From Jaapia argillacea MUCL 33604 (Eukaryota > Basidiomycota > Agaricomycetes > Jaapiales > Jaapiaceae): a stretch of 64,000 bases of DNA. The translations under genes were made by a program, and so were the position numbers. The notes below the pieces were generated by a model. It ran no database searches. It had not been told where the DNA came from and worked only from the letters and a program-made list of their open reading frames with translations. The DNA is taken from positions 32,541 through 96,540 of the forward strand of contig KL197762.1 in assembly GCA_000697665.1 (NCBI GenBank), given 5' to 3'. Positions 1 to 64,000 of the stretch are shown here, piece by piece (position 1 is the stretch's first letter; each line of letters starts with the position of its first letter).

Positions 1-288
1 AATACAATATCCGCGTCAACTCGATATCGCCGGGATATATGGATACGGCGATGAACGAAGGTGAACATTTGGATGAAGCGAAGAAGATTTGGTTTGTGAG
101 GACACCTAGGGCGAGGATGGGGAGTAAAGAGGAGTTGAGTGGGTGTGTAGTGTTGCTTGCGAGTCAGGCTGGGAGTTTTATGACGGGAGCGGATTTGATA
201 GTGGATGGTATGTCGTTGAGGATTTTTCGCTCAGCTTTTGTATCTGAAATCACGGCACACGTCTTTAGGTGGTACCACATTGATTTAA
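1..288 (+). CDS. Short-chain dehydrogenase/reductase, C-terminal part (5' end outside window)
   Basis: Reading from position 3, the frame gives YNIRVNSISPGYMDT, then a conserved C-terminal stretch with RMGSKEEL, VVLLASQAGSFMTGADL and IVDG. This is the end of a classical SDR fold (NAD(P)-dependent oxidoreductase): the SPGYMDT loop follows the catalytic strand, and the last strand carries the TGADLIVDGG motif. The best family match from memory is the fungal sorbose/mannitol/xylulose reductase group, but the substrate cannot be fixed because the active-site YxxxK and the Rossmann Gly motif lie outside the window. A GTATGT donor at 208 and a TTTAG acceptor ending at 268 define a 61-nt intron. The last exon (269-288) restores the expected GG and ends GGTTLI with TAA at 286-288. 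Without the intron the frame runs on with no SDR similarity. CpG content is normal, unlike the repeats further right. Confidence 0.85.
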
Positions 289-2657
289 AATGTCTTCTAA
301 CTTTTGCATACGTAGGCTGTTATTGTATTTGTCGAGGCCAGCCGAAACAAAATGTGGTAATCATTACCCGACATTCCAGAATGGTATCGAGGGCACCAGA
401 GAAAAAAATATAAACACAAGTGAAATGGACGATTATATTCGCAGCATTCAGAGTCGTCCTGTCAGCGCTTTCGTGTTAGGGTGTGGCGTTGGTATAGTAT
501 ATATTCAGCCCAACTTTCTTCGGATGCGTGAACCCTTCTGACACCAAGGTAGGCTCGGCGGGGCCCTCGTTATCCTAATCATGCACGCCGAGTTCATTCG
601 CCAGGTGCTACCGGCTACCGGGCTGATGGATGATGCTGAGAAACTGGCACATCATCTGGATATCGGAAGGGTGCTGATAGCCATTTGGGTTGAGAGCGAA
701 AGCAGGTCATGGTCGGTCGATGATCGATGCGAAAGTGCCGATGTCTGTAGTGATAGTCCGATTTGTTAGCTACATAGATGCGAGAAGGAAGGACTGACGG
801 CTTACTGGATGGACCCCGGGCCGAGCATCGCAGTGAAGGCCGTGCTGGAAAGAAGAAGGTGGTGCTTTACTGTTTCCCGCACGGGCTGTCGAAACCAAGC
901 AGCAGTGCCACCAAGCCTTCCATCGTTCGGCACATCCGAGTTTATCAAGTTACGAGGAGTGAGCCGAGGGATAATTAAGTTGCATATGGGGAAACGGTGT
1001 TCGCCGTCTGTGACCGTGTCGACGATAAGTGATGCTAGGCGGAGGGAGGAAGGAATGAGTGGTTGAGTGTATGGACGATCGGAAGCTGAGATGCCTGACA
1101 CGAACCCCAGAATCCTTGGAATATCCGGACGCACCTTTGCTGAATCGGTTTCTCCCATTATCTAACCTGCCTGCTTTAGCCCCATGCATTTCACCCCCCA
1201 CCCCCACCCATGACCGTCTCTCCACCACACTGTTTCCTTCGTCCAACCACTAATTATCCACTCTTTATCGCATCCATGACCTGGCCTTGGAACGGAACCA
1301 GTCACAGCGACACTGATGCATATGGGACATTGGCGTTGTCAGCGTGGATGGACGAGACCCCAAAGCCGGCATTGGCGGGCAAAAGGCAGTCTATTGGCGT
1401 TGATCGGTGACATCAAGTCGCCATCAATGTCTTGGCCGATGGTGACAGGATTTTGAACGATGGGTGGGCAGAAGTCCTGGAGACGTCGGGGGATGAGAGT
1501 TGTATTGATTGAGGGGGTGGGCAACCTCGGAAATGGCTCCTATGCCTGAATGCCGGCACTATGTCAACATTGGTCGATATCGATTAGACAGCGGGCTCAC
1601 CATGCGATACTTGAAGACGAAAATACTCTCCATAATCAGAGCTGGCGAGGGCACGAACCCATCGGTAAAGGACATGAGGTACCGCTTCGAGAGTGCCACG
1701 AGACAAAACCCTGGCAGTCCAGTGGCGACGCCGATATGTTGAGGAAATACTGGGCTACTCGAGCGACATCAAGTGACTGAATGGGATAATGGTCGCGATC
1801 ATCCGAGACGAGACAGGGAATATTGTGGGATTAAACTGGAGGGGTACGGGGTAGTCGAAAGCGATCGACACTATGGAGTTGGCGAACCTATGAGGTTACG
1901 ATGGACGCTGGTGCTGGTATAACCTGCAGAACGTCCGATGGAAGAGAACTCCTAATTGATCCACGCCATCAGTTATCGTAACCAGGCGGGGTTACAAGCA
2001 TGCATACACTCACTAACTGGTGTATGAGTTTAGTGGTCTTCATTGATCATCGATCATCCCACAAACCTGCCTCTCACTTGTACTCTGAGGTCACCTAAGC
2101 TGCTCCACTCGTCCAGCGTCATGCATATCGCTGCACCAGACCTTGGTGAGGCTCGACCCTAATGACAGCCCGTCACCTGAATCTTATTCTGCCCCATACC
2201 CTGTATGCAACAGACAAGTCGATCGACAGAATCATCACCAACGATGAGCGCAGCATTTACGCGCAAGCGTCGGCGAGGCTGATGTCAGAGACTAGGACGC
2301 AGATGAACAGGTGACGATAAGTCGGGAGATCGCTGAAAGCAGCGATCAACTCACCAAATACGTGAACACATCCCTTTGTGCTCCGCCTCCCTGTCTCGTC
2401 TCGAGTGTTCTCCACTCAGCACAAATCATCTCCCTGATTCTTCAAACTCGCTTCGTATAACCTCCAGCTATGGCCTTGTAGTCGCCGGTCTGAAGGTGGG
2501 TCAGATAATGAAGAACGGCGGTGGCGTTTCGAGGGGCTGAAAAGATGAGAAGCGGATCGCAAAAAACCTCAACTGCAACCTGAATTGTCCAACTCTTCTG
2601 CACGACGTTGAAACGCCGCCGCGCCAACTGAGCTAGCAACTCGCTCTGCACTTCAAA
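289..2657. other. Intergenic DNA, no recognised gene
   Basis: CpG-normal sequence with only short open frames on both strands (under 120 codons, mutually overlapping, no known motif). I see no transposon ends, tandem repeats or RNA genes. Some short frames could be exons of an intron-rich gene, but nothing supports a specific model. Confidence 0.5.
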
Positions 2658-2863
2658 ATGTCCTCCGAGCCGGAATCATTTTGGACGTTGAAAGATGGAA
2701 CAGACGCGATCATGATGTTCGAAAGCCGCGCGGTTGCTTCGAGGATTGAGGGTGGAGTGAATGAGACGGACGGCAAATGTAGGTGTCAAGTAGTAATACG
2801 AGTTTCTTCGATATGAATCCTCCATCTGACAGGGAAAAGAATACAATGATATATAGATGTTAG
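2658..2863 (+). CDS. Possible small two-exon gene of unknown function
   Basis: An ATG at 2658 opens a frame beginning MSSEPESFWTLKDG. A GTAGGT donor at 2779 and an acceptor ending in CTGACAG at 2832 would remove 54 nt, and the frame then stops at 2861-2863, giving a protein of about 51 residues. I do not recognise it. The opposite strand is also partly open here, so coding direction is uncertain. It is listed because start, splice sites and stop are mutually consistent, not because of homology. Confidence 0.25.
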
Positions 2864-3180
2864 ATCTACACGCCCAAGACTACGAGAGAAGGCATCGACA
2901 AGTGGCACTCACAAAAGTTCCGGAGCAGCCCCGGGAGAGCATATGTGGACAATAAATACACAGAGGTCCGGATGAACTCGTGTCAGAGCTCCACGGGTCG
3001 GATATTGATGCTCAGAAGGCTTCAAGGAAAGTAAGATATAGGAAGAGCCCCAGGGTGGATGATGGTCGACAAAGACGCTGGTTTCGGCGCCATACACCAA
3101 CGTCGCCAGCTCGCGCGGACTCTTCCTCAGCACAGAACAACCACTGACTTCAGCATCAATTCTGTACAACAAGAAACTCA

Positions 3181-6100
3181 ATGGCTTCCAACACCGTTAC
3201 AACCACTCCAACCTCGTAAGTTGTGCCTATAGTAGTTTATCAAAGCCGAGAGCGACTGACAACTGCTCCAGCATCCAGATATCTGGTGAGATCGTCGTTA
3301 CAGGTTGATCATGACCGATCGACTGAATCACAGCTATCCAGGGATCACCATCCTCATGGATCCAGTGGTCGATCATAAACTGTCCATCGAGCTCCTTGTT
3401 GATGGGGGCGTTTTCATCAAACAGCAATTTGGCCGTAACATTCCTGGCCTCCGATGTGACTTGAGTCCTCCGATGTGAGTCGCCCTATTCTCCTCCATTT
3501 TTCTCATCCCTAATGGAGTGGATCGATGTTAGGACACTCATGGGAGGGTCTCGACTTGTCGTCCAGCTTCGCGAGCATCGAACCATCCAAAGCACAAACA
3601 TCCTCGCAGAGGCAGTTTTTGTGAATCAAAATCTGCAACAATCCATGCTCGGAGCTAGTGGGGCTTTTTGACATCCTCCGTTGTTATCATGTTTACACTC
3701 AACATTCTCAGCCCACCGACTCAGGGATAATCCAAACATCACGATTGATATTGTTGCACCTGTGAGTCTCGTGGCAAGAATTCTTGAAACACAACTTGAA
3801 TCAATATTCTGCAGAGTGCCAGTGTTGTTGAGACTCCCTTGAGCTATGCAGTCCAGGCAACTGGCCAGCGAAAGAGTGTGCTTGATCACCTCGGTAAAGC
3901 AAAGACATTTCTCGACACCATACTGAACATTGGTACTGCAGTAAGTGAGGTAAGGATATCTGCATGCATGTAATGGAATGTGGACTCATGCTTGATTAGC
4001 TTCATCCTGTTGCTAAGGCTGTTCTGGCCTCTATTCAAGTTGTTTACAAGGTATGTTGTATCAAGTTTCTTCATGAGTTGACTAACCTTATATCTCTTTG
4101 TTAGAAACTTCAAGATCAAGAGCAGTGTGACAAGCTGATTTTGGATCTTGCTAATGATATGGCACAGACTCTAGGATATATTGAAGATGTCAAACAGTTT
4201 GCAAGGCTTGCACAACTTAAGCAGGCTCTTGATGAAGTTAACTCTCTAATGAAGGAGACAACAAACTTTGTCCTTGAATATACTTCTCACAGTGTTGAAG
4301 GTTTGTTTATAAACCTTTAGCTACCATCTGATCACTTATTATGAACCTCTAGGGCAATTACTCAGCTCTGCCTTCTCTGCCTCTGCTGCAGATAAAGCTA
4401 TCAAACTCACTAAGTGTTTCAACCAATTCAAACAGCAATACAATACAGGCTTAGCTGTTCAAGACAACATTTCTTTGGAAAAAATGCTACAGGATCTTGG
4501 TTTGTATCTATTTTCCTACATTTTGGGATGAAGAGAAATGTCTAATTTGAATATAATAGAATCTACTAAGAATGATGAGATACTTAAGATTTTGTTGGCC
4601 AAGGATCTTGACTGTTCAATCATGTCTGAAGAGTGTATGGAAAATACACGCCAAGATGTTTTTGTGCAGATTGAGAACTGGGCTAATGATTTGTCTGGCC
4701 CTAATATTCTTTGGATAAAAGGCTTTCCTGGAGCTGGAAAGTCAGCTATTGCAGCTAGCATGGTGTCACGCCTTCAGGCATTACATAGACTTGGATCATT
4801 CTTTTTCTTTCAAAGAGATCAGGCATTAAGTCAGACTCCATCTGCTTTATGGAGAAGGGTTGCCTATGATTTATCTCACATTTATCCTACTATTGGGAAT
4901 TTGATGGTGGCAAAGCTAAAAGCAGATGAAGCAATAGTTAGCACAGCAAATATTATGCAGTTGTTTCAGGAGCTAGTGAAGTCCCCTCCATCACAGGATC
5001 CAGCTAGCATTCCTGCTGGAAGAATGCCTATTCTTATCATTGATGCTTTGGATGAATGTGGAGGGTTTGAAGGTTCTCAATCTACAAATCGGCAAGATTT
5101 GTTAAATACAATAAAACAATGGTCCCAGCTTCACCCTTCTTTCAAACTTTTGGTTACTAGTAGAATTGAGAGTGATATATCAGAGACTTTTGAAAGTATT
5201 CCTCATGCTGTGGCTTCTATTGAGTTGTCTACTGGAAGGACTGTTTCTCAAGAATCTGTTTCTGATATTCATTTTTATTTAACAAATTCTTTCAAAGCAG
5301 TAAGAGAAGGGTATTCCTATCTATCAGCAGTGGCCTGGGCAAGAAACCCTTGTAAACCTCACAGATCAAGCTGCTGGACTCTTTATCTGGGCAAAAACAA
5401 TGGTGGATTTGGTAAAGCTAGGAGAACCCATAGGACAACTAAAGCTGATTATTTCAGGACAACTAGCAAGAGGCAGCATAGATGACCTATACTGTCTGAT
5501 GTTGGGAAATGCATTTCATACTCCACCCCCTGAGATTCAAAAAGCAATCAAAATGATCACTGGGGCGATAGTTATAGCTAAAACTCCACTATCTTCAGAT
5601 GATATGTTGCAACTGTACTCCTCATTGATCTTACCAGAATTCCTGGGATATATCTGTACAAAACTTAAACCTGTTATGGCTACAGGCACAGCCTATCTTC
5701 AATTTCATCATCAATCCTTTGTTGACTTCTTAAGATCCCCAGGGAAATGTCCTTCAGAATATTTATTTCAAGAAGATATTCAAAATCAGCAGCTATGCAT
5801 GGGATGTCTAAAAGTGATGAGACAGAGTCTTCACTTCAATATATGTGATCTACAAACATCATATCTTTGTAATGATGATATTCCAGGGATTGACTTAATG
5901 GTGCATAACAGTATACCTTCATATCTACGCTATGCATGTTTCTTTTGGGCAGAGCATCTTAGTATAACATGGTTTGAGAAGGAAATATTGGAGGCTCTCA
6001 GAAGATTAATAAATGAAAATTTCCTGTACTGGTTAGAGGTTTTGAGTTTTACGAAGAATATACAGCTATCTTTTGCAACATTGACAACATTAGCTGATTG

Positions 6101-8521
6101 GGTTCAGGTGAGCATGTATTATCTGTGGAGTGTATAAAGGATTCTAAGATTTTGGCACACTAGAAATATGATCCTGATCTTGAGAAGATGGCAGCAGATG
6201 CCTATAACATGTTGACAGTATTTGCTGGACCAATTGCATATAGTGTACCACACATTTATCTATCTGCACTACTGTTTTCAGCAACAAACTCAATAATTGC
6301 AAATTGTTATAAGCTAAATTACCCTCATACATTAGGTCTACAAACTGGGCAAGTATTGAACTGGCCATTACTTCGCACTGTTATTGAAGGCCACTCTAAA
6401 CCAGTGACTTCTGTTGTTTTCTCACCAGATGGCAAGTACATTGCTTCAGGCTCTCGGGATGGAACTGTAAGAGTGTGTAATGCAAAGTTTGGAGCACTTG
6501 TTGCTGGTCCATTTAGAGGTCACTCTAATCTTGTGACTTCTGTTGCTTTCTCAACAGATGGCAAGTACATTGCTTCTGGCTCTGCAGATCAAACTGTGAG
6601 AGTATGGTATGCAATGTCTGGAGAACTTGTTGCTGGGCCATTTGAAGGCCACTATAATCTTGTGACTTCTGTTGCTTTCTCACCAGATGGCAAACACATT
6701 GCTTCAGGCTCTTGGGATCAAACTGTGAGAGTTTGGGACACAAAGTTGGGAGAACTTATTGCTGGGCCATTTGAAGGCCACTCTGATCTTGTGACTTCTA
6801 TTGCTTTCTCACCAGATGGCAAGAATATTGTATCTGGCTCTCGGGATCAAAGTGTCAGAGTGTGGGATGCAAAGTCAGGAGAACTTGTTGCTGGGCCATT
6901 TGAAGGTCACTCTAATCCAGTGACTTCTGTTGTTTTCTCACCTGATGGCAAATACATTGCTTCAGGCTCTCGGGATCAAACTGTCAGAGTGTGGGATGCA
7001 AAGTCAGGAGAACTTGTTGCTGGGCCATTTGAAGGCCACACTTCTTGGGTGGCTTCTGTTGCTTTTTCACCAGATGGCAAGCACATTGCTTCAGGCTCTC
7101 AGGATCGAACTGTGAGATTGTGGGATGCAAATTCAGGAGAACTTTTTGCTGGTCCATTTAGAGGCCACTCTGCTCTAGTGACTTCTGTTGCTTTCTCACC
7201 AGATGGCAAATACCTTGCTTCAGGCTCTTGGGATCAAAGTGTCAGAGTGTGGGATGCAAAGTCAGGTGAACTTGTTCCTGGGCCATCTGAAGGCCACTTT
7301 GACTTTGTGCTTTCTATCACTTTCTCGCCAGATGGCAAGTACATTGCTTCAGGTTCTGCAGATCAAACTGTGAGAGTGTGGGATGTAAATTCAGGAGAAT
7401 ATATTGCTGGGCCATTTACAGGCCACTCTTCTTATGTGACTTCTGTTGCTTTCTCACCAGATGGAAATCTCATTGCTTCAGGTTCTGAAGATCAGACTGT
7501 AAGAGTGTGGGATGTAAAGTTAGGAGAACTTATTGCTGGGCCATTTGAAGGCCACTCTTCTTATGTGACTTCTGTTGCTTTCTCACCACATGGCAAGCAT
7601 ATTACTTCAGGCTCTTGGGATCAAACTGTAAGAGTGTGGGATGCTATGTCAGGAGAACTTGTTGCTGGGCCATTTGAAGGTCACTCTAATCCAGTTACTT
7701 GTGTTACTTTCTCACCTGATGGCAAGCACATAGCCTCAGGCTCCTGGGATCAGACTGTGAGAGTGTGGGGTGTGATGTCAGGAGAACTTGATGCAGGGCC
7801 ATTCGAAGGCCATACTTCTTGGGTGACTTCCATTGCTTTCTTACCAGATGGGAAGTGCATTGCTTCAGGCTCTTGGGATAAAACTGTCAGAGTGTGGGAT
7901 ACAGAGTCAGGCAAACTTGTTATGGAGCCATATAAAGGGCACTCCAATCCAGTGACTTCTGTTGCTTTCTCAACAGATGGCAAGTACATTGCTTCAGGCT
8001 CTCGGGATCAAACTGTGAGAGTATGGGATGCAAAGTCAGGTGAACTCATTGCTGGGCCATTTGAAGACCACTTTAATCCAGTGACTTCTGTTGCTTTCTC
8101 ACCAGATGGCAAGCATATTGCTTCAAGCTCTCAGGACCGAACTATAAGAGTGTGGAATATAAACCCAGGACAACTTACTGCTAGGCCATTTGAAGGCCAC
8201 TCTAATCCAGTCACTTCTGTTTCTTTCTTGTCTGACAGGAAGTCTCTTAATATTGGTGGTGTCAGTGCTAGTGGCCAAAATTTGAAACCAGAGAATATTC
8301 TTTCTGAAATTCAAACAAAATGGCCTTTGAAAGGGCCATTTTTCTGGGAAAAAGGATGGATTATCAACTCTAACTCTGAGCTGTTGTTTTGGGTACCACA
8401 TTGGAATCAAGTAGGGTTATGCTGGTCTGAAAATCTTCTAGTTATAGCAGAGCAACCAACTAAGCTTGATTTTAGCAATTTTGCTCACGGTCTTGATTGG
8501 GTCAAATGTGTTCAATTTTAA
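3181..8521 (+). CDS. NLR-type protein: C2-like/helical N-terminus, NACHT NTPase, 14 WD40 repeats; one frame shift
   Basis: A STAND/NLR signalling protein, presumably cytosolic; in fungi such proteins act in non-self recognition and cell death. Proposed exons are 3181-3215, 3272-3285, 3342-3474, 3533-3657, 3712-3761, 3815-3949, 4000-4050, 4105-4300, 4353-4499, 4560-6107 and 6164-8521, all with GT-AG introns of 50-61 nt; exons 2, 4 and 5 are the least certain. The model gives about 1,600 residues. The first exons resemble the C2-like leader of agaricomycete NLRs, followed by a helical block (LHPVAKAVLASIQVVYK, then QFARLAQLKQAL). NACHT shows Walker A GFPGAGKSA (about 4721-4747) and Walker B ILIIDALDE (about 5031-5057). 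The C-terminus has 14 WD40 units plus a partial one and a conserved tail (LFWVPHWNQVGL, LDFSNFAHG). Around 5300-5312 the conserved reading moves by one base (one extra base), so the allele may be broken or the base may be an assembly error. Confidence 0.85.
6389..8194 (+). repeat. 14 in-frame WD40 tandem repeats of 129 bp each
   Basis: From the GGC codon at 6389 to the equivalent codon at 8195 there are exactly 1,806 bases, that is 14 units of 129 bp (43 residues). Each unit runs GH-xxx-VTSVAFSPDGK-xIASGS-xD-xTVRVWD and ends near ELVAGPFE. A fifteenth unit begins at 8195 and decays into the C-terminal tail. Units are nearly identical except at a few positions: the three residues after GH (SNP, SNL, TSW, SSY, YNL, FDF and so on) and the residues around the D after SGS (R, A, W, Q or E before it; Q, R, G or K after it). 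This fits the high-identity WD repeats of fungal NLRs, whose variable residues lie on the binding face. Confidence 0.9.
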
Positions 8522-8839
8522 AATAAACAGTTGTTTGGCCTGTTACTTGTCTAATTGTATTGCTATACTATCTCTCTAGTTCTACTGTATTTATTCACTT
8601 ATGGATATACCATTTCTGTTACATCACAAACCACTATACTTCAATAGCCCTTAAAGAAACTCGTAAGTCAAGATTTGTGAGTAGAAAAGTGTGAGAAATT
8701 TCTTCACACTGTTCAGCTCACCCAATGTTGTGAACAGGTCTGGACTTGTACTTTTCATTTGTATGTATGTATTTTATTCTTTTATCAGACTTCATTCACT
8801 TTGTATCATTTCCTTTGGCTATGATACTTAGTACAGTCC

Positions 8840-8881
8840 TCATCTCATCTCATCTCATCTCATCTCATCTCATCTTATCTC
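8840..8881 (+). repeat. Pentanucleotide repeat (CATCT)n
   Basis: About eight copies of CATCT lie inside the LTR fragment, at the place where the younger LTR copies carry CTTATC/GATAAG repeats. It therefore looks like a drifted version of that array. Confidence 0.85.
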
Positions 8882-8960
8882 AGACCTTGCACACAATGAC
8901 CCACCCTGTACAGCCTTGTCATTGTTCTATTTCCTATTGTCCCTGAACCTTAACTTGTTC

Positions 8961-9569
8961 TACTAAGATATTTACTTCAATAATGTATATGATGAAAAAC
9001 TTTTGATACTTCTCTGATGGTATCTAGGCTACAGCCCCAGAAGTAGAATGATGAGAGGATGGGAATCTATCAGAGGTTTCCAGACAGATGATCAGATGAG
9101 GATCAAGTTGGGATGATGCGAATAAAGATAGCAATCTATATTGACAAAGTGAACAAGATGAGGAATACTAGTGAATACAGTAGTAAGCATGAGTCAAAGT
9201 GAGTCAGAAAGATAGGAGTCTGTAGTTTAGGAGTCCATAGTCCACAGTAAATAGTCTGATCTGTGAGTCAGAGACATAGGGGTCCACAGTCCATGGCCCA
9301 GGTCATACTGGAAGGTGGGATGTTGATCTGAAACAGAGCAAGAAGACATAATGAAAGAGGTTGGGTGGGAGCAAATGGTGATGCACTAGAGGTTTGATGT
9401 GCAGGAGGATGTATTGGAGGGATGTTTAAAGAGATGTGAACCCATTCCTTGTGTTCAGGAGGAACATGATCCTAATGCTTGATGATCCCATATATGGAAG
9501 GATCAGGTATCTACAGAGTGTTGAATAACAAAAAATGAAAATAGGTGTAACACAGTGTGATTCTATACA
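8961..9569. mobile_element. Solo LTR, family S, with 5-bp target duplication
   Basis: A block of 609 bp beginning TACTAAGA and ending TCTATACA, flanked by TGTTC at 8956-8960 and 9570-9574. It is clearly related over its whole length to 30495-31180, which has the better preserved ends TGTTAAGA and TCTTAGCA (short inverted termini, TG...CA). There is no internal domain next to either copy, so both are solo LTRs. The superfamily is unknown. Confidence 0.8.
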
Positions 9570-9799
9570 TGTTCACCATTGTCTAAGTACATTGTCTCAC
9601 TCATCATTGTCCTCAGTATATTGTTCACCTTCCTATGGTTCTCTTAGTATGTCAGGACACCTAGCTGCTCTGTATTTGGTAGCTTGTCCATGAGAACTTG
9701 GACTTGGGCATGATGTTTCAATTGGAATACTTCGAAATGATGGAGCATGAGGGTGAGCCAGATCCAGGCTCTGTGAACTGAAGATAACAGGTTCCATCA

Positions 9800-11490
9800 G
9801 ATTTTCTAAGATAACAAAACTCGCATGGCCTTCCGCTTTGCAACTTCCTTCCTCAATGCATCCATTGTCGAAGGTGATTCCTCATGCTCATCTTGCTTTG
9901 TCCTTCTGGCCTTGGGGTTCTGTTCCACACAAGCCAAGCCAAATCCTTATGAAAGCAGATATGAGCTTACTTGGTTTTGGGTACTCTTCATCACTTTTCT
10001 TGGGTGTGTTGCTTAGGGTCAGCTACCAACTGCTCCTGTTGAGCCCCTACATCACCTCTGCCCACAACCAATGGATGATCCATGACATTGCCAGTGCCAC
10101 CCACCACTCCATTTCAAACAGCTCCAATATCATCATGATCCCTTGCATAATCATTCTCCTACTCAGCCAGTGCCCTTATCTTGGCCTTGACCTCTTTTCT
10201 CCTCTTCTCAATCTCCAGTTTCCTTCTCTTGGCAAGCTTATCCTTCCCCTTTCTCTTTCACTCAGCCTCTGCCAATATATCAGCCATTCTCTGCTTTTCA
10301 AACCTAGCTGTGGTTCTGGGGTGTGGATCATTAGAAGGTCGAGTGGTATAATGATATGGAGAAGCTGTGGACAAAGGTGGAATAGAGTCCTCAATCAGGA
10401 AGACACTTGATTTAGGTTTCTGAGATTGACTACTATAGATCCTGCCCCTCCCAAAGCTTCTGTGCACTTCCCCTTTCAGTCTGATATGCCTTTGCTAGGA
10501 CTTCACTCACTTCTGAGGACACTCAGTATGTTTTACCTCAGTTACTTGACTTCTGACTTGTCCCCCTCATTCACTCTCATGCTGTACCAAATTCACCCTT
10601 TTCTTTATCCTTTTCTCTTTCATAGCTACCTTGTGTACTTAGGTATAAAAACCTGTCTATAGCTACTTTTCCAACAACAACCTTCTGAGATCTCTCTTGT
10701 CCTGAGTCGCTCTCAGATGTTACTCACCCTCACACTCTCAATCTAAGCTTGTCCTTATGTCGCTCTCTAGTGTCCCCTTGGAATCTGACCATCCCAGAAC
10801 TGACTTCCTTTATTTTTGTGATTTCTGACTTTTCTTTCTTTTGACTGTGTTGACATTTTCCAACTTTCACGTTCTATCCCAATGCTTTCTTTTGATCTGA
10901 TCCTATTTTGTTCCAATCAGTGTTTCTCTTTCGTTTCTATCCCGACTTCTTAGTTTCAGTTTGTTTTGATTCAGATGTCTTTGCTTTCTTTCGTTTTTGT
11001 TAGTTTTCGTCACACTTCCTACAGTTCATTTTGTCATATCGCATCCTTAGACACCTCCACAAGTACTTGCCATAGCACACCCTCACCCCTGGGATGTGTC
11101 AAGTTGAGTTTCCCTTCATGTTCCATTTACTGGACACATTACTTATTGGACCTTACCAAGTCTGTCCTACACATTCCTGCATCCTGAAACACTGATCCCT
11201 CCTGTTCTTTGATTTCTATTGAAGACCAACAACACACCACTCACTCAGAACTTACACACCCCGAGTACCCCACACTGTTAAATTGAAAATGTTGTTGCTT
11301 ACCACTCGATTTGGCAAGTTTGTCTGCCTCATCTGTAGAAGTAACAAACTTGGCCTTAGACTTCTTGGCAACTACATCATTGAAATATAGGATAAGCTTA
11401 AAGTGTTGAATTGAAAATGTTGTTACTCACCACTTCTTTCAGCAAGTTTCTTTTCCTTATCTTTAGAAGAATGGGACTTTGCCATTGACT
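9800..11490 (-). pseudogene. Broken intron-bearing gene of unknown function, split by a repeat
   Basis: On the minus strand an ATG near 11480 opens MAKSHSSKDKEKKLAERS. A GTGAGT donor and a 59-nt intron follow, then an exon reading VAKKSKAKFVTSTDEADKLA and a GTAAGC donor at about 11316. A decayed repeat occupies 10785-11288. Left of it, a further coding-like stretch on the same strand (about 10480 to 9990) reads SSVFLIEDSIPPLST, then a charged helical region (RFEKQRMADILAEAE, DKLAKRRKLEIEKRRE), with stop codons in between. I infer one gene interrupted by the repeat, but no transcript is available to link the parts. No known domain is recognised; the Lys/Glu-rich segment would form a coiled coil. 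It could be a host gene or part of an uncatalogued transposon. Confidence 0.4.
10785..11288 (+). mobile_element. Decayed copy of the CpG-rich TGTGGGG/CCCCACA element (right end)
   Basis: Aligns by eye with the last 480 bp of the element at 41986-43813: both contain the AGTGTTTC, CGTCACAC, ACAAGTACT, TGTCCTACACATTCC and AACACTGATCCCTCC segments in order, and both end CCGAGTACCCCACA. Most differences are CG in the 43-kb copy against TG or CA here, so this is a much older copy. The left boundary is unclear; similarity fades upstream of about 10785. A TATAAAA sequence at about 10643 may belong to it. Confidence 0.7.
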
Positions 11491-11516
11491 TTCTCACCAC
11501 TAGTCTCTGTTAACTA

Positions 11517-12400
11517 TTGTACAATACTGTGGTAGTTGACGACAGACTGTGGTGTATAAGTCCTGGTGAAATAGAACCAGACTATGTTCGTATTGCAACA
11601 TGTAATTTGGATAGGGTGGGGGTCAAATAAATCAAAATAATCGAAATAAAATTCTGTTAGGGTAGGGTAGCACTTTGGGGTTGTTTGGCAGATGATGTCA
11701 CACACCCAAATAGGTAATTGGTCAATGGGGGATCAAATAAATCCGAAAAAATCCGAAAATTTTTAAATAAATTCTATGATGGTAGAGGGCACTTTGGGGT
11801 TGTTTGGGAGAGGATGGAATATGCCTAAATAGGCAACTGGTCAATAGAGGGTCAAATAAATCTGAAAAACTCGCAAAATTTCCAAATAAAATTCTCTTAG
11901 GGTAGTGGTTCACTTTGGGGTTGTTTGGTTAATGATGTAATATGCCCAAATAGAAAAGTGGTCATTAAAGGGTCAAATAAATCTGGAAATTTCAGAATAA
12001 ATCAGAATAAAGTTCTTGCCAGATGAATAGGCATGTTCAATGGATTTGATTGCTGATGTAGGATCCCTAAATAGGAAATTTGGTTAATATGGGCCAAATA
12101 AATCTGTAAAAATCAGAATAAATAGAAATAAAATTATTCTGATGTAGAGTGATGGTTGCTATGGTGGTTGCTTATGTAAGCACCCATTTTTTGTAAGTTA
12201 TAACTTTGTATATGCAAATAGTTTAGGTATCTCAGGGGATTGAGATAAAATAGTGACACCTATTTTGGTTGCTATGGAGACATTGTTACTTACTATATAT
12301 GGCAGATATAAATCTCAAGATGGTTTGTGATTCTAGAATGTGCTTGTTGCCCCTGATAGCATACAGATGTGAAAATTATCAAATTTGGAAGTTTATATAA
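11517..12400 (+). repeat. AT-rich repeat R, copy 1, with five units of about 120 bp
   Basis: Begins at the palindrome TTGTACAA. Units that start with the sequence GGTCAAATAAATC (or close variants) recur at about 11621, 11731, 11851, 11971 and 12092, each followed by an AT-rich run, a TTCT(G/A)-rich segment, GGGGTTGTTTGG and CCCAAATAGG-like sequence. The unique right part reads TGGTTGCTATGG and TTGTTGCCCCTGATAG, shared with the inverted copy at 15328-16231. Nothing in it looks coding. The 5' end and a TATAAATA box in the sister copies suggest a promoter-bearing terminal repeat of some element, but the class is not established. Confidence 0.75.
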
Positions 12401-13474
12401 TATAGGCGTCAATGGATAGCCTGAAGGTGGGGGAGCCTAAATATACCACCGCCTTGCTGATAGCATCATTACTTGATCTACTACAAGCCAAAAAAAATGC
12501 AAAAGTATCCTGTTTTGAAATCATTTTGTGTTTTGCCAGAGGTACGGTGTATCAAATGAGGTAAGGGTGCCCATTCTAGTTTCATTTTTCACCAAAACAC
12601 TCACCAATAGGCGGAATCACTGGTTTGGCTGATGGTCAGATGACTCAGCAAAGTGGGATGACTCATTTTAGATGCTGGGAGGTAGGGGCTACAATCTCAG
12701 ATACTTATATCAACCATTTTTACAACTTTAGTTTTACTGAAAACAACAAGGTGACTCACTGATTTGTGTTTTCCTGGGCACTCAGAGGAGGTGATAAGTG
12801 AGAAAAGTGTTCTCAGACATCTTTCACACAGGTCCATGACCTGAGATAGTTGGTTTAAGGCAACTGTGAAGAGTGGTTTTCACCCATGTTGAACCTAGTC
12901 CGACTTATACCTGCTCTGGGACTCACACACCCAAACTTCAACTGGTAATCTTGTATATGGAGGTTTGGCAAGCCAGGGATACGAGTCAGGGAACATTGTT
13001 GACATATAATTGATCTAAATTTGCAAAGCATGGATGGGTCAACTAATTCATGTCAATTTAGTTACTCAAAGCCTATCTTGGTCCAATCCTGTTCAACTTG
13101 CTTCCTACCATTAAGTTAGCAAGGAAGGGCATATTCTTCCTTACCTTCAGTTCTTTGATGTCCATTGTGAACTCTCACAGGAGAGTTGAGGCTTTTGGCA
13201 AAGTCAGTTGTTCACATTTTATCTTTGTTATTTATTCTACAAATCTTATCCATCGCTGTCAATAACAACAGGGACTACTTCTCTTTCATTGTTGCATTCT
13301 GTGGTGGTTCTATTGTTCCAAACAATGTCACCCTATATTTAACCAAAGCTATCTCCTTAACTGTCACCTACAATTATTTGATTCTCACTGCCATTGAAGT
13401 GGCTTTTGGTGCGAATGTTCAAGCTCCCAGTCACTCCCCCTGTTTCTGTAACAACCACTGGTCCCTACTATCTT
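12401..13474. other. No gene recognised
   Basis: Low-CpG sequence. One plus-strand open frame at 13186-13503 (105 codons) is hydrophobic and has no recognised motif; it runs into repeat R, which argues against its being a gene. Nothing else is seen. Confidence 0.5.
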
Positions 13475-13705
13475 TTGTACAAAAGTACTGGTTTTCTCTG
13501 TAGACCTTAGTCTATAAATACAGGAGAATTTCACAAAGCTGTGAATGGAATGCAAACTTTGTAATTGCTATGCATGTAGTATGTTGTATGAATGGATTGT
13601 GAATGGATTGTGTAAATGGGTGTATTACAAGATGTTGCCAGGGTAGGGCAGGGGTCAAATAAATAGGAATAAATCGAAATAAATCGAAATAAAATTCTGT
13701 TAGGG
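13475..13705 (+). repeat. AT-rich repeat R, copy 2 (5' end only)
   Basis: Begins TTGTACAAAAGTACTGG, includes CTATAAATACAGGAG (a good TATA box) and reaches the first GGTCAAATAAATAGG unit, then ends abruptly. It matches the 5' end of copy 3 almost base for base. Confidence 0.8.
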
Positions 13706-13894
13706 ACGTTACTTGCCTCTTGCTCATGGGAGCACTCTAGAATACCTCTAAACAATGGTCAAGACCTGTGTACTTTCCATGGCACAGTGTATGCCACATA
13801 TAAAGAGGCATGTTTTGCCAGCCCTGGTGTCATACCTGGAGCAAGTTTTTGAAAACAATCAAAAACTCATATAGGGCAGAAGGGATATAGATTT

Positions 13895-14130
13895 AAAGGG
13901 AGTGGTGGTGGAGTGGTAATATTGTCATTTTTCTAAGTTCTCATTTTGGCTGGTCAGGAGTTCAATCCTTGCTCTGAGCTCAAACTTATCATGGAGTTTT
14001 TTTTTGATCTCTGCTTGTCTACCCTGTAGAAAGCTTTGTGATTTGGGGATATGCTGTGGATCTTAATGGCCAAGATTTCCACAATGAATGTGTATAATTT
14101 TACCAGCTGAATCAATGGTAATGGACAACC
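13895..14130 (+). mobile_element. Probable tRNA-derived SINE
   Basis: TGGTGGAGTGG (13906-13916) matches an RNA polymerase III A box, and GAGTTCAATCC (13958-13968) matches a B box about 50 nt downstream, the spacing of a tRNA promoter. The flanking bases (CAGGAGTTCAATCCTTGCTC) read like a T-arm, but the surrounding sequence does not close into a tRNA cloverleaf, so a SINE or tRNA-derived repeat is more likely than a functional tRNA gene. A run of nine T at about 13997-14005 follows. The 3' boundary is not defined. Confidence 0.5.
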
Positions 14131-14376
14131 CAAAACCACAGGGTGCACTCATTGCTGGGGTGAACCCATGACTGGTTGTGGTCCCCCATTTGAAGGCAAG
14201 TATCCAATCACATGTGTCTGGCTTTCTGCTTTGGCATTTGGGGGGTGCTATCCCAGTTCATTGTAGGGAGGTCATTCATGTTCCAGGCATAAAACAGGCT
14301 TTAACAGCACCAGGGTCAGTTGTAGAAGGAAGATTTCTACCCCAGCAACTTCATTAGTATTGTATATAATATTCAG

Positions 14377-15327
14377 NNNNNNNNNNNNNNNNNNNNNNNN
14401 NNNNNNNNNNNNNNNNNNNNNNNNNNNNNNNNNNNNNNNNNNNNNNNNNNNNNNNNNNNNNNNNNNNNNNNNNNNNNNNNNNNNNNNNNNNNNNNNNNNN
14501 NNNNNNNNNNNNNNNNNNNNNNNNNNNNNNNNNNNNNNNNNNNNNNNNNNNNNNNNNNNNNNNNNNNNNNNNNNNNNNNNNNNNNNNNNNNNNNNNNNNN
14601 NNNNNNNNNNNNNNNNNNNNNNNNNNNNNNNNNNNNNNNNNNNNNNNNNNNNNNNNNNNNNNNNNNNNNNNNNNNNNNNNNNNNNNNNNNNNNNNNNNNN
14701 NNNNNNNNNNNNNNNNNNNNNNNNNNNNNNNNNNNNNNNNNNNNNNNNNNNNNNNNNNNNNNNNNNNNNNNNNNNNNNNNNNNNNNNNNNNNNNNNNNNN
14801 NNNNNNNNNNNNNNNNNNNNNNNNNNNNNNNNNNNNNNNNNNNNNNNNNNNNNNNNNNNNNNNNNNNNNNNNNNNNNNNNNNNNNNNNNNNNNNNNNNNN
14901 NNNNNNNNNNNNNNNNNNNNNNNNNNNNNNNNNNNNNNNNNNNNNNNNNNNNNNNNNNNNNNNNNNNNNNNNNNNNNNNNNNNNNNNNNNNNNNNNNNNN
15001 NNNNNNNNNNNNNNNNNNNNNNNNNNNNNNNNNNNNNNNNNNNNNNNNNNNNNNNNNNNNNNNNNNNNNNNNNNNNNNNNNNNNNNNNNNNNNNNNNNNN
15101 NNNNNNNNNNNNNNNNNNNNNNNNNNNNNNNNNNNNNNNNNNNNNNNNNNNNNNNNNNNNNNNNNNNNNNNNNNNNNNNNNNNNNNNNNNNNNNNNNNNN
15201 NNNNNNNNNNNNNNNNNNNNNNNNNNNNNNNNNNNNNNNNNNNNNNNNNNNNNNNNNNNNNNNNNNNNNNNNNNNNNNNNNNNNNNNNNNNNNNNNNNNN
15301 NNNNNNNNNNNNNNNNNNNNNNNNNNN
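14377..15327. other. Assembly gap (N)
   Basis: 951 undetermined bases. The gap lies among copies of repeat R, which probably prevented assembly. Confidence 0.99.
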
Positions 15328-16231
15328 TTTCATGCCTATACTCTATCAGGGGCAACAAGCAAATTCTAGAATCATAGACCATCTTGAGACATACATATCT
15401 ACCATATATAGTCAGTAACAATGTCACCATAACAACCAAAATAAGTAACACTACCTTATCAGAATCCCCTGATATGTCTGAGCTATTTGCATATACAAAG
15501 TCATAAGTTACAAAAAATGGGTGCTTACATAAGCAACCACCATAGCAACTATCACTCTATATCGGAATGATTTTATTCCTATTTATTCTGATTTTTCCGG
15601 ATGTATTTGGCCTTTATTGACTGAATTTCCTATTTAGAGATCTTACATCATCAAGCAAACATAATGAAACCACCCATTCACCTGTAAAGGATTTTATTCT
15701 GATTTATTCTGATTTTTCCGGATTTATTTGACCCTCTGATGACCACTTTTCTATTTGGGCACATTACATCATTAGCCAAACAACCCCAAAGTGCCCCTCC
15801 TACACTAATAAAATTTGATTTGGCATTTTTCTGATTTTTTCCAATTTATTTGGCCCTCTGATGATTACTTTCCTATTTAGGTATCTTACATCAGCCATCC
15901 AACAGCCCAAAGAGCCCCCTCTCCCCACCCTAATAGAATTTATTTGGATTTTTTCCGATTTTTCCCGATTTATTTGACCCACCATTGACTGGTTGCCTAT
16001 TTGGGTGTATGACATCATCTGCCAAACAACCCCAAAGTACCACCCTACTCTAACAGAATTTTATTTCGATTTATTTCGATTTATTCCTATTTATTTGACC
16101 CCCACCCTACCCTAGCAACATCTTGTAATACACCCATTTACACAATCCATTTACAATCCATTCACAACTTTGTAAAATTCTCCTGTATTTATAGACTAAG
16201 GTATACAGAGAAAACCAGTACTTTTGTACAA
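15328..16231 (-). repeat. AT-rich repeat R, copy 3 (inverted)
   Basis: Reverse complement of copies 1 and 2. Its 5' end TTGTACAA (16224-16231) abuts the truncated end of a Copia element, so the repeat either inserted there or marks the truncation point. TATAAATA lies at about 16187-16194. At least four of the roughly 120-bp units are visible, then the unique part (TTGTTGCCCCTGATAG) runs into the assembly gap. Confidence 0.8.
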
Positions 16232-18754
16232 TAGCTTACCAGGACCCCTCTCGCAAGCGTGCCGATTCAACTTTGACCCAGCCTTTCCATCATGCACCCA
16301 AACAGCACTATCCCAAGCCTGCAACCCCTTCAAATCTGGCTTCCCAGAGGCCAACGCCTCAAACAGCGTCATACCCTCAAGAGCCTTCGTTGATGTCTGG
16401 TTCTTTAACCACGTCGCATGGTTCACTGCTTCTCCCCAAAGCGACTTCGGCACCACACTATCATCAAGCATTGCTTGGACCTTCTCCATTAGGGTATGAT
16501 TCAAGCACTCTGCAATCCTGTTCTGTTCAGGCGTATCATGGACAGTAAGTTTGCGAATCATACCTGCAGCTTTGAGAAATGCTGAAAAATGATCACTCAG
16601 GTATTCCCCACCACGATTGGAGTGAAGAATTTTGATTTTGGTGTTGTGTTGGGTCTTGCACCAGGCCTTGTATTCTTTGTAGACATCAAAGACCTTGTCC
16701 TTGGTGTGAAGTAGGTAGAGTGAAGTGTAGCGTGTGCGATCATCGGTAAAGGTGACATAGCAGCAACATTTTCCCAATGTTGGTACCTTTGCTGGCCCTC
16801 AAACATCGGTATGTATCTCATCACCGAATCTCTCTGCTCCCGATCCCTGACGTTCTTTTGGAACAGATTTTCTCGTCGCCTTGGCCTTAACACATGGTTC
16901 GCAGAACACAGACTCAGCTGACGACTTATCAAGAGCAACTCCAGTCACAAAGCCCTTCTTGACAAGCTGTTTCATGATTGCAGGTGAGATGTGACCCATT
17001 CAGCAGTGCAACTCCATCATGCTGACCTGTTCCTCGGCAGCATTTGCAGATCCAGTACTCGGATCAACAGAATTGTGAATGACATGATACAATCCCTTCA
17101 CTGATCGAGGGATCTCGCCAACAGACTTGCCATTGGGACCTTTGATGGTACATCTCCCATCTGCAAAGGTCGTAGAGAAGCCGAGTTGGTCAAGCTGGCC
17201 AATCAAGACAAGGGTATAGCCAACTTCAGGAGAGTATAGCACCTTGGTAAGTTGTAACTGAGATGCACTGACACCGTTTGGGACTTCAAGGACTAACTTG
17301 CCCAATCCCACAGCATTGAAATTTTGCTTTTTTGCGGCGGTAAAGGGCTTTGGTGGTATTTCCACAAAGTTTTCAAAGTTGTCGCAATATGGGGAGATGT
17401 GACAAGTAGATCTGGAGTCATAAAGCTCCTTTTGAGGTATGTTGCGCATCTTGTCCCATGTGGTATCACCTAATGCAGCTGCTGTATCCACAGCATCCAG
17501 GCCTCCATCAATATCTGAGTCAACTTTGGTGTACAACAACGACGCTTCTGACCCAAATCCCATCTCCAAAGACCAATCACTGCCCACATCAAGACTGTCA
17601 TCTCCCACTTCCAAAAACAACACCTCATCATCATCATCCACATCACCAGCCTCACTCTCAGAGTCACTATCAGAGACGGATTGGATACTGGGCATTGAGT
17701 CATCTGACTGTGAATCCTCCTCAATATCAGAGTCAGAATCATAGTCCATGGCCCAAGCACCATTGTCATCTGAATTGGGTTCCTCAACGATATTCGCCAT
17801 GCCAGATTTGGCTTTTGCATCATCCTTGGGCTTCACCTTCAATGATTTCTTTGGGCAAGAGTCCTTAAAATGACCCTTCTCCCCACACTCCCGGCAAGCA
17901 CCCTTTGGCTTCGATTTATCACCACTCAAACCATCACCCTTCCCCTTCCACTTCCCCTTCCAAGGCTGGACAGACAATGCCTCATTGTTGTCAGCTTTCG
18001 CCTTTGAACGACTTGCTTGTTTGGCCTTGACACGATCAAATTCCTTGGATATCAGATTGATCAGAAAGTTGGGATCGATCTTCCCTGGAGCAGGGACAGG
18101 GGTAGAGGGACTCATAGCCAGTAGGATTTGGTATTGCTGTTGCACGATTGTGCGAGTGGCAGCAAGCTGGGCAGCAGTGAAGTCTGAGAGGTAGTCAGGT
18201 AAGCACTTGATGACAGTTGAGCACATATCCTCCTCACTGATATTGACACCCATACCAGACAAACAGCTGCGCTCTGCAACAAGCTTATCAAGGAAGGCCT
18301 GGACATCTGCATCCTTCCCACACTTGCTATCAAGGAACTGGGTGCGTGCGTTGGTCAATGCATACTCTCCCTTGCTTGTGAACTCGACACGAATAGCAGC
18401 CCATCAATCAGCAACTGTGACCTTGTCGCAGACCTTGATCAATGTGTGACTGTGAAGCTTCTGTGTAAGGAGGTACTTCGCTGTCGCTTCTGCCTTCTTC
18501 CATGCCGTGACCTCCACCTCCTGGGCTGCAGTAAGTGGAGTCGTTGCAAATGTCAGGATGGTGACTGATCCATCATAGTATCCCCAGAACCCCTTCACCT
18601 GAACCATGTCCATGAAGCGCTCAGAGAAGATGACCCAATTCATCCCATTCTCATCGAGCTTGGGGATGGTCGAGGGCAATGTATCAGAGGATTGTGAAGT
18701 TGACATCATAGGTGGTAGAGTGGGGTATGGCAATGTGTAGCAGGTAGAAACACT

Positions 18755-18768
18755 GGGGCTCAATAACC
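18755..18768 (-). promoter_or_regulatory. Primer-binding site of Copia-1, initiator tRNA-Met anticodon arm
   Basis: Minus strand GGTTATTGAGCCCC next to the LTR end. Its complement resembles the anticodon arm of initiator tRNA-Met (GGGCTCATAACC), the half-tRNA primer known for several Copia elements. Confidence 0.6.
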
Positions 18769-19143
18769 TGTAGAATATATATATGCAACCTTAACATATC
18801 GATGAGCTGTATGAGACAACATCGGTCAGAGGCTCACGTTGATACAATGAACAAAAGGTTTATTCTGTACCTGTACGAGATAACATCAGTCTACAGATAC
18901 ACGATTTATGATACGAAACAATCAGTTCTAAGCTAAATGCTCACCAGAGGCTTACGTCGATACAATGAACAAAAGGTGAGCCTTGCAATATTAAAGTGAA
19001 GTCTATATATGAATGCGCTTGACGAACGTGGTGCGTAACGAAAGATGAACATGGGATAAAAGAAATGAAATTCTGGAGACATATCCCAGAAAGGTAACAA
19101 CAGAAAATGAAGATGGACTGTGTACACATTTGTGATTCCAACA
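18769..19143 (-). repeat. Copia-1 5' LTR
   Basis: On the minus strand it runs TGTTGGAATCACAAATG to ATATATTCTACA, about 375 bp, with short inverted termini. A direct repeat of about 30 bp (TTTTGTTCATTGTATC plus flanks) occurs twice, near 18835-18862 and 18950-18977. The sequence GGTTATTGAGCCCC follows directly in the element. Confidence 0.7.
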
Positions 19144-22100
19144 GAGTATTCACAGTTCCAGAACTACTCCAATGAACGGAGAGGCAAGGTTGACTAGCAC
19201 CATATCTAGGGCTTGGAACTGTAAGGGCACTTGTGGGCAGGCATCCTTCACTGCTTGGAGAATGTGAATTGAGACCAAGTGAAGCATTTATATTCAGTGA
19301 AGCCATTGTGCCAGTCGATGACAGAGCCTCGCTGCCAACCAAAAATGCCACCCATGGCCTGGGGCATGACCTGGGAGGGGGCACAGTGGGAGTAAGCATG
19401 AGATGGTCACCCTCAGGAAGCAGTGTTGGTTCCATGCATCTATCAGTTTGAGAGGGGGGTGTATCCCATGAACTACTCTGTTGAATCCTTGGGGAAGTTC
19501 GAGGACCAGTCCAGTCCTTCACAGAGGTAGAGTTGATGCAACCAGGAATGATAATCATGGGTGCACCAAGTTCCACATTATTGTGTGTGGCTAGCACACT
19601 TCCTGCCACTTTGTTTGACCCTAATAACACTGTTGAGTCTTACCCCATATGTAGATATACTGGGTAACTGTTGTTGCCGAGACTCTTCAGTCCTGAAGTT
19701 CGTGATGCAGCCTCCGGTGTATTCATTGATGAGGTGGCCTCTTCCCTCAATACAATTGCAGGTGGATTTCTGATGGGAGTTTGAGAAGGCCCTGTGATCA
19801 TGTTTTGCGAGGGAAGGGTTGATTGAGCTCGAGGAGGAGGAGTTACCAAACTCAAATGTTGTACCCAGATAGCTAGTTGTTTGTTGACAAGGAGAGTGTG
19901 TGGAGCTTGGAGGAGTGCAGCTTTGAGCTGAATGGAAGATTGGTTTCTGATAACTTGGTGGGGCAGAGTCAACAGACAAGGGATGTTCCCAAGGATACAT
20001 GTCTGAGCGAAAAATGAGATCAGTTGTGGCTCGAATATTGCAAGGCAGTATGAGCTAGGCAAATTTGAGTTCGTCTTGAGTGTTAGGGTGGTCCAGCCCA
20101 CACACTGCATCGTTGCATTGAATGCAGGGCTTCATACTGGTGTCGAGGGAGGATTTGAACTTCAGAAGATTCTCATGGGTTCTGGTCTTGGGACTTATGC
20201 TCACACAGACTGATAAAGTTTGCCCAAATTCCTCCCAAAGAATAAGGATCCCAGTAGGTGACCAGCGATTGACAGACATGCTTCATTTGTCTCTGGAACT
20301 GTGCTTTTGCAACTCACAAGAGAGGACAATCATAAGGCATGCGTACCTGTGTACACATCCTACATCGATCTGGGAGGTAATGAGGCCAGTGCATATGAAT
20401 TGTTGGGGTCTTTCAAGGCGACTTTACCAGTAACCACCCAGGGAAGTCGATGAGCACTTGAGAAGAAGAAAACTCTAGCAGATGTGGCTTTGGAGCTTGT
20501 AGGGTGTGATTCAGTAGGTAGGTGTGACAAGGAGGAATACACGAGAGTATGAAGTGGGTCAACTCCTGAGTGTGATCACCGTGGTCAGTTTGGGGATCTG
20601 GAGAACTCAGGACACTAGGTGATTCACCCTGAGAGGGAGGAGGTCTAGAATGGGAATATTTCTGCTCAGTCACCAGCAGATCCTCAGTGTCACTGCCACA
20701 TCCATGCTCAACAACAAATCATTCATCAGTTGCTTCCAAGAACTTAAAGTGGAGTGAGTTCGCAGGCCAGCATCTGATGGACTCGTTAGAGTAGACAATC
20801 CAGGACTGAGGCTGAAGCATGCTTGGATGGCCCCAGGAAAAGGAGCACCAATGATTGCTGTCAAGGAGGCTTGGCTAGTCATCAGGTGGGGCCAAGCACT
20901 TGAAAGAGGTCCAAAATAGGGTGAGATCCCATTGGCAGTTAGGCAAGCATCAGACAAACTCAACTCAGCAGCGAATAAACAGCTTTTGGGTGCCACACCT
21001 AGACTTTGAGTAGCAATAGTGACTGAATGAAAATGGTGGAGTCGAGCTCTCATTGCTCGGGGTCCAGAGGGTTGTCTAGGACTTTGAGCAATGTGCTCCT
21101 GGGAGTAAGGTATGACGTTCGGGAGCAGTAGATTTTCAGAGTGATCAACAAGGTGAGACAAGTTTGGAACCAAGGGAGGAGTCCTTCACTTTGCTCTGAG
21201 TTGATGTCTTGTTAAACAGTTAGGCGTGCCTATGACAGAGGCCACGTAGTTGTCCTCCAAGTTTTCCACACACATAGATCCCTGGGATAGGGCTGGTTTG
21301 GACATGGGTTCCTTGGTGAGACCACCTGATTGGGCGATTGAAGGGAGTCAAGATCTTGGATCTACAGGTGCAGCTTCTCACATGGAGTGTGTGTTTGTAA
21401 TAAGCTTATTAGGAGTGAGAACAGGAGAGCTGAAAATGGGAGATGGCATCGATCTGACATGCTCAGGCACTTGTGAGGATCATAAGATTCGTGAATTGAT
21501 TTGTGGGGTCCACAGAGCATTTTGACACCTGTACTAATCACAACTTGGAGATTGGCATTGGAGTGTACTTGTAGAGCCTGATGGTTGAGAATCAGATTTG
21601 ATTTGCATAGCTTGCTGAGTACCGGTGAACAAAAGATCTTTTCCTCTTGATAGAGGATCCACAACAGTGGATAGAACTCTGTTGGTCCAGCAAGGAGACC
21701 TGTCGATTGTGTTTTGTGAGGGATGGGTCACTCGAGCCCAAGGAGGAGGAATAGCTGAACTTAAATGCACAATCAAAGAGAGGGTCTCATTCTCAGGCTT
21801 TGTAGTGGTTTCACCAGACAGCTAGCTGCTTGTCGACTCTGAGAGTGTGGAGAGAGGACAGCAACCAGAGATGAATCCAAGTCGACCATTCCAAACGTAA
21901 GGTTTGCAGCAGCTCAAATTAGGAGGGCAAAGCAGGACCATACACAGTGTAGTTCATCTCAGGTGTTGTAATGGCGATTCTCCAAGCAGGACTCAATCTT
22001 TGGGTGGTTCTGAGGGACTCCAGTGTCAAGATCTGTGCCAGGGTAGACAGGTGATTTTTGCCCCAACTCCTCCCTAAGAAGAAATCCAGTAGGTAACCAG

Positions 22101-23770
22101 CAATCATCACACACACTTCACACGTCTCCAGAGCTGCACTCTTGCAACTCACAGGAGAGGATGACCATAAGGCATGTGTACCTATGTACACATCCTACAT
22201 CAATTAGGGGAGGTAATGAAGGTGAAGTGCTGGTAGTCCCTGAAACAGACATCATTGTTGAGAGAGCCTCGCCATTGCTAAAAGAACAGGTAGCCAAGGA
22301 TGGTGATCTTGTAAATAAAGGAATGGTTTGTCTTAGGAGGAGCATAGAGGGAGTGAGAATGAGAGGGTCAACAATTAGATCCAGCCTCCATACAAGGTAC
22401 TCCAGTTCTCTAGAGAATGCTGTGGTTTGCGAATCACAGCACAGATGGATTCGATGACCATGCCAGTTGTCTGGGGGCCGAACCTGAGCACTCAATTGGA
22501 TGAGAGTCATAGTAATTTTTGCATGACCTTGGACAGTTCCTCTGCTTACTGTAGCAGAGGGTACAATAATGATCCTGAGAAGTGATGAGCCCCAAGCAAG
22601 AGAGTAACTCAAGGAGAGTGAGGCTGCTTGAGCCTGAGGAGACCCCAAATAGGCAAGTCTTTGAGTAGCTGTTGTTGAGGGAATCTTGCTAAAAGATGGA
22701 ATGGCCAAGTGAGATGGTGTCATGACCATGAGGGAGATTGGTCGCCAAGAGTGAGCCCCTGAGAGGAGCGAGCAGGGAGACAGCATAAGAGAATTAACAG
22801 TGAGAGATGGAGTCAATCTGTTGTTCCCGAGCTCTCAAGAGGACCATAGGATTTGTGAGTCACATTGTGGAATCTGCTGGTGCTCTCAATGAGCATACTA
22901 GTCATTCTTGCATCGTGCTCTCAATAGAGTGAGAGGTATGCTGTGTTCCAGGCACTCGTTATAACCATCTTTATTCTTCCTGGCCACTGACAATTTCAGA
23001 TCCTTCACTCGATCCACTTCACAGCCTTCCAGATTAGCGGAACGAGTGGCACTGTCACCAGGCTTGCCTGATGAGTCTGGTAGAGTTGTCCTTGCTCCAA
23101 GAAGGTTCGATCCAGAGGAGATAGTTCTGATACAAGGGGAACCCAAATTCTCAACTGACTCCAATCTCGAGTCACTTGTCATCTGTTGTCTCTGAGAGAG
23201 TGGGGAGAGGCTGGTTGGTGAGGGAAAGTAAGAGCTTGTTGACAAGAGACCAGGACTCTGAAGGATTGAAGGAGAGACTGGGATGCCAGCGTTCGTAAAT
23301 ACTAAGTCCCCTGTAGACCAGGTTTGAGAGATCATTGAGTGTGAGCGAGAGTGAGGGTGTTGGACACAAGACATCGACGATTTGCGAAGGAGAGCTTTGT
23401 GACTGAAGGCCAGAGCCTGAGAGCAGTGAGTGGTGAGAGAGTCTTGCAAGGGTAGAATAGCCCATGGATTATGCTGTCGAACCCAAGGGGAATTTTGACG
23501 ACCATACCAATCCTTTGCAGAGATAGATTTGATGCGATCAGGGGCGATGGTTATGGACACGCCAGATTCTGTATCTTTGTGTGTGGCTGGTCTACCTCTG
23601 ATGCCCTCTATTGGCCTCTGTGGTACACTTGAACCCTGCCTTGTATTCGATAGAGTTCAGAAAGCCACCCCCAAGGGCAAAGATACCAGGGAACTGCTTT
23701 GATTGAGATCCTCCAGGTCCAAACTTCTCAAAGCAGTAGTTGCTTGGACTTTACTAGTCAGGGAGTGGGC
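19144..23770 (-). mobile_element. Partial inverted copy of the large LTR element of 52603-61286
   Basis: Shares several modules with 52603-61286 in reverse orientation: a KDWYG...SPWVRQ-type module near 23460-23520 and again near 19480-19520 (compare 55460), and a DVGCVHRYTCLM...CELQ module near 22090-22210 and 20270-20380 (compare 56320-56450 and 58420-58530). There are no LTRs, no reverse transcriptase or integrase motifs, and many breaks in every frame. The order of modules implies internal duplication. It is an old fossil; its boundaries are set by where similarity and neighbours end and are approximate. Confidence 0.6.
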
Positions 23771-24015
23771 CAACAAGTGGCAGGTACGATTCCCATTTTA
23801 TTTCATTTTGATATTTGCAAAGTACTGTACTCTCATGACCAAAGCAGTGTAATTTTGGGAATTGTTGCGCTTTCTGAAAGCCCTCTTTTATTATGAACAC
23901 TAGATGTGTCTCCAGATATTCAAAAGTCAAGATGTTAAATAAAGTTTGATGTTTGTGTATGGAACACAGGATGGACCATCTACTCCAGTAGTTTGTGCTG
24001 AAGTGGAACACAATC

Positions 24016-24346
24016 TGTTGGGAGGGTTGCTGCCACAGGTTTCAATCACGCTGGATATGTTTCTGTTTCTTTCCGTTGGAGTTAAACATTTGTTGGTGTT
24101 CTTCGTCTTATCTTTCCTGATTAGGATTCCATTGCCTAAGCTATGTTTTTGATTTGTCTTTCACAATGGTGTGTGGTATGAATGTGTAGTTTACTTATTA
24201 CTCTTATACCTCATATCGTAACTTGTAAACCTCAGAGTCTTTCCTATCCTCTGAGGTGAGTATCTGTGCTTGTCCCCAGTATCCTTACAAGTGCCTGACA
24301 AGTGTCGTAGTTATATTTTGCTTGTTATCATATAGCACTGCTAATA
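24016..24346 (+). repeat. Copia-2 5' LTR
   Basis: The start is inferred from TGTTGGGAGGG by analogy with the Copia-1 LTR; the end is fixed by the adjoining primer-binding site. No second copy in the window confirms the left edge. Confidence 0.5.
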
Positions 24347-24359
24347 GGTTATGAGCCCC
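24347..24359 (+). promoter_or_regulatory. Primer-binding site of Copia-2 overlapping the gag start codon
   Basis: GGTTATGAGCCCC is the exact complement of GGGGCTCATAACC, the anticodon arm of initiator tRNA-Met. The ATG at 24351-24353 that opens the long gag frame lies inside this site (it pairs with the CAT anticodon). Confidence 0.7.
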
Positions 24360-27300
24360 ATGTTGGAAGATACCTTCACTTTGTCAGACTCAAAGAATCC
24401 ACTCTACTCAATGCTGAAGCTTACAGCAGATGGGTCTAACTGGCTTACATATAAGACCCAGTTCACGACTGCTGCTGATGCCTGCGGGATACTTGGTTAC
24501 TTCAACAGAACCACTTCTCGCCCTGTTGCTCCCACACCTGCTGGTGCTGCTGGTACCGCCACATCCGTGCCCAAGGCTGACCAGGAAGCTCTCAATGCTC
24601 ATGTTATAGCGTTGAAGGCTTGGGAGACTTTGGAGAAGAAGTCCTGCCAGCTGTTGATCAGCACAATTGGGAATGGACTCTTGATGAAGGTGCAGCACAA
24701 GCCTACTGTTGCTGAGATGTGGGCAACGGTGGTGAAGTTGTACAACAAGAAGACAGAGATGGTGGTTGTGGATACAGAGTTGCATATGAAGAACTTGAAG
24801 TGTGCTGATGATGGTGATGTGCGAAGCCACCTTGATGAGCTCCTATTGTTTCAGGAGAAGTTAGCTAATGCCAGGAAGGTGTCAGAGGACAAGGACTTCC
24901 ATACCATGATGCTTAACTCAATCCTCCAGTTCTACTGCAACTACACTGATGTTATCCTCAGCACAATCAACCTACTCTTGACTCCTGATGCTCTGAAGAC
25001 AGTGACGACTGAAGCTCTCATCCATCTTATCCTCCAGAAATTTGACAACCAGCATCTCAACTTGGCGAAGACGAAGAAGTCAAAGGATGCTGCCTACTTG
25101 GCCAGTTTGCAGAACATGAATGGTAAAGGTGGTCAGGGAGGGAAGAAGGGTTGTTATGTAGGCAATAGTGGTGGTGGTAACCAGAAATCATCATCCCTGA
25201 AGGAGTTTCTTTGTTGGAACTGCAATGGGCAGGGTCACTGCACTGATAAGTGTCCTAGTCCGAAGAAGGATGGCGGAGGTAGTGATGGTGGAAGTAGTGG
25301 CAGGAAAGTGAAGCTGAAGGAATCTGCAAATGTGTCAGCAACTATAGAGAACATAGGTGCTTGGGTGGCTATACCTGCAGATGGCTCTGACGATTTCAAA
25401 GAACTCCTGCCATTGGAACCAATCCCCCACCCAATCACCCTATGCTGTGTTGATTCTGATACTTTGTCACTCACTGATCCTGACACTTCGTCGTTCTTCA
25501 ATGTCACCTTGAATGGCACCCTGGATGATGGTTGGTTCACCAAGGGAGAGGACGTCGATGGTGATGATGATGGGATGCCTGCTTTGCAGTATGCAAGTGA
25601 CAGCAATGATGAGGATGATTGTATGCCAGGATTACTCAATGCCAGTGATGACGAGGGAGATGAAGATGGTGGAGAGGGAGAGGAAGATGTGGGCACTGCT
25701 GCTACTGCCACTGATGCTTCACCGCAGGTCCCAAAGGTTACTGAACTCTATGATTCAGGAGCCTCTCGCCACATGTCGCCATACTGTGATGAATTCATCA
25801 CCTTCTGCTAAAGTCATCAACACTGTTAAGACTTCGAAGATCAAGCTCTTGGATGTCTTATACACTCCCGACCTCAGTTTCACTCTTGTATTGGTTGGTC
25901 AGATTGATGATGCCGGTTTCTCCACCCTTTTTGAGAAAGGGAAGTGTACAATCTGGGATGGAGACAGAAACATTGTGGGCCAGATCCTCAAAGGCAATGG
26001 CTTATACCTTGTTGAGCACAATGCCACCATGGATTGTGCAAATTCTGTTGAGGTGGTTACCATCGACAAACTCCACTGTTGGATGGGACATATTGCTCCA
26101 GAGGCGGCGAAGCGCCTCATATCTGAGGGGCTTGTTACTAGTGTCAAACTTGAGCCTGGGTCAAGGGCTGTCTTCTGCGAGAGTTGCTTGTTTGTGAAGT
26201 CAAAGAGGAAGGCTGTCCCAAAGGAATGGCAGAGCAAGGGGCAAAGGAGTTTGGGGAGGAGATCTACTCAGATGTGTGGGGTCCTGCTCCTGTTGAAATA
26301 CTTGGCTGACGTTGTTACTACATCTCATTCACAGATGACAGTACTTGACACACTCACCTCTTCCTCCTCCACAACAAGAGTAATACATTTGATGCCTACA
26401 AGGAGTTTGAGGCTTGGGCCAAGACTTAGCGCAAGGCCAATATCACAACTCTTCACTCCAATCATGGCAGTGAGTACCTGAGCACTGAATTCATTCAGCA
26501 CCTCAAAGATCACGGAACTGAACACAAACTCACCATACACAACACTCCCAAAGAGAATGGTATTGCCAAGCACCTTAACGGCATCATTCTTGAGAAGGTT
26601 CGTACTATGTTGCATGCAAGTGGACTTCCTCAGTTCCTATGGAGGGAGGCTGCCATGCATGCAATCTGGTTGAAGAATTGCACAGTGATGAAAGCACTTG
26701 ATGGTGTTACGCCATTGGAAGCCTTATTCAGAGAGAAGCTGGACTTGTCAAAGTTGGCTGTGTGGGGTTGTCAAGCCTGGGTGCATGACAGCACTAGGTC
26801 AAAACTTGATGGATGTGCCAAAGAGGGCTGTTGGGTGGGTTTTGACATGCAGAGCAAGGGCCATCAAATTTAGTGGCCTGAAAACCAATCCATCAGTGTT
26901 GAGCAGAGCGTGAGGTTCAATGAGAGTGAGGTTCTCATACCTGAGATGGTGCTGCTCGAGGGGGAGAGTGGGAAGGACACTGATCTACATGCATCTGGTC
27001 CTGTTGAACCAGGTGATGTGGCCAAAACCACCCCATCCTCACCTAAGACTGCTCCAATCTCACCTGATATTGATCCTCCAGTTGATGTTGCTTCTGCTCA
27101 GCTGACAGGTGGTCGTGGACAACGCATTTGCAAGCTGTCGGCTTACATTTGTCAAATCCAGGAGGCACTTGGACATACCAGTGTCAAGCCTGCTGACCCC
27201 TTCCTCACACCAGGAATTCCTACTCCATCTGTCCCCCAGTTGCACTCTGAACCGATCATTGTCCCAGCAGAGACCAATGAGGCCCTGATGGTTGTGGAGA

Positions 27301-28779
27301 TTGGCGAATCAGGGGGAGTTGAATTTGCCTTGATGATGGCAATGGCAGAGGCTGATGTGATTGAGCCTTGGGATCTTAAGGATGCAAGGAGGTGCCCTGA
27401 TTGGTTGAGGTGGGAGGTGGCTATGAAAGAGAAGATGGTGTGTTTGTGTGAGCTGGGAACATGGGATTTGGTTGAGAAGCTGGGAGGAGTGAATGTCATT
27501 AGGAGCAAGTGGGTCTACCAAGCAAAGAAGGATGTGGCAGGTCTGATCAAGAGGTACAAGGTGTGTCTTGTTGTGTAAGGCTTTACACAGGTTGAAGGCG
27601 TGGACTATTTTGATACATTCGCACCAGTTGCAAAGCTGGCCTTAATATGAACTGTCCTCACGTTAGCAGCTTGATATGACTGGGAAATCCACCAGATGGG
27701 CGTCAAGAGTGCTTACCTGAATGGAAAACTCAGTGATGATGAGGTCATCTACATGTGGCAAGCTCCTTGGTTCATTGTTCCTGGCGAAGAGTCAAAGGTT
27801 CTTCAACTACGCTGTGCTCTCTATGGCTTGAAGCAGAGTGGCTGTATTTGGTACTTGACACTCTGGGAGATCTTGAAGGACTTCGACTTCTTGCACTGCA
27901 GCACAGATCATGCTGTTTTCTTCTGAGAAACCTGGGAAACTGGACTCACCATCATCGTTGTCCATGTTGATGACCTAACTATCACTGCAAGCTTGACTAC
28001 TCTCCTGGATGATGTCAAGAATAAACTCTGTTCCCATCTTGAGATGTCTGATCTCAGTCCTGTCCACTGGCTGCTTGTATCAATTCAATCATCTCTTGAT
28101 TTGGTCTTGAAGATGTGAAGTTGCTCTCAATGCCTATGGATCCGAACACAACCCTGTCAAAGATTCAGTCCCCTTCAACACCTCGAGACTTTGCAGACAT
28201 GAAGAATGTACCATATTGCAAGGCAGTTGGCACCCTCAATTATGTGGCTGTGGGTACTCATCCCAACATCCAGTAGGCTGTCAGTATGTTGTCTTGTTTC
28301 TTGGAGAATCCAGGGAGGGCTCATTGGGATGCAGCGAAGAGGGTCTTTCGTTACCTGAAGGGTACAAACAATAGGTGGCTGGTATTTGGAGGGGAGAATG
28401 CAACACAGGGTGTTGTAGGGTATGCCAATGCTGGTGGGAACAACAGCGAGGACCACCATGCGATCTTGGGATATGCTTTCCTCATTGATGGCAGTGCTGT
28501 GTCTTGGAGCTTGAAACGTGAGGAGATCATTGCATTGTTGACCACTGTGCTGAATACGTGGCTGCTACCCACACTGCCAAAGAAGTGCTCTAGTTACATT
28601 CTTTCATCGCTGAAATTGGACAATCCTCTGGAGGTGAGAGAGAGCAACCTGTCAGGGAGCACTGCCCCCACAGAAACAGTACACCAGGTGCAGGTAGAGA
28701 TGATGGTAAAGACTGTCAGGATGACCCATCCAATGTGAGTAAAATTTTGTCGGCATCAAGCCACTGCTATGCTAGGGCA

Positions 28780-31700
28780 AGTCTAATTTGATGGATAAGG
28801 ACAGAGATATGGGAGTGGGTCAAGGAACAGAGGGAGCAGCTGAAGGGGGAGTGGGTGCTAGGATAGACGAGGGTACATGAGGGAATGGGGACAAGGAGCT
28901 CGATGCTGATGCCAGAAATGCAGAGCATATCTGAGCCATTTGCCGCGACGATGACCAAGAGGCTCCATCAGAGCTTAGAATAGATGATGTGAGAATAGAG
29001 GAGATTAGGGATGCTATGAAATTTGCTGCAGCCCTTGATGCAGCCACCCTCAACAATGGAGATATTCAAGATGATGACTTAGACTGTTTGTGTCACCCAC
29101 TGTGCTCGTCTGCACCTGAGCTCAACCCTGACGTCTGACTTTCCCTCAACCTATTCCTTTCTACCACCAATGCATCTGAGGAATCTTACAACTCCATGTG
29201 GATGGCTGTTATGAGACGCCATCCTGAAGACACTATCCTTTCGTATGATCAAGTCCAGCAGTTTATTGTGGAGTTCACTGCCATCGTCCCAATCAAGCAT
29301 GACATGTGTATTAATTCCTGTGTTGCTTTCACCAGACTGTATCAAGCTATTGATTTCTGTCTGAAATGCTCCTCACCATGTCTGGATCCCATCAAACTCA
29401 CCTCAACTGGAGGCAAGTTTCCACAGCAACAATTCTACACCCTTCTGATTGGTCCCCAGTCGCAAGCCCTTAAATGACATCTGCAGTCTGCTACCCAAGC
29501 TCATTACAGAGATCAGGAAATGGGTAGAATCTTGGGAGAGATACAGGCATTGCAAGAGTGAGGTGAATGTGGAAGAATTGAGGTTTACGATGACATCTAT
29601 ACCAGGAAGTTGCTCCTCAATGCGGTCCTCAGCGGCAAGGTGACTTCCGACAACACCATCCTCCTTTTCTTGATTGATGGTACACAACTCTATTGGAGTA
29701 AGGCCTCAGACTGTTGGATATATATCTGGGTTATCCTCAACCTGTCCCCGAGCTTGTGATACAAGAAAAAACATGTTCTCCCAGGCAGCTTCATTCCAGG
29801 TCTGAATAAACCCAAAAATCTGGAGTTTTTTCTTTTTCAAGGCCTCCATCACCTCGCAGCAATTCAATGAGAAGGTCTCCCCACATGGGATGCTTTGTTG
29901 GGCAAGTTAGTTGTTGATCACCCTATGCTCGAGTTGGTTACTGCAGATGGACCTACAATGGCAATGCTGAACGGCCTGAATGACCATCACACAACATATG
30001 GATGCTGCCAATTTTGTGGCCTCCATGGATGGCACAAACCAAATGGCTCACATTACTACCCTGCCCTTCAGAAGCCCATGGACTTCCCTCTTGGCACCTG
30101 CAAGCATCCTGGGCTCTGCAACCACGATGACATCAACATTTCCGAACTTCCCTCACTCTCTGAAGATGACTACAAGGAGAAGCTCGAGTATCTGAAGCAG
30201 TCATCCAGAACCACTCAGTATAAGTGGCGACAACAGGAAACTGGAATCAGCAAACCAAGTATCTATAGTGCAATACCCCATATTATTTGCATCCCTCAAT
30301 GCTTTGCTGGTGACTTGATGCACCTCGTATCCCTCAATCTCACAGATCTGCTCCTTGGCCTTTGGAGGGGTGTGATTGAATGTGATCCGAGTGACAACAA
30401 GAGTACATGGGACTGGGCTGTTCTGTGAGATACTTTGTGGGTGGCTCATGGGAAGACCATCGCAGATGCAACATTGTCACTACCTGGATCGATGTGTTAA
30501 GATCTTTACTTCAACGAAGTATACAATGAAAGACTTTGATACTTCTCTGATGATACCTAGGCTACAGCCACAGATTAGAATGACAAGAGGGTGAGAGACT
30601 ATCAGAGGTTTCCAGACAGATGATCAGACAGGGATCAAGTTGGGATGATGTGAATAAAGATAACGATCTATATTGACAAAGTGAACAAGATGGGGGATAC
30701 TAGCGAATACAGGGAAGTATATATACTAAGATGAAGCACAGTCCATAGTCCATAGTAGCGATGAGTAAGACAGTAGCAAGACAGTAGTAAGCATGAGTCG
30801 AAGTGAGTCAGAAAGACAGGAGTCTGTAGTTAGGGGTCTGTAGTCTGTAGTCCACAGTTGATGGTCTGATGGATGAGTCAGGGATATAGGGGTTCATAGT
30901 CCGTGGTCCAGGTCGTACAGGAAGGTGGAGTATTAGTGTATTGGGGGTTCAGAGTGATGGAGGTTGAATGTTAAATCAAAGGATGATGCACTAGAGGTCG
31001 GATGTGCAGGAGCAAGGATGTATCAGAGGGATGTCGAAGGGATATGTACCCATCCCTTGTGTTCAGGAGGAATATGGTCATAGTGCTTGATGATCCATAT
31101 ATGGAAGGATCAGATATCCATGAGGAGTGTCGAATAACAAGAAAAATGAAAATCGGCGTAGCAAGGTGTGATTCTTAGCAGATGCCCCGCCCTCCTTGTA
31201 ATCCGGCTGAGAAAATTAATAGCAGATATAAGGCCGTAGAGTTCTTAATGTACATATTTGGCTTTGGGCCAGGATTTTTTAACAAAGTCCTCCCCCTCAA
31301 ATATCACAAGAATTTTTGCAAGCTCTTGTCCACTGTTTGTATCCTCCATCAACGATCCATCACAGCAGTCCAGATTTGTGTTGCACATGTAGCCATATTG
31401 CAATTCTCAGCAGAATTCAAGACCCTCTACTATCAATGCAAGACCTCTCGCCTTTATTTTGTCCAACAAAGTATTCATGTGCTCTTCCATCTCACTCAAG
31501 AAACTATCAACTTGGGACCTACTTCTTGTACAGCCAGTGGACAATGGAGTGGACCATTGGTAACCTAGGGGAAGAAATCAAGCAACCCTCAAATCTGTAC
31601 ATCAACTTGTTGGAACGTGGTCTCCACTGATGTCAAGTCAATGGACTCAAGTCAATGATTCCAGACCTTGAGCCTCCTGTCAAGCCTATCTGTGGATCTT

Positions 31701-32115
31701 ACAATCTTGGAGATGGTTTTAGTCTTTGATGAGCACTCGACACTACCATGTGAGTGGTATCTGATGGCGAGGCTTTGGTGCTGCAACATTTCTTGGAAAC
31801 ATCAACTGGAATGGATTATGATCCCAACTGGAGCCCAAAAGTTCGGCGGTAGTCCTGTCTTGCCCTTCCAAATGGACAGATTGTCTGTTCTGCTTGGAAG
31901 GAAAAACTAAAGAAACACAACAAACTGAGGACATTGAGAATGGTATTTTCTCATCGAAAAGCTTGGTCTCGAAGTCATGCACATACAAGGCTTTGAAGAA
32001 GAGGATGAAGATGAAGAGTAATTTTTTATTTGCATTCTATCAATATATAGCCTGTACCAGGAGCATGAGAGTATATATTGTCCTTCACGGTAGCCACTTC
32101 CTATGTGTCTAGCAC
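28780..32115 (+). pseudogene. Plavaka-type (Tnp2-like, CACTA superfamily) transposase, broken
   Basis: Blocks typical of agaricomycete Plavaka transposases appear in order: NLFLSTTNASEESYN (near 29146), HDMCINSC and a Cys-x2-Cys pair (near 29300-29385), IDGTQLYWSKASDCW (near 29674), TADGPTMAMLNGLNDHH (near 29941), CQFCGLHGWHKPNGSHYYP (near 30008-30060), GDLMHLVSLNLTDLLLGLW (near 30310), NPAEKINSRYKAVEF (near 31201), then WTIGNLGEEIKQPSN (near 31550) and LPNGQ (near 31863). The enzyme would cut and paste its own element with a DDE-type nuclease. Several stops and frame changes, and the inserted solo LTR at 30495-31180, inactivate it. An acidic, Glu/Asp-rich N-terminal stretch starts near 28780. 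Terminal inverted repeats were not found, so only the gene remnant is marked. Confidence 0.8.
30495..31180. mobile_element. Solo LTR, family S, inserted in the transposase
   Basis: 686 bp from TGTTAAGATC to GATTCTTAGCA, with inverted termini TGTTAAGA/TCTTAGCA. GATG precedes it (30491-30494) and follows it (31181-31184), a 4-bp target duplication. Skipping the LTR and one GATG, the transposase frame reads through the site (SMPRPPCNPAEK), so the insertion point is certain. Same family as 8961-9569. Confidence 0.9.
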
Positions 32116-32315
32116 CACAGCAAACAGACAATAACAACACGTATGTGGTGAATCTGCCTCCTCATCCTCATCCTCCTGCTCGCCATACATTCTTTGGTCT
32201 CAATTATGCACTCAACATATAGGCAGTTTCCAACTGGCTCTACTGGGTTTCTTTCATCTGGAACTTTGTTTCATGGAGTATTGCACAGCCCCACTGGCAA
32301 GACACCATTGCATCC

Positions 32316-33680
32316 TCAAAATTTACCACTAGCAGGCTTGATGCAGTTCCACAACCCATCTGGATTCCCTAGAAGCTCTGCAGGGAGTGGAGTGAGCTGA
32401 GAAACCACCCATTTTCCTTGGCAGCAGCAATCCCCAAAATGTGGTGACAATGGAGATGAGTTGGCCAATTTCTCATCCATCCAATCCAAAGCCTTGCAAA
32501 AAGGACACACTATATGCATTCGGTCCAGGCTATGTGGAAGAACATGCTTCCACGCATCTGGTTGGCCTGCAGCAAGAGAAGCCACTCCACCTGGTTGACT
32601 GGGGGGTGGAGGGTTGTATGGAGTATCAGAGTCTGAAGATGGAGCAGGTCCATCAGCTGGGCCCCCAGGAGGTAGAGGATTATGTTGGCCCCCAGAAGGT
32701 GGAGGATTAGGTTGACCCCCAGGAGGTGGAGCATGTGGTGGACCCCCAGGAGGTGGAGGATTAGGTGGCTCCCCAGATGGTGGACCATTAGGTGGACCTC
32801 CAGATGGTGGAGGTGATCCATGTATAGAATGATGGGGTGAAGGGTGCCTGTGCTGTAAAGGAGAATGGGGGGGTGACATAGGTTGTTGCCCAGCAAACTC
32901 TCTTGAAGGTGACTGGGGAGGACTGTGCATTCCATCTTGAGGCTGATTTTGCTGCTGCATATGTTGAGGTACTGAAAAACTCCATGCCCCATTCCAGGAG
33001 CAGGTGGCCCAGAGACCATAGGGGTTGACATTGACTGTGGTGGATTTTGAGTCTGTTGACACCTTTGCAATGGAACCAAAGGAGCCAGGTTAGCAAGCTG
33101 AGCACATAAATCCTGAGGGACATATTGTGGATTTGCTCTGGAATTGGAGGGTTCTCCCCTTTGACGCAGAGGTTGCAATGGAGCCAAGTTGGCTAATTGA
33201 GCTTGCAGATGTTGGGGCAGGTGGGGATATTGAGCCACTAGATTAGATGGTCTAGCTGTAGGAGGTGCTAAAGGCTATGATTTGTACATTGGCTGAGGTG
33301 CAGAAAAGATCTACCATTTCATGCTTACCGTAGGAGCCCCACAGCATCCACAAACAGGTTGCAGCAGAAGCAAATTGTTCATTTATGCATGAAGACCAAA
33401 CCCAAAAAAATTGTACTACAATCTATTAGTCCACATCCACATTCCCCATATTTAGTTACTTACAGGCTGTGGCCACCCTGGGGGCTGAGGAACATGGGGT
33501 GGAGGGCCACCAAATACATTGCCTCCCACATGAGCAGGAGCAGCTTGTCCTGGAGGTAAACCAAATGGGATGGGGTCTGGACACTGCTGGCTTGGGGTCT
33601 GGCGATGTTCAGGGCTCAACATTTGTCTTTCTTCATTCTCATTTCCATGTAACTTCACCCTGTATCTCACCTCATTGGTA
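32316..33680 (-). pseudogene. Helitron Rep/helicase protein, N-terminal fragment
   Basis: Read from 33680 leftwards: an N-terminal exon (RYRVKLHGNENEERQML, then a Pro/Gly-rich tract) with a GTAAGT donor near 33463; a Gln/Leu/Pro-rich region with the twofold repeat LQAQLANLAPLQPL / LCAQLANLAPLVPL; a long PPPGGPP-type tract (32590-32830); then HSLDRMHIVCPFCKALDW and FGDCCCQGKW, the Cys-rich N-terminal signature of fungal Helitron Rep/Hel proteins. The Rep (HUH) and helicase domains are absent, because similarity stops near 32316. A frame change lies near 32960-32975. Helitrons replicate by rolling circle; the usual 5' TC and 3' CTRR ends were not located. A Plavaka remnant adjoins on the left. 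Confidence 0.7.
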
Positions 33681-34198
33681 CCATAGATACTGTTCTAGGA
33701 TATAAAAACAGAATAAAATTCGCTTTTTCCACTCAAAAAATCGATTCATAAGTGATTTATCTGCTATTAAATTCCGATTTTCTGCCCAGTCACTCTGAAA
33801 GAAAATACAGGCTCTATTTACAATTTTTCCCCTAGAGATATCTATGGAAATGTGATGAAACCACCTGCTTTCCAAAGAGTTCTCATTTTTGTTTTTCTGC
33901 ACAGCCACATCCCAGACACATCTGGCGGTAGAGAGAATGGGCCTATATTATATCATAACATGATATAACTTGAATTCTGATTGGTCAGTGTTATATCCAC
34001 ATAACACCTCCAGCCACATGATCTGAGCCCACCACTGGCCCACCCTAGTAGGAATTTTTTCCAGGCTACCCCCAACAGATAGGGGTGGAGCACATTTCAA
34101 TGCAGCCTGATTATAATCCATTAATAAAAATCGGGCTGTGTTGTAATGTGTAAGTGGATCATAATCAGGTGCATTTAATTATTGCTACAGGGATGCCT
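33681..34198. other. Non-coding interval with an imperfect inverted repeat
   Basis: AT-rich and CpG-poor. Arms at about 34099-34123 and 34151-34175 share CCTGATTAT-ATCCA and its complement over roughly 25 bp with a few mismatches, so a hairpin is possible. No gene is seen. Confidence 0.55.
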
Positions 34199-37100
34199 CC
34201 AAATTAGCAGAAAAAGCCACCCAAGGACAGAAGGAAAAAAACCTGGAGGAAATGGTACCTAGGGAATACTAGAAATACAAAAGAGTCTTTGAAAAGAAAG
34301 CATCAGAACACTTTCCCATAAAACATCCCTGGGATCACACAATAGAACTGAAGAATGGAAGAAAACCAAGTAATTGTAAAACCTACCCCCTCTCCCCATT
34401 GGAACAGAAATAACTCAACACCTTCCTGGAAGAACAATTGAAAAAGAAGTACATCAAACCATCAAAGTCCCCACTATTGTCACCATTCTTCTTCATCAAA
34501 AAGAAGGATGGAAAACTCCAACCAATGCAAGACTACTGATATCTCAATTCGATGACAATTAAAAATATGTACCCAATACCCATTATCTCTGAGCTCATTG
34601 ACAAACTAAAAGGGGCAAGGATCTACTCCAAACTGGACCTGCAATGGGGATACAACAAAGTAAGGATAAAGAAAGGGGATGAATGGAAGGCAGCCTACAA
34701 GACCAACCAAAGGTTATACAACCCATGAGTAATGTTCTTTGGCTTAAACAATTCACCAGCAACCTTCCAAACAATGATGAGCAAACTATTCAAGGAACTT
34801 ATTGACAAAGGACATATCATAGGATACTTAGACAACATCCTGATCTTCACTGACAACCTAACCAAACATTGGCAAATACTCCACTAAGTAATGGGAACCC
34901 TGGAAGAGAACAACCTATTTCTGAATCCAGAAAAATGCACATTTGAGGTTCCCAAAATCAAGTACTTGGGACTGATGGTCTCCCACAACCTTGTCAAAAT
35001 GGACCTGATTAAAGTTGCTGGAATCATGGAATGGCCCAAACCCAGGAAAGTCAAGGAAGTCCAATTATTCCTAGGGTTCTGCAACTTCTACCAATGATTC
35101 ATCCAAGACTTCTCAAAAATCGCCAAACCATTGTTTGAACTCACAAAAAAGGAACACAAATGGGACTGGATGACCAAATGCAAGAAGCCTTCAACAAACT
35201 CAAAGCATCATTCACATTATCCTGAACACTGGTGACACCTGACACAACCAAACCATTCTAGATCAAGTGTGACACATCAGATTATGCAACTTGTGCCATC
35301 CTCACCCAATTGGAAGACAATGGGAAATGGCACCCAGTCACATACCTATCCAAGTCCCTCTCTGATGCAGAACAAAATTATGACATTTACGACAAAGGGC
35401 TACTTGCAATTATTCAATCATTAAAGGCATGGCAACACTATTTGGAAGCATGCACCCATCAGGTCAAAATCTACACTGATCGCAAGAATCTCAAAGTACC
35501 CAAGGACCATGATCCCTTACCAAAGGACTAGAAGAATGGAACCTAGGTGACAAACTAATCCTCTACCAAAGAAAAATAGACGTACCCAAGAATACAGAAC
35601 TCCAATGAAAAGTGGTAAAATCATGCCACAACCTGATGCTAATGGGACACCTAGGAAGATACAAAACCCTGGAAATCATACAACAAGACTATTGGTGGCC
35701 AGGAATGTCCATATTTGTCAAAAATTATGTTGAAGGATGTGTGACATGCCAATCCATCAAACCCAACAACAACCCAACACAAGAACCATTACACCTGATA
35801 GAAATTCCAATGCTGCCCTTTGAAATTGTGATGCAGGATTTCATCACAGGAATACCAGAAGTAGACAGATTCAACACCATCCATTTTCTCACCGATCACT
35901 TTACCAAAACTGTGATCTTCACACCCTGCAGCAAAACCATAGATGCTGATGGAATAGTGAAAATCCTCATAAAAGATGCCTTCAGACACTATGGACTGCC
36001 AGACAAAATGATATCAGACTGAGGACCCCAATTCACATCCCAAGTTCTTCATGCCATATTCAACCAACTCAACATCAAATCAGCCTGAAGCACAGGATAC
36101 TACCCAGAAACTGATGGAGCCACAGAGAGAGTCAATCAGGAATTAGAAATATTCCCTGAACCTGTTGCAACTGAGTGCAATAGAACTAGCCCTCACTTCT
36201 CTATGCTGCAGAACTATTCCACATTACACAAATACACTCCACAACCAAGAAAACCCCTTCAAACTCATGCATGAATACCAAGCTAAGGTCAAACCATCAC
36301 TTCAACCCACACCCAATGTTCCAGAAGCCAAACAATGACTAGAAGAACTCCAGAAATCAAGGGAAGAAGCTGAAGCATGCCTTAAACTGGCAGCTGAAGC
36401 AATGAAGAACCAACATGACAAATATGGGATGAAAGGACCTGACTTCAAGGTTAGGGATTCAGTCTGGTTAGAAGGGAAGAATGTCAAAACCAAATATCCC
36501 AGTGCCAAACTCTCCCCAAAACACCATGGCCCCTTCAAAATAGAAACAATCATCAGGCCAGGAACCTATTGACTCAAATTACCCAAGAATTGGAAAATAC
36601 ATCTGGTGTTCCATATGGGACTACTAACTCCATAAAAGAAACTGCCAAACATGGATTGAACTACCCATGACCCATACCAGACTTGATCACTGAAGAAGAG
36701 GAATTTGAAGTAGAAGAAGTCATCAAATCAAAGTACACTGGATGAGGGAAAAAATCTGTCAAGTTGATACAATGGAAAGGATACCTGGATTCAAAGAATA
36801 CATGAGAAGATATGAAAAACCTCTAAAATGCATCCAAACTAGTGGAAACATTCTATCAGAAACACCTCGACTCTCCCAAACCAGTCAGACTGGCCTTTGC
36901 ATTACTAAAAATACTCAAGGAAGAATGGACCAGACTCTGGATAGACATCACAGTAAGATGTGCTGCTACAGAACGCCTCCCAAATCTTCCAGAATATATG
37001 ACTAAAAACCCTGATCCAGAACAGATAAAGGTGCATTTGGAAAAGCTGCAGAACTATATTCCACAACAACTGTTCCCACAGCATCTGAAACTACTCAGTC

Positions 37101-38400
37101 AACCACCCTCACTCTGCCAAACTCAATACGCCACCCTGTAAGATCAACACTGTCATCAACTTCATTTGCCACCTCATCCTTCTACTTATGGAAGGAATTT
37201 TTATTTCCATCATTCTCTGTACCTATGACCATGGAATTCTGATCCACATTCACAGCTGATTGCCCCAATTGGTAATTAGCACCAAGTGCACCACGTACCA
37301 ACCAATTGCTGTACACAAGATCCACTTCCAGATCAACCTAGAAGGAAACATAGGGTATCGCCTCAGCAACCTATATAACAAGGAGGATGTCTTACATCCC
37401 TGGCATACCACACCTACTCCTCCACTGCCAACAACACCCTTGCCAGGAATACCTAACCCCCTTACTTTGCAACCCTGTTTGTACTCACTCATTATCATCA
37501 AGAGCCACTCCCTTTCCCCTGCTCAACCAGCTACTGCACCATGCACTCTGTTGCCAGCACTGCCCCCATCCACTGGTTGGGACCCTCTTAACCTTCTTCA
37601 TGAATGTCTCAAACAACTCCACAACTGCAACAACTCCAACTATCCCTCCACTCATGGTAATACCACTGACTACAAGAACTTCAAGACCACTGACGAACAT
37701 AAATAGAACATGCTCCCACCTCCACCCATCACAACCAGCATGACCACCCTCTTAGAACTCATCAATAACCTCACCCTCAACACCCCTTCCCCCAAAACCA
37801 CCTCTGCTACACCCGCTGACACACCCTCAACCCTGTTCACATTCAACCCCAACCCATCCAGCACATTGGATATCCCTCCACCTCCTGCACCAAACCCCTT
37901 CCAAGGGAGCAAGGGGATACAGTCAGTTAATTAGGACATTAGGGACAATGTTGGTCTTAGCAGAGAGGGTGGTGTTGTGACTCTGTATACCTGGTTCATT
38001 TTTTGTTATCTTATCTTATCTTGGACATCTTATCTCATCTTATTGCACCCCATCTTGGGCTCATCCTATTTATATCCCTCTGTGCTATTATTAACTCACC
38101 TTCTCATACTATACCCTATTCAGTGGGTTACCAACTTCTCAGGTATTCCACCTTGTTCTCTACCTTTCCATCACCTTCTCCTACTTTCCTTGGGCACTAT
38201 TCTTAGTCCCTCCCATACCCTTCTACAATGTTCCACCCTTTGGGCCCCAGTATATAAGGTGCTGAATGTTGGTCAGGTAGGTTGTGACTGGGTTTTGTAT
38301 GATCCTTGGACAGGTGTCCAAGAAAGCTGGGAGGTTCAGGCTATATCCACAGAGACAGAGGACAAGTCTAGGGCAAGCTCAATACCAAGTAAGGTAGAGT
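34199..38400 (+). mobile_element. Chromoviral Ty3/Gypsy retrotransposon, old 5'-truncated copy (Gypsy-1)
   Basis: Starts within pol just upstream of the reverse transcriptase ([16 protein letters not shown] near 34495; [14 protein letters not shown] near 34627; the catalytic YLDNIL region near 34828), then RNase H (near 35250-35500), integrase HHCC region (near 35630-35750; CVTCQSIKPN), integrase core (QDFITGIPE near 35836), a weak chromodomain region (near 36700-36850), an additional 3' frame (37140-37934) and the start of a 3' LTR at 37974. It is badly broken, with well over a dozen breaks. CpG sites are almost absent compared with Gypsy-3, so it is the oldest of the three chromoviral copies. 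Confidence 0.9.
37974..38400 (+). repeat. Gypsy-1 3' LTR (3' boundary uncertain)
   Basis: Begins TGTTGTGACTCTG right after the polypurine tract AGAGAGGGTGG. It contains several CTTATC (GATA-type) repeats at 38008-38045 and TATATAAGG at 38251-38259. The 3' end was not located. Confidence 0.65.
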
Positions 38401-38563
38401 GCTGTTCCTAAAGAGGTAGAAGTTGGTTAATAAATTCCCAGATACTAGTGTCTAGTAGACATAGCAATACGCCCAAGCAGATATAGGTGAAAGTGCAGAA
38501 TGAAGCGAGAGCTTGTGATGCAGAAGCAGCAGAGAGGAAGGAATGAAGTGAGTTCAAATGATA

Positions 38564-38676
38564 AGTGCTGGTCATAGAGGGTGAAACATGGTAAGCTCTG
38601 GTCAAAGAAGGTGAAGAGGGTGAAGTGCTGGTTGTAGAAGGTGAAACAGTATAAGCTCTGGTCATAGAAAGAGAAG
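38564..38676. repeat. Four tandem units of about 30 bp
   Basis: Imperfect units, each with an AAG(T/C)(G/T)CTGGT core followed by a purine-rich GAAGGTGAA-like stretch, begin near 38564, 38593, 38623 and 38652. Confidence 0.75.
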
Positions 38677-38860
38677 TTGCTGCCTGAAGTGATCAAGGAG
38701 GATAACCAACAAAGGTCCTGCAAAGAGAGGCCAGGGACAAGTAATGGCAAGTGGTAAACAATGATAAATGATAAAATGTACATGCAAAGGTTTCAAGCAG
38801 ATGTAAATTCACAAAGGTTGAGCAAGGAGACAAGAATCAAGCAGGGTATTGTCTCAAATA

Positions 38861-39288
38861 CAGTGGCTCACAAAAGTAATGGGACACCCAATACTGATCT
38901 GTAACTCCTCACAGACTCAATATTTTTCCTTTCTGTAAAGAGAAACATTGTAGCCTAGGATATTCTCTTTCCAAAGCTAGTAGACCCCAAGCCTAATTAT
39001 TAGTACCACCTTTATAAGGAGCAAAATAGTAAAAAGGGCACTTTTCATGTAGATCAAATATTTACCCATTTTTTAGTTGACTACCATAGACAAGTACTTT
39101 AAAACATACTCTACAAGTTTACTTAAGGAATGAAAAAAAATCTCAAGGTGTTCAGGAGATATAGGCCTCTCAATGTGGGGATTTTGGGCCATTTGGCAGA
39201 AATTAGGGGTTTATCCCCACATTGTTATCCCCACATTGAGAGGCCTATATCTCCTGAACACCTTGAGATTTTTTTTCATTCCTTAAGT
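38861..39288 (+). mobile_element. Possible Tc1/mariner-type terminus (MITE-like fragment)
   Basis: CAGTGGCTCACAAAAGTAAT at 38861 follows a TA dinucleotide (38859-38860) and continues GGGACACCC, which resembles Tc1/mariner-type inverted termini. No transposase and no matching right terminus are present; a long perfect hairpin and then an LTR follow. It is a fragment, and the assignment rests on the terminus alone. Confidence 0.45.
39121..39288. repeat. Perfect inverted repeat, two 62-bp arms with 44-bp spacer
   Basis: Arms 39121-39182 and 39227-39288 are exact reverse complements (from ACTTAAGGAATG to CAATGTGGGGAT). The last 12 spacer-side bases before the right arm repeat its start: ATCCCCACATTG occurs at 39214 and again at 39227. 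The right arm ends exactly where the LTR at 39289 begins. Confidence 0.95.
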
Positions 39289-39848
39289 TGTTATGAGCAC
39301 CTTAGCATTAGTGTAAGGCAGCGAATAAGGCTTGTAAGTCTTTCAGGTTTTCTTGCTAACGAGTACTCAGGCTACAATCTTGAGGTAGTAGAGGATGACG
39401 AGGATGAGCGAACCAGTTGAAGGATACAACTAAAGCGCTGTATTGTTCAAGTGGACAAGCTAGTGAATACAGAGTAGCTAGGTGTCCTTATATACTATGG
39501 GAACAATGGGATGTCGAACAATGGACTATGGACAATGATGAACGAGACAATGTCTAGAGACAATGGTGAGTGAGTTAAGGTACAGGACAATGACACTGAA
39601 CAATGGACACCAAACAATGAGGACAGAACAATGAGATAGAGGACAATGACAAGGCTGTGTGTGACAAGTCATTGTGTGCTAATAATAGTACGAGGTCTGA
39701 GATAAGATAATGCCTAGGATAAGATAAGATAAGATAAGATGAAACGATGCTAAGTATCATAGACAAGGGAAATGATACGAAGTGAAGGAAGTCCAATAAA
39801 AGAATGAAAAACATAAGAAAATATACAAGTCTGGACATGTTCACAACA
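39289..39848 (-). repeat. Gypsy-2 3' LTR
   Basis: 560 bp; on the minus strand it starts TGTTGTGAACATG and ends CTCATAACA. It contains ten ACAATG hexamers (plus-strand reading) and a GATAAG array at 39719-39740. Confidence 0.9.
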
Positions 39849-39899
39849 CCACCCCCTCTCTATGACCAACATTGTCCCTAATGTCCTATTCAACCTGTA

Positions 39900-40735
39900 T
39901 TTACTTATCTCCCCATCCATAGTCGGGTCCATCTGGTTGGAAGGGGTTTGGCAAAGGAGGCGGGGGAATGTCTAATGTAGCAGATGGGTTAGGTTCAAAT
40001 GTGAATGGGGTATCAGGTGTGTCGGTGGGTGTAGGGGATGTGTCCTGGGGAAGGTTGTCACTCAGGATGAGGTTGTTGATGAGCTCTAGGAGGTTGCTCA
40101 TGTTGGGCGCGATGGGGGAAGGTGGGAGTGGGCTCTACTCAAGTTCATCAGCGGTCTCGAAGTTCTCATAATTGGGGGTATTACCACAAGTGGGGGGGTG
40201 GTCAGGGTTGTGACAGCTGTGGAGTCGTTCGAGACGCTTGCGAAGAAGGTTGAGGGGGTCCCAGCCAGTAGACGGAGGTGGTGATGGGGAGGTGGTGTGT
40301 GGTGCACTGGTTGGTTGAGCAGGAGAGCGGGGGCAACTCTCAATGACAACAGGAGAGTATTAATCAAATGGTGAAGTGGGGGGGCTGGGTGTTCCTGGCA
40401 GGGGTGTTGTTGGCGGTGGAGGAGTGGGTGTGGTCTGCCAGGGTTGTAAGACGTTCTCTTCATTATATAGGTGGCCGAGACGATATCCCATGTTTCCTTC
40501 CAGATCGAACTGGAAATGGATGTCATGTACCGCAATCGGTTGGTATGTGGCGCGCGTGGTACTGATTACCAATTGGAGTAGCTGGGTGTGAACATGGATG
40601 AGGATCCCACGGGCGTAGGTGCAGAGGATGATGAAGAGATGGATCCCTTCCATCAGTAGCAGGATGATGTGACAAATGAAGTTGATGATGGTATTGATTT
40701 CGCTGGCTGGCATGCTGAGTTGGGTAGGGCACAAG
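39900..40735 (-). other. Extra 3' reading frame of Gypsy-2 (type A), unknown function
   Basis: Lies between the chromodomain and the 3' LTR. Recognisable pieces are HDIHFQFDLEGNMGYRLGHL (near 40500), a Pro/Thr-rich tract, GWDPLNLLRKRLERL (near 40255), LLELINNL (near 40090) and TLDIPPPPLPNPFQ (near 39950). The same pieces occur in the same order in Gypsy-1 (37300-37920), so it is a real part of the element family. No known domain. It is broken in this copy. Confidence 0.6.
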
Positions 40736-41985
40736 TGGTCAATCGAGTGGTTGCCGATGCTGCTGGAATATTCATTGAGGAATGTATTTTTGCAGCCTAG
40801 CCAGATGTGCCTTTATTTGTCCTGGGTTTGGGTGTTTTGTCAGCATGTGGAGGTAATTCTCCCTTGTTGTCCTTTCTACTTCTTGATTGATCCAGAAATG
40901 TGTCCATTGTTCTTTGGGTATTTTGAGTAGTGCGAGTGCGATTTGCAATGGTTTCGGCACCTTTGGATTCTTCTGATGGAACGATTCGACCAATTTGGCT
41001 GAGTTACGTAGATTGCCGATGTCTTCCCAAGTATTTTCTGAATCAGGATAACCCTTCCATTTGATGAGGTATTTGATTTTCTTCGTCTTGCCAATGAACT
41101 TTGATTTGACCACCTCTTCTACTTCGTATTCCTCTTCGCCTTCTACTAGGTCGGGAGGCAGCTGTGGGAAGTTGACTCCATATTCCTCAGTTTCTCAATA
41201 TGGTGTGAGTAATCCTGCGTGGAATACTGGGTGGATTCTCCATTTCTTTGGTAGTGTCAACTTGTAGGCACCGGATCCAATGATCGCTTCGATTGGAAAG
41301 GGTCCATGTCGTTTGAGAGATAGTTTGGCACTGGGGTATTCCGTTTTGACGTTCTTTCCTTCTAGCCAAACTTTGTCCCCTACTGTGAAGTTTGGTCCTT
41401 TAACTCCGTAGGTGTCATGTTGCTTCTTCATTGCTTCAGCTGCGATACGTAGGCAGGCTTCTGCTTCTGGTCGAGCCTTCTTTAATTCTTCTAGGCGTTG
41501 AGCTGCCATTGGTATGTCTGGTACCGATCTGAACGATCCGGAGGTTTTGGCGCAATAGCCGTGCATGAGTTCAAATGGTGTCTGCTTGGTGGTGGAGTGG
41601 ATTCGTGTATTGTGGGTTAATTCTGCTGTGTAAAGTAGTGATGGCCAATTGTTTTGGGCGTGGTTGCAGTAGGCTTGGAAGTAAATTTCCAGTTCCCAGT
41701 TTACTATCTCTGTGGCTCCATCTGTTTCTGGATGAAATCCTGTGCTAAGTGTTGATTTGATGTCAAGTTGTTCTAGAATGGCTCGGAACACTTGTGACAC
41801 GAATTGCGGTCCTCCATCTGATATGATCTTATCAGGCAATCCGTAACATCTGATCTGAATGGTCCTTCCATTAGGATTTTGGCTGTTCCGTCAGCATTGA
41901 TAGTTTTATTGCAGGGTGTGGCGACAATGGTTTTGGTATATCGGTCTGTTATGACGTGGATCACATCATAACCATCAGCTTCCGG

Positions 41986-43813
41986 TGTGGGGAACCCAAT
42001 CCGCCTACGAACGGAATCGCGCTATCCTACTAGTCCGACTGTGTCTCCATCGGGTCGAGCAGACAACATCCCCTCTCTTCGGATCGAGTTGAACTCACCA
42101 GTTTCATACGATTTCGGACCCGACATCCCATTCCCTCACTCCTGACAACCACACGGCACTCAGTCCCATCTCAAACGAAACTCGACTCTCAGTAATTCGC
42201 TCCCTCGTCATTCCGAACTCGGAAATATCCAAACGTCCGAAGGCGCACCCAATTCTCCTAACGATTCAATCGTATTCTGGATGACATCGGAATTTCCTAT
42301 CCGCTCCAACTCCGAGATTCCTCCCGAGACCAGATGTCCACCATTTCGCCTCCACGTTGCTCAGTATCGGGATTTCCGATGTTCTACGATTAGGACTGTA
42401 TTCGACCCGACGATACGATTCCGATGCACCCGATGCAAACCTTCATAGGAGTCCGGAACATCGGAATTCGACTCAAGACTAGTTGGTCACCATCTCGCCT
42501 CCACGTCATTCAGTATCGGGAATTCCGACGTTATCAAGTTAGGACCGTATTCGTCNNNNNNNNNNNNNNNNNNNNNNNNNNNNNNNNNNNNNNNNNNNNN
42601 NNNNNNNNNNNNNNNNNNNNNNNNNNNNNNNNNNNNNNNNNNNNNNNNNNNNNNNNNNNNNNNNNNNNNNNNNNNNNNNNNNNNNNNNNNNNNNNNNNNN
42701 NNNNNNNNNNNNNNNNNNNNNNNNNNNNNNNNNNNNNNNNNNNNNNNNNNNNNNNNNNNNNNNNNNNNNNNNNNNNNNNNNNNNNNNNNNNNNNNNNNNN
42801 NNNNNNNNNNNNNNNNNNNNNNNNNNNNNNNNNNNNNNNNNNNNNNNNNNNNNNNNNNNNNNNNNNNNNNNNNNNNNNNNNNNNNNNNNNNNNNNNNNNN
42901 NNNNNNNNNNNNNNNNNNNNNNNNNNNNNNNNNNNNNNNNNNNNNNNNNNNNNNNNNNNNNNNNNNNNNNNNNNNNNNNNNNNNNNNNNNNNNNNNNNNN
43001 NNNNNNNNNNNNNNNNNNNNNNNNNNNNNNNNNNNNNNNNNNNNNNNNNNNNNNNNNNNNNNNNNNNNNNNNNNNNNNNNNNNNNNNNNNNNNNNNNNNN
43101 NNNNNNNNNNNNNNNNNNNNNNNNNNNNNNNNNNNNNNNNNNNNNNNNNNNNNNNNNNNNNNNNNNNNNNNNNNNNNNNNNNNNNNNNNNNNNNNNNNNN
43201 NNNNNNNNNNNNNNNNNNNNNNNNNNNNNNNNNNNNNNNNNNNNNNNNNNNNNNNNNNNNNNNNNNNNNNNNNNNNNNNNNNNNNNNNNNNNNNNNNNNN
43301 NNNNNNNNNNNNNNNNNNNNNNNNNNNNNNNNNNCTCGGAATCTAACTGTCTCGGGCTTCGGACTCCTTTACCTTCGGGATTTCCGATCTTATTTCGTTC
43401 CGATTAGTGTTTCCCTTTCGTTCCTATCCCGACGTATTAGTTTCAGTTCGTTTCAATTCGATTTCTTCGTTTTCCTTTCGTTTTAGTTTGTTTTCGTCAC
43501 ACGTCTTACAGTTAGTTTCGTCGTATCGCGTCCTTAGATTTCCGAGCAGTCCGACCCGATTCCCGACGTTTCGGACACCTGCACAAGTACTCGCCGTAGC
43601 GCACCCTCCCCTCGGGATTACTCCTCCACTATCGCTGTGTCGAGTCGAGTTTCCCTTTGTGTTCCGATTACTGGACACATCATTTCCGGACCCTACCTAG
43701 TCTGTCCTACACATTCCCGCATCCCGAAACACTGATCCCTCCCGTTCTTCGATTTCCATTGAAGACGAACAACTACCCCTCACTCGGAACTTACGAACCC
43801 CGAGTACCCCACA
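41986..43813. mobile_element. CpG-rich LTR-like element inserted in the Gypsy-2 integrase region
   Basis: Ends TGTGGGG...CCCCACA (7-bp inverted termini, TG...CA), flanked by CCGG at 41982-41985 and 43814-43817. Removing it and one CCGG restores an uninterrupted match to Gypsy-3. About 1.83 kb including 779 N. It has no coding sequence, is rich in CG dinucleotides, and carries internal tandem repeats of about 150 bp (TCGCCTCCACG near 42345 and 42494). It could be a long solo LTR or a non-autonomous element. The right end recurs, decayed, at 10785-11288. Confidence 0.8.
42556..43334. other. Assembly gap (N)
   Basis: 779 undetermined bases inside the CpG-rich inserted element, next to its tandem repeats. 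Confidence 0.99.
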
Positions 43814-46800
43814 CCGGTAGTCCTGTGATAAAGTCTTGAGTTACAATCTGCCAGGGGCATGTTGGGATTTCTGTTGGGTGTAGCGGTTCCTGAGTGGGGT
43901 TTGTGTTTGGTTTGGTCGATTGGCAAATGGTGCATCCATCCACGTAATTCCGTACAAAGATAGACATTCCTGGCCACCAATAGTCCCTTTGTACTATTTC
44001 CAACATCTTATATCTCCTGGGATGCCCCATCAGGACTGGGTCGTGACAGGATTTGACTACCTTGCATCGTAGTTCCATGTCTTTGGGAACATAGATCTTT
44101 CCTCAGTAGAGAATCAATCCATCTTCTGGGTTCCCTTCTTCTAATCCCTTCTTTAGAGATCGTGGTCCCTGTTTCTTTATGATGTCCAGGGTGTTTGCTA
44201 CCGATTCATCAAGTTCCGTATGGTTCTAAATTTCCTCTTTGAGTCCTAAATCGCCTTCTAGTGTTGTGACTGCTGCCTTGATGGCAATTCGAACTTGTTG
44301 TGCCAGTATGGGGGAGTGGGTTGAAGTGTTTCCTTGACCTGTGAGGTTGATTGTTTTTGCAAAAAGATGGGGTCCTAAAAGTATTCTGTCCAAGTTGTCT
44401 GCATCCACCCCCTCCTTATGGTCTTGTCATCTCGAAAGACCATCAGATTTGTTTGTCTTCCCTGGTTTGTGGATTAAATTGAAGTTGAATCTCTCGTCAG
44501 GAATTGGGCCCATTGAGCCTGTCTTTGGCTTAGTTTTTGTGCATTTCGGAAGTACTCGAGGTTCTTGTGATCGGTGTATATCTGAATGGGATGTGTACAT
44601 CCTCCAGGTAGTGTCGCCATGCTTCCAATGCTCAGATTATTGCTAGCAATTCCTTATCGTAGATGTCATAGTTTCGTTCAGCGTCGGTTAATGATTTGGA
44701 TAGGTAAGCGACTGGTTGCCATTTGCCGTCGGATTCCTTTTGTGTTAATACGGCTCCCATTGCATAATCAGATGCGTCGCATTCTATCTGGAATTCTTTG
44801 GTGGTGTCCAGCATGACTAGTGTCGGGGATGACGTGAATGCCTTTTTTAAGGTGTCAAAGGATTCTTGACATTTGGTTGTCCATTCCCATTCGTGATCCT
44901 TCCTGGTTAGTTCGAATAATGGTTTCGTGATTTTCGAGAAGTCCTTGATGAAATGTCGATAGAAGTTGCAGAATCCCAGGAATGATTGGACTTCTTTGAC
45001 CTTCTTCGGTTCTGGCCATTCTGTGATTCCTGCCACCGTGATGGGGTCCATTTCAACTAGATTGTGGGATACAATCAACCCTAGGTATTTGACTTTTGGT
45101 ACTTCAAATGTGCATTTTCCTGGTTTCAAATATAGATCATTGTCCTGTAGGATCTTCATGATGCAGTGCAGGATTTGTCGGTGATGCGTGAGGTCTTTGG
45201 TGAATATCAGGATGTTGTTGAGATATACAACGACGTGGCCTTCGTCGATGAGTTCCTTGAATAGTTCGTTCATCATGGTCTGGAACATTGCTGGGGAATT
45301 TGTGAGGCTGAAGAACATAACTCTGGGTTCGAATAATCCTTGATTGGTTTTGAATGCGGCCTTCCATTCATCCCCTTCTTTGATCCTGACGTTATTGTAT
45401 CCCCATCTTAGATCTAACTTGGAGTACACTCGTATCGAAGAGGGTGGGTCGATGACTTTGATTGTGAGATGGGGGATATTTGTGTGTGTCGGGATAGATG
45501 GGTTTGGATTTACGGAAGCGCCATGATTCTTCGTTCCTGGCTTGTTCTTGAAGTAAGTCTTCTCTGATTGCGGCGGCTTTGAATTCGGTCAATGTATCTG
45601 GTTGCATTGGCAGATGTACAAGAGTTTTGAGGATGTCCCAATTTAATCCCTGTTTGAAATATTCTTTCAGGGCTTGGTCGTCGAATTGGGTGTGTCAAGC
45701 AAGATCTTCGAATTTGGCAATGTATTGGTTGACAGTGGCTGGTCCCTGTTGGAGATTCTGAATCTGCATCCTTGCCATTGCTCCTTTGTCTAATTCGCTG
45801 AACAACTTTTTCAAGGCTGTGGTGAACTCTTTCCAGTCGTTCTTTATGGTTAAGGCTGTAGCATCCTGATTGTCTATATCCTCCAGTAATTTCATCACCC
45901 AGGACCCAGCTGTTCCTTCCTTCATGAAGGATAAGCTATAGGCAACCTTTGACCATTTGTCTGGGAAGTCTCCTGTATTGGCACTGATTACAAGTTTGAC
46001 TTCTGATAAGAATTTATCGGTTTTACAGCGATCTCCAGTAAAAGGGGTTGGTGGGGCAAGTTTAGGTCCTTTGAGTGTTTGAGTAGCTATGATGATAGGT
46101 GGCGGTGCTGGAACAGGACCAATTGAAATGGGTCAGCTGGTGCAATGAATGGATGTTTAGTTCCAATAGATCCGTCGTCTTGAAAATTGATCTGATCGTT
46201 TTCCCTCTTTTTGGAAATGGTGTCGATAGATTTGATGTGTTTACTGGACTTGTGGGAATGTATTTAATGGGTCCCCTAGTATGTGGTCAGGATGGGGTGC
46301 GTGATAGAAGTCGCGAGGCTGAGTTTGATTGTATCTGAGGAGTCCTTGAAGTTGCTGGTCTTGAATACGGATTATGATAGGGCAAAACTTTCTGATGGTG
46401 ACATGGGTGGTTCTGCTGGTGGAGAGGCAGTTTCTGAGTGCAGGAGTGCATTTGGTACAGGTTCTGGTTCTGTGGTGGTGGCTGATTGCAAGTATTTGTG
46501 AACGTTTGCAAGAATGTCTACCGAGTCTGGTTGTAGTTCGGCGAATACATCAGGGATTTCTGATAGGTCTGTTATAGATAGCGAGTATAGAATGATTAGA
46601 GTTTGTGTTGGCTAATGTGTTGGCTAATTAATCTACAGTAGTGAATCTTGGGACCAATATATCTTGGGATAGGCTCTCTGTGGTCGGGGCTGTAGTTTTT
46701 CAGCTGGTGGGTAAAGTTTATAGGCTAGGAGGTTGAGTGCGGTGGCGATTGTGGCTTTGATCAAAGCCAGTTTTCTTCTGGTTGTTGCGTTCATCATACT

Positions 46801-47052
46801 TCTGTTGGATTTCTCGTAGGTACCGATCGAGTCACGATGTGAAGTCAATGAGTATGTTACTGAGGGATCGTAGAAGGGAGATGACAAACTGGATGTATAT
46901 AGGGTGTGTGGGTGGTATTCTGTGCGCACTGATCAAGTTGTAAGGCTGAAGCTTGCAAAGTCGATGAGTATGTTATTGGATGGTGTATTGATGGATGATG
47001 AACTTGCAGATCCTGACTGCATCGGTATCGTAGAGTGAGTAGGGTTGGTAAG

Positions 47053-47062
47053 AGCTTGTCCA
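47053..47062 (-). promoter_or_regulatory. Self-priming primer-binding site of Gypsy-2
   Basis: Minus strand TGGACAAGCT lies two bases inside the 5' LTR end. It is the exact complement of AGCTTGTCCA, found in all three chromoviral LTRs about 33 bases downstream of the TATA box, that is, at the expected transcript start. No tRNA 3' end complementarity is evident. Confidence 0.6.
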
Positions 47063-47064
47063 AG

Positions 47065-47643
47065 TGTTATAAGTGCCTTAGTGTTAGCGTAAGGTAGCGA
47101 ATAAGGCTTGTAAGTCTTTCAGGTATTCTTGCTAACAAGTACTCAGGCTACAATCTTGAGGCAGTAGAGGATGACAAGGATGAGCAAACCAGTTGAAGGA
47201 TACAACTAAAGTGCTGTATTGTTCAAGTGGACAAGCTAGCGAATACAGAGTAGCTAGGTGTCCTTATATACTATGGGAACAATGGAATATCAAACAATGT
47301 ACTATGGACAATGACGAACGAGACAATGTCTAGAGACAATGGTGAGTGAGTTAAGGTTCAGGACAATGATACTGAACAATGGATACAGAACAATGAAGAC
47401 GGAACAATGGGACAGAGGACAATGGGACAGAGGACAATGACGAGGCTGTGTGTGACGAGTCATTGTGCGCTAATGATAGTACGAGATCGGAGATAAGATA
47501 ATACCCGGATAAGATAAGATAAGATAAGATAAGATGAAATGAGGCTAAGTATCATAGACAAGGGAAATGATACAAAGCGAAGGAAGTCCAATAAAAGAAT
47601 GAAAAAGATAAGAAAATATACAAGCCTAGACGTGTTCACAACA
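47065..47643 (-). repeat. Gypsy-2 5' LTR
   Basis: 579 bp, collinear with 39289-39848. It has an extra tandem copy of a 15-bp unit (GGGACAGAGGACAAT), eleven ACAATG hexamers and a GATAAG array near 47512-47536. Confidence 0.9.
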
Positions 47644-50277
47644 ACGACCTATACCTGAAACCAGAAAAATGCACATTCGAAGTACCAAAAATCGAATACC
47701 TAGGGTTGATTGTATCCCAGAACCTAGTCGAAATGGACCCAATCAAGGTGGCAGGAATCACAGAATGGCTGGAACCGAAGAAGGTCAAGGAAGTTCAATC
47801 ATTCCTAGGATTCTGCAACTTCTATCAATGTTTCATCAAGGACTTCTTGAAAACCGCGAAACCATTATTCAAACTAACCAAGAAAGATCACAAATGGGAA
47901 TGGACGACCAAATGTCAAGAGTCCTTCGACACCTTAAAAAAGGCATTCACTTCATCCCCGACACTAGTCATGCCGGACACCACCAGAGAATTCCAGATTG
48001 AATGCAATGCATCTGATTACGCGACGGGAGCCGTATTAACACAAAAGGAATCCAATGGCAAATGGCACCCAGTCGCTTACCTATCCAAATCATTAACCGA
48101 CGCTGAACGAAACTATGACAACTATGATAAGGAATTGCTAGCAATAATCCAAGCATTAGAAGCATGGCGACACTACCTGGAAGGATGTACACATCCCATC
48201 CAGATATACACCGATCACAAGAACCTTGAATACTTCCGAAATGCGCAAAAACTAAGCTGAAGACAAGCTCAATGGGCTCAATTCCTGATGAGATTCAACT
48301 TCAATTTAATCCACAAACCGGGGAAGACGAACAAATCTGACGGTCTTTCGAGACGACAAGACCATAAGGAGGGGGTGGATACAGACAATTCAGACAGAAT
48401 ACTTTTAGGACCCCATCTTTTCGCAAAAACAATCAACCTCACAGGTCGAGGAAACACTTCAACCCACTCCCCCATACTGGCATGACAGGTTCAAATCACC
48501 ATCAAGACAGCAGTCACAACACTAGAAGGCGATTTAGGACTCAAAGAGGAAATTCAGAACCATACAGAACTAGATGAATTGGTAGCAAATGCCCTGGACA
48601 TCATAAAGAAGCAAGGACCACAATCCCTGAAGAAGGGATTAGAAGAATGGAATCAGGAAGATGGATTAATTCTTTACTGAGGAAAGATCTACGTTCCCAA
48701 AGACACGGAACTACGACACAAAGTAGTCAAATCCTGTCATGACCCTGTCTTGATGGGACATCCCGGGAGATATAAAACGTTGGAAATAGTACAAAGGGAC
48801 TACTGGTGGCCGGGAATGTCTATCTTTGTACAGAATTACGTGGATGGATGCGCCATTTGCCAATCAACCAAGCCAAACACAAACCCCACTCAGGAACCAC
48901 TACACCCAGCAGAAATCCCAACATGCCCCTGGCAAATCATAACTCAAGACTTTATCACAGGACTGCCAGAAGCAGATGGTTACGACACAATCCATGTCAT
49001 AACAGACCGGTATACCAAAACCATTGTCGCCACACCCTGCAACAAAACTATCGATGTCGATGGAACAGCCAAAATTCTGATGGAGGGACCATTCAGACGT
49101 TATGGACTGCCTGACAAGATCATATCAGATCAAGGACTGCAATTTGTGTCACAAGTGTTCCGAGCCATTCTAGAAAGACTTGACATCAAATCAGCACTCA
49201 GCACAGGATTCCACCCAGAAACAGACGGAGCTACAGAAGTAATAAACCGGGAATTGGAAATTTATCTCCGAGCCTACTGCAACCGTGCCCAAAACAACTG
49301 GCCATCGCTACTCTACACGGCAGAATTAACCCACAATACACAAATCCACTCCACCACCAAACAGACACCATTCAAACTCATGCACAGCTATCGCGCCAAA
49401 ACCTCCGGATCATTCAGATCGGTACCAGACATACCAATGGCAGATCAACGTCTAGAAGAGTTAAAGAAGGCTCGACAAGAAGCAGAAGCCTGCCTATGTA
49501 TTGCGGCCGAAGCAATGAAGAAGCAACATGACACCTACGGAATTACAGGACCACACTTTGCAGTAGGGGACAAAGTTTGGCTAGAAGGAAAGAATGTCAA
49601 AACGGAATACCCCAGTGCCAAATTATCTCCCAAATGACATGGACCCTTCCCAGTCAAGGCTGTCATTGGATCCGGCGCCTACAAACTGACACTACCAAAG
49701 AAATGGAGAATCCACCCAGTATTCCACGCAAGATTACTCACACCATATCGAGAAACCGAGGAATATGGAGTCAACTTCCCACAGCTGCCTCCCGACCTAG
49801 TAGAAGGCGAAGAGGAATACGAAGTAGAAGAGGTGGTCAAATCAAAGTTCGTTGGCAAGACGAAGAAAATCAAATACCTCATCAAATGGAAGGGCTATCC
49901 CAATTCAGAAAACACCTGGGAAGACATTGGCGATCTACACAACTCAGCCAAACTGGTTAAGGAATCCCATCAGAAGAACCCAAAGGCACCGAAACCCTTG
50001 CAAATCGCACTCACACTACTCCAGGTGCCTGAAGAGCAATTGATACGCTTCTGGATCAACAGGGAAGTGGAACAGACCACAAGGGAGAACTACCTACATA
50101 TCCCCGAAGTACTATCAAAACGTCCGAACCCAGAACGTATAAAAGCACACCTAGCAAGGCTGCAAAACTCCATTCCTCAGCAAATACTCCGACAGCACCA
50201 GCAACCACCCAGTCAAAAAACTCCAACTCGACCATCACTTATCTCCATCTCCCAACCAAACATCCCCCAGTATCACT

Positions 50278-51573
50278 ATGCTCGCAGTCACCGACGCCCT
50301 CTTCCTGTTCAACCAAATCACCCCTCGCACCCACTTCTTTATCAGCCCCCGCTACACCCAGAATGAACACGGCGACATAGTTGACCGTGCCGACACCATT
50401 GAACGGGAATGTGGTCTTGTCGCTGACGTACTACGCTGAGCAGGGTATATGCAAGCTTCGCTATGGACCCTCTGAAACAACCCACTTCAGATCGAGGCCC
50501 TTACCGTTGCCTTACACCAACCCACGTTCAGCAACCTCCTCAATGCGGCAGAAGGAGTGATATTGTACCCAGTCCCTGTCGTCACCATTCGCTACAACCC
50601 CAAAGACGACCTCCAGGCCAACGCAGATATCCTCCCTCCTCTCACTCAATTCAGTCTCGCCAAACTCCCAACGGCTGAGATCAATCGCCCCCACGTCAAC
50701 TCCGACACTGACATCGCATCCAGCGCATCCTACCACCCCGACTCACCCACGTACTCTGTCCACAAATCAGACTACCAACTGATCTCCCCCATCCTGTCCA
50801 CGCTGGGAGACACACACTTCGAATCCACTACCACCTGCACCGAGGAACCACCCTCCCCTCCCTCCTATGAGGAACACCCACCTGCATCACCTGCGGACGC
50901 CCCCAATCCTCGTCTACCAATGCCTCATCCATTCGCACTCACGGGTACATATGCTTTAGTTCAGAGCGAAATGTCAGAATACCCATCATTACCGTCACGA
51001 GTGTCTATACCCGAATCGGGTCTACCAACCCCACCAACTGAAACATGACCCCCCACACCAGTCGACACCTGGGACCAAGGTTGGTCACAAGAAGTCATAG
51101 ACGAATGGAACTGTACCCACAACGACGCATGGGACAACAATGCCATCATCGACTCAGAAGACATTTGGCCACAGACTAATAAAGAGAAACATCGCCGTCG
51201 ACCCAAATGCTGGGGATGTGGGATCTGGGGACACACCATTTACTGGTGTAAAAAGACCAACCATCGTAAGCATCCTCATCAATCGTCACCCACCACTACT
51301 CATCACAAACCAGCCAGCAACCCCTCGCTTCCACCTTTACACTGGTCAACCCCTACAGTCCCATTCACCCACTGCCTTGGAGTCGAGAATCGACTCTTCG
51401 GCTTCATCATGGGACAAATATCGTCGTCAGCAACCGAGCTCCGGACAGCCGAGTGGACCCACTCCTACTGGCTCAAACAGGGAAAATGTCTGGCTGGATC
51501 AAACGATCTCTTGGGCCCTCAACTCCCCACCTGGTACCCTTCTGAACCTACCCCTGTCGCCCCTAAGGCTTAA
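50278..51573 (+). other. Extra 3' reading frame of Gypsy-3 (type B) with CCHC zinc knuckle
   Basis: One reading frame of about 430 codons starts at ATG 50278 (MLAVTDALFLFNQITPRTHF), overlapping the end of the chromodomain frame, and runs to TAA at about 51573, with a few breaks. The middle is Pro/Ser/Thr-rich; CWGCGIWGHTIYWC (51208-51249) is a canonical Cx2Cx4Hx4C knuckle next to a basic stretch (KEKHRRRPK). A knuckle normally belongs to gag, not downstream of integrase. It shares no visible sequence with the type A frame of Gypsy-1 and Gypsy-2. Confidence 0.65.
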
Positions 51574-51614
51574 CTAGGACATTAGGGACAATGTCAGTTA
51601 TAGAGAGGGGGTGG

Positions 51615-52174
51615 TGTTGTGAACACATCTGGGCTTGTATATTTTCTTATCTTTTTCATTCTTTTATCGGACTTCCTTTGCTTTGTATCATTTCCCTTGT
51701 CTATGATACTTAGCCTCATTTCATCTTGTCTTATCTTATCTGATCCTGGGTATTATCTTATCTCCAATCTCATACTATTATTAGCGCACAATGACTCGTC
51801 ACATGCAGCCTCGTCATTGTCCTTTGCCCCATTGTTCTGGCTTCATTGTTCTGTGTCCATTGTTCAGTATCATTGTCCTGAACCTTAACTCACTCACCAT
51901 TGTCTCTAGACATTGTCTCATTCATCATTGTCTGTGGTACATTGTTCGATATTCCATTGTTCCTGTAGTATATAAGGACAACTAGCTACTCTGTATTCGC
52001 TAGCTTGTCCACTTGAACAATACAGCGCTTTAGTTGTATCCTTCAACCGGTTTGCTCATCCTTGCCATCCTCTACCACCTCAAGATCGTAGCCTGAGTAC
52101 TTGTTAGCAAGAATACCCGAAAGACTTACAAGCCTTATTCGCTACCTTACGCTAATGCTAAGGCGCTCATAACA
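51615..52174 (+). repeat. Gypsy-3 3' LTR
   Basis: 560 bp from TGTTGTGAACAC to CGCTCATAACA. It has CTTATC (GATA) repeats at about 51730-51765, about ten CATTGT hexamers, TATATAAGG at 51969-51977 and the predicted transcript start AGCTTGTCCA at 52002-52011. Confidence 0.9.
51969..52011 (+). promoter_or_regulatory. Core promoter of the chromoviral LTR
   Basis: TATATAAGG at 51969 and the conserved AGCTTGTCCA at 52002, 33 bases later. The same pair is present in the two Gypsy-2 LTRs on the other strand. Confidence 0.55.
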
Positions 52175-52602
52175 GTCTCCAGACATTGTTGATTGGATCA
52201 ACAATTGAAGGTTAGGTTGGTATCCTCAATCTATCAACATCTCTCTGCATATTATTATCCTGTTCTGCTTTCAGACTGGCAACCAGCTGTAATGTGTTGC
52301 TGCTATGATATACTACAATGGCTTGGGAGTTGGATGTCATTTAGAGGGCTGGCAAGCCTCAGAGCCAGTCCTGAGGTATGAGACCCTGCAGGGAACCCCA
52401 CTATCGAATACACAGAGACCATGTCCTCAGGTGCTACTCTTGTAGCTCCCTGAGATACTCAATAGCTAGGCATGGCTGCTTACACAGCCATCCTGCGTTG
52501 ACAAGAAGTCCACAACACGACCAAAGATCGCTCTTGATTTTGAAGTAGATAGAGTCTTGTAACTTGACCCTCTCATAGAGGTCGAGTTCTGAGTAGTGCT
52601 GG
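52175..52602. other. Spacer between two LTR elements; no gene seen
   Basis: About 430 bp with no open frame of note and no recognised repeat. Confidence 0.5.
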
Positions 52603-53113
52603 TGTGACAGGTGTTTACTGGGGACTGTTAATCTCCAGTATCACTCTGTATTGAGTGTGGGAATAGGTTGAGCAGAGTTCGAATTGCTTCATGTATTCAT
52701 GTAGTTACTCTTTCAGAATTCATTCATCATTATCTGCGTATTCACCTTCAGCCTCCTCAGAGAGTGCGCCAACTGCATGAAGTAGGCTATCATTTAAACT
52801 TACAGGTCTTCTTGAGACTCAGCCCCAAAAGAGGGTTGAGTAGCGAGACTCTTTCTCTATTGGAATGCAACTTGGTCATGTTCCTCCTCACTTAGGGTGT
52901 ACGCAAAGGTGTGCACACCAAGTGGTTGTTCACCTCCTGAGACTGCAGACAGCTGCAGGCTCGGGAGCACATTTATATGTGTGTGGTGACTACAGGCTAC
53001 CTACGAGGCAACTGAGGTCCTCACACCTTGATTCCAGGCTCCAGGCTTGCCAGCCCTCTGACGACACCACGACATCCCCTTGTGGCGTGGCAAGACATTC
53101 CTTGCCCATCACA
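52603..53113 (+). repeat. Left LTR of the large element
   Basis: 511 bp, TGTGACAGGTGTTTACTGG to TTGCCCATCACA. Contains the paired motif CTCCAGTATCACTCTG near its start. Confidence 0.9.
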
Positions 53114-56100
53114 AAGGTGGACACTGGGAGGATTTGTTGTTTTAATCTGGCCGGCCAACTACGAGCTTAAACCAATCAAGAAAATCAACTCTTCCATCCT
53201 TGATCACTCTCAAATCCCTTGTTGACAAGATTATCTATTTGACAACTAGCTACTCCTTCTGGGTCACCGATTTGTGGCACTTGCACATATCTGAAGCGCT
53301 TTGTTCATCCAGAACGATCCTACACCCTTGCTACACAGGACATTGTACTCCACTGAACGTGACTCCATATTCCTTTTGACTCTGTATCTGCAAGCCAAGC
53401 ACTTGGAATCAGTCAAATACTTCTCACTTGTCCTTGTAACCTTGGTGCTACCCCAGCAGATGGAGATCTTCACTTCAAGGCCTCCCATTGCTCCGTTGAC
53501 TAAGCCTAACCTACTGAACCCACATCCAAGGGCCACCATCAACTTTCTTGTATACTGATCAAAGATCACTTGTTTCCTGATACTTGAATACCTGCTTGTC
53601 GCTACCCTCGCCCTCACACTTGTTCCCTATTTCTGTGCTACTCTCAAACCACCTTGGCTCTTAAGCTCAATAGCAGTCCAGTCCACCCATTCCAAGATCA
53701 GCGTTCATTGGGAAATCACAGGGCGAATCAAACATTGCCTGGTGGGTTGATTCAACCCCGCAACACTACCCGTCGACGGGTACTGGATGGCTCATTGAGA
53801 GTTGGTATCTCTTGCCGTTTTGACCTCCTCTGTTGACTTAACTCCAGGCTGTTGAGCTGCCTCTTATCCTCTACAGACACTAAACATTGCCATTCATTCG
53901 CAATGATCTCATACTCTTATCTGCAAAATGTGGTACCTGGATATCTCCTCTCTGCCCTTCGATCGCCTCACTTCAGGTTCCCTGCCATTGGTAGAGTCTT
54001 CCTAGGCTTGAAACAACTGTCTACACATTTGTAGTGTATTGTTGATTCTTCAGCACCCCACAACAAGTATCAGAACCATAACCTCCGTGATGACTGAATT
54101 CTTGTTTGGTGATCCTATGACCTCTCGCACCCATGCATCCCATCAACAATCATGCTCTCGCTCTCACTTCCATGGTTGTGTCCTCCAACTCACATTTGCA
54201 TTTTGGTCATCCCAGTAAATCAGACTAGGAATCAAATCCTGACATCTTGCCAGTCCAGACCAATATCATTGACAAGACTTTACCAAAGTTAGAGTAGAGG
54301 TGTTATGGAAGGAACACATCTTATCTTGGGGGACTATGGAGGTACCACAGAACCATCATGTGTACTGGGCCCTCTTGCCCAGCTGTTACCAACGGTTTTC
54401 CTATGTATTCAGAACATTCTGAGACATCCTGGAGGCCAATCCAATGTTTTCCCGAGAACTTGATCTTGATATTCAACAAGCTCTACTTTGCTTGCTCACT
54501 AAAGCCACTTCTCACGAGTGGTTGGATGCTAGCTGGTCAGGCTTCTGAAATTTCCTCCTCTCAATTCATGGGAAGCTGTTTGAGTATTATCAGAAGGCTG
54601 TTCAGGCTCTTCAACAACACGTTGAGGTTATAACCACCCATAAGATTGTCGATGCTGACAATGATGCAGCCTCGTATGTGAAAGGAGTTATACTAGCTCT
54701 CTCACATCTTGCAGAGCATAACCGACTGGCTGATCAAGATTATCAGAAATATAGGAGGTTTAAATCCTATCTTGAGATCTGCGCAAACCTTTGTAACTGA
54801 TGCAACAATCCCACAATATTCATTGCCATGATGTTTGACTCACCAAAGACAAACTCAATGTAGCTTGGTCCAAGCTATCCCTCACCATCCGAGCTACCAC
54901 AGAACTTGTGTCCACGAGCATTGACTTCCCAAGCTCTATGTTGACCATTCTGGATTCAAGCCCCTCCTCAAACACTTTCTACCTTTGCCGGTCTGCTGAC
55001 TTCTGTCTATCCTCTCAGATGTGGCACAAGGAGTCAACTACAGGCAAGCTTGTGGATGCAGCAGCATCTGATAGGGACAACCAGGCTCTATCACCATGGT
55101 CATCATCTCTGACTCAAAGCACCACTTCTGTCTCTGGAACTGCAAGGATCTATTCACAATTCATCTTACTTTCTGCAGGCTCAGACAAGCCTCAGATAGA
55201 GGCTGCTTGTGATCCTACTACCTACCAAGGGTCTTACCACCACTGTATCCAAGTAACAGCTACTCCACAAATCCCAAGTCTGGAAAGTCTTGGCAGTGAT
55301 GCCTCTTCGGTATCTCCACCTCCACAGGTGACTTCTCGAGTTTTATCAGTTACTCAGCGAGACCTGGGAGGGTCATCAAGTGGAGGAGCTGGGTGCCAGG
55401 ATGTGGAAATAGGTGCAGATACAAACATCACACTCTACCACATCCGTCCTGCTCCAACGAAGGACTGGTATGGTTGCCGAGACTCCCCTTGGGTTTCTCC
55501 AAGCAATACTTGAATGGGGCTATCCACTCAAGTGCCTTCATGCACTGTTCTTCCAATTTCATGTTCTCAGTTACGATCTATCCCCTCTGTTGTGACATCT
55601 CCTGCCTACTTGATCTCCTGACCTTTCAGTGATAGTGAGGCTGTGTCATCAACAAAGATGGCTTCATGTGCAAGTGAACCCTTCTCTTGCTCAGTTAGTA
55701 GTTCCAAACCTCCATTGCTCTCGAACATTATACCCTCACCTCTCAAATGGTCCACTTCTACTTGCAGGTGACCCTCTGGACCCCACACAATGAGGTCTCA
55801 ACCCCACCATCTTCATGTCACCACTCAAACTTGGGAGAACTTTGAAGTACCGAAGGCGGCCAAAAGGCTCCTCATGAGTCATGAACCATAGGATGCTTTA
55901 CAGTGCATCAAGGTCATGAACTGATATCACTCACCTCCAACAAACGCAGTACTCCTGGACAGTGGTTCGTTCCCCCACGTCTATATTCTGTCTCTCTCTC
56001 TGGGCAACAGACAGGCCACACAAGAGGAAGATTTCCATTCAATTTCAGTGAACAACCAATCTTGAGACCTTGCCCTCTGAACGCAGAGCCTAGGAATTCA

Positions 56101-59100
56101 ACACCGGAGATATCCAACAAAGCAATTTTATACAAGGCAGGAGACAAGTCAGACAACCAATCTGCTCTTGCACAATCTCCACACTTGTGTAGAATGCTAC
56201 CCGCAAGTTCTGGACAAAGGTGGTTAACAGTGCCTATCTTGGTCGATGATTCTGCTCCATTTAATCTCCTTTGGGTCATCAAAGTGCTGAAGGACCCAAA
56301 TGAGTTCTGGCTACCCTGTCTAACATAGGACATATACAACAGTATGTGTGCCTTACGATTGTCCTCTTCTGTGGGTTGTGACAGTGCTGCCCCGAAGACA
56401 CACAAGGCATGTGTGACAATTGCTGGTTACCTATGGGGATTCCTGTATGGATCCTCCAAGTTTACATGGACTTTGAGTCAAAGCTCTGCATGCAGTGCAA
56501 TGAGGTTTCTCTATTCTACTTGAACACTCGCAAACAGCTACCTCTGACACCATTTTTATCAACCTCTTTGCCTGCTCAGAATACTGCTGGTCTCGTGCTT
56601 AACTGCCTATTGCTCTATGATCCTCCTGCAAGCTCACAAGTCACTGCACCTCCTTTGATCTGGAGGCCTCACACCATTGATGGCTCAACCATTTGTCACT
56701 CCTTTCATCCTCAGCGACAATCTAACTGCACTCTATACCCAAGTTTGATAGTCAACGGAATGTTGTCCCTAGTCATGGAGGCATATTCAGCTTTTGATGA
56801 AAGTATAGTCCTCAGTGATAAATGTCTACTGGCTATGATCAGCTTTGGACCCAACACTCCCAGTACTCTGCTATTGTCTATCTTGAACTATATAATTGTC
56901 TTGATGACTTGTCTTCGCCAAGATCTCCTGTACCCTGAAATCCAAGTCTTGGTGTATTGGAATCAATCTTTGGGTTACAATGACATGGACCAAATGGAAG
57001 ATTGGCAGAAGATCCAAGGGTTGTTGAAGTCTTGGGGGGCTGGGAGAGATGTAGACCATTTAAACAGACACTCAGAGGATAAAAACAACCATTGGGATCA
57101 GGTATGGCTAGGATGGCGTAGTTCATTATCCCCATCTCCTACTTGTACAACACCAGCGAGTCTATACTCCCTTACAACCAAGGGTTCTTTCACAATCAGA
57201 TCCTTGAGTGGATGTCCATTTCAGACCCCACTATCAGAGGTTGCACTTATCACTTTCAAGTTCACCCAGGGATCGGCACCTTTTTGTCCTCAACTTCCTA
57301 TCCTCATATGTAGATCCAGAAGTCCAGAATCTACAAATTTGGTAAACTGGTTGAACCAGCTGGCTACACTCTCAGCAGCAAAATTTTCTCAGGCTACAAG
57401 TTTATCACCCATCCTCAATCGCATTTTGAACCCTCCAGACAGTGAATGGCTCCCACTCTTGAATGAAGTTCAAAGATGTGAACCTGGCTCTAAACTGGTT
57501 TTGGTCTCCATTAATGCTGGTGCTCCTGGCATGTTCCATGCAGGTTCACAATCCCAGTGATTGGTTACTTCACTGAACACGAGATCTCTACCCTCCTCAA
57601 TCCTATCAAGCCCCTCATTGTCCACCTCTCTTCTTTACCCAGCTGCAGACATCGGTTCAGGCACCCAGAGGCAGCTCAGGCAAGAGCAAATACCTATTGG
57701 GTTCTCAACTGCAACTAGCACCAACAATGTTGCACTCTTGTTGTCGCTTACTTGAGAATATCTACATTCAGAGCCTCCCCTCCAACAACAATACCCCCCT
57801 GACTCACATTCTTATGAGGTCCTATCTATGCTTGCCAGTTGTCCTTGGGCATTGACAAGTGGAAAGGTCCCAGAATTCACTACTGTTTCTTATGTCCAGC
57901 ATCCAAGCTCTCTGGCTCTCCCTGCCAACTCAGGAACCACTCTGCTGAACTTGATTCTAAAACCTTTGTTTGTGGACAGGCTACCTACCAGGACACACAA
58001 TACTCAGCTATACAGAGAGGAGCCACTGAGCCACTGGGGGTTGGAATGAATACAGATAACATAGACAAGGCCTCAAGAGTTAGTCCTCAATCCACAAATG
58101 ACTGGTGCAGTCAACAAGGCCACTCATAGACTTTGCAAGAAGATACACAAGTCATATTGTTTTCTCAAGAGTTTGGACTTCTTGGATTGATGCTGTCCCT
58201 CATCGATAACTCCCTCGCCCATACACCTTTTGCAGACTCACACTCCCAACAACAGTTTGCTCCACAACCTCCTCCTTGCTTGCATACAATGCTCCCCATG
58301 ATCTTTGGGCAAAGGTAGTCAATGGCGCCCACCTTAGTTAACTATTCAGCTCTGTGCAGTCTCCTTCGAGTCACCAAAGTGCTCAAGGACCCTAACAAGT
58401 TTACTGAGCTAGCCTCGCCAATGTAGGATGTGTACATAGGTACGCATGCCTTATGATTGTCTTCTTCTGTGAGTTGTGACAGCGCAGCTCCAAAGACATG
58501 CTTTGCGTGTGTGACAATTGCTGGTTACCTATGGGAATCTCTGTCTTTAGGATGGAACTGGAATCTGTGATTGTCAATATCCTTGTGTGCTCTTCAAGGC
58601 CTCTGATGTTACCTGTTCCGTCTTCATCTCCAGCACCTGTCTTCTCAGCCAGTGCTGCTTCCCCTTCATGCTCCTGGAGACAAAAAACAACTGCAGATAC
58701 AAGTGTATTGACCACTGATGGTGAAGCCCCCTCACTGATGACAATGCTAGATCTGGAACCTTCTTCTTGTCAGCCTACTCAACTACATAAAGATCAATTT
58801 GCACTGTGTATCAAGGCTACCCTCCCTGATTGCTCGCTACAGACACCATCTACAAGTGCTCTAGCCTTATATGATCTTCTTGATGCACCACCTACCTCCA
58901 AATCAAATTTTCTCAGCTCTGACAAGACTCCATGGAGTCCACCTAGCAATTTGGGCAAAGGTGTCAAATGTTCTGCTAGTCTGGAGGACCCTGGCAAAAG
59001 CCAAACAAAGGCAAGGGGACGGTCAGAAACCCAGAGGGCTACAGAGGAGTACAAAATACATCAGAAATGGGGCATCCCTCATGCTGTAACAAACACTCCA

Positions 59101-60774
59101 GTCATGGATGATTGGTGCAGCCAGTGAAGCTCCCCTTGGATCAGACAATGCAAATCACAAGTGATATCATCCCATCTGAAGTCTGAATGCACTGTGGCAA
59201 GTGCTACCCTTGTTTCTCATTTGTTCTTATCAGGTATCAGGGGCTACCTCCTTGGCCAAATAGGCAATGAGAACGAAAGTTTTACCTCTCCATGTGGGCA
59301 CTCAAGCTTGTTGTCTCACTCAATTGTCTATGCTCCAAATAGCAAAGCCCCATTACCTTACATGATCTCAAGCTCTGTGTCATGTCCCCACAGGAATTCC
59401 ATCTCACCTTGTCAACGACCCTCTGAACCATGGACAATGAGAGTACAACCTTACTGTTGTCTACTTGATTCCTTTGGCCCCACCAATGAGACCTCATCCA
59501 ATCTCAGGTCCCTCTCACTTTCTGAGCATCACTCAATGGTGATACGAGATTTCGCTGCAACATTCACTAATGCTTCCCTTGCCATTCTACTTCTGCACTT
59601 CGGCACCAAGATAAGCTCCTCCATGCTAAAGGGCCCTATGGATGCTTGCTTGCATGCTCATTCCACATCAAGAATGGCTGTCAATGGCTGTGCCAAGGCT
59701 TGGTCCCTGGCTCTTCAGAGACACATTTACCCTGGGCTTCCTTCCTCTCAGACTCTACCACCAGCAATTAAACAATGCGACCACCCTCAAGGGTCGACCA
59801 GCATTTTGCCTCTGCCTATCACTTCTCATGCACAAACGCCTACCAAATTATGCCCTGCTAGCTACGACGCCTCTTCCTCTCAAGTATTATCTGGCAATAT
59901 ATTCAACTGTAACTGTGGCCACTTCTCGGAAAGCTGTCTTCACAGCTCAGCTACAGCCACCTCCAGCAATTATTATTTGGGGCATACACATAGGTGTGTC
60001 AGGTGCTCGCACTCCTTGCCCTTTGTCACCCTCTATCGTGAACTATATAGTTGTTTCAATCACTCCAAATCTCCACCAACCTCTCCTGTGCCCAGGAATC
60101 CCAGTCTTGGTGTACTGGTATTGGTTCTTGTGTCCCAGCAATGCAAACAAACAAAAGGATTGGTGGAATATCTGAGGATTTTTAGAACCTTGGGGGGCTG
60201 AGTGAGACACAGGCCACTCGAACAATGGAGCGTCCTCTCCCCACTCACTCCTCTCAAACTCTTGGTCTTTACGGCAATCTACTCCTTCGGTTGCATCACC
60301 ATCGTGCTGGCTCACTAGATCTCTCAGTGAGGGTAACACCAGTATTTTGGTTTCCCACATCCATTCTTGCACACTCACACCTACCAGGAGTCCTGGCTCA
60401 ACAACTACTTGTTGACTACCCATTCCACCATGAGTCCAAGCCCTTGGACCTCATCCAAAACTATGAATGCTGGTACCCCAGCTTCCATGGATGTTGGGCA
60501 CTTAGCAACTTAACCCCATTTGAGTACATATTCTAAACAAGACTCCTTGGCTCTCTTCCTCTCAACCATGAATGATCATTATAGTCAACATAGCACTACT
60601 AATGCTCACCTTCATGCCTATAGCCTACATTTTTCAATCCTTATCTCCCTTTCTAATTCACCCTCAACTTTTCTACTGGACTATATTGCAGAGAGGTGTT
60701 ACAGAGACATGAGTAATTTCTGACCAGGGGAATGGGGGGCTGATACAGAGTGGATACTTGAGAGTGGGGGGCTA

Positions 60775-61286
60775 TGTGATGGGTGTTTACTGGAGACTGT
60801 TACTCTCCAGTATCACTCTGTATTGAGTGTGGAAATAGGTTGAGCAGAGTTTGAATTGCTTCATATATTCGCGTAGTTACTCCTTCAGAATTCATTCATC
60901 ATTATCTGCATATTCACCTTCGGCCTCCTCATAGAGTGCGCCGACTGTGTGAAGTAGGCTATCGTTTAAACTTACAGGTCTTCTCAAGACTCAGCCCCAA
61001 AAGAGGGTTGAGTAGCAAGACTCTTTCTCTATTGGAATGCAACTAGGTCGTGTTCCTCCTCACTTAGGGTGTATGCAAAGATGTGCACGCCAAGTGGTCG
61101 TTCACCTCCCGAGACTGCAGACAGCTGCAGGCTCAGGAGCACGTTTATACGTGCGTAGCAACTACAGGCTACCTGTGAGTAAACCAAGGTCCTCACACCT
61201 TGATTCCAGGCTCTAGGCTCACCAGCCCCTCTGACAACACTGCAACCTCCCCTTGTGGCATGGCAAGATGTTCCTTGCCCATCACA
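60775..61286 (+). repeat. Right LTR of the large element
   Basis: 512 bp, TGTGATGGGTGTTTACTGG to TTGCCCATCACA, collinear with the left LTR throughout. Confidence 0.9.
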
Positions 61287-61450
61287 GCTAGTGGTCATAA
61301 TAACCAGCCATAATAGATATGAGTCACCTAGTTCATGCAATTGACACACTCAGTTAAGAGGTTGATTCATGAATAGGCAGCAAAGATGATGTATTTGAAA
61401 GAGAAAACTATGCAAATGCATAAGTAAATTAAAACTCTGACACCTGGCTT

Positions 61451-61506
61451 CCCACACTCAGTCCAGAGTGATACTGGAGAGTATTCCCCAATAACCACCT
61501 GTTACA
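61451..61506 (-). repeat. Inverted fragment of the same LTR start
   Basis: The reverse complement begins TGTAACAGGTGGTTATTGG and includes CTCCAGTATCACTCTG and GAGTGTGGG, matching the first 56 bases or so of the LTRs at 52603 and 60775, in the opposite orientation and only 165 bp beyond the right LTR. Confidence 0.8.
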
Positions 61507-62936
61507 CCTACTGAGTATGTTATCCATGCATTGTTTTCACTGTTGACCATTGCATTGTTCTGAATACCTCAGCACTGCCAATAGATATGTCATATTGACA
61601 TGTGGTTTTGCAGAGATTATGATCTACTATTACTGTTTCAAACCACAAGAAGACCTACAGCATAGGCTGCTAGGGTCTGGGACCAGGCAAGGTAAGTGAT
61701 AATGCAATGGTGCAAGGAAACATCAGGTTAGTAGACCATATGTTTGCCAACTCACTGGGTACATGAGTACTGAAGCAAATCTGTTAGGATGGCTCACTCT
61801 CAGTTTCAAATACTTGCCCTGTCTGCTTGATATGGGTGTAGATGTATATGGGATTTGAATGTTAGATTTCTGTCTCCTCACCCAGGTGCACCAAAACACT
61901 CAGTGCTGCTGACAAGACTTGTAGTTGGCTTACTTTCATACCTGTTGTTGAACACCTAAGTTAAGAGGATCTTTCACTAGCTAGATGTGGAAGAATTGAA
62001 TGTCTCCTCCAATGGGCCTCAGAGTGGCCAATCTTTGATTGGCTGCAGAGAGGTTACCCTTTGATGTCAATCATTAAAGCATGTTTCATTCTATACTGTT
62101 ACAATACAGCATGTCCATGGCCAGAGTCACAGGTATCTGCTAGTAGTTCCATAATTTCTAGCTTAGGCCTACTTAACCATATTAAGGAACCAAGACCACC
62201 AGCCCACTCATCATACACAACCCATAAACCTATATGGGCCCAGGTGGGCTCCACCATGGAACATAATACATTGTCACTATGGGCTGACCATAAAGTATGA
62301 GAAAAGCAGCTAAATACCCTCCAGGGAAAAGGTTTTCTTATCCCTTTTGCTTAAGTTAGGAGAACTTGGTGAATTTTTGGACAAGGACAACTCACCAGGT
62401 AGAACAGACTCCAGACTTACTCCAATATTTATAGAGATTCAACACTCATACCAGCATTGTATGTGTAAGATAACAGTTAGAAACTAAATATCACAACCAA
62501 AGTGATGCAATTTTAGAAATATTTCCTCTTTCAAAAACTTCAGAAGCCAGACGTCAAAGCCAATTTTCACCTGCATATATAATAATATTTGTTGTGACAA
62601 TACAGTACATGTGTACAGAGATGAAAGCTAATAGAAAACCATTGAGTATTACAATGATTCATCTTGAGACAGAGATAAAAAAAACAACCAAATGGCCTAG
62701 AATATTTAACAAAACCTTTACAATGTTACAGAAAAAGGAATACAGGTGGAAGTATGTAGACAATGCCTGACATGATAGTGATGACAAATGTATTTTGAAA
62801 GAGTAGCTATATGAATGCATTAAGATCTTCCTCAAAATGTATTGTAGGATAAGTGCTTATAGATGTTTTTATCTTGGTACTGAATACTTTATAGTTTATC
62901 CATCTTGATATATGTAGATACTCTCATGACAAGCTT
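61507..62936. other. No gene recognised (3' flank of the TPR gene)
   Basis: AT-rich, CpG-poor sequence with no open frame longer than 80 codons and no repeat I can relate to others in the window. Confidence 0.5.
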
Positions 62937-64000
62937 CTATTGGCCTCTCTCCATGTAAAGATGCGCCAATTTATTCCTGACTAGGCAAGTGTCATTGTGA
63001 TTTTCACCCAGCACTCTTTTCCTTATCACTAATACATCTTCTAGAAGATCTTCTGCCTCTTTCCAGAGTCTCTGCTTAGAATACAGTGTAGAAAGAGTAA
63101 TCATAGTTCTTAGTACATCTTCATGATCTTCATCTAACAACTTCTGCCTGGCCTTTAATACCTCTGCAATCAGAATCTCAGCCTCCTTCCATTGTTGTTG
63201 TTTGAAGTAAACAGAGGCCAGATTCTCCATATTTTTAAGAGTGCGACTGTCATCTTCACCCCACACCCTAAGACTAAACTCTAGAATCTTCATCTGAAGC
63301 TCTGCTTCATCTTCCCACAAATTTTGATTTGAATAGAGTAATGCTAAGTTGGCCATACTAGTAGCCACACCTAAGTGATTGGCGCCTAACAACTTCTCCT
63401 TAACTATAACCACTCTCTTCCATAGTTCTGCTGCTTCATTCCATTGACCCTTCATTTTGTAGATTTGTGCCAAATTTGACATACTATCAATTGTGTTGAT
63501 GTGCATCTCTCCAAAAGTGTCAGTGCTAATCTGCAAAATCTGTCTCTCTCGTGTTGCAGCCTTTTCCCATAACTTTAGATGAGAATATGTAGACACTAGC
63601 TTATGGATACTATCAAGTAAATTGGGATCGTTGACACCAGACTGGACTTCCTCAATCTCAACTACCTGGACCCATAGCTTTGCTGCCTCACTCCATTGCT
63701 CTTGTGCACTCCATATTGATGCTATGCTAGACATAGTATCTAATGATGTTGGAAGTATCTGGCTAGCAATCAGACTATCAGCCATTAATGCATGAGTTTC
63801 AAGCTTTTGAGCATCTTCTAGTTTTCCTAAATGGCGGTATATGGATGCCAGATGGCCCATGCTGACCAAGGTGTGAGGATGATTCTCACCTAGTGTTGAC
63901 TTTCGTTCTTGCATGACTTGAAACTCCAGCTGCTCTGCATCCTCCCACTCATCACATTCACGGTAGACCTGTGCAAAAGCAGCAGCAATCCAAGAACTCA
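62937..64000 (-). CDS. TPR-repeat (kinesin light chain type) protein, C-terminal part
   Basis: Minus-strand frame open from the right edge of the window to a stop at 62937-62939, about 353 codons, with the 5' end outside. It consists of about eight tetratricopeptide units of 42 residues, each with the pattern NLA-x-(I/V/L)Y-x5-W-x-EAE-L and a trailing (L/F)GE(N/D)H: for example MANLALLYSNQNLWEDEAEL, MENLASVYFKQQQWKEAEIL and MITLSTLYSKQRLWKEAEDL. This degenerate 42-residue TPR array is typical of the C-terminus of fungal NB-ARC-TPR proteins, which are NLR-type receptors with TPR instead of WD40 sensors; a stand-alone TPR protein is also possible because no NTPase domain is in view. The frame continues upstream of the ATG at 63914 with TPR-like sequence (QVYRECDEWEDAEQLE), so that ATG is not the start. 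No intron is needed in the visible part. The gene is CpG-poor, like the NLR gene at the other end. Confidence 0.85.
   Translation of the reverse strand, partial: SSWIAAAFAQVYRECDEWEDAEQLEFQVMQERKSTLGENHPHTLVSMGHLASIYRHLGKLEDAQKLETHALMADSLIASQILPTSLDTMSSIASIWSAQEQWSEAAKLWVQVVEIEEVQSGVNDPNLLDSIHKLVSTYSHLKLWEKAATRERQILQISTDTFGEMHINTIDSMSNLAQIYKMKGQWNEAAELWKRVVIVKEKLLGANHLGVATSMANLALLYSNQNLWEDEAELQMKILEFSLRVWGEDDSRTLKNMENLASVYFKQQQWKEAEILIAEVLKARQKLLDEDHEDVLRTMITLSTLYSKQRLWKEAEDLLEDVLVIRKRVLGENHNDTCLVRNKLAHLYMERGQ

Follow-up and report, generated by a model that had tools for sequence, protein, structure and literature searches.

Retrotransposons are usually described as gag plus pol, and the locus studied here raised the question of what a third long reading frame is doing past the chromodomain of pol and ahead of the 3' LTR of a chromovirus. 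In the window, that is, the whole 64-kb stretch of DNA that was analysed, this frame (ORF3) occupies positions 50278 to 51573 of the plus strand. It comprises 432 codons, with the ATG at 50278 and the TAA at 51571. Relative to pol it is shifted to the +1 frame, and three in-frame TGA codons (50437, 50473 and 51046) interrupt it. The first-pass annotation had described a broken frame of about 430 codons carrying a canonical Cx2Cx4Hx4C motif, and both were found in place, the translation of positions 51208 to 51249 (plus strand) being the CCHC zinc knuckle CWGCGIWGHTIYWC. The corresponding DNA pattern occurs three times in the 64 kb, compared to 0.17 times expected from shuffles; the remaining two occurrences fall inside long frames at 24348 to 25811 (plus strand) and 17000 to 18403 (minus strand), which look like gag of other retroelements.

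ORF3 starts about 310 bases 3' of the chromodomain match and ends about 40 bases 5' of the 3' LTR. Its carrier, delimited by blastn of the window against itself and by Pfam, is a 5'-truncated chromovirus copy (47646 to 52175, plus strand) extending from the RT region to the 3' LTR. An integrase with a C-terminal chromodomain, as expected of a chromovirus, was recognised on the plus strand: the H2C2 and rve domains (PF17921 and PF00665, the latter with 39.9 bits against a cut-off of 32.6) span positions 48681 to 49637, and the chromodomain (PF00385, 49.5 bits, cut-off 25.1) spans 49818 to 49964. The 3' LTR (TGTTGTG...ATAACA) was located at 51614 to 52175 of the same strand by the self-comparison. 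Since the copy starts in the RT region, its own gag is absent, and it retains the 3' LTR only; an LTR at each end was found in a minus-strand sister copy next to it. The start of the plus copy coincides exactly with the outer edge of the 5' LTR of this sister (junction 47645/47646), and no matching 5-base duplication was seen there by eye, so that the junction looks like a rearrangement. The window contains two N runs, at 14377 to 15327 and 42556 to 43334, the latter within an insertion inside the minus copy.

The sister copy (39289 to 47643, minus strand, from the self-comparison by blastn) is bounded by LTRs at 47643-47065 and 39888-39289 that are 89.5% identical to each other. Its pol lies at 45138-43816 and 41985-40747 (91% and 87% identical to the plus copy, respectively), on either side of the insertion at 43815-41986, which includes the N run. 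Thus, the two copies are 87 to 91% identical in pol and about 90% identical in the LTR. The match between them ends at position 50208 of the plus copy and resumes at 51575, positions 50209 to 51574 being missing from the sister. The slot of ORF3 is occupied there by another gene (39901 to 40713, minus strand), with an ATG at 40713, a TAA at 40362, a TAG at 40137 and its end at 39901. A second remnant of this gene was recognised by sequence match at 37131 to 37466 (plus strand), 3' of another truncated pol, and the genome contains 45 matches to it. The N-terminal part of its product is strongly hydrophobic (up to 2.4 over 19 residues), and the protein may be membrane-active. This strong hydrophobicity was the only feature shared with a retroviral Env: no Pfam match above the cut-off indicated Env or fusion protein homology, and the corresponding protein of a distant chromovirus group had no PDB match.

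In all four copies of the hydrophobic gene that were examined (window 39901-40713, minus strand; window 36.8-38.0 kb, plus strand; L047; and L048, 1664-2743), the gene ends at a TAG followed by a further open stretch in the same frame, of 74 to 77 codons in three copies and 151 codons in a distant element. Readthrough or reinitiation at this TAG is possible.

All copies analysed come from one genome (43.7 Mb, 95 contigs). A search of this genome, as the first-pass annotation had proposed, revealed the CCHC frame in many copies and in the same slot of three pol subfamilies, A, B and C. Counting fragments, so that one copy may give several pieces, there were 12 matches to the middle part of ORF3 (20 candidates scored), 34 to its CCHC part (42 scored), 64 to ORF3 of subfamily B, and 40 to that of subfamily C (66 scored). 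The complete relatives (L013 and L018 to L021) consist of a gag with its own knuckle, pol and a third frame, which measures, between stops, 481 codons in L013, 515 in L018, 509 in L019 and 490 in each of L020 and L021. In subfamily C, the frame of L033 has 491 codons and the knuckle CWNCNGFGHKKKDC. Two sampled elements of the distant group (integrase 35 to 36% identical) had a chromodomain above the cut-off and no CCHC frame 3' of it; in a third one, L038, an N run of 973 bases follows the chromodomain. In decayed copies, TGA was by eye the commonest in-frame stop, as expected from C-to-T changes at CGA codons, which looks like CpG or RIP-like decay.

In a profile comparison, the ORF3 versions of subfamilies A and B aligned as homologues across 392 columns (23% identity, 99.5% probability). 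The similarity between B and C was confined to the surroundings of the knuckle (91% probability) and that between A and C was weak (33%), so that homology is claimed for A and B only. The knuckle family PF00098 (cut-off 20.8 bits) was matched by subfamily C with 21.1 bits, while B reached 13.2 and 13.8 bits, and neither A nor the window piece gave a match; the knuckle of the L013 gag itself also fell narrowly under this cut-off (20.4 bits). Outside the knuckle, no Pfam match above cut-off was obtained for ORF3, and a single scan of viral contigs with the L018 ORF3 as the query yielded no relatives.

To assess selection, the codons of every copy were aligned to a single relative in which the frame is open, and dN/dS was calculated by the Nei-Gojobori method. 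The median dN/dS was 0.26 in subfamily A (range, 0.13 to 0.40; 10 copies) and 0.24 in subfamily B (range, 0.16 to 0.45; 11 copies), with values below 1 in 45 of 45 and 55 of 55 pairs, respectively, although the pairs are non-independent and dS is near 0.9. The integrase of the same subfamilies gave medians of 0.08 (A, 21 pairs) and 0.10 (B, 45 pairs). When the same ORF3 alignments were read in the shifted frames, the medians rose to 0.89 and 1.35 in A and to 0.94 and 1.46 in B. A coding pattern was also apparent in subfamily C, in which the third-position rate was 2.37 times the first-position rate (9 copies). The three in-frame stops of the window copy would suit a functionless frame, either decayed or open by chance, but purifying selection in all 100 pairs of diverged A and B copies, the check that the earlier annotation had proposed, and the fact that diverged copies are still open leave that explanation a negligible chance. 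Since those copies show dN/dS values below 1, compared to 0.89 to 1.46 in the shifted frames, the window frame is more than a chance opening.

ORF3 is thus a separate reading frame under selection, which begins with an ATG of its own and is out of register with pol, and its recurrence in three subfamilies under purifying selection bears out the accessory protein proposed for the 3' end of the element. Position -3 of the start codon was an A in 15 of 20 aligned copies. The positions of AG dinucleotides 5' of the ATG were inconstant by eye across the aligned copies, and no shared splice acceptor emerged from them. Translation from this start is predicted, and it could rely on leaky scanning, on reinitiation or on splicing of the message. 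By eye, the product would comprise an N-terminal part of about 110 residues, a long linker rich in proline and serine, the knuckle amid basic residues and a tryptophan-rich C-terminal segment. Most likely, ORF3 yields a separate accessory protein, predicted to bind nucleic acids; such binding is plausible from the knuckle, and the protein might act on the RNA or cDNA of the element beside the nucleocapsid of gag.

Two other readings of ORF3 were weighed against a separate gene. It might extend Pol at its C terminus through programmed frameshifting or readthrough: ORF3 was +1 to pol in those A and B copies that were read, where it either overlaps the pol end or directly adjoins it, and most aligned copies keep the junction DNA. 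However, the frame relation is different in subfamily C, with pol of L033 in frame 2 and ORF3 in frame 1, and a single common frameshift is for this reason unlikely; in addition, the pol stop of L018 lies about 70 bases 5' of the ORF3 ATG, and the junction is deleted in L014. We consider this reading unlikely as a whole. The annotation had also offered a captured gag-like module, and a duplicated or captured nucleocapsid would agree with the canonical CCHC motif, with its basic flanks and with the weak matches between lentiviral nucleocapsid and the knuckle of subfamily B (best phmmer E value, 0.0002; subfamily A ORF3 gave no phmmer match). Nevertheless, the complete relatives possess an ordinary gag with a CCHC of its own (CFYCHKPGHFSNQC in L013 and CFYCRKPRHFS-type in L018 to L021), and the likeness between ORF3 and gag was restricted to the knuckle: hhalign of the ORF3 profiles against the gag of the elements themselves aligned this motif only, with a probability of at most 2%, although gag entered as single sequences, which makes the test weaker. 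Pfam recognised gag (Retrotrans_gag in L013, 45.6 bits, cut-off 24.1), whereas ORF3 outside the knuckle matched no gag family above the cut-off. The capture of gag was therefore unsupported, and we regard it as very unlikely.

The distribution of the two slot genes was examined by tabulating 103 of 126 integrase rows and scoring the downstream slot as CCHC, hydrophobic or neither. Group A (at least 81% identity) included 21 rows, of which 8 were CCHC, 11 hydrophobic and 2 neither; the 34 rows of group B (69 to 77%) were divided into 25, 6 and 3, respectively. In the 24 rows of group C (58 to 68%), 20 had a C-type and 1 a B-type CCHC gene, 1 the hydrophobic gene and 2 neither. None of the 103 tabulated rows carried both genes on the 3' side. 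The 23 rows first omitted comprised distant rows, two of which were almost full length, along with fragments and second halves; in 22 of them, 7 CCHC and 4 hydrophobic genes were found within 4 kb downstream and 1 hydrophobic gene upstream, with 10 rows showing neither and none both, and in the remaining one (C17:410879) neither gene matched nearby on its strand. The frame is not unique to the window copy, a possibility that the first-pass annotation had held against its own proposal. The absence from sister elements, which the annotation had likewise named as speaking against it, held in part: 11 of the 21 closest integrase rows lack ORF3, its place being taken by another conserved gene.

The slot therefore holds either ORF3 or an unrelated hydrophobic gene that is also selected (median dN/dS, 0.22; range, 0.06 to 0.60; 190 pairs of 20 sequences; 0.81 and 1.63 in the shifted frames). 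From their mutual exclusion, it might be guessed that both genes do equivalent jobs. Of the 24 tabulated rows of the distant group, 18 had the hydrophobic gene approximately 5 to 7 kb upstream of the integrase, and none had it downstream. One such element was read, in which an LTR stretch 99% identical to its 3' partner (297 bases) is followed by a hydrophobic frame of 208 codons, a TAG, 151 codons in frame and then a frame that we take for gag by position alone, given that it had no Pfam match.

An integrase tree of 26 copies (16 CCHC and 10 hydrophobic; L017 was dropped, and four loci without a usable integrase were left out) required 5 changes of the slot label, 4 of them forced by supported branches, and none of 200 bootstrap trees explained the labels with one change. 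The divergence of the genes themselves was then compared in 7 A and 2 B elements carrying the hydrophobic gene. Between A and B, its median dS was 0.85, versus 1.73 for the integrase, and it was lower in 14 of 14 pairs. Within A, the medians of both agreed (0.52 and 0.55; 11 of 21 pairs), and in the sole B-B pair the hydrophobic gene had diverged more than the integrase. A tree built from the hydrophobic gene did not separate A from B, although its supported branches force one change only. The simplest reading is an exchange between subfamilies after their split, which suggests that the elements trade accessory genes with one another. Modules could be swapped by template switching between co-packaged RNAs, which would account for breaks in the conserved flanks. 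Two old parallel lineages of slot types without exchange would instead fit some clustering of the labels on the tree (8 and 11 of 500 shuffles as low) and the agreement of module and integrase divergence within A. That history is quite unlikely in view of the at least 4 changes forced by supported branches, the lesser divergence of the hydrophobic gene in all A-B pairs, which involve only two B carriers, and the break of homology in the window exactly at the module edges. Altogether, we are fairly confident that ORF3 is a genuine accessory gene of a fungal chromovirus lineage, situated in an exchangeable slot that is flanked by the chromodomain-bearing end of pol and the 3' LTR.

The part of ORF3 located 3' of the knuckle (51256 to 51577, plus strand) showed a further peculiarity, as its +1 frame is also open (51101 to 51577) and conserved. 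Past the knuckle, the third-position rate dropped from 0.46 to 0.21 in A and from 0.44 to 0.33 in B, and the ratio of third to first positions dropped as well, in A from 1.69 to 0.94 and in B from 1.77 to 1.05; no block permutation reached the drop (0 of 5,000 in each subfamily), figures that are optimistic because the region was picked after inspection. When A and B were compared past the knuckle, the ORF3 frame gave 96% probability and 26% identity, and the +1 frame gave 95% and 37%, versus 12% probability for the +2 frame. Four control windows located further upstream gave at most 4.9% for the +1 frame, with one window reaching 30% for the +2 frame. The +1 score of 47.8 was attained by none of 300 synonymous shuffles (mean, 27.9; standard deviation, 4.9; maximum, 40.8) and by none of 300 column permutations (maximum, 39.3), and the +1 stop was at the same position in 11 of 11 B copies. 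Stop avoidance alone was weak, 2 to 26% of the synonymous shuffles of seven copies being equally stop-free, and the +1 frame did not outperform that of ORF3 in every 3' window of A (codons 360 to 400: 0.68 against 0.49). No sign of overlap was found in ORF3 of subfamily C, with its third/first ratio of 2.37.

These data point to the +1 frame 3' of the knuckle as probably coding too. The synonymous rate could also be lowered, without any second frame, by an RNA element acting in cis close to the 3' LTR, and such an element would fit both the strengthening of the effect toward the 3' end in A and the low third-position rate of B just past the +1 stop (0.329, there with an ordinary ratio of 1.68). 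We hold this alternative to be somewhat doubtful, since A and B are alike in the +1 frame and unlike in the +2 frame, the +1 scores of the control windows are low, neither the synonymous shuffles nor the column permutations attain the observed score, and the +1 stop has a single position in the B copies. A comparable overlap was considered in the gag linker of subfamily B, where some copies (such as L019, 495-1646, and L020, 1340-2422) have an open +1 frame of 361 to 384 codons that overlaps gag in its N-terminal half. Only 0.5 to 2.4% of synonymous shuffles were as low in stops (four copies), and 13 of 5,000 block permutations had as low a third/first ratio, but this overlap is not claimed, as the third-position rate there (0.308) was level with that in the capsid part (0.312) and the A-B similarity in the +1 frame was weak (6% probability).

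Taking these results together, we lean slightly towards a joint reading in which the end of pol would serve as a cargo dock for two unrelated, mutually exclusive genes that have been swapped again and again, both from element to element and across subfamilies, the membrane-type gene being found also in a distant chromovirus group, with the dock in front of gag, and the zinc-knuckle gene containing a second gene in the +1 frame past the knuckle. If true, it would reveal retrotransposons with virus-like accessory and overlapping genes, and the overlap, if true, would show coding frames that overlap in an LTR retrotransposon of a fungus. An exchangeable selected gene beside pol, together with a close pair of copies in one window that differ in exactly the slot gene, constitutes a natural experiment on the role of such genes and on the way in which retroelements acquire viral-type genes.

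As for known systems, neither slot exchange nor a fungal chromovirus with a CCHC ORF3 was described in the portions available of the open-access literature, and those of PMC2774666 and PMC5348765 contained nothing closer than the cases that follow. A 2010 survey of chromodomain elements in fungi includes, in the legend of its Figure 3, an additional ORF with no function assigned, together with CCHC motifs (PMC2864245); the available text of that survey does not name the element, location or nature of this ORF, nor does it describe selection, a knuckle in the extra ORF or exchange. The Athila-type elements of plants have, as here, an ORF besides gag and pol, described as Env-like in the same source (PMC2864245); they are not chromodomain elements. 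A further likeness, judged by description, is to the LTR retrotransposons of bdelloid rotifers, which possess a varied ORF3 after pol, of types common to unlike retroelements (Rodriguez et al. 2017, PMC5408684). Both systems have an extra gene of several types after pol, and one rotifer type, of 220 to 230 amino acids, has two hydrophobic stretches (PMC5408684). The rotifer types named there are env-like, esterase and exonuclease, and the authors found no chromodomain in the rotifer lineages (PMC5408684), whereas the Jaapia elements have one and encode a zinc-knuckle protein. Here, the swap is seen between copies 87 to 91% identical in pol, and the hydrophobic gene also shifts its position, being 5' of gag in some elements and 3' of pol in others.
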